Source of the DNA: a virus
IMG/VR virus record: IMGVR_UViG_3300037104_000963
Location: 1-26,451 of that record
Direction: 5' to 3' (one strand)
DNA length: 26,451 bases
Shown one piece after another: positions 1 through 26,451 of the stretch; position 1 is the first letter of the stretch, and each line of letters begins with the position of its first letter. The notes under the pieces were generated by a model that ran no database searches, was not told the origin of the DNA, and was given only the letters and a program-made list of their open reading frames with translations. A program made the position numbers and the translations under genes.

Positions 1-2
1 AA

Positions 3-1052
3 TGGCAGACAGCCCGGAACCTGACCATTGGATCGTCCACCCAGGCGCAGGACGGCACGGCGGCGCTGACGTACTCCCTGGCGGCGATCGGTGCCCAGCC
101 CGCAGGATCCTACCTCCCCGTCAACAACCCGGTATTTACGGGCACGCTTTCGGGTCCGACCATTTCAGCTAGCACCACAACTTATTCCCCCGCATATACA
201 GGTGGGACCATAACGCTGAGTGGAAACGTAAGCGCCTCAACTGCGAACATCGGGGCGCTAGCTGGAACGGTAGTAGCATCATCGGGGTCTCTATCCTCGC
301 TCTCCGGAACGAATCTCGTCCTCGGAAATGGCTCTACGATTCCGCAATCGACGTTCCAGGCGGCGGGGTCGTACCTCCCTCTCGCTGCCGGGTCCGGGAA
401 TCCCCTCAGTGGACAACTCTATCTCCAGGGCGGTACCGGGCTCATATTCAACGGAGCTTCCGGCGTCGGATTTTCGACTGCTGGATCCAACGGAACATGG
501 TTCACCAACACCGTGACGGGAGACCTCGCAATCCGATCCGGATCCGGTGCTCTGCGGATGGGACCGGGGACGGGTGCGGGCGCGTCAACGATGGATCTGA
601 CGGCTTCTGGAGTAGAGGCATACGGGGCCGTCAAGGTGGACGGCACGACGACGCTGAACTCCTCACTGACCGGCCTCGCGACCCTGACCTCTGGCGTTGT
701 GGGGGCGACGGTCACGCCCTCCGTGACGAGCGTGACAGCGACAGGAACCGGCACCGCGATCTCCGCGCCGAATGGGGGGATTTCATACAATGGACCGGAA
801 ATCATTTTAGATAAGATAATTATCGGAGGATCGTCCTATACACTTTCGGCCCCCCACGCATTCGTCGCATTCATCAGCACCGGAACGGCAGTGAGCATGC
901 CAGCAGGAAGCACAGATGGACAGATGATGATTCTGTCTAATTCTGGGACGGCAAATATCTTGATCAACAATAGGGTGCTTTCGGCATTCAGCTTGCAGAC
1001 CGGAACATCTAGGACCATGCAGTGGTACGCCGCCGGAAGCGAGTGGTTCTGA
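3..1052 (+). CDS. Tail fibre protein, C-terminal part (5' end outside window)
   Basis: The reading frame is open from the first bases of the window to a TGA at 1050-1052, so only the C-terminal ~349 residues are seen. The protein is rich in Gly, Ser, Thr and Ala and carries the short fibre repeat AGSYLP twice; the first copy runs on into NPVFTGT, and GTLSG and GNPLSG follow. The last ~60 residues (DGQMMILSNSG, then a beta-rich end finishing EWF) resemble the C-terminal head of many phage fibre proteins. The likely role is host-surface recognition at the distal tail. No enzymatic motif is visible. The call rests on composition and repeats, not on a named family match. The next frame starts within its stop codon (TGATG), as in the virion genes at the right end of the window. 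Confidence 0.75.
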   Translation, partial: WQTARNLTIGSSTQAQDGTAALTYSLAAIGAQPAGSYLPVNNPVFTGTLSGPTISASTTTYSPAYTGGTITLSGNVSASTANIGALAGTVVASSGSLSSLSGTNLVLGNGSTIPQSTFQAAGSYLPLAAGSGNPLSGQLYLQGGTGLIFNGASGVGFSTAGSNGTWFTNTVTGDLAIRSGSGALRMGPGTGAGASTMDLTASGVEAYGAVKVDGTTTLNSSLTGLATLTSGVVGATVTPSVTSVTATGTGTAISAPNGGISYNGPEIILDKIIIGGSSYTLSAPHAFVAFISTGTAVSMPAGSTDGQMMILSNSGTANILINNRVLSAFSLQTGTSRTMQWYAAGSEWF

Positions 1053-1195
1053 TGCCTGCCGTGAACGTAGATTTGACCCAGGAGGGCACGACGTGACACC
1101 AGGACAGCGCAGCCTACCAGGGACGCATCCAGGCCCAGACCATCTACCAGCTCGCCGTGCAGCACCTCGCGCAGGACACGGCGCTGCGGAAGTAG
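1052..1195 (+). pseudogene. Small tail-fibre-linked ORF interrupted by an in-frame TGA
   Basis: An ATG at 1052 overlaps the fibre stop (TGATG) and opens a frame beginning MPAVNVDLTQEGTT. A TGA follows at 1094-1096. The same frame then continues with protein-like sequence (YQGRIQAQTIYQLAVQHLA) to a TAG at 1193-1195. Without the TGA it would encode 47 residues. The part after the stop has a helical, Gln/Ala-rich composition and no start codon of its own in frame. It may be a point-mutated pseudogene, a sequencing error or readthrough. General recoding of TGA is unlikely, because many neighbouring genes end in TGA and use TGG for Trp. The function is unknown. Confidence 0.45.
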
Positions 1196-1239
1196 ATTTC
1201 GGTTTGGCCTGGGTGTCCGGGCTTCAAATGGAGAGCAAC

Positions 1240-1779
1240 ATGCGATTTTTCAAGCTTCTGGCCCTTTTCCTTCTGGTCCTGGCCGGCTATTCCTCGGCCG
1301 CCATGGACACCCTTTCCGTCTCCGTCCCGCAGGGCACCGGCGGCTCGATCATCAGCACCAGTGGTCTCGGCATCCTGGGCGCCCTCGCATACTTCTGGCA
1401 TCGTCGCATGGTGCTCACCAAGCTCCCGGGCCTGGTGGCGAATGCTGTCGCGAACGTGGGTGGAGTGGCGGGTTCCATGGTGGTTGGGGAGGCGAAGCAA
1501 CTTGCTTCGCAGGTGGATATGAAGGCCGTGGCCCAGGTGGCCACGGACGCCGCGGTGGCGGCTCTGGCTGGTGGGCTGCAGGCCCACACCGAGAACTTTA
1601 CTGCCATTGCCAAGCAGATGGCTGTGGATGCGGCCGCGGCTTCTGCGCAGCAGGCTCTCGCAGGGTTCATGGCTCGTGTGCCTGGTGCGGTTCCTGTCAC
1701 CTTGGTGGCACCTGTGGTGGCGCCTGCTTCTCAGGTGTCGTCCGCTGGCAACTTGATGCCTGCTTCGCCCGCCGCCTGA
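1240..1779 (+). CDS. Exported or membrane-anchored Ala-rich protein
   Basis: The chosen ATG at 1240 has GGAGAG four bases upstream; an in-frame ATG at 1228 lacks a good ribosome site. The product is about 179 residues. It starts with a typical signal sequence (MRFFKLLALFLLVLAG, then SSAA before MDT). A second hydrophobic stretch around residues 35-52 (GILGALAYFW) is followed by basic HRR, so it may be a membrane anchor. The remainder is Ala/Val-rich and probably helical, ending in a Pro/Val/Ala tail. The gene is the last rightward one before a strong terminator and follows the fibre gene. This is a place where phages often put lysis or envelope genes, but no holin, endolysin or spanin signature was recognised. 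The function is unknown. Confidence 0.7.
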   Translation: MRFFKLLALFLLVLAGYSSAAMDTLSVSVPQGTGGSIISTSGLGILGALAYFWHRRMVLTKLPGLVANAVANVGGVAGSMVVGEAKQLASQVDMKAVAQVATDAAVAALAGGLQAHTENFTAIAKQMAVDAAAASAQQALAGFMARVPGAVPVTLVAPVVAPASQVSSAGNLMPASPAA

Positions 1780-1800
1780 TTTTGGTTGGCGTTCATGAGG

Positions 1801-1835
1801 AAGGGGAGGTCCGGTTCTGCCGGCCTCCCCTTTTT
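1801..1835 (+). terminator. Rho-independent terminator after the fibre-side genes
   Basis: AAGGGGAGG (1801-1809) pairs with CCTCCCCTT (1824-1832), and the inner arms CCGG/CCGG (1811-1814 and 1820-1823) close on a 5-base loop. A run of T follows on the plus strand (1831-1835). It lies 20 bases after the stop at 1779 and before the convergent leftward operon, so it should end rightward transcription. The minus-strand side lacks a T tract. Confidence 0.85.
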
Positions 1836-1908
1836 CACATCAGGACCCTGACTTCTTCGTGCAGGGGCGGCTGGTACGTTCGCTCCAGCCAGCGTTTGAT
1901 CCAGGCCT

Positions 1909-2790
1909 TCAGTCGATGCCGTCGCCTTCTTCAAGGCCGTGCTCGAGTGGGATCTCCTCACTCGGGTCGCTGTCGGGGTCGATGGTGGGTGAGAGGTCGC
2001 GGACTTGCAGCTTCAGGATCTGCTTGTTCATGGCGTCCTTGACGTCGAGGTACTCGATCGCGACGTATCCGCGGCCTGCCTTGACGGCTTCGAGTATGGC
2101 GATCTGCTCCTTGTCGTTGGTGAAGAAGACCAAGTTTTCTGCGCTCGTCATGAAGACGAATCCTGGCGCTGCCTGCTCCTGGGTTTCGAGCATCCAGACC
2201 TGCGTGACGATCTCGCTGATTTTCGGGGCTTCGTCCGCGTCCACGATGACGCCTTCCTCGATCTCCTCGCCATTCAAGGTCACGTCGCCCACGTCCACGG
2301 CGTTCTTGGTCTTCTTGTGGTTGTCCATGCCGATCTCCAGTGGCGCGGGCGCCTTGGGCTCCGCAGGCGCCTTCTTGGCCTTGTTGGTCTTCAGCTTCAT
2401 GCTGGTCTGGAGGTCGCTGTCCTGGAGCATCTCCGTGCAGAGCTGCAGGCCAGTCTCGACGTCCACGACGATGCGCCGCTTGTTGGGCAGATCGATTCCG
2501 ACCACGACGAGCTTGTCCCTGTCCTCGAAGCCGAGTGACCGCATCCTGCTCAAGGCTCTGAAGCTGCTTTCAGCTTCGTCCTGCAAGTCTTTGAGCTTCT
2601 TCGTGACGGCCTTTTTCTCTTCTTCGAGTCGCAGCGCTTCCGCGATGAGCTTGTCGATTTCGACGCCCATCCTTGTCATCTCGACTTCGGTGAACTCGCA
2701 CTTGATCTCGCGCTCCTCGGACTTCAGCGGCGTGATGCCGGCTGCCTCCATCCGTTCGCGCACTTCCTGCTCGCGTTCGACCATGTTCAT
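1909..2790 (-). CDS. Coiled-coil phage protein of unknown function
   Basis: The start is the ATG at 2790, preceded by GGAGAGAGCA; an in-frame ATG further upstream lacks a ribosome site. The product is 293 residues. Residues about 35-85 are rich in Glu and Lys and look like a coiled coil (IAEALRLEEEKKAVTKKL). Residues 90-125 form a more hydrophobic segment (KLVVVGIDLP, then RRIVVDVETG). A Lys/Ala/Pro linker follows at about 135-150, then an acidic C-terminal half (GEEIEEGVIVDADEAP). It is the last gene of the leftward operon, 28 bases after its upstream neighbour. I recognise no family. It could be a DNA-metabolism accessory or a regulatory protein, but nothing in the sequence decides this. 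Confidence 0.75.
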   Translation of the reverse strand: MNMVEREQEVRERMEAAGITPLKSEEREIKCEFTEVEMTRMGVEIDKLIAEALRLEEEKKAVTKKLKDLQDEAESSFRALSRMRSLGFEDRDKLVVVGIDLPNKRRIVVDVETGLQLCTEMLQDSDLQTSMKLKTNKAKKAPAEPKAPAPLEIGMDNHKKTKNAVDVGDVTLNGEEIEEGVIVDADEAPKISEIVTQVWMLETQEQAAPGFVFMTSAENLVFFTNDKEQIAILEAVKAGRGYVAIEYLDVKDAMNKQILKLQVRDLSPTIDPDSDPSEEIPLEHGLEEGDGID

Positions 2791-2818
2791 TGCTCTCTCC
2801 ATTGGTGTGGGTGGTGCT

Positions 2819-3208
2819 CTACTCGCCGTCGACGATGTCGAGGTGCCCGGGGCCGTTGCCTTCGGGATCCGCCATGATCCAGGCAATGACGTTGATGTCG
2901 CCGTGCTGGCTGAACTCGGACTTGATGGCGAGCCCGTAGATCTTGCCGAGATCCGGGTCGTCCTCCTGGACCAGGTGGGTGATCGTCCCGCCGACGAGCT
3001 GGAGTAGGTGCGCCTCGGTGCGATCCTTCTTCAGGGCCGTGAGCTGCTCCTGGGTCGAAGGGCCGTCCTCGTCGTCCTTGGCGACTCCCGCTAGGGCCTT
3101 CGTCGCGTCGTTCTCGTTGACTCTGGTGATCTGAGGGGCCGCCTCGCTCTTGGGTTTCAGTTTGATCTTGCTGGGATCGACTTTCTCGTCAGGTTTCGTC
3201 GTCGCCAT
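2819..3208 (-). CDS. Small charged hypothetical protein
   Basis: A 129-residue product with a strong ribosome site (AAGGAGA, seven bases before the ATG). The N-terminal ~60 residues are Lys/Asp/Glu-rich and probably disordered (KVDPSKIKLKPKSEAAP). The C-terminal half looks folded: LLQLVGGTITHLVQ, then KIYGLAIKSEF and DINVIAWIMADPEGNGPG. It ends with a TAG 28 bases before the next gene and belongs to the late part of the leftward operon. No family is recognised. Confidence 0.7.
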   Translation of the reverse strand: MATTKPDEKVDPSKIKLKPKSEAAPQITRVNENDATKALAGVAKDDEDGPSTQEQLTALKKDRTEAHLLQLVGGTITHLVQEDDPDLGKIYGLAIKSEFSQHGDINVIAWIMADPEGNGPGHLDIVDGE

Positions 3209-3371
3209 CTGTTCTCCTTGGATGCTGTTGTGGTTTCACGAAGACCGCCCATCTCCGTTCTGCGCAGATGGGCGGGCGGCCTACTGGCCAGAAGCGAATG
3301 ACGTAGAAGGTTTCCTTATCCCTGGCAACCGGTTCGATCCTCCAGTTGTTCCCGTCGGGGATCTTCCTGTT
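3189..3371 (-). other. Orphan reading-frame fragment without a start
   Basis: This frame lies just downstream of, and partly overlaps, the truncated methyltransferase. It is one frame away and reads protein-like: KIPDGNNWRIEPVARDKE, then TFYVIRFWPVG. No ATG, GTG or TTG start lies close upstream in this frame, and it runs into the start of the next gene. I read it as the remains of a second gene fused to the methyltransferase remnant by a deletion or frameshift, rather than as a translated gene. Confidence 0.3.
3245..3275 (-). other. Hairpin after the methyltransferase remnant
   Basis: CCGCCCATCT (3245-3254) pairs perfectly with AGATGGGCGG (3266-3275) around an 11-base loop. It lies just past the TAG that ends the truncated methyltransferase frame and before the next leftward gene. 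There is no clear T tract, so it may be a weak terminator, an RNA-processing site or a deletion scar. Confidence 0.45.
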
Positions 3372-3568
3372 GGCACCACGCGGCTGGGGCGCACCGAGAA
3401 GACGTCGCCGCAGACGTGGTGCGTCTTCGGGTGGTTGGCCTTGTGCATGGCGATGGCGTGCATGTTGTGGTTCACGGAGATGTCCGGCCCGCGGCCGAGG
3501 GCGCGGCGCACGCCGTCGGCTGTCCCACCGCCTCCACAGAAGAGGTCGACGATCAGGTCGTCCTTCAT
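3281..3568 (-). pseudogene. Truncated C5 cytosine DNA methyltransferase (N-terminal fragment)
   Basis: The ATG at 3568 overlaps the stop of the upstream gene (ATGA). The first ~60 residues match the start of phage C5 cytosine methyltransferases: the SAM-binding motif I DLFCGGGG at residues 7-14, then GRGPDISVNHNMHAIAMH and NHPKTHHVCGDVF. In intact members the frame continues through the PC catalytic motif and a target-recognition domain, to about 300 or more residues. Here the frame turns into unrelated sequence (PTGRSPTGTTGG) and stops after 95 residues, so the catalytic Cys, motif IV and everything later are missing. It cannot be an active methyltransferase by itself. A decayed anti-restriction or modification gene is the simplest reading. 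Confidence 0.7.
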
Positions 3569-3921
3569 GCCTCGCGCTTTTCGAAGAATTGCTCGATGTC
3601 CTCCAACAACCCATGTTGCTGGTTTCCGAGCATGTGGTCTCTGGCGAGCGCAAGAAGCCTGATCGCTTCCTCGTGATCTGCTTTGCTTTCGGTTGCCGTG
3701 ATAGGAAACTTCCACCCACGGCCGACTCCTGGGATCTTCTCGATCTTACCCTTCTTCTCGAGGGCGATGAGGGTGGTGCGGATTCCGTTGGTGCTTCGCC
3801 CGCCCATGGCCTCGCCGATCTCGCGGATGGAAGGGAACCGGTCGAGGTTCCCGGCCAAGAGCATGATGACGTTGAGTATCCCTGCCTGTTTGCTGGTGAC
3901 AGGTTTCGTCTTCTTGTCCAT
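3565..3921 (-). CDS. LexA-like winged-helix DNA-binding protein
   Basis: The start at 3921 has GAGG seven bases upstream and directly follows the previous stop. The product is 118 residues. Residues 8-70 resemble the LexA N-terminal winged helix-turn-helix: SKQAGILNVIMLLAGN, FPSIREIGEAMG, then TTLIALEKKGKIEKIPG. In this family the helix-turn-helix contacts DNA and the KKGKI strand is part of the wing. The LexA peptidase (Ser-Lys dyad) domain is absent; the rest is a helical tail of about 45 residues (HEEAIRLLALARDHML). The likely role is a small transcription regulator, possibly of this operon. Its stop overlaps the methyltransferase remnant start. Confidence 0.75.
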   Translation of the reverse strand: MDKKTKPVTSKQAGILNVIMLLAGNLDRFPSIREIGEAMGGRSTNGIRTTLIALEKKGKIEKIPGVGRGWKFPITATESKADHEEAIRLLALARDHMLGNQQHGLLEDIEQFFEKREA

Positions 3922-3922
3922 T

Positions 3923-4120
3923 TCAGACCTCGTTCTCTTCCGAGTCGGTGGATTGCAGGATGTCTCGGGCGAGACTCCAGAGCCTTCGTCCGAGCCTCCA
4001 CGCCTTCTTTCCGAAGTACCAGAGCGCTGGTACGATGTAGATGGCGGCGAACGCTGCGCCTGCCAGGATTCCAACTGCGTACATGGCGGCTGGGTCGACG
4101 CTGTCGAGTGGCTGGTTCAC
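3923..4120 (-). CDS. Small single-span membrane protein
   Basis: A GTG start at 4120 overlaps the stop of the SNF2 gene (GTGA) and has a very good ribosome site (AGGAGG, four bases upstream). The 65-residue product has a hydrophobic span at about residues 13-36 (VGILAGAAFAAIYIVPALWY). A strongly basic stretch follows (KKAWRLGRRLW), then an acidic end. By the positive-inside rule, the basic C-terminal side would lie in the cytoplasm. Its function is unknown; exclusion, anti-defence and lysis-control proteins of phages can look like this. Confidence 0.7.
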   Translation of the reverse strand: MNQPLDSVDPAAMYAVGILAGAAFAAIYIVPALWYFGKKAWRLGRRLWSLARDILQSTDSEENEV

Positions 4121-6201
4121 TTTTCCTCCTCAGGCCACTTCAGGTCCTTGACCATGTCCTGGTCGAGGTGTGCGCGGTGCTTCCACGCGATCTTGCGGCC
4201 CAACGCGAGCTGGAGGGCCGTCAGATCGTTTCCGGTATCCAGGAGCCCCAAGAGGATCTCCTTGTCGACGCTGTTTACATCCTTGGGCGCCTTGGCTTGG
4301 ATGATTCGGATCGCTGTTTCTGCCGCGATCCTCATCGCTGGCGTGAGGCGTTCCGCTTCTTCCTGGAGCTTCTTCGCGCTTGTTCCGCGGCTGGCCGCCT
4401 TCTCCTTCGCGGCGAAGTTGTCCCGGTCCTCGTCGAGATCCTCTTCGGTCCCGATGTCGTCGTCCTTGGGCGTGGCCAGCGTGTCGAGCGCGCGCTCGAT
4501 GATCTCCTGCTTTTCGATCAGCCGTTTGGCCATGTACTCGTCGAGCGAGCCCTCCATGACCACGTGCAGGATGAACACGACCGCGAGTTGCCCGATGCGG
4601 TGTGCACGATCCTCGGCCTGCGTCATCTGGCCGGGCACCCAGTCGAGTTCGGCGAAGATGACGTACTCGGCGGCCGTCAGGGTGAGGCCTACGCCGGCAG
4701 GGATGATTCCGCCGAGGAACACGTCGACCAGTCCGGCCTGGAACTTCTCCACGGTTTCCTGGCGGGCATTCAGACTCGTGGATCCGTCGATGCGCACGAA
4801 CGTCAGTCCGCCCGCTTCGAGTTCCTCTTGGAGCTTGTCCAGGACCTGGATGTGGTGCGCGAAGAGGATGACCTTCTTCCCATCCTCGTGGACCAGTTTC
4901 ACTTGGTCGATCACGCCGGGTACCTTGGCGATGGCGGTCTTGATCCGTATCGCCGAGAGCATGCTGGCGCTGATTCCCAGCTTCAGCTTCTTCTCTCGCA
5001 GGATGATTCGGTGGGCCTCGATGCCTTCGGCCTTGGCGAGCTCGGCGCGGATCTGCCAGGTGCGGAGGAGCTCCTGGTAGTCCTGGAAGATGGACATCTC
5101 CTCGTTGAAGATCCGGTCCAACTTGTAGTCGCTTGGATCCAAGGTGTTCACGGTTCGAATCTTTGGTGGAAGTTCCTTCAGGACGTCCGCCTTCAACCGG
5201 CGAACCATGAATGCTGCGCGCATTCGTTCCTGCAGCTCCTCGAGGTTGTCGTTCGGTCCGCCGTTTTTGCCCGGGACGCAGTACTGGCGCACGAAGATCG
5301 CCTCGTTGGCGCCAAGCCCTTCGGGGTCGCATTCCTTCACGATCGGGAGGCACTCGATCACTTTGTTCGGGATGGGCGTCCCTGTTAGGAAGATTTTCTT
5401 CTCGCATGGAATTGGCGTGATCAGCTTGATCAACTTCATCTCACCGACCTCGAGCGTGCCGCCGAGGGCGTAGACCGTGCGGCGCGCCTTCCTGGATTTC
5501 AGGTAGTGGGCCTCGTCGAGGACGATGTAGTCCCACCTGGTCTGGCGGATCTCCTTTTCCCATCTGTGCAAGATGTCGTAGTTCACGATCAGGATCTTGC
5601 CCGGGGCGAGTCCGCCAGGCCACTTGTCCTTCACCACGATTGCTTCGCTTCCAATCCCTTCGAGCATCCACTTTCGGAGTTCGTTCCTCCAGTTGAGCTT
5701 GAGCGAAGCTGGGCAGACGATCAGGGCGCGCAGGTCGCGTAGGTTCGGGTCCTGGTTCATGATCCCGATTGCCTGGATTGTCTTCCCGAGCCCAGGCTCG
5801 TCCCCGATTAGAATCGCCTGGCGCTGGCGGTGGCCATGCTGGCCGAAGAGGCGGTCGATCCCGTACTTGATCCCGGCGCGCTGGAATGGCCGGTATTTGA
5901 GGCCTGGCGGGACCATCAGGGGGTGGTCGCTGTCCTCGGCGCGTGATTCCTTGAGGAGGCGATCCTTCACCCGATCGGAAAGGGCCTTCACCCAGCGGTA
6001 GAAGACCCAGGTCCCTTCCTTGTTCCGCTGCAGGACGTAGCCGTTCTGCTTCATGAGCTCGCGAGCTCCGCGATTCCAGAGATCCCAAACCTTTGGCGTG
6101 GGCGTCATCTGCTTCACCCGCATCGGACCCTGGGCGGTGGTGATTTCCCGGTATGGACTCCAAGGAAGTGCTTCGAGGGTTTGGATCAGCTCGTTGCTCA
6201 T
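4117..6201 (-). CDS. SNF2-family DEAD/DEAH helicase (SMARCAL1-like)
   Basis: The ATG at 6201 overlaps the upstream stop (ATGA). The 694-residue product shows the superfamily 2 helicase motifs in order: motif I GDEPGLGKT at 133-141, VNYDILHRW near 207, motif II DEAH at 229-232, motif III LTGTPIPNK near 272-280, RRLKADVLKELP near 334, then the C-terminal helicase lobe KVILFAHH near 443 and the motif VI region DRAHRIGQ at 531-538. These are diagnostic of SNF2 ATPases, which translocate on duplex DNA. The compact layout, without extra domains, is close to the SMARCAL1/HARP group that reanneals or regresses forks. In this operon it probably works in replication or recombination. All ATPase motifs look intact. 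Confidence 0.93.
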   Translation of the reverse strand: MSNELIQTLEALPWSPYREITTAQGPMRVKQMTPTPKVWDLWNRGARELMKQNGYVLQRNKEGTWVFYRWVKALSDRVKDRLLKESRAEDSDHPLMVPPGLKYRPFQRAGIKYGIDRLFGQHGHRQRQAILIGDEPGLGKTIQAIGIMNQDPNLRDLRALIVCPASLKLNWRNELRKWMLEGIGSEAIVVKDKWPGGLAPGKILIVNYDILHRWEKEIRQTRWDYIVLDEAHYLKSRKARRTVYALGGTLEVGEMKLIKLITPIPCEKKIFLTGTPIPNKVIECLPIVKECDPEGLGANEAIFVRQYCVPGKNGGPNDNLEELQERMRAAFMVRRLKADVLKELPPKIRTVNTLDPSDYKLDRIFNEEMSIFQDYQELLRTWQIRAELAKAEGIEAHRIILREKKLKLGISASMLSAIRIKTAIAKVPGVIDQVKLVHEDGKKVILFAHHIQVLDKLQEELEAGGLTFVRIDGSTSLNARQETVEKFQAGLVDVFLGGIIPAGVGLTLTAAEYVIFAELDWVPGQMTQAEDRAHRIGQLAVVFILHVVMEGSLDEYMAKRLIEKQEIIERALDTLATPKDDDIGTEEDLDEDRDNFAAKEKAASRGTSAKKLQEEAERLTPAMRIAAETAIRIIQAKAPKDVNSVDKEILLGLLDTGNDLTALQLALGRKIAWKHRAHLDQDMVKDLKWPEEEK

Positions 6202-6743
6202 CCGACTTGCCCCCATCCAAGGTTGAGGCTCTTGCATCGTTCGCGCGTGATCACGATTGTTCCTTTCGGTATGATGGCTTCGCGGACGTCCCGTTGCTGG
6301 TCCTTGAGCGGCTCGCCGTCCGGAGGGCGCACGGCGAGCACCGCGGCGTATTCGCCTTGCTGGTGCTTCAGGCGTCCCCACATGGCTTTTTCGTCGGATT
6401 CGGTCCAGACCCTGGCGGGGATCTGGTGTAGGCTCGTGCCGTCTGGCATGAATACCCTCTCCTTGGCGCTACAGACCCCGCACAAGGCGTCGCGCCCCCA
6501 GAACGAGGTATCCAGCCTCCAGACGCTCTTCTCGTCCAGGATGCCCTTCTGGGCGCCCTGGATGTCGCTCATCTTGGTTATGGTGGTCAGGAACTCGAAG
6601 ATCCACCAGTTATGGCAGATCGGGCACCGGATGTTGAAAATCACGATCGCTGGCTTGGCGCCCTGGCTTGGTTGAGGTGTTGGTGTGCCGATTCGGAATG
6701 GCCGCTTTGGTTCGAAAACCTCGACTTCGTCGATTGCGATCAT
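6198..6743 (-). CDS. Cys-cluster protein, probable zinc binding
   Basis: The start is the ATG at 6743, which overlaps the stop of the loader gene (ATGA) and follows an AGAGG. A TTG at 6767 in the same frame is less likely. The 181-residue product has two CxxC pairs, CPIC and CGVC, about 50 residues apart, which could form one zinc site. Around them lie hydrophobic strands (AIVIFNIR, then WWIFEFLTTI). The C-terminal part reads AAVLAVRPPDG and IIPKGTIVITRERC. It lies between the helicase loader and the SNF2 helicase and overlaps both, so a DNA-metabolism role is plausible. No family is recognised. Confidence 0.7.
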   Translation of the reverse strand: MIAIDEVEVFEPKRPFRIGTPTPQPSQGAKPAIVIFNIRCPICHNWWIFEFLTTITKMSDIQGAQKGILDEKSVWRLDTSFWGRDALCGVCSAKERVFMPDGTSLHQIPARVWTESDEKAMWGRLKHQQGEYAAVLAVRPPDGEPLKDQQRDVREAIIPKGTIVITRERCKSLNLGWGQVG

Positions 6744-7489
6744 CTGTTCGACCTCTTGGTTGGCCAATTCATCATGAATGATCCTGACCCTTTATCCTCT
6801 TTGAGGCGATCGATGATTCTTGCCCCTACTGCTGTTTCGAGCGCCTGGCCCATCAGGTTCGAAATAAGTATTGTTGGCTTGAGCATGTCGTGTCTTCCGC
6901 AAAACACTGCATTCAGCATTGTGCGTTCATGATCTGTCCCAAGCCCTGAACCAATTTCGTCAATCACAAGGAGCTCGGTATTCACGAGATCTTGGATTAC
7001 CTGGCGCTCGCTTTTCCCATTTCCGTCTCCGTATGTCTCACGGACTGCCTGGGCCACGCCTGTTGCGGTTTGGTACTTTGCCTTGCCTGGGCTCTTGATC
7101 TCCCACGCGTGGATCGCTGCGATGGCTAGGTGCGTCTTTCCTGTTCCCGGGGACCCATACAAGAGGATCGACGCTGTGGTGTTTCGTGCAACAAGATCTT
7201 CGATTGCCGTCTTGGGGATTCGCTGGTCTTCGGTCTTCACGATGAATGAATCGAAATCCATCCCAATGAATCTTGGCTGTAATCCTGTGGCCGCGATTCT
7301 TGCCCATGCATCCTGTCGAGTCTTCTCTTTTATTTCTTTTTCCGCCTGCTTCCAATCTGGGCGCAATTCTATTTCTGCGAGGAGATTGGTGTATTTGCTC
7401 GTCGATGGCTCATCGCCATTCTTTATGGCGCGTTCGAGATTGCACCCAGTTTTATCCCAGTCGATTGCTGTTTGATTTGTGAGTTCCAT
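6740..7489 (-). CDS. DnaC/IstB-like replicative helicase loader
   Basis: The product is 249 residues. Its AAA+ core has Walker A GSPGTGKT at 112-119, Walker B LLVIDEIG at 173-180, a sensor-1-like TILISNL near 206-212 and an Arg-containing RIIDRL near 224-229. This is the pattern of the DnaC/IstB-like group. The N-terminal ~100 residues would hold the helicase-binding region. Its neighbour upstream is a DUF1376 replication protein, and the pair is the standard initiator-plus-loader arrangement of many phages. The start overlaps the upstream stop by one base. The gene is visibly more AT-rich than its neighbours (many AAT, ATT, TTT and CTT codons), suggesting separate acquisition. Confidence 0.88.
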   Translation of the reverse strand: MELTNQTAIDWDKTGCNLERAIKNGDEPSTSKYTNLLAEIELRPDWKQAEKEIKEKTRQDAWARIAATGLQPRFIGMDFDSFIVKTEDQRIPKTAIEDLVARNTTASILLYGSPGTGKTHLAIAAIHAWEIKSPGKAKYQTATGVAQAVRETYGDGNGKSERQVIQDLVNTELLVIDEIGSGLGTDHERTMLNAVFCGRHDMLKPTILISNLMGQALETAVGARIIDRLKEDKGSGSFMMNWPTKRSNR

Positions 7490-8349
7490 TATCGGTTTAC
7501 ATCCGAGCTTAACGGTTTACTGTTTTCGTAATCGGAATGCGTGAAAAGGAATCGCTGATCTCCTGGCAAGCCTTTCCCTTTCCGCTTCCAGGTCTCAGGA
7601 TCATCCGTCCAGCGCCCCTTGTTCATCCAGGTGGCGCACATCGGGGTGAACTGGTCTCGGTCTTCTTTGGGCCACTCCGCGACAGCTGTGGCGTAGAGTT
7701 GAACCTTTTCCAGGAGCACGGCTGGCTCGATGGTCTTGAGGGCCTTCTCGATCGCCTTGAGTGCGTCGATCTTGGCGGCCTTCATGGGGTAGGCTTGGTA
7801 GATCGTCTCGATCGCTGGGTCGGCAATTTTTGCCGGCTTCGGACAAGCGACCGAAGGGAGCGTTATTTGTTGTTGTTCTTGTGGCTGTGGTTGTGGTTGT
7901 GGTTGTGGTTGTGGTTGCATATGCTTTGCAGGTGCATTGGATGTGCTATGCATATGCAATGCATCATCGCCTTTCTTGCTCCAGCGAGTATTTGCGGCCC
8001 CTGCTCTCTTCTCGTAGGCTTGGCACGCTTTTTCACGTTCTTGGTCGATGCGCTTGTTGTGGTAGCCATCAGCATCGAGGATGAAGAATTCACCAAGCAC
8101 TGCATCAGCTATGCATATGCTTCGCTCATCCATTGCATGTGCAATGCTCATGCATTGCATGCGGTCCGGGGGGAGTGATCCCTTGGTCCAACAGCGCATC
8201 AGGAAGAGCAGGTACACTCCGTGTCCGGTTGCGTCCAGGTGCGAGGTGTCTGCCAAATAGTCGCCGACGTAGAGTGGCATCCATCCTCGTGAGCTCAACT
8301 TGTGCCCTTTCGAAAAGTCGGCCCTCCTGGAGCCCGGGTCGACTTGCAT
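7489..8349 (-). CDS. DUF1376-type phage replication protein
   Basis: From the ATG at 8349 the product is 286 residues. Residues 23-60 carry the DUF1376 signature: WMPLYVGDYLADTSHL, then GHGVYLLFLMRCW. A basic segment follows (near 100-125), then a Pro-Gln repeat linker at about 145-157, and a C-terminal domain starting IYQAYPMKAAK, of the kind seen in phage replication initiators. The start is uncertain: a TTG at 8298, six bases after AAAGGG, would give a start close to the domain, and a TTG at 8460 is also in frame. The protein should act at the origin and hand over to the DnaC-like loader encoded next. TGCAT clusters and a hexanucleotide repeat lie inside the gene. Confidence 0.82.
   Translation of the reverse strand: MQVDPGSRRADFSKGHKLSSRGWMPLYVGDYLADTSHLDATGHGVYLLFLMRCWTKGSLPPDRMQCMSIAHAMDERSICIADAVLGEFFILDADGYHNKRIDQEREKACQAYEKRAGAANTRWSKKGDDALHMHSTSNAPAKHMQPQPQPQPQPQPQEQQQITLPSVACPKPAKIADPAIETIYQAYPMKAAKIDALKAIEKALKTIEPAVLLEKVQLYATAVAEWPKEDRDQFTPMCATWMNKGRWTDDPETWKRKGKGLPGDQRFLFTHSDYENSKPLSSDVNR
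7881..7916 (-). repeat. Hexanucleotide tandem repeat encoding a Pro-Gln linker
   Basis: Five exact copies of GTGGTT (7887-7916) follow one imperfect copy, GTGGCT (7881-7886). On the coding strand they encode alternating Pro and Gln. The unit is two codons long, so a change in copy number would alter the linker length without breaking the frame. Confidence 0.9.
7916..8162. other. Candidate replication origin: clustered TGCAT motifs
   Basis: Two clusters of TGCAT/ATGCA words lie inside the DUF1376 gene. The first has TGCATATGC (7916-7924), TGCAT (7933-7937) and ATGCATATGCAATGCAT (7948-7964). The second has TGCAT (8101-8105), ATGCATATGC (8111-8120), TTGCATGTGCAA (8133-8144) and ATGCATTGCATGC (8150-8162). 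The word GCATATGC recurs in both. Several units are palindromic. Some phages, lambda with gene O being the best known, keep their origin as repeats inside the initiator gene. The motif clustering is seen directly; the origin role is inferred. Confidence 0.45.
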
Positions 8350-8525
8350 CCCCGCATCCAGTGGCGAGGGCAGGGCGTCCAGGAGGGCTTTTCGTTCGTT
8401 GCGGTAGGAATCGACGCCTACTGCGTGGAGAGAATCTACTTCCTGGTCCTGGATTTGCAAAGCAGAACGGCGACCAGGGCCACTAACCGTTCCACTCCGT
8501 GGTTCGATCGTTCCCGGCCGCCGAG

Positions 8526-8541
8526 GCCCCCACCTGGGGGC
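8526..8541 (-). other. Short GC hairpin after a leftward gene
   Basis: GCCCCC (8526-8531) and GGGGGC (8536-8541) pair around a 4-base loop, three bases after a stop codon in the leftward direction. No T tract follows, so termination is doubtful. The region 8350-8543 between the two genes otherwise holds no recognisable gene; the TTG-initiated extension of the downstream gene would cover part of it. Confidence 0.4.
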
Positions 8542-8543
8542 TT

Positions 8544-8870
8544 TCAGACGATGGTCTTGTGCTCGCAGAGCTCCTCGGCGCGCTTTGCGTATCCGCCGAT
8601 GTCGCGCCAGTGGTCGTCGTGCTCGTTGTCGCCGGCGAGAATCCTGGCTGCCTTGTGCAGGATCATGTCCAGCGCCTCGCGCTGGTGTGCCGGGAGGGTT
8701 TCCCAGCGCTGGAGTAGGTGCTCGCGGGTTTCATCGCTGATCTCGACGATCCGACCGCGTGCGGTCTCCTTGAGGCTCTGGGCGATGTCCGCCTGGATCT
8801 TGAATTCCCCATGGACCTTCTTGCGGTCGGCGAGAAAGCTGGGTTTCGTTTCGGTTTTCTTCGTGGCCAT
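8544..8870 (-). CDS. Small hypothetical protein
   Basis: The ATG at 8870 has a strong ribosome site (AAGGAGGG, four bases upstream). The 108-residue product is largely helical and charged: KVHGEFKIQADIAQSLKE, then ISDETREHLLQRWETLP and QREALDMILHKAARILAGD. Its end is rich in Asp and His (EHDDHWRDIGGYAKRAEE). No family is recognised. It lies between a small hypothetical gene and the DUF1376 replication gene, separated from both by short gaps with hairpins. Confidence 0.72.
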   Translation of the reverse strand: MATKKTETKPSFLADRKKVHGEFKIQADIAQSLKETARGRIVEISDETREHLLQRWETLPAHQREALDMILHKAARILAGDNEHDDHWRDIGGYAKRAEELCEHKTIV

Positions 8871-8905
8871 CGGGCCCTCCTTGGTGTTGTGGTGTGGATC
8901 AGGGG

Positions 8906-8943
8906 TGGAGAGGCGGGGGTAAGCCCCCGGCATGTCCTCTCCA
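8906..8943 (-). other. Two-part hairpin in an intergenic gap
   Basis: An outer stem TGGAGAGG (8906-8913) / CCTCTCCA (8936-8943) encloses an inner stem CGGGGG (8914-8919) / CCCCCG (8924-8929) with a 4-base loop. It lies between two leftward genes (gap 8871-8982). There is no T run, so it may be an RNA-processing or stability element rather than a terminator. Confidence 0.5.
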
Positions 8944-8982
8944 TGCGAGCACCTTCCCCCGCGGCAGTGCTCTCCCCCAATT

Positions 8983-9198
8983 TCAAAGGCGGCTGAAGAT
9001 GACTTCCATTCCCAGCGCGCGCTGTTCTTCTTCGACTCGTGTCGCCTCGTTGTCTCTGCGGATGAACAGCGTGTAGGCGATCTCCCCGGGTTTGCGCGCG
9101 AGGATCTTGTAGATCTGGGTTCCGTTGCTCGGGCCCAGGGCGCGCACGCGCTCTTTCTGGGCCAGAGGCTTGATCCCGTGCTTCGGGTTCCCGCTCAT
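8983..9198 (-). CDS. Small basic hypothetical protein
   Basis: The ATG at 9198 overlaps the upstream stop (ATGA), so it is translationally coupled to the MazG-like gene. The 71-residue product is rich in charged residues: GIKPLAQKERVRALGPSNG, then YKILARKPGEIAYTLFIRR, then EEEQRALGMEV. The alternating pattern in the middle suggests a small beta-containing fold. No family is recognised. Confidence 0.7.
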   Translation of the reverse strand: MSGNPKHGIKPLAQKERVRALGPSNGTQIYKILARKPGEIAYTLFIRRDNEATRVEEEQRALGMEVIFSRL

Positions 9199-9785
9199 CC
9201 TGCCTTGTCGGCTCGCTCGATGGCGGCCTTCTCAGTGAACTGCTCAGGGAACCGCAGGCGCAGCTTGTCGATATTGCCCTTCAGGACCTCGTTCTCGAAG
9301 GAATCCCAGTCGCCGGCGCGGTGCACTGCGGCGCCCATGGCGTCGCACCAGGCGTTGAGCATTTGCACATCCGAGATCGGCTTGCCGTACATCAGCCACT
9401 TCTTCAGGTGCTCGGCGAGTTGCCCGACGCCCTGGACCATGTCGTTGGCCCAGTAGTTCCCGAAGTTGTCCTTGCAGAGGTAGAGGCTCATGTCCCACTG
9501 CATGGCGCGTGCCACCAGGGCGCCGTACCAACAGAAGTCGCCGATTTCCTCGAGGATTTCGTAGAGCTTCCCTGTCTCGGTGGCCAGCTTCAGCTCGCCC
9601 ATCTCGCCGACCATGCCGAGAATCCCATGGATCAGGTCGTTGGACCTCTGGGTGTCCATGATGTGCGCGGTGGTTGTGAGAGCGTTGGATCCTCCGATCA
9701 GGATGCTCTGGACTCGGCAGATCGTTTCCTGGCTCTGGTCCTTGGCGGTGCGCTGGGCTTCCTTCGCGTAGGTCTTGAGGTCCAT
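9195..9785 (-). CDS. MazG-like nucleotide pyrophosphohydrolase
   Basis: The ATG at 9785 overlaps the upstream stop (TGATG) and has a strong ribosome site (GAGGAGGAG). The 196-residue product carries the all-alpha NTP-pyrophosphohydrolase metal-binding pattern: GMVGEMGELK (E61xxE64) and, 15 residues later, LEEIGDFCWYGALVAR (E80xxD83). In this superfamily (MazG, dimeric dUTPase) these acids bind magnesium and the enzyme removes pyrophosphate from a nucleoside triphosphate or alarmone. The substrate cannot be read from the sequence. In phages such enzymes clean nucleotide pools or lower stringent-response signals. The length and extra C-terminal helices are longer than a minimal MazG domain. Confidence 0.72.
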   Translation of the reverse strand: MDLKTYAKEAQRTAKDQSQETICRVQSILIGGSNALTTTAHIMDTQRSNDLIHGILGMVGEMGELKLATETGKLYEILEEIGDFCWYGALVARAMQWDMSLYLCKDNFGNYWANDMVQGVGQLAEHLKKWLMYGKPISDVQMLNAWCDAMGAAVHRAGDWDSFENEVLKGNIDKLRLRFPEQFTEKAAIERADKAG

Positions 9786-10717
9786 CAGGGCTCCTCCTCT
9801 TCGGCTGTGGGCGGCTCGATGGTGGGCATCTCGGGATGACTGTCGTCGGCCCGCTCGAGGTCCTCGGTGGTCATGGAATCCGGGTCGACGCCCTGGTTCC
9901 CGGTGTCGTCGATCGTGGCCTTGGTTTCCTCGCCGGTTTCGTCGTCGCCTTCCGTCTGGCCCTCGATGCCGAGCTCCACCTTCAGAGCGTCTTCCTCGAA
10001 GGTCTGCCGGTCGAAGTCCGGCGAGTTCTTGAAGGTCATCTCCAGCCAGGCGTCCCGGTCGTCGCAGTTGATGGCGATTTCCGCGAGGTGCATCCTGCGC
10101 TTCTGCAGGTACTTGGGGAAGGTGCTGGCTGCCCGGAACTCGTTCTTCTTGTTGGCCTCGGCGTGTTCCTCGCTGGTCATTTCGTACCAGGCCTTGCCCT
10201 CGTTGTCGCCGGTGGAGATGAAGGGCTCGGTCACCCAGATCGGCTCGTCGATCTTCAGGAAGGCCCAGGGGTTCTCGGCTTCGAGGTTGAAGAGGCCTTC
10301 GCCGTCGGTCTTCTGGATCTTCACCTTGGCGTGCGGGTCTGTCTCGGGTCCCGCCCATTCCGTTTTCACGATGACGTAGCCGGCCATGCTTTTCAGCGCC
10401 TGGTCCGCGGTCTCCTTGAACTGGAGGCGCTGCTTGACGACGATGCTGCCCATCTTCTTGAGGACCATGGACTGCATGGCGCTCAAGCTGAAGGTGTTGG
10501 CTGCGGCGCTGTTGAAGGCGTCCTTCTGCTCGACCCTGGCGCCGAGGTAGATCTCGTGGCGGAACGCTTCGATGAAGTTTTTGACTTCATCGAGTATCAC
10601 CTGTTTTTGGTCTTCCGTTTCCATCCACGCCTTGATTCCGATCTGGATTCTGATCTTCAAGGCGACGTAGTGCTTCCAGAGGCCGAGACAGATTTCGTTC
10701 TTCGTGCGATTGCTCAT
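9785..10717 (-). CDS. Hypothetical protein with acidic C-terminal tail
   Basis: The ATG at 10717 overlaps the RusA stop (ATGA). The product is 310 residues. The N-terminal ~110 residues are helical (LGLWKHYVALKIRIQIGIK, VILDEVKNFIEAFRHE). The middle looks mixed alpha/beta (VIVKTEWAGPETDPHAKVK, then IDEPIWVTEPFISTGD). The last ~70 residues are strongly acidic and low in complexity, ending EEEEP. Such acidic tails are common in proteins that bind DNA-processing partners. It lies between RusA and the MazG-like gene in the recombination cluster. No family is recognised. Confidence 0.7.
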   Translation of the reverse strand: MSNRTKNEICLGLWKHYVALKIRIQIGIKAWMETEDQKQVILDEVKNFIEAFRHEIYLGARVEQKDAFNSAAANTFSLSAMQSMVLKKMGSIVVKQRLQFKETADQALKSMAGYVIVKTEWAGPETDPHAKVKIQKTDGEGLFNLEAENPWAFLKIDEPIWVTEPFISTGDNEGKAWYEMTSEEHAEANKKNEFRAASTFPKYLQKRRMHLAEIAINCDDRDAWLEMTFKNSPDFDRQTFEEDALKVELGIEGQTEGDDETGEETKATIDDTGNQGVDPDSMTTEDLERADDSHPEMPTIEPPTAEEEEP

Positions 10718-11181
10718 GGGGTTTCCTTCAGCGCGGCGATGGTGATGGTGATTCGGGGCTCGTCCGCTGCCCAGATCTTCTTGGTGAAGTTGTCGGTGAT
10801 CCGGTTGTCGTTTTCGAAGAAGGTGCCCTGGAGGGAGTCCCAGACGATCTTCTCTGCGTTGTCGTTGTCGATGGGCTTGGTGCAGAACCAGGAGCACTTC
10901 TTCGGCTTCTGGTACTCCAGCTTCAGCTCCACGAACAAGGGTCGTCCGCGTACCGCCTCGATCTCGGCCACTAGGCGCCTCTTGGCGGCGGTGGCGAGGA
11001 TCTCGAACGTCTTGGCCCAGTCGAGCGTCTTCTTGTCTGTGTGGGCGTCCGCGCGTCCCGTGCGCTTGTTCACGAAGGCGCGAGGGCGCCCCTTCCCGCG
11101 CGCTTCGAGCGCGATGCGGAAGTGCATCCTCGCGGATTCGTCGATGAAGCCCGAGAGTTCCACCTGGTGGAGTTGTCCCAT
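10714..11181 (-). CDS. rusA: RusA-like Holliday junction resolvase
   Basis: The ATG at 11181 overlaps the upstream stop (TGATG). The product is 155 residues, slightly longer than E. coli RusA (about 120). The C-terminal half has the RusA signature: KPIDNDNAEK (D105, D107, K111), WDSLQGTFFENDNRI (D115, D125) and a Lys pair in TDNFTKKIW. In RusA these acids bind magnesium and the Lys supports strand cleavage. The enzyme cuts four-way junctions symmetrically to resolve recombination or branched replication products. It fits the nearby exonuclease, ATPase and SNF2 genes. Confidence 0.85.
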   Translation of the reverse strand: MGQLHQVELSGFIDESARMHFRIALEARGKGRPRAFVNKRTGRADAHTDKKTLDWAKTFEILATAAKRRLVAEIEAVRGRPLFVELKLEYQKPKKCSWFCTKPIDNDNAEKIVWDSLQGTFFENDNRITDNFTKKIWAADEPRITITIAALKETP

Positions 11182-11657
11182 CAGGCGGCCGGCGGCGCAG
11201 CCGGTTTTGGCGGGGGCTGCGGGATGCCCATGACGTCGCGGACCTTCTTGATGAAGGTGCTGTACATCTGGAGTCCCAGGTCGGCCCACGCCTTGTTGAA
11301 GAAGTCGCCCGGCATCTTCATGATATTGTGCATGTCGGCGCCGAGTTGAGCTTCGCACATGAACTGCAGCACGCGCGTCTCGTTCTGGATGAACTCGAGC
11401 CGCTTGTCGGCCGGGAGCAGCATGTCGACGAAGATCTCTTTCGACATGAAGATGCCGCGGTCGGCGCTCGAGTAGTTGCCCAGGTTCATCTTGTTGGCGG
11501 CGTTCGCGGTGATGGTCATCTTGGCGAAGCGCCAGGCCTGGATTTCCTTGAGCTGGAGCTCCACCGCGGACTGGTCGACTTCGGTGGGCTCTGGATTGGT
11601 GGGTGGGTTGCTGGTGTCGAGCGGGGTGCTCGGGCTGGTGGCGTGTTGTTCGTTCAT
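11181..11657 (-). CDS. Hypothetical protein with Pro-rich ends
   Basis: The ATG at 11657 overlaps the previous stop (ATGA) and has AGAGGAA just upstream. The 158-residue product has a Pro/Thr-rich N-terminus (residues 8-32, TSNPPTNPEPTEVDQ), a helical core (VELQLKEIQAWRFAKMTIT, FMSKEIFVDMLLPADKRLE) and a C-terminal Pro/Ala tail ending PPPKPAAPPAA. It sits between a small protein and RusA. No family is recognised. Confidence 0.7.
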   Translation of the reverse strand: MNEQHATSPSTPLDTSNPPTNPEPTEVDQSAVELQLKEIQAWRFAKMTITANAANKMNLGNYSSADRGIFMSKEIFVDMLLPADKRLEFIQNETRVLQFMCEAQLGADMHNIMKMPGDFFNKAWADLGLQMYSTFIKKVRDVMGIPQPPPKPAAPPAA

Positions 11658-11932
11658 GGGTTCCTCTGGGTGATGCGTTTCTTGAGAGCCTCCAGGCCCT
11701 GCATCTGCCTGGCCTGGAGGATCGCGTCTTCTCTGCTTGTCGCGATGACGCGGGCCGTGAATTTTCGGAATGGTGAGAGGAGTCGATCCTCGCAATTTCC
11801 CAGGTGCGCTTTCCAGGTCATGTGCTCGTAGTTTCGATCGGCGTCCTGGAGATACTCGATGGTGTACCAGTGCGGGCGCGGCGCCCGCACCTGGGCCCTG
11901 TCGCGCAGGACCTTGGCCTGCTGGCCGGTCAC
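11654..11932 (-). CDS. Small hypothetical protein
   Basis: A GTG start at 11932 overlaps the stop of the ATPase gene (GTGA); GAGGA lies directly before it, with unusually short spacing. The 92-residue product reads VRAPRPHWYTIEYL, then HMTWKAHLGNCEDRLL and FTARVIATSREDAILQARQ. This looks like a small alpha/beta fold. A second GTG shortly downstream is an alternative start. A perfect 10-bp inverted repeat lies within the gene. No family is recognised. Confidence 0.65.
   Translation of the reverse strand: MTGQQAKVLRDRAQVRAPRPHWYTIEYLQDADRNYEHMTWKAHLGNCEDRLLSPFRKFTARVIATSREDAILQARQMQGLEALKKRITQRNP
11870..11890. repeat. Perfect 10-bp inverted repeat inside a gene
   Basis: GTGCGGGCGC (11870-11879) and GCGCCCGCAC (11881-11890) are exact reverse complements around a single base. 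The arm encodes part of VRAPRPH near the start of the small leftward protein. It could form a cruciform or an RNA hairpin close to the start of that message. Confidence 0.85.
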
Positions 11933-12768
11933 TCCTCGTCGCTCGACTCGGGCTCGATGGTCTCCTTGGACTGGTCGACGTTCGTGAGGAGTGCCTGGCG
12001 GGCAGTCTCGCGGCGCATGGCCGTGTCCTTCTTCATCCGCTCGATCCAGAGGCGGATGTTGGCGGGTTCGCTCCCGCCCCATCCATTGGGCGCCTTGGTG
12101 TCGGCGAAGACGATGTTGCCCAGCTTGTCGACGAAGCAGACGCCGTAGCGGTCGTCTTTCCCCGTTTCCCGCTTCTTCCAGGTGTAGCCCATCAAGGAGG
12201 CTTCTCGGGAGATCCGCTTGTAGACGCTGTCCATCATGTCGGGCTGCCAGGTGGACCCGATCTTGGTCGGCTTTCCGTTGGAGTCCGTCCCCATGATGGG
12301 AACTTCCTTCAGGTGGGCCAGGACCACGATGTGGCATGGGAGCCCGAACAAGGCCTGGGTGATGTCCAGGATGTCGTTGGAGGCGGCCCCGTGCTTCTTC
12401 AGGGTCATGCTGTTGGCATTGCCGCCGGCGGTCTTGTCGCGGGCCTGCTGCTGGGTGTAGGTCGCGGTGTCCCAGACGATGGTCCGGATCTTCTTCTCCG
12501 CGATCTCCTTGTCGCGCAGGAGGGCGATCTTGTTCATCATGGAGGTGCGCGGGTCCGCGTAGTTCACGCGGAACACGTGGACGCCCGCGTCCTCGAGCCC
12601 CTTGATGTCCGCGTCGCCCCCCATCCGGTCCGAGTAGAGGACCTGGATGTTCAGTTCGCCGGTGAGGGTCAGGAAGGTCTTCCCTGTGCCCACTTTGCCG
12701 GCCAGGACGATGCGCTGCCATTCCTCGTTCGCCACTGCGTGCAGGACGGCTTTCGGTGCTTCGTTCAT
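11929..12768 (-). CDS. RecA-fold phage ATPase (Sak4-like / AAA_24)
   Basis: The ATG at 12768 has GGAGAGA upstream. The product is 279 residues. Walker A is GKVGTGKTF at 24-32 and Walker B is RTIVWDTATY with D100. Further motifs match the phage nucleotide-binding group annotated as AAA_24 or Sak4-like: LYSDRMGGDADIKGL, GLPCHIVVLAHLKEV and WQPDMMDSVYKRI. Members anneal or load single strands during phage recombination, with SSB as partner. The gene follows the YqaJ exonuclease, and SSB is encoded in the same operon, which supports a recombination role. The C-terminus is acidic (EPESSDEE), as in some SSB-interacting proteins. Confidence 0.82.
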   Translation of the reverse strand: MNEAPKAVLHAVANEEWQRIVLAGKVGTGKTFLTLTGELNIQVLYSDRMGGDADIKGLEDAGVHVFRVNYADPRTSMMNKIALLRDKEIAEKKIRTIVWDTATYTQQQARDKTAGGNANSMTLKKHGAASNDILDITQALFGLPCHIVVLAHLKEVPIMGTDSNGKPTKIGSTWQPDMMDSVYKRISREASLMGYTWKKRETGKDDRYGVCFVDKLGNIVFADTKAPNGWGGSEPANIRLWIERMKKDTAMRRETARQALLTNVDQSKETIEPESSDEE

Positions 12769-12791
12769 GCTCTCTCCGTTCGATGTGGAAA

Positions 12792-12826
12792 GGGGCGCGC
12801 TGCGTGCTCTGTACGCGTCGCGCCCC
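12792..12826 (-). terminator. Possible attenuator or terminator between YqaJ and the ATPase
   Basis: CGCGCCCC (12819-12826) and GGGGCGCG (12792-12799) pair on the leftward transcript. An inner GCGT/ACGC pair (12802-12805, 12813-12816) shortens the loop. The stem is followed leftward by TTTCC, a short T tract. It fills most of the 70-base gap 12769-12838. It could be a partial terminator that lowers expression of the downstream genes. Confidence 0.45.
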
Positions 12827-12838
12827 GGTGATGCGAAC

Positions 12839-13948
12839 CTAGTTCTTCGCCTTGCTGGGTGTCACCTTCAGGACCCGGATGGTCACGGGTTTCTTGTGCT
12901 TGGACTTCATGGTCTCGACGACCTGGATGGCGACCTGGAGTTGCTCGTCGGCCGCGGCTTCGTCCTTGTCCACCACGGTTCGGTTCTGGTTTCCGAAGTT
13001 GATGCTGAACAGCGGATGTTTGACCTTCTGCGTGTCGCCCAGGATGTGGCGCAGCGTGTTGGCCGCGAGCACCTTCTTGGCTTCCCAGACGTCGATGTGC
13101 TCGGAGGCCTCGATGTGGGCTGTCGCCCACTTCACGATCTCGTCGCTCGGAGGGATCTCGGATCCGTCGGTCTTGCCGTGCATCGCGATGATGGCGTCGG
13201 TGGTGGCGTCGCTGTCGTCGGGTGGTGGCATCTCGCCGCGCTCGAGGGAGTCCTTGAACGCCTCCACCTCGCGGCGGATCTCCTCGCAGCGCAGGAGGTC
13301 TCGCCAGACCGTGTAGACCTTCAGCCGGTTTCCGCCGATGAGGGCGAGGAGAAGGCTGCAGGGGCGGCCCATGGCGTCGAGTTGGTTCTGGACCTGGTCG
13401 TAGTAGTCCTCGGGGATGTAGGCCGTCCCCCAGGCGTCCTTCTTGTACTCCGAGACGTTCTTGATCTCGGTCGGGATCCACCAGGGGATCGTGCTGATGT
13501 CGTGGATCTTCAGCGCTTCGCTTCCCTTCGGATCCAGGAAGAGGATCCGATCGGGCGAGACCACGTTGAAGGGCATCAGTGGGTGCGCGATGCCGATTCC
13601 CATCGGGTCGACCATGTGGCCCACGTTGGAGTGGATTATCCCGAAGGCCTTGGTGATTGGGTCCTCCATGAGGTTCCCGAACATCTGGTGCTGCAGGACT
13701 TCTTCGTCCAGAGGGATCAAGCCCGCCTTGTCGCACCAGAGCGAGTAGGCGCTGGCGTACTTGGAGGTGCCGATGATGGCGGGCACGTCGCTGGCGCCGA
13801 TGGTCTGGCGGCGCGCTTCCAGCCAGAGGCGTCGCGTGTCCTCGGGGCTGGTGCCGATCAGCTTCTGCCGGATCCTGCTGGGGTCGATGACTGGACACTG
13901 AGCCAGCTCTTCCAGGGTGGGGAGGTGAATCCCCTCGCGGACGTTCAT
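12839..13948 (-). CDS. YqaJ-family phage recombination exonuclease
   Basis: The ATG at 13948 overlaps the upstream stop (ATGA), with GGAAAGG as ribosome site. The product is 369 residues. It has the lambda-exonuclease/YqaJ core: IGASDVPAIIGTSKYASAY at 50-68, NVVSPDRILFL with D133, TEIKN with E161 and K163, and YYDQVQNQL with Q185 and Q188. In this PD-(D/E)XK family these residues bind metal and cut one strand from DNA ends, giving 3' single strands for annealing. The C-terminal ~130 residues are an extra, partly charged region ending in Lys-rich sequence. It pairs naturally with the Sak4-like ATPase and SSB of the same operon. Confidence 0.88.
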   Translation of the reverse strand: MNVREGIHLPTLEELAQCPVIDPSRIRQKLIGTSPEDTRRLWLEARRQTIGASDVPAIIGTSKYASAYSLWCDKAGLIPLDEEVLQHQMFGNLMEDPITKAFGIIHSNVGHMVDPMGIGIAHPLMPFNVVSPDRILFLDPKGSEALKIHDISTIPWWIPTEIKNVSEYKKDAWGTAYIPEDYYDQVQNQLDAMGRPCSLLLALIGGNRLKVYTVWRDLLRCEEIRREVEAFKDSLERGEMPPPDDSDATTDAIIAMHGKTDGSEIPPSDEIVKWATAHIEASEHIDVWEAKKVLAANTLRHILGDTQKVKHPLFSINFGNQNRTVVDKDEAAADEQLQVAIQVVETMKSKHKKPVTIRVLKVTPSKAKN

Positions 13949-14112
13949 TGTCTGCCTTTCCTGTATGGCGATGGATCGTTTCTGCCTGATAGATGTGGTT
14001 GCTTCCTGCTTGAGGCGCCGTCTTCCGGTACCATGAGCCCCGCGAAGAATCCGATACCCATGCCGAAGATCAATCCAAGCGTGGTAGCGAAGATGTAGGC
14101 GGCGATGTTCAC
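13945..14112 (-). CDS. Small single-span membrane protein
   Basis: A GTG start at 14112 overlaps the upstream stop (GTGA). The 55-residue product has one hydrophobic span near residues 2-27 (IAAYIFATTLGLIFGMGIGF, then FAGLMV). A short basic, Ser/Arg-rich tail follows (SSRKQPHLSGRND). It is the second of three tiny membrane proteins in the leftward operon. The function is unknown. Confidence 0.65.
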   Translation of the reverse strand: MNIAAYIFATTLGLIFGMGIGFFAGLMVPEDGASSRKQPHLSGRNDPSPYRKGRQ

Positions 14113-14345
14113 TTGACGGTTCCCTGTTGTTCGAGGTTGTCGATTGCCTGTTGCAGTGCCGCCCGTTCTGGCGTCTCCTGCTTCAGGACTTGGAATCCGT
14201 AGACGAAAAGCGTCCCGCTTTCCATGCGGTAGCATCTTGTCGCTCGGTTGATCTGGGTCATTTGGAGATCGGCGATGATCTCGTAGTGGCGGCCGATCCT
14301 GATTCCTTTGATGGATGGCCTTGCGAGCCACCAGGCGGCGCGCAA
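14109..14345 (-). CDS. Small hypothetical protein, start uncertain
   Basis: The frame ends with a TGA overlapping the next GTG start. The only standard start nearby is the TTG at 14345, giving 78 residues. The frame stays open further upstream but has no ATG or GTG. The N-terminus is aromatic and hydrophobic (RAAWWLARPSIKG). The rest reads GRHYEIIADLQMTQINRA, then MESGTLFVYGFQVLKQE, and ends in a helix (ALQQAIDNLEQQG). A non-standard or longer start cannot be excluded, because hydrophobic sequence continues upstream (RIIGWLL). Confidence 0.55.
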   Translation of the reverse strand: MRAAWWLARPSIKGIRIGRHYEIIADLQMTQINRATRCYRMESGTLFVYGFQVLKQETPERAALQQAIDNLEQQGTVK

Positions 14346-14400
14346 GAGCCATCCGATGATCCGGATTCTCCAGGGCCGCCCGAGGATGGAGTAGTTCGCC

Positions 14401-14637
14401 TTACACCTGCATTCCTGCGGGGTGCCGCGTGGGGGCTTTGACCGCTGTTTCGTCCTGCTCGCTTTCGGTGCTCTTCCCGCATTCGGGATTCGAGCACTTC
14501 ATCCGAGGGATCACGTTCTCGTGGTAGTTGTCGTCGTCGTAGCCACCGGTCCGCTTTTCCTCGTGCTCGCAGAACTGGCACTTGTACTTGCCGGTGAAGT
14601 CGCGACGATGTTGGTCGAGTTTGGCGATGAGGATCAT
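14401..14637 (-). CDS. Small zinc-ribbon-like protein
   Basis: A 78-residue product from the ATG at 14637, without an obvious ribosome site. It has a CxxC (KCQFCEHEEK) and, about 25 residues later, a CxxxxC (MKCSNPECGK), separated by an acidic stretch (GGYDDDNYHENV). This spacing fits a zinc ribbon. The C-terminus is polar. It lies downstream of ssb. In phages such proteins often bind nucleic acid or polymerase subunits, but no specific role can be read. Confidence 0.65.
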   Translation of the reverse strand: MILIAKLDQHRRDFTGKYKCQFCEHEEKRTGGYDDDNYHENVIPRMKCSNPECGKSTESEQDETAVKAPTRHPAGMQV

Positions 14638-14739
14638 GTCTTGTCTTTGGTTGAAGAAAAAAGAAGGCCGTCCCCATTCCAGGTTCTGGTTGCCCAGGAT
14701 GCGCTAGCTCATCCTGACCTTCTTGCTTGTCAATTCCTG

Positions 14740-15210
14740 TCAGAATGGCAAATCGTCGTCGGCTCCGGCCTGGACTCCGTTGGGAGTTCCGCGGGGGATT
14801 TCGCTGCCGCCGAAGTCGGGGTCGCTGCCTCCGCGCTGTCCTTCGCCCTGATGCTCGCCGTTGTTGCGGTTGGCGCCGTCGAGGAACATGACCGTGTCGC
14901 CGAGGACTTCGGTCGCGTAGCGCTTGGCGCCCGTAGCCTTGTCGTCCCAGCTGCGGGTCTGCAGTTTGCCTTCCACGTAGACCTTGGAGCCCTTGCGGAG
15001 GTACTTCTGGACCGTCTCGGCCAGCCCGCGCCAGACGACGATGGTCACCCATTCCGTCCGCTCCTGCTGCTGGCCGCTGTCCTTGTCCTTCCACCGTTCG
15101 GTGCAGGCGACGCGGAAGTTCGCGACCGTTGCCCCTCCCGGCGTGGACCTGACCTCGGGGTTGGCCCCGAGGTTTCCGATGAGCATCACTTTGTTGAGGG
15201 AGTTGGCCAT
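14740..15210 (-). CDS. ssb: Single-stranded DNA-binding protein (SSB)
   Basis: The ATG at 15210 has a strong ribosome site (AAGGAGGCC). The 156-residue product is a clear bacterial-type SSB. The OB fold occupies residues 1-110: [18 protein letters not shown], then [49 protein letters not shown] Gly/Asn-rich linker follows, ending in the acidic tip DDDLPF that recruits partner proteins. It coats single strands made by replication and by the YqaJ exonuclease. The gap 14638-14739 after it holds a 7-bp hairpin (CAGGATG/CATCCTG) and no gene. Confidence 0.95.
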
Positions 15211-15262
15211 TATAGGCCTCCTTGTTCTTGTTGTTGTACCCCTTGTTCAATCGGCCAGGGGC

Positions 15263-15287
15263 GGCGCCTTCAAAATCAAAAGGCGCC
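15263..15287 (-). other. Hairpin in the ssb leader
   Basis: GGCGCCTT (15263-15270) and AAGGCGCC (15280-15287) pair around a 9-base A/T-rich loop. It lies in the gap 15211-15310 upstream of ssb on the leftward transcript, with no gene there. It may be an attenuator, an RNA-stability element or a weak terminator of the preceding gene. Confidence 0.45.
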
Positions 15288-15310
15288 CGCCTCGGGCCCC
15301 TTCTCTGTCG

Positions 15311-15637
15311 TCATTCGTCTCTGCCGTGGAAGCGCTGGTTTTTCACCTGTTGCGCGAATTCGTGTTGGTGCGCGACGCTTGCGTGGTAGCCTTTCATAGT
15401 GATCTCCATGTCGGCCAGGCCGTCGTTCTTGGTGGCGCGCTCGATGCCGCGGTAGTTCTCGGCCACCATGCCGCGGATCAGGTTGCTGTCGTTGTGGAGG
15501 AGCAGGAAGACCATGCTCTCCAGGATGGAGATGAGCTGGTCTTCCTTGGTGCGCTTTTTCCTTGGCCACTGGAGCCAGGTGATCAGCGTGAGCATGATGG
15601 CCCCGAAGGCGATCGACGTGATGTTCCATGCGGTCAC
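15311..15637 (-). CDS. Small membrane protein with soluble C-terminal part
   Basis: The GTG at 15637 overlaps the upstream stop (GTGA) and has AGGAG seven bases before it. The 108-residue product has a hydrophobic span at about residues 5-23 (SIAFGAIMLTLITWLQW), then PRKKR, then a helical soluble part (EDQLISILESMVFLLLH and NYRGIERATKND). A second, weaker hydrophobic stretch lies near residue 45. It is the second gene of the leftward operon. The function is unknown; an early host-membrane effector is possible but unproven. Confidence 0.65.
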   Translation of the reverse strand: MTAWNITSIAFGAIMLTLITWLQWPRKKRTKEDQLISILESMVFLLLHNDSNLIRGMVAENYRGIERATKNDGLADMEITMKGYHASVAHQHEFAQQVKNQRFHGRDE

Positions 15638-15810
15638 TTGGTTGCTCCTGTGAGTTTTTGCAGCCACTTGGAGGCCGCGATGCTTTCGCTGACACCGGCG
15701 TCGAGTTCTTCCTGGAAGGACGTCTCGACGAACCGGGCCCAGGCGTCGTTCTTGGTGCTGGTTTTCTCGATCTGGGCTTCCAATTGCTGGGTGATGGCGT
15801 TTCCGGACAT
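15634..15810 (-). CDS. First gene of the leftward operon, small helical protein
   Basis: The ATG at 15810 has AAAGGA upstream. The 58-residue product is helical and polar: NAITQQLEAQIEKTSTKND, then ARFVETSFQEELDAG and SIAASKWLQKL. It is the first leftward gene after the divergent intergenic region, so it should be the first one transcribed. No family is recognised. Confidence 0.65.
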   Translation of the reverse strand: MSGNAITQQLEAQIEKTSTKNDAWARFVETSFQEELDAGVSESIAASKWLQKLTGATK

Positions 15811-15830
15811 GGCGATTCCTTTGGCTTGCC

Positions 15831-15871
15831 CGACATTGGGCGGCTCACCGTGTGGATGCCGCCCAGTGTCG
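15831..15871. promoter_or_regulatory. 14-bp inverted repeat between divergent operons
   Basis: CGACATTGGGCGGC (15831-15844) is the reverse complement of GCCGCCCAGTGTCG (15858-15871) at 13 of 14 positions, with a 13-base spacer. It occupies the 82-base region 15811-15892 between the leftward replication operon and the rightward virion operon. A regulator-binding site controlling both directions is the natural reading; a hairpin terminator is the alternative. No sigma-70-like promoter could be assigned with confidence. Confidence 0.6.
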
Positions 15872-15892
15872 TTTGGAGGTACATTGAATCGC

Positions 15893-16369
15893 ATGGCCTA
15901 CGCAACCTCTTCCGACCTGACCAATGCGTACTCGGCGTCCCTCCTGGGGCGCCTGTGCGTCCGGGCGGATGATCCGGTGCCGCTGGACCCGGCCGTCCAG
16001 GATGCCCGGGTCGCCGCCGCTCTCGACGGCGGCTCGGGTGTGATGGATGGCTACTTCCAGGCGGGCTACAACGTGCCGGTGCAGACGTCGGTGCCCTCAG
16101 GGCTGACTTCCCTCCGGGATTGCTGCTGCGTCCTGGCTGTTGCCACCCTGGTGGGCCAGAAGGGGTACGTTCGCGGCTCCGAGGACGAATCCCTGATGGT
16201 CCGTGCGGAGACCTGGCGCGCCTGGTTGCGGGACGTATCCAAGGGGATCGTCCAGATCCCGGGCGCTTCGGCTTCCGATGCCAATTCGACTGGTTCGGCG
16301 CCGCGCACGGCATTCCTCGTCTCCAGCAAGTGCCGCTACATCCGGAACGTCGACCGCCGGTTTCGCTGA
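15893..16369 (+). CDS. DUF1320-like head-tail connector protein (Mu gp36-like)
   Basis: The ATG at 15893 follows GGAGGT at 15875-15880 with long spacing; a TTG at 15884, in frame, is closer to it. The 158-residue product has the DUF1320 layout: MAYATSSDLTNAY at the start, then DPAVQDARVAAALDGG, MDGYFQAGYNVPV, SLRDCCCVLAVATLVG, and later MVRAETWRAWLRDVSKG. Members of this family, such as the Mu gp36 type, join the head to the tail. Its place at the start of the neck and tail genes fits. The end (STGSAPRTAFLVSSK) is typical for the family. Confidence 0.72.
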   Translation: MAYATSSDLTNAYSASLLGRLCVRADDPVPLDPAVQDARVAAALDGGSGVMDGYFQAGYNVPVQTSVPSGLTSLRDCCCVLAVATLVGQKGYVRGSEDESLMVRAETWRAWLRDVSKGIVQIPGASASDANSTGSAPRTAFLVSSKCRYIRNVDRRFR

Positions 16370-19300
16370 TGCCTGTCGACCAGGTCGACGATCAGGCGGA
16401 TGACGAGGAGGAGCACTGGTCCTTGCGTGGGGAGAAGGCCGCCCTCATGGCGGGCTATACGTTGCGCATGGCCCAGGAATGGCACCCTGGCAACATGCCG
16501 GGTCCCACCTCGGTCAATCAGACGCTGGACCAGGGCCAGGTTGATTCGCTGCGTGGGATCACCCGCACCTCGATCCTGAATCTCCAGGAGGAGTTCCACC
16601 GGGTGCCGCCGGCCGTGCAGTTCTCGCCGGAGACGGACAGTACGGACGCATTCTTCACGATCGAGGGCCAGCGCGTCCAGCGTGGGGACACGCTCTCCTT
16701 GAGCTTCGAGGAGGCCTTGCGGGCTGCCTCGGAGCTGGAGCAGCACTTCGGCAAGGACCGTGTGGCTGGCGTCCCTGGCCCTGCCCTGCCTGCCTTGAAG
16801 AACGATCAGATGTTCCGGCCCGGTGTGCTGGCTGGCGATCTCCTGTTCCACCCCCAAGCTCTTGGTGAGGAGGAATTCTTCTCCCCCCAGGAGCTGAAGA
16901 ACCAGGACCAGTTCAAGGCTGGCCAGCTGAAGAACGAGATCGAGTTCGGCGCCTTCGACGAGAAGGAGGATGAACTCAAGATCCCCGGTCTGCCGAAGCG
17001 GAACGCAACCCTGGTGGACTCGCTCTCGATGATCTCGCTCCTCGCCCAGCCGCAGCCTCTCCGGATGCAGGATGTGGACAGCGTCTTCGCGCGTGTCGGC
17101 CGGAAGGATGGCTTCGCCGCGGCCGCGTTCGGGAACGCGCCGGCTTCTCTTCTCCTGCCGGCGACGGCCGACGAGGTGAAGCGGATCTTGAACCACGAGA
17201 TTGGGGTGGATCTGACCTTCCAGGGCTACGACTTCGCGCGGCCGGCGGACATATTCCAGAGCGAGGGCAAGCGTCCGGCACTGGACCCCGCCCGTGAGAA
17301 GCTGGTCCGCCAGACGGTGGCCTGGGCCACAGCCATCGCGACGACCCATGGGCTGGACGAAGATGGCCGTCTCGATCTCCATGCTCCAGGTGGCTTCGAC
17401 TGGATCAGCAAGTCCTACCGGACCCCGTTGACCGGTGTCGCGGAGCAGGCCGGCCGCGTGCGGGCGGCCGTGGGCGATGTGGTCTCGCCGTACATGCTTG
17501 ACTTCAAGGATCCCCTCCTGGAGATCTTGTTTCCTGGGGCGACGCCCGCGCAGAAGGGCGAGCATCCGTTCCAGGAGTGGGGTCGGGATGCGACGAACTT
17601 CCTGCTGGGCTGGATGCTTCCGGGCTCGAATGTGCGGGATGTCACCGGGAACCACTGGCTCCCGGTGGATGGGATCAGGACCTCCACCTACCGGTCGATC
17701 GACAATTTCCGTAAGGAGATTGGCGCGCCGCAGATGGTGAACTTTCTGATGGATGATGGGATGATCCGGGCGGCCTCGATTGATCCTCACCCCATCAATA
17801 TGGGGTACACGCGTGGCATGTTCGGGATGAACCCTTTCGGGAAGGAGCTCGATCGGTGGCCGTCGATCCGTGGCCAGCAGGCCGCGGGGGTGATCTCGAA
17901 TCCTGTTCTCGGGCCGAAATCCACCTTGACCAGTATGCAGTTCTGGGGTGGCACCCTGATGGATCCCTATACCGGGCAGTTGGAGACCATCGAGCCGCTG
18001 TTCGTGTATCGGGGCATGAAGACCAACGAGAAGACCGGCAAGGTCACCCTGAATGCGCCCCATGTCTCGCTCCAGCAGCTTGACCATGTTGTCCCGTTGT
18101 CCTACGCCTGGCAGCATGGCGCCGAGCAGATGTTCGAGGAGGCCTATCGGTTGTTCGAGGAGGCCGGCCCGCTTCCTTCGAAGAAGGGTGATTTCAGGCG
18201 CCTGATGCTTCAGAATGAGCTGGTGATCGGTTCTGGCGGCCTTGCGACCATCGACTTCGCCTCGCTCTCTCCGAACTCTCAGAAGGCCCTCCGGATGATG
18301 GAGGCGATCTCGCGGATCGGGTACGCCGCGAATCCGAGCCAGTACGCGCTGGTCGCTGCTGCCCTGAACCAGGCGAAAGGTGATAAGGGGCCGAGCCAGT
18401 GGACTCCCTTCGCGTGGGCGCGCAACCAGTTCGAGCACAACCTGAACAAGGCCTACGTCGACCGGTGGCGCGCAGTGATTCCCGATGGCCGTCGTGCGAT
18501 GGAGGGTGTCCTTGGCAGGGCGCTCCCCGACTACCTGGCGGTGAGCCGGCCGGATGAGCTGGCCATGCGGCGCATTGAGCTGGGACTTGACCGGGCGAAC
18601 CGGTTCGAGCGGCCGTTCACCGAGGCCTACGTCCGCTACATCGATTCTCCGGACCTGACCGAGAGTTCGCTCTACCGGTCGATCCGTGGGACGATGGTGG
18701 TGGGGGAGTACCAGTTCGCTACGAAGCTGGCGCTCTGGTCCCTGATCCCCTGGAGTCAGGCGTACCTGGTTGGCCGCGACTACCTCGCGCGTGGCGTCTG
18801 GGCGCACCTGTTCCCTCGGCACGATGACCCCTGGAAGTCCACTCAGCTGTGGACTGCGGAGGGCCGTGCCACGGCGTGGGCCCGCTCGAAGAGCTTGGGC
18901 AACTGGTTCCGAGGCCGGATGGCGGGCGTTCCGCTGAATGGGATGTCGGAGCCGGCGCTCACCGGCGACGCGGCGATCTTCACCCTCCATGACCTGGTGC
19001 GCTCGGGCCGCACCGAGGAGCTGGTGCACAGCGCGACGGGCGAGGTGCTCTCGCGCATGATTGGGAAGACCTACCTGGCGCATCCTGACCAGGTCCTGCG
19101 GTATGTCCGCGGGGACCGGGCCGCCTTCGGGGAGGACCGGGCCCGCGGCCTGAAGCCCTACGAGACTGGCCGGATCCAGGGCATGGCCGACGAGGTCCGC
19201 TCGCGGTACCTCGCTTACCTGGAGACGGGTGACGAGTCTTTCCTGCCGAAGGGTGGCCAGGATTTCCAGGGGCTGACGGCTCCTCAGCGGGCGCACTGGA

Positions 19301-22116
19301 CGGGCGAGCTCTCGATGCTTGAGCGAGCCCAGGATCGTCTCCTGGCTGTGGGCCCGCAGCGGCCTTCGGATCTGGCCTCTCTGGAGTCCAGGTACGTCAA
19401 CCGGGATCTCCTGCGCGCAGTCCGTCGTGGTGTGGTGGAGGAGTACCAGGTTCTGAGCGAGTCCCAGGTGGGCCGCGAGTTGCTCGAGGCGATTCCCTTC
19501 TACCAGGAATTCGTGGAGGCGGTGAGGCATGGGAAGGCGTCCGAGGCCGTTTGGCTGTTGAGCCGGCAATTGGCCATCAAGGGTGCCGACTACTCGGCGC
19601 GTGCGGCGCTGGGCACGGGCCGCGGGCTCGCGAACTTGTTGCCCCAGAACTTCCTTCCCATCCTGACGATGGAGGGCCTGGCGCTGGACCTGGGCAAGTT
19701 GACAGGCACGACTGTGGCGAAGCCGTTTCAGATTGGAGTGAAAGACTTTAAGACTGCTGGATTCAAGGATGTTTTTGATTGGATTAAATCTGTGCGAAAT
19801 AATCAATCAAAAGAGGCTCGTAGTCTTATTGCTTCGATTCGTGATATGCGTGCTGGTCTTGAGTCGACTACGCAAGATGCTATTAAATTTGCCGAATTAT
19901 ATCGTCCGATCTTAAATCAGGCGGCAGTTTACCCGCGTGGATTCTCTCGAGTGACGTATGGATTACATAGTCGATCCTTCCAATTTTCTCTTGCTCCTGC
20001 TGTTGAGGATGCACAAGCGTATGACGCCTGGGCTGAAGGCAATCGACAGTGGCTTGCTGGTATCCATGAGAAAGCGCAACTTGAGTCTACTCTTGGTGAG
20101 CGCGCACTTTATGCTCGTGTGAAAGCGTCTCTTATTAAGAGTGGCGTGACTCCTGTTGATGCGGCGAATCGTGCGCGGTACGCTTTTCGACAAGATCATA
20201 TCTCAGAGGATCTTCAGCATTTGCTTATGGAGAATGGAGAGTACTATTTCGATCCTTCTTTGCGTCGTCTTGTGCCCCGGTATGTAGCGTCAGATCCTTT
20301 GCGATTTGGTGGTGCGTTTGGTGAAGCGTCTTACGCTCCTACTCGCGAATGGGCTTTGGTCCGCCGGTATCATAGTACCACAGAATTCCATGGCGTTAGG
20401 CTCATTGCTGGTGAGATCCCGCGCACTGGTGCCTGGGAGGTTGATCGTCGTACTGGCAAATGGGTAAAAGCTACTCCTGAGCGCGGGTTTAATGAAACAT
20501 TTTATGTTGCAAACTTTGATGAAGTTCATGTTCCAACAGAAGGTGCATCGCTTCCTCCTGGTGGAATCTGGCGGCCTCATGCAGGGACATTTGGCCGTAG
20601 CGAAGATCTGAGGGCCAGTATTTATGCGCAAATTAGAAACGATCCTACTGCTACTCCTGGATTATATGAAGGCCCAATTCAATATGGTGGTCGCGAAAAG
20701 ATTCGGACTTTTAATTCATTAACTCCAGAGGTTCAGGACCTTCAAAAGCGATTAGACCCTGCTCAGATTCCATCTTATGAACTTCGCGAACGTATTTTTC
20801 AACCGCTTCCTGATGATGTTCTTGATTCTTATTTTAAGAAGATGAATGAGCCTCGTGCCATCGGTGATTATTTTGAGGCGCAGATTCGTGAAGCTGAAGT
20901 TCGGCTTCGTCGAGTTTGTCAGCTTCGGAATCAATGGGCAGAATTGATGTCTGATTCTCCTTTACGATTCCATGACGTCCAAACTGGAAGTGCTGTTTCG
21001 CGATGGGCTTTTCAGCACCCCTTGGCTACTTCTCGAATTTTCAGTGCTGCTGCCTTGCCTGGCAAGGCGATGGAGGTCGTGCGGGCGCCTTTCGTTTTCC
21101 ATGACGCCGTGGCTGCCCGTGTGGCGGCCGGAAGGTTCCTGCGGCCTGTGGGCGCCATCCTGGGGGGTGGTCTGCAGGCCTTGGGTTTCGTGGAGTCCTG
21201 GGCGAGGTTCCGGCACGCATCCTCGCTGGCTGGCCGGCCCTACGACTCGCTGACCATGGACCAGCGGGCGGAGCTTGAGGCCTACACGGAGCCGACGACC
21301 AAGGACCTGGTGATCCACACCTTCCTGGACATGGGCGCCCCTATCACGCCCAAGAGCCTGTTCTCGAAGTGGGGCGCGGCCGGGGCGGCCATGGCTGGAG
21401 GGAACCTGATCGGCCAGACGCTGGCCCTTGGCCGTGCGATGCAGGACACCGGTTTCGCGAACAGGCGCCTCCAGCGCCTGGTCGGCGATTCGGCGACGGT
21501 CCAGGAGCAGGCGCGGTACGCGTCGCAGATCCAGGCTCGGCGCGCTGTGGGGCTTCTCCAGTCGGAGACCAGCTTGCGGTCGATGTTCAACGTTGTGGAC
21601 ACCGGCTCCTACTTTAGCGCCATGCGGGACTCGATCGCCTCGAATGGCGACGTGGTCGCGAAGCAGAAGATGGCGAAGAAGATCGAGGCCCAGCGCCAGG
21701 CCTGGCGGATGATCCCGGTCCGGGATTCCCTGGGCTACGAGACCACGAAGACCCGGTTTGGGAAGACGATCGAGCATCCCTTCCAGCAGGCGCCGGAATT
21801 CGTCTCCGATGTCTCATTGGTGGTCACCGGCCGGGCTGGGGCCGCCAAGTTCGACACCCTGAATGCCGTCCCGGCTGCCGCGCGCCTGGTCGTTCGCGAT
21901 CGGGACGACCGTCTCCGCCGTGCCGCAGAGAAGATCCGCCACGACGAGTCCATCGCGCGCATCGAGCGTGTAGCCAAGGAGGGCTCGCTCTGGAAGTCGA
22001 TGCTCCTGGAGGTCCAGATGGCCAAGGAGGACTTGCGGCGCCCGAAGGGGCGCGCCCAGGATTCTGCGGATGTCGCCCGGGACCTGCAGGTCCGCCGGCA
22101 ACTTCGGGCGCGATGA
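16369..22116 (+). CDS. Giant virion-locus protein with HNH (DUF1524/GmrSD-like) nuclease motifs
   Basis: The ATG at 16369 overlaps the previous stop (TGATG); an ATG at 16447 after GGAGAAGG is an alternative. The product is about 1915 residues. Around residues 525-700 it matches the DUF1524 HNH nuclease pattern: GTLMDPYTG (D532), LDHVVPLSYAWQHGA with D572 and H573, LMLQNELVIG with N616, then LNQAKGDKGPSQWTP with N667, K670 and W678. In GmrSD-type nucleases the DHVxPL His and the later Asn are catalytic. The rest has no recognised domain: an acidic N-terminus, long helical stretches, and two Ala/Gly-rich hydrophobic segments near 1595-1680. Codon use changes sharply between about residues 1120 and 1563. 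Being among head-tail genes, it may be carried in the virion and ejected with DNA. The role is inferred. Confidence 0.75.
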   Translation: MPVDQVDDQADDEEEHWSLRGEKAALMAGYTLRMAQEWHPGNMPGPTSVNQTLDQGQVDSLRGITRTSILNLQEEFHRVPPAVQFSPETDSTDAFFTIEGQRVQRGDTLSLSFEEALRAASELEQHFGKDRVAGVPGPALPALKNDQMFRPGVLAGDLLFHPQALGEEEFFSPQELKNQDQFKAGQLKNEIEFGAFDEKEDELKIPGLPKRNATLVDSLSMISLLAQPQPLRMQDVDSVFARVGRKDGFAAAAFGNAPASLLLPATADEVKRILNHEIGVDLTFQGYDFARPADIFQSEGKRPALDPAREKLVRQTVAWATAIATTHGLDEDGRLDLHAPGGFDWISKSYRTPLTGVAEQAGRVRAAVGDVVSPYMLDFKDPLLEILFPGATPAQKGEHPFQEWGRDATNFLLGWMLPGSNVRDVTGNHWLPVDGIRTSTYRSIDNFRKEIGAPQMVNFLMDDGMIRAASIDPHPINMGYTRGMFGMNPFGKELDRWPSIRGQQAAGVISNPVLGPKSTLTSMQFWGGTLMDPYTGQLETIEPLFVYRGMKTNEKTGKVTLNAPHVSLQQLDHVVPLSYAWQHGAEQMFEEAYRLFEEAGPLPSKKGDFRRLMLQNELVIGSGGLATIDFASLSPNSQKALRMMEAISRIGYAANPSQYALVAAALNQAKGDKGPSQWTPFAWARNQFEHNLNKAYVDRWRAVIPDGRRAMEGVLGRALPDYLAVSRPDELAMRRIELGLDRANRFERPFTEAYVRYIDSPDLTESSLYRSIRGTMVVGEYQFATKLALWSLIPWSQAYLVGRDYLARGVWAHLFPRHDDPWKSTQLWTAEGRATAWARSKSLGNWFRGRMAGVPLNGMSEPALTGDAAIFTLHDLVRSGRTEELVHSATGEVLSRMIGKTYLAHPDQVLRYVRGDRAAFGEDRARGLKPYETGRIQGMADEVRSRYLAYLETGDESFLPKGGQDFQGLTAPQRAHWTGELSMLERAQDRLLAVGPQRPSDLASLESRYVNRDLLRAVRRGVVEEYQVLSESQVGRELLEAIPFYQEFVEAVRHGKASEAVWLLSRQLAIKGADYSARAALGTGRGLANLLPQNFLPILTMEGLALDLGKLTGTTVAKPFQIGVKDFKTAGFKDVFDWIKSVRNNQSKEARSLIASIRDMRAGLESTTQDAIKFAELYRPILNQAAVYPRGFSRVTYGLHSRSFQFSLAPAVEDAQAYDAWAEGNRQWLAGIHEKAQLESTLGERALYARVKASLIKSGVTPVDAANRARYAFRQDHISEDLQHLLMENGEYYFDPSLRRLVPRYVASDPLRFGGAFGEASYAPTREWALVRRYHSTTEFHGVRLIAGEIPRTGAWEVDRRTGKWVKATPERGFNETFYVANFDEVHVPTEGASLPPGGIWRPHAGTFGRSEDLRASIYAQIRNDPTATPGLYEGPIQYGGREKIRTFNSLTPEVQDLQKRLDPAQIPSYELRERIFQPLPDDVLDSYFKKMNEPRAIGDYFEAQIREAEVRLRRVCQLRNQWAELMSDSPLRFHDVQTGSAVSRWAFQHPLATSRIFSAAALPGKAMEVVRAPFVFHDAVAARVAAGRFLRPVGAILGGGLQALGFVESWARFRHASSLAGRPYDSLTMDQRAELEAYTEPTTKDLVIHTFLDMGAPITPKSLFSKWGAAGAAMAGGNLIGQTLALGRAMQDTGFANRRLQRLVGDSATVQEQARYASQIQARRAVGLLQSETSLRSMFNVVDTGSYFSAMRDSIASNGDVVAKQKMAKKIEAQRQAWRMIPVRDSLGYETTKTRFGKTIEHPFQQAPEFVSDVSLVVTGRAGAAKFDTLNAVPAAARLVVRDRDDRLRRAAEKIRHDESIARIERVAKEGSLWKSMLLEVQMAKEDLRRPKGRAQDSADVARDLQVRRQLRAR
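19727..21060 (+). other. Lower-GC in-frame segment inside the giant gene
   Basis: Base composition falls abruptly near 19727 and returns near 21060. By eye, GC is about 33-52% per line inside against roughly 65-70% outside. Codons ending in A or T dominate (GAT, CTT, TTT, AAT, GGT), while the reading frame stays open throughout. The segment encodes about 440 residues, for example WIKSVRNNQSKEARSLIAS and YDAWAEGNRQWLAGIHEK. A perfect palindrome, GCCTTGCC-T-GGCAAGGC at 21052-21068, lies at the right edge. It looks like a recombined or inserted module. No intein signals were found. Confidence 0.8.
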
Positions 22117-22130
22117 GGTAGATTCCAGGA

Positions 22131-22715
22131 ATGGCCCACAACGATCCGCATCCGATCTTCGTCAAACCCTGCAAGGACGCGATCAAGGCGGCCCTCGTTC
22201 TGGCTGGGATTGGAGAGCTGGACATCTCCTACAGCTCGATCGAGCGGAATGGGCCTACCGGCGCGCGCGTTCTGAACAGCCAGAAGATCCCGCCGGTCAT
22301 GAACATGGCCGGGGATCCCCCGAATGGTGGGGTTCGATCTTCCTGGCGCGGGGATGACGGCCAGCTGCGTGTCCGCTCGAAGCGGTTCGACCTGATCCTC
22401 CACTTCGACGTCACGATGTGGTCGGAGAAGCTGTCCGAGGCTACCCAGTTCTTCTTCGATTTTGCCCGTCATCTACCGAGATCTATCACCGATGCGATGC
22501 CTGCTTCTGGCTTGGCGGTCCAGCCGGCCGACGAACATGGGATGCCGATTCTCCTCACGATGCTCATGCCGATCCTGCCGGACGACACCACCAACACGGC
22601 CAAGCAGTACAAGGCGACATGTGTGGTCCGTGCTGATGGCGGCCTCTGGCTCGACAAGCAGGCGACCGTCGCGGTCACGCCGGTGATTACCGTTTCCAGC
22701 ACACTGCTTCCGTGA
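22131..22715 (+). CDS. Probable tail-completion or tail-terminator protein
   Basis: A 194-residue product starting 15 bases after the giant gene, with GAGGT about 11 bases upstream. The N-terminus reads HPIFVKPCKDAIKAALV. The middle (SKRFDLILHFDVTMWSEK, then ATQFFFDFARHLPR) resembles the strand-helix core of tail-terminator proteins that cap the tail tube. The last part is beta-rich (KATCVVRADGG, VAVTPVITVSSTLLP). The position directly before the sheath gene fits tail completion. The assignment is by position and general pattern, not by a firm family match. Confidence 0.5.
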   Translation: MAHNDPHPIFVKPCKDAIKAALVLAGIGELDISYSSIERNGPTGARVLNSQKIPPVMNMAGDPPNGGVRSSWRGDDGQLRVRSKRFDLILHFDVTMWSEKLSEATQFFFDFARHLPRSITDAMPASGLAVQPADEHGMPILLTMLMPILPDDTTNTAKQYKATCVVRADGGLWLDKQATVAVTPVITVSSTLLP

Positions 22716-22740
22716 TCTACCTTTCGCGCAGGGGGAATCC

Positions 22741-24207
22741 ATGACCACACCGCTTCTGCCGAACAGCTTCGTCAATTTCAAGGACGGGCAGCTTCCGAAG
22801 GGTCCGTCCGGATCGGGGATTTTCGTCTTCGTCGGCGTGGGCAACGGTGCAGCGACTCCTGGCGTGGTGACTGCAGTCAACTCTCCCAACGATGTCCAGC
22901 GCCTCTTCGGTGTCGGCCCGCTGGCGCAGGACCTGGTCACCTTCTTCCTTTCCGGCGGGAGTTTCTGCTACGCCATCCAGCTCGCCTCGACCACTCCAGG
23001 ATCCGCAGGAGCAGTCACCATCGGAGCCTTCACGGGCCTGACGGTTTCCAGTGCAGCCGGAACTTTGCTGGCGGATTGGGACATCCGGGGGCGCATCGTG
23101 GTCGGTGGCGCCCTGGGGATCGCCCAGGCCATCTACTCGTTCGATGGTGGGAGCACCTGGGGTTCCCCGCAGGTCCTCCAGACCGGCGCGAACAACGTGG
23201 TCGGCTACGGTAACTTCAACCCTGGGATCCAGATCACTCCGACTGCGTTGACCTATGCGGTCGATCCGAATCCGGTGGGCACCGCTTCCAGCCAGGAGTT
23301 CGCCGTCAAGATCACGCCACCGTCTGCGCTGACCTCGGCGTTCACGGCGGCGATGGATACGGCGATCCAGGATCCCTCGCTGTTCTTCAACACCTTCCAC
23401 CTCTCCGATCTTCCCTCGGACGTCCTGCTCACGGCCGCCGCCCTTGCCTCCTACGCCGCGACGCTGGCGGGGAAGCTGGATGATGCCGCGGTGACCTGGT
23501 TCAAGTTCATCTACCTGGTCATGCAGACGCCCGCGCAGACCACGGGCGCGCTGGCCGCCACCTTTATGCGTGCGGTGCGGGCTGCATTCGCCCACAACCG
23601 GATCCAGATCTGTTGCCAGTCGATGGTTGTCAAGTCTCTGGGTGGCCAGTACATCATGCCGGTCTCGGCGGTTGTGGCGGCCCGTCGGTCTCTCCTGGAT
23701 CCCCAGAACGACCTCGGGATCGTCTCGGCGGGCCAGCTTCTGGCGATCGTGTCCTTCCCGCCCACCGGATGGAGCACCTCCGACGTGATCGCGTTGGACC
23801 AGATCCAGAACAACGTGACGGTCCGCCAGATCTTTGGTGCAGCCGGGTTCTTCTTCACGAATGGCTGGATGTCGAATCCCTCGAGCGACTACTCGAAGGA
23901 TGCCTTCCGCCTGATCGCTGACCTGGTGGCGAACGACGTGCGCACCGCGGGCATCGCATTCATCAAGATGGACGTGGACCCTTCGGATCCTGCCGCTTCC
24001 GCCGGCCCTCTGCTCAATGTCTGCGCAGGCCCGTTGGACATCCGCGTCAAGCGGAAGCAGATGTCGAAGTACAGCCTCACGGTTCCATCCGGGCAGGATG
24101 TCCTGACGACCAGCACGCTGATCATCGAGGTCTCGATCAAACCCATGGCGTCCGCGTCGTGGATCCAGTTCAACGTGGGCTTTCAAAGCCCGTTCGCAGG
24201 GAAGTGA
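22741..24207 (+). CDS. Tail sheath protein (DUF2586-like)
   Basis: The ATG at 22741 has AGGGGGAATCC upstream. The 488-residue product looks like a contractile-tail sheath. The N-terminal part is Gly-rich and beta-like (GPSGSGIFVFVGVGNGAA, then SPNDVQRLFGVGPLAQDL, typical of sheath proteins that set a slippage register). The C-terminal third reads SKDAFRLIADLVANDVRTA, then PLDIRVKRKQMSKYSL, and ends in strands (STLIIEVSIKPMASA) that in sheaths knit neighbouring subunits together. Directly downstream is a tube-like gene, the normal order. A DUF2586-type sheath is the closest family I can name. It should form the contractile outer tail layer. Confidence 0.72.
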   Translation: MTTPLLPNSFVNFKDGQLPKGPSGSGIFVFVGVGNGAATPGVVTAVNSPNDVQRLFGVGPLAQDLVTFFLSGGSFCYAIQLASTTPGSAGAVTIGAFTGLTVSSAAGTLLADWDIRGRIVVGGALGIAQAIYSFDGGSTWGSPQVLQTGANNVVGYGNFNPGIQITPTALTYAVDPNPVGTASSQEFAVKITPPSALTSAFTAAMDTAIQDPSLFFNTFHLSDLPSDVLLTAAALASYAATLAGKLDDAAVTWFKFIYLVMQTPAQTTGALAATFMRAVRAAFAHNRIQICCQSMVVKSLGGQYIMPVSAVVAARRSLLDPQNDLGIVSAGQLLAIVSFPPTGWSTSDVIALDQIQNNVTVRQIFGAAGFFFTNGWMSNPSSDYSKDAFRLIADLVANDVRTAGIAFIKMDVDPSDPAASAGPLLNVCAGPLDIRVKRKQMSKYSLTVPSGQDVLTTSTLIIEVSIKPMASASWIQFNVGFQSPFAGK

Positions 24208-24210
24208 CCC

Positions 24211-24678
24211 ATGTCCATCCTTGGCCGCGCCTTCGATTGGGAATCCCTCTCGATCATGATGACCACACCTGTCCCGCTGTCCCTGTCCAACATCAAGTCG
24301 GTGGACTGGTCGGACACGCGTGGCATCACCCCGACCTACGGCGCCGGTGGTGCTCCGCACGGGTACGGCCGCCGGAACTATCGCGCCCAGGGCTCGATGG
24401 AAGTGGCGGACGAGACCTACGCCGCATTGCTCATGGCCGCCGCGGTCGTCGGTGGCATCTACAACCTGATCTTCAGCCTGAACCTCAAGTATGGGAGCAA
24501 TCCCTACTCGACCGGCTACGACAAGATCCATAACACGATCCTGAACCAGTGCATCATGGCGCGCCGTGGCGGTGCTTCCCGCCAGGGCGTCTCGGAGGCG
24601 CGTATCATCCGGCTCGAGTTCGAGATCCTGGGTGGCGTGACCGACTTGGCCCTCTCCGAGCTGGCGGCCGTCCTGTGA
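24211..24678 (+). CDS. Tail tube protein
   Basis: A 155-residue product with AGGGAAG six bases before the ATG, starting three bases after the sheath stop. It has the small beta-barrel pattern expected of a tube protein: SIMMTTPVPLSLSNIKSV, WSDTRGITPTYGAGG, RRNYRAQGSMEVADETY, and an ending strand RIIRLEFEILGGVTDLAL. Order (sheath, tube, chaperones) and size are those of P2-like and Mu-like contractile tails. The stop overlaps the next start (GTGA). Confidence 0.72.
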   Translation: MSILGRAFDWESLSIMMTTPVPLSLSNIKSVDWSDTRGITPTYGAGGAPHGYGRRNYRAQGSMEVADETYAALLMAAAVVGGIYNLIFSLNLKYGSNPYSTGYDKIHNTILNQCIMARRGGASRQGVSEARIIRLEFEILGGVTDLALSELAAVL

Positions 24679-25007
24679 TCTCCGACGAGGTGAAGGCCGC
24701 TTCGGAGCGTCTCACAGGGATGGGCGAGCGGCACGTCGTGGTGGCAACCACGGACAGCGAGCTTCCGTTCGCCATCTTCAGCATCCCGACGCTCGGCCAG
24801 CTTTCCCAGTACGTCGCGCAGGCCGGTGACGCGAACTGCGGCCCGCTTCTGGCGGCCGTGGGGCTTGCACGCATCACCGGGCGATTCCCGGCTGGCGACG
24901 TGATCGAGGGCATGGTCCGGGCGCGGCCCTTCGTGGTGATGCGTGCTGTTCAGGTGCTCCTTCGGGAGCTCGGGCTGTCGGCCCGTGCGGAAAAAAAAAG
25001 TCTCTGA
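24675..25007 (+). CDS. Tail assembly chaperone, short form
   Basis: A GTG start overlaps the tube stop (GTGA). The 110-residue product reads SDEVKAASERLTGMGERHV, then PFAIFSIPTLGQLSQYV and PAGDVIEGMVRARPFVVMR. It ends KKSL just after a run of nine A. Position and the frameshift signal are those of the P2 E / lambda G type chaperone that coats the tape measure during tail assembly. The longer frameshift form is listed separately. Confidence 0.72.
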   Translation: MISDEVKAASERLTGMGERHVVVATTDSELPFAIFSIPTLGQLSQYVAQAGDANCGPLLAAVGLARITGRFPAGDVIEGMVRARPFVVMRAVQVLLRELGLSARAEKKSL

Positions 25008-25174
25008 CGGGACCTGAGCGGCTGGAGGTCTACATCCGCCGCTACCTTGGGGACTCGGTTGCTGACCGCCTGAATTCGTTCCCGGCGGACCAAGTTGATA
25101 CGCTCATGGAGCAGGCGAGCCTTTCCAGAGCCTATCTTCTGGAGGATCTCAGGATGAGTTCACGGAGGGCTTGA
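24675..25174 (+). CDS. Tail assembly chaperone, -1 frameshift product (gpE'/GT-like)
   Basis: Slipping back one base on the A run (after codon AAA at 24996-24998, re-reading 24998) moves translation into an open frame to the TGA at 25172-25174. The fusion is about 166 residues: 108 from the first frame plus 58 such as RLEVYIRRYLGDSVADRLN and QASLSRAYLLEDLRM. The extension has no start of its own near its beginning, and its stop overlaps the next ATG (TGATG). This is the classic two-product chaperone locus of long-tailed phages. Confidence 0.75.
24991..25043 (+). promoter_or_regulatory. Programmed -1 ribosomal frameshift signal
   Basis: Nine A residues (24991-24999) followed by G form the slippery site, read as GAA AAA AAA AGT in the zero frame. 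Downstream, AGCGGC (25017-25022) pairs with GCCGCT (25038-25043), extended by GGA/TCC inside, giving a possible stimulatory hairpin about 16 bases after the slip site. A homopolymer this long stands out in a GC-rich genome. Confidence 0.75.
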
Positions 25175-26004
25175 TGGGCGAGGACTTGGCGATTGGCGAC
25201 ATGGGTGCGGCCGATCCTTTTGGTCTTGCGATCGATGTTCCGGAGCCACAGCTTCAGGGTGCCGACGGCATGGACGCAGGTCTCGCTGGCCCTGGTGGCA
25301 TCGGCGCCTCGCTGGCTGATGTTGGCCTTGCCGCTTCTGCGGCGCCGGTGAACGTGAACGATGGTGTCGCCGCGGCGTTCTCTGGAGACATGGACACCGT
25401 TTCCTTTGCCGGGGATGCCCTCGGCTCCATTCCACAGATCGAGGCTCCTGATGCTCCTGCTGGACCCGAAGCGTTTTCCTCCGAATCGTTCCCTGCTGGT
25501 TCACCATCCGCGTTCGCCTCGTCCGGTGTGGCTTCGCTCTCCGATGCTCCGTCCTCGCAGGAAGGTATTCCTGGGGGCCTGTCTGGGCTTCCTGGAATCG
25601 AGCCTCCCCTTCCGGCTTTTGCGGCGTTTGCTGGGGTAGCGACAGCTCCAGAGGAGTTCCTGGACCTCCAGATGGCCTTGAGCCCGCCACCGCCCTCGCA
25701 GGAGGGTTTCCCGGGGGCGAGCGATGCTCCGATGGCGGCGCCGGCCGATCGTCTCGCCTTGGAGAGTCCTGGAGGCTTTGGTGGGATGTCGATGGCCGCC
25801 ATGGAGTCGATTAGCATGGGAGCCTGGGGCACTCCAGGTGCGGCCTCTGGTGCACCAGGCGCGGCTGGTGGCTCTTCGGGCCCTTCGATCCGGATCGAGA
25901 ACCTTCATCTGCCGGCGACGTCTCCGAACGAGATGCTGGACCAGCTTCTCGCGACGGCACCTGACCTGACGAATGCTGACCTCTCGGGACTTGGGGCTGC
26001 CTGA
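25174..26004 (+). CDS. Ala/Gly/Pro-rich protein in the tape-measure position
   Basis: The ATG at 25174 overlaps the frameshift-product stop (TGATG). The 276-residue product is low in complexity (Ala, Gly, Pro, Ser), for example GIPGGLSGLPGIEPPLP, with two similar PSSQEGIPGG / PPSQEGFPGA segments. The last ~50 residues look ordered: SIRIENLHLPATSPNEML, then DQLLATAPDL, a strand-helix end often seen at the C-terminus of tape-measure proteins. Tape measures normally follow the chaperone pair but are mostly helical and longer. So this is either an unusually short, atypical tape measure or a different tail protein. Confidence 0.6.
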   Translation: MGEDLAIGDMGAADPFGLAIDVPEPQLQGADGMDAGLAGPGGIGASLADVGLAASAAPVNVNDGVAAAFSGDMDTVSFAGDALGSIPQIEAPDAPAGPEAFSSESFPAGSPSAFASSGVASLSDAPSSQEGIPGGLSGLPGIEPPLPAFAAFAGVATAPEEFLDLQMALSPPPPSQEGFPGASDAPMAAPADRLALESPGGFGGMSMAAMESISMGAWGTPGAASGAPGAAGGSSGPSIRIENLHLPATSPNEMLDQLLATAPDLTNADLSGLGAA

Positions 26005-26451
26005 TGCCTCTGATTGACGGAAATCCGAATTCGAATGCGCCGGTCTTTCCGGATCCTTCTCTTGCCGGCTCGCTGGCTGAGAGTTTCGAGACGCTGGCTG
26101 TTGGGTTCGGGAATTCGATCAAGAACGTCGGGGACCAGCTCAACCTCACGAAGCCCGAGGTCGTCAAGCCGGGTGGTACGCCGTGGACGCCCTGGACCCC
26201 GCGGTCGGATCCCGCGATCCTCAAGGTCTATGGCCAGCCGCTTCCCGTGGGCATCGTTCTGACCCACTGCTTCGTGAGGGAGCGCGTCTCCTACCGGCCC
26301 TATCCGCTCTCGGCGGTCAGCTCAGTTCCTTTGGTCGCGACATTTCAGACGTCGCTCAAGCGCGATCCGAAGACCCTCCAGGTCATTGCATCGAATTCAA
26401 CCATCAAGCTCAAGAAGGACAAGTTCGTCAGCGCGAACATGTCCGCTGTTC
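26004..26451 (+). CDS. Tail or baseplate protein, N-terminal part (3' end outside window)
   Basis: The ATG at 26004 overlaps the previous stop (TGATG), and the frame is open to the window end (149 residues seen). It starts with a Pro/Asn/Ser-rich stretch, then AESFETLAVGFGNSIKNVG, GGTPWTPWTPRSDPAI, and a folded-looking part (VYGQPLPVGIVLTHCFVRE, ATFQTSLKRDPKTLQVIA). The position after the tape-measure slot suggests a tail or baseplate role. No family is recognised from the visible part. Confidence 0.6.
   Translation, partial: MPLIDGNPNSNAPVFPDPSLAGSLAESFETLAVGFGNSIKNVGDQLNLTKPEVVKPGGTPWTPWTPRSDPAILKVYGQPLPVGIVLTHCFVRERVSYRPYPLSAVSSVPLVATFQTSLKRDPKTLQVIASNSTIKLKKDKFVSANMSAV

Follow-up and report, generated by a model that had tools for sequence, protein, structure and literature searches.

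Almost certainly, judging by sequence comparison, a giant late protein of 1,915 aa (213.5 kDa, pI 8.2) encoded by a metagenomic virus holds a real but divergent DUF1524 HNH domain that is homologous to nucleases. The gene lies in IMGVR_UViG_3300037104_000963, a linear metagenomic virus fragment of 26,451 bases, and by the window we mean this whole stretch. The genome is that of a phage, and the gene belongs to its late operon. We put at roughly 45% the reading that the giant, expressed late by a contractile-tailed phage, is associated with the virion as an effector or ejection protein and is equipped with an HNH nuclease.

The HNH domain and its active site

The DUF1524 (PF07510-type) HNH domain covers residues ~476–722 (17794..18534, + strand), contains two insertions, and is defined by profile, hhalign, a residue table and an AlphaFold model. 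PF07510 alone scores 12.2 bits at residues 563–591, under the curated Pfam cut-off of 23 bits, and routine annotation would therefore miss the domain. A profile of 97 relatives, with members from viral and genome contigs, gives 42.3 bits on the giant (at most 2.4 bits for 1,000 shuffles) and aligns as two colinear pieces, residues 522–591 and 634–682. When the whole giant was compared with plasmids by tblastn, 19 records matched, all at residues 469–608, and the matched site carries a DUF1524 or HNH annotation in 18 of these 19; hhalign against eight of the plasmid proteins gives an E of 1.9e-10 over residues 525–608. Within the 85-sequence family set, which is the 97 relatives minus near-duplicates only, 83 sequences match PF07510 (best 2e-27). 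The DUF1524 HNH identification of an earlier, sequence-only reading is borne out by the 42.3-bit profile, hhalign, the plasmid matches and the signature residues; the profile match expected of it falls short in Pfam itself and stands with the 97-relative profile and hhalign.

The same reading had assigned the motifs to GmrSD-type nucleases. The nearest kin of the domain are instead small secreted DUF1524/HNH proteins (PF07510) of Actinobacteria and Candidatus Saccharibacteria, with which the giant has in common GY.R..F, DPYTG, QIDHVV.L..AW..GA, N..KGD, W.P and the C-terminal helices. These relatives are frames of 220–674 aa, mostly small, with N-terminal export-type sequences and four conserved cysteines, whereas the domain of the giant is internal to 1,915 aa, is cysteine-free and has insertions at ~538–569 and 592–647. 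The GmrSD type IV restriction enzymes (GmrD being the DUF1524 part) belong to the same Pfam family and follow the same His-Me finger logic, and a long His–Asn spacing is found in GmrD and the giant alike (PMC4619093). However, the GmrD motifs, (E/D)HxxPQ, LGNLxLL and NxxFxxKK (PMC4619093), are not those of the giant, and neither the giant nor the other scanned proteins of the window have a GmrS (DUF262) domain. A GmrS or ParB-like partner was rejected on the negative domain scans of the giant. We note that gene 27 of Gordonia phage Finkle (L013:1192-2052), a secreted-type DUF1524 nuclease, is annotated only as a membrane protein.

The motifs themselves are all where the sequence-only reading placed them: DPYTG at residue 532, DHVVPLSYAW at 572, LNQAKGDKGPSQW at 666, and N616. 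DPYTG (residues 532–536; 17962..17976, + strand) is matched by D in 91, P in 95, Y in 93, T in 81 and G in 93 of the 97 relatives. D572 and H573 (18082..18087, + strand), each found in 96/97 relatives, are predicted to be the metal ligand and the general base, by analogy with D113 and H114 of GmrD (PMC4619093). The N..K of the motif is formed by N667 and K670 (18367..18378, + strand), with N in 95/97 and K in 96/97 relatives. The catalytic D-H and N..K of PF07510 are present, and each of the 16 signature positions checked is kept, including Y480, R482, D532, Y534, D572, H573, W581, G584, R649, N667, K670, W678, P680 and Y696. In the domain tree the giant sits on a branch of 3.7 substitutions per site, too long for it to be placed; that the catalytic residues are kept in a very divergent sequence suggests selection on catalysis.

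N616, in contrast, does not serve as the motif asparagine for which it had been taken. It lies inside an insertion of ~56 residues (592–647; 18142..18309, + strand) that is lacking in all 97 relatives and is defined by a gap at 645–647 in 97/97 relatives, by the spacing and by helices of the model. At the equivalent position, which holds the structural Asn in the HNH motif, the giant has Q658 (18340..18342, + strand); the relatives have N there in 79, E in 9 and V in 7 of 97, so this Asn is not universal in the family. The His-to-Asn spacing had rightly been called long: because of the insertion at 592–647, H573 and N667 are 94 residues apart, against 37–39 in the 97 relatives. In GmrD of E. 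coli CT596, 64 residues separate H114 from N178 (PMC4619093), and spacing length alone is therefore no argument against function. Among columns conserved in at least 90% of the family, 32 of 55 are kept in the giant, and the substitutions D655N and N658Q lie near the active site, with G664A as another. Given the 32/55 columns, D655N, N658Q and the large insertion, the nuclease could be altered or inactive.

An AlphaFold model from the 85 sequences has a pLDDT of 70 and a pTM of 0.64, with block means of up to 88. Its elements comprise a strand at 569–573 (D-H), a helix at 577–599, a strand at 659–663 and a helix at 664–670 (N667 and K670), which agree in their order with the strand-strand-helix of the HNH finger; the 592–647 insertion forms extra helices. 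Among viral proteins, Foldseek matches the model best to one with a GmrSD C-terminal domain (prob 0.85, E 0.32), a support that is partly circular because the model was built from an alignment of the DUF1524 family. No solved-structure match was found for this deeper model. A first model from 15 sequences was poor (pLDDT 51), its fold search was meaningless, and both were set aside; a PDB sequence match for the giant was also sought and rejected.

The four conserved cysteines of the family are all lost in the domain of the giant, as would suit a protein of the cell interior or of the virion. An exported enzyme, probably stabilised by disulfides, would thus have become a cysteine-free internal domain. 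The 1,915 residues of the giant include a single cysteine, C1517. A short repeat is present within the protein as NQFEHNLNKAYV (residues 686–697, 18424–18459) and NRFERPFTEAYV (residues 744–755, 18598–18633).

The late operon and the gp36–sheath slot

As described from sequence, one open frame of 1,915 codons (16369..22116, + strand) runs between a head-tail connector and tail genes, and its flanks are Gp36 and a DUF2586 sheath. The Gp36-type head-tail adaptor (158 aa; 15893..16369, + strand; PF07030 2e-12, PHROG phrog_195 6e-17) is the first late-operon gene in the 26,451-nt window, and the ATG of the giant overlaps its stop as TGATG. Downstream, 14 nt separate the giant from the pre-sheath gene (22131..22715, + strand), which a profile of the relatives' pre-sheath genes identifies (E 1.5e-5) as the counterpart of the gene directly upstream of their sheath; a further 25 nt lead to the DUF2586 tail sheath (22741..24207, + strand; PF10758 1.8e-25, phrog_907). 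The overlapping start and these short gaps place the giant gene in the late operon. The gene after the sheath (24211..24678, + strand), with phmmer matches directly after the sheath in ~17 related loci, is a probable tail tube.

The early module lies on the opposite strand, leftwards from ~15.2 kb, and encodes an SSB (a call read from sequence), YqaJ exonuclease, AAA ATPase, RusA, DnaC/IstB-like and DUF1376 proteins, an SNF2 helicase and a LexA-type regulator. In annotated relatives gp36 is preceded by terminase, portal and capsid genes, which are lacking at 15210–15893, where this divergent early module lies instead; the missing head genes imply either a rearranged head module or a chimeric contig. 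No terminase gene was found anywhere in the 26,451-nt window.

Across 25 related loci that have Gp36 as well as the sheath, 793–1,323 nt separate the two in 24 and 2,710 nt in one, compared with 6,372 nt here. The locus with the 2,710-nt gap (L056) has a 465-aa gene at L056:7220-8617 in this slot, which may therefore be a site for additional genes. Like the Mx4-, Riverbug- and MMP17-type DUF2586-sheath phages, the window has the order Gp36, pre-sheath, sheath and next gene, but the slot of those phages holds small genes only, including gp37, with no giant gene and no match to the giant. The relatives' gp37 tail-completion gene (Phage_tail_S) has no counterpart in the window, whose slot for it would be at 16369–22740, and left no trace in the giant, where a profile built from their gp37 cluster gave no match; a hidden gp37 was rejected on this result. 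With the pre-sheath counterpart present and gp37 missing, the giant therefore occupies the usual place of gp37. A tape measure was rejected as well, since that of the relatives comes after sheath and tube.

This position bears on what the protein does. The least unlikely of the alternatives holds that the HNH domain is altered or dead and serves DNA binding or architecture, with the giant taking over from gp37 as a structural protein of the neck or an ejection protein. The gp37-type gene of the relatives is indeed missing here with the giant in its place, and N658Q, D655N, G664A and the 56-residue insertion point the same way. However, D572, H573, N667 and K670 have been kept despite the 3.7-substitution branch, and the giant has no detectable gp37-like segment.

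It is also doubtful, if slightly more so, that the giant is an active nuclease which is not ejected and stays in the producing cell, where it would degrade host DNA, exclude late rivals or aid DNA processing at the time of packaging. The late-operon position and the catalytic residues are equally compatible with such a role. HNH proteins that adjoin head genes and assist packaging exist, HK97 gp74 being a precedent. Yet packaging HNH proteins are small and adjoin terminase, which the window is without, and the domain family is tied to secreted nucleases and restriction, not to packaging.

A foreign-codon block inside the gene

Residues 1120–1561 (442 codons; 19726..21051, + strand) form a foreign-codon segment, delimited by GC3, 4-fold sites and change points. 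GC3 is 0.32 within the segment and 0.84 elsewhere in the giant, and the 4-fold sites give 0.28 in the block against 0.83 outside, whereas GC1 (0.62 vs 0.67) and GC2 (0.46 vs 0.46) are nearly unchanged. Two change points bring a log-likelihood gain of 213. The reading frame is kept across both borders, and the parts of the giant that flank the block share their GC3 with gp36 and the sheath. Because synonymous codons have shifted while GC at the first two positions has hardly changed, the block likely reflects a module taken in recently, and in frame, from a low-GC source or relative, and, like the mosaicism in other conflict proteins, it would fit a protein under diversifying selection. An intein was rejected, since Cys or Ser and Asn borders are missing and the block does not include the HNH part. 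Elsewhere in the window, at 6740–8460, the DnaC-like and DUF1376 genes have GC3 values of 0.54 and 0.62, below most other genes, which is a second sign of mosaicism.

It is very improbable that the giant is an artefact of a chimeric contig or of fused frames and not a single natural gene. The record is a metagenomic virus fragment, it lacks the head genes expected before gp36, and codon usage shifts abruptly within the gene, but the frame is open through both codon borders with GC1 and GC2 nearly unchanged, both flanks match gp36 and the sheath in GC3, and start and stop fit tightly between the neighbours.

The giant as a candidate ejected protein

The giant resembles two known groups of large or toxin-like phage proteins. 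Like polyvalent proteins, it is very large and encoded among virion or late genes, and DNase domains are a polyvalent theme (PMC5512222); unlike them, it has none of the named domains (LPD, DarA/B, MPTase, PBECR and ParB-like), which were looked for in Pfam, NCBIfam and PHROGs. According to their survey, polyvalent proteins include ParB-like nucleases, which no other DNase domains accompany or displace (PMC5512222). With the MuF polymorphic toxins of temperate phages (PMC5576092), the giant shares a toxin-like enzyme domain encoded together with structural genes, but it gave no match to a MuF domain, its nuclease is internal and not C-terminal, and its gene follows gp36 and is not beside the portal. 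Unlike the case of the MuF toxins, no immunity gene was recognised with the giant.

Outside the HNH domain, scans of the whole giant and of pieces against Pfam, NCBIfam and PHROGs gave nothing, and no packaging signal was found. For the remaining ~85% of the giant no relative was found in searches whose query lacked a known positive, so that absence is not proven. IMG/VR gave no match with the whole giant or with pieces 1–530, 741–1200, 1111–1560 and 1561–1915; 50,697 phage records gave nothing beyond the HNH part, save three chance-level matches (E 6–9), and plasmids gave no match outside the HNH domain. Nor did a relative of the giant appear in 60 viral loci sharing the sheath (30 of them as whole records) or in 396 genomes of one phylum. 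By exact patterns, no relatives of the sheath were found in genome contigs.

The late-operon position, the size and the polyvalent precedent (PMC5512222) suggest that the giant is carried in the particle and ejected. Packaging, ejection, nuclease activity and target are all inferences, and an injected-effector function is plausible. In the favoured reading, that of a virion-associated effector or ejection protein, the giant would be expressed from one operon with the neck and tail proteins, be loaded into the particle and enter the host along with the phage DNA. Its HNH domain, most likely an old offshoot of a small secreted-type nuclease, would have lost all disulfide cysteines as an adaptation to a reducing environment, and would cleave DNA of the host, of plasmids or of rival phages in a metal-dependent way. 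Proteins that phages inject to modify or disarm their hosts are already known.

A more specific proposal, in which gp37 was swapped for an ejected 1,915-residue DUF1524 protein that behaves like a cassette and swaps modules, with the frame kept, with phages that differ strongly in base composition, is unlikely; if true, such virion-borne DNA-cutting effectors would form a class that has not yet been described. The sharp in-frame foreign-codon block would make this gene a clear example of module exchange within one giant phage protein, and a motif-complete, divergent HNH nuclease in a giant late protein would widen the set of DNases among polyvalent proteins.
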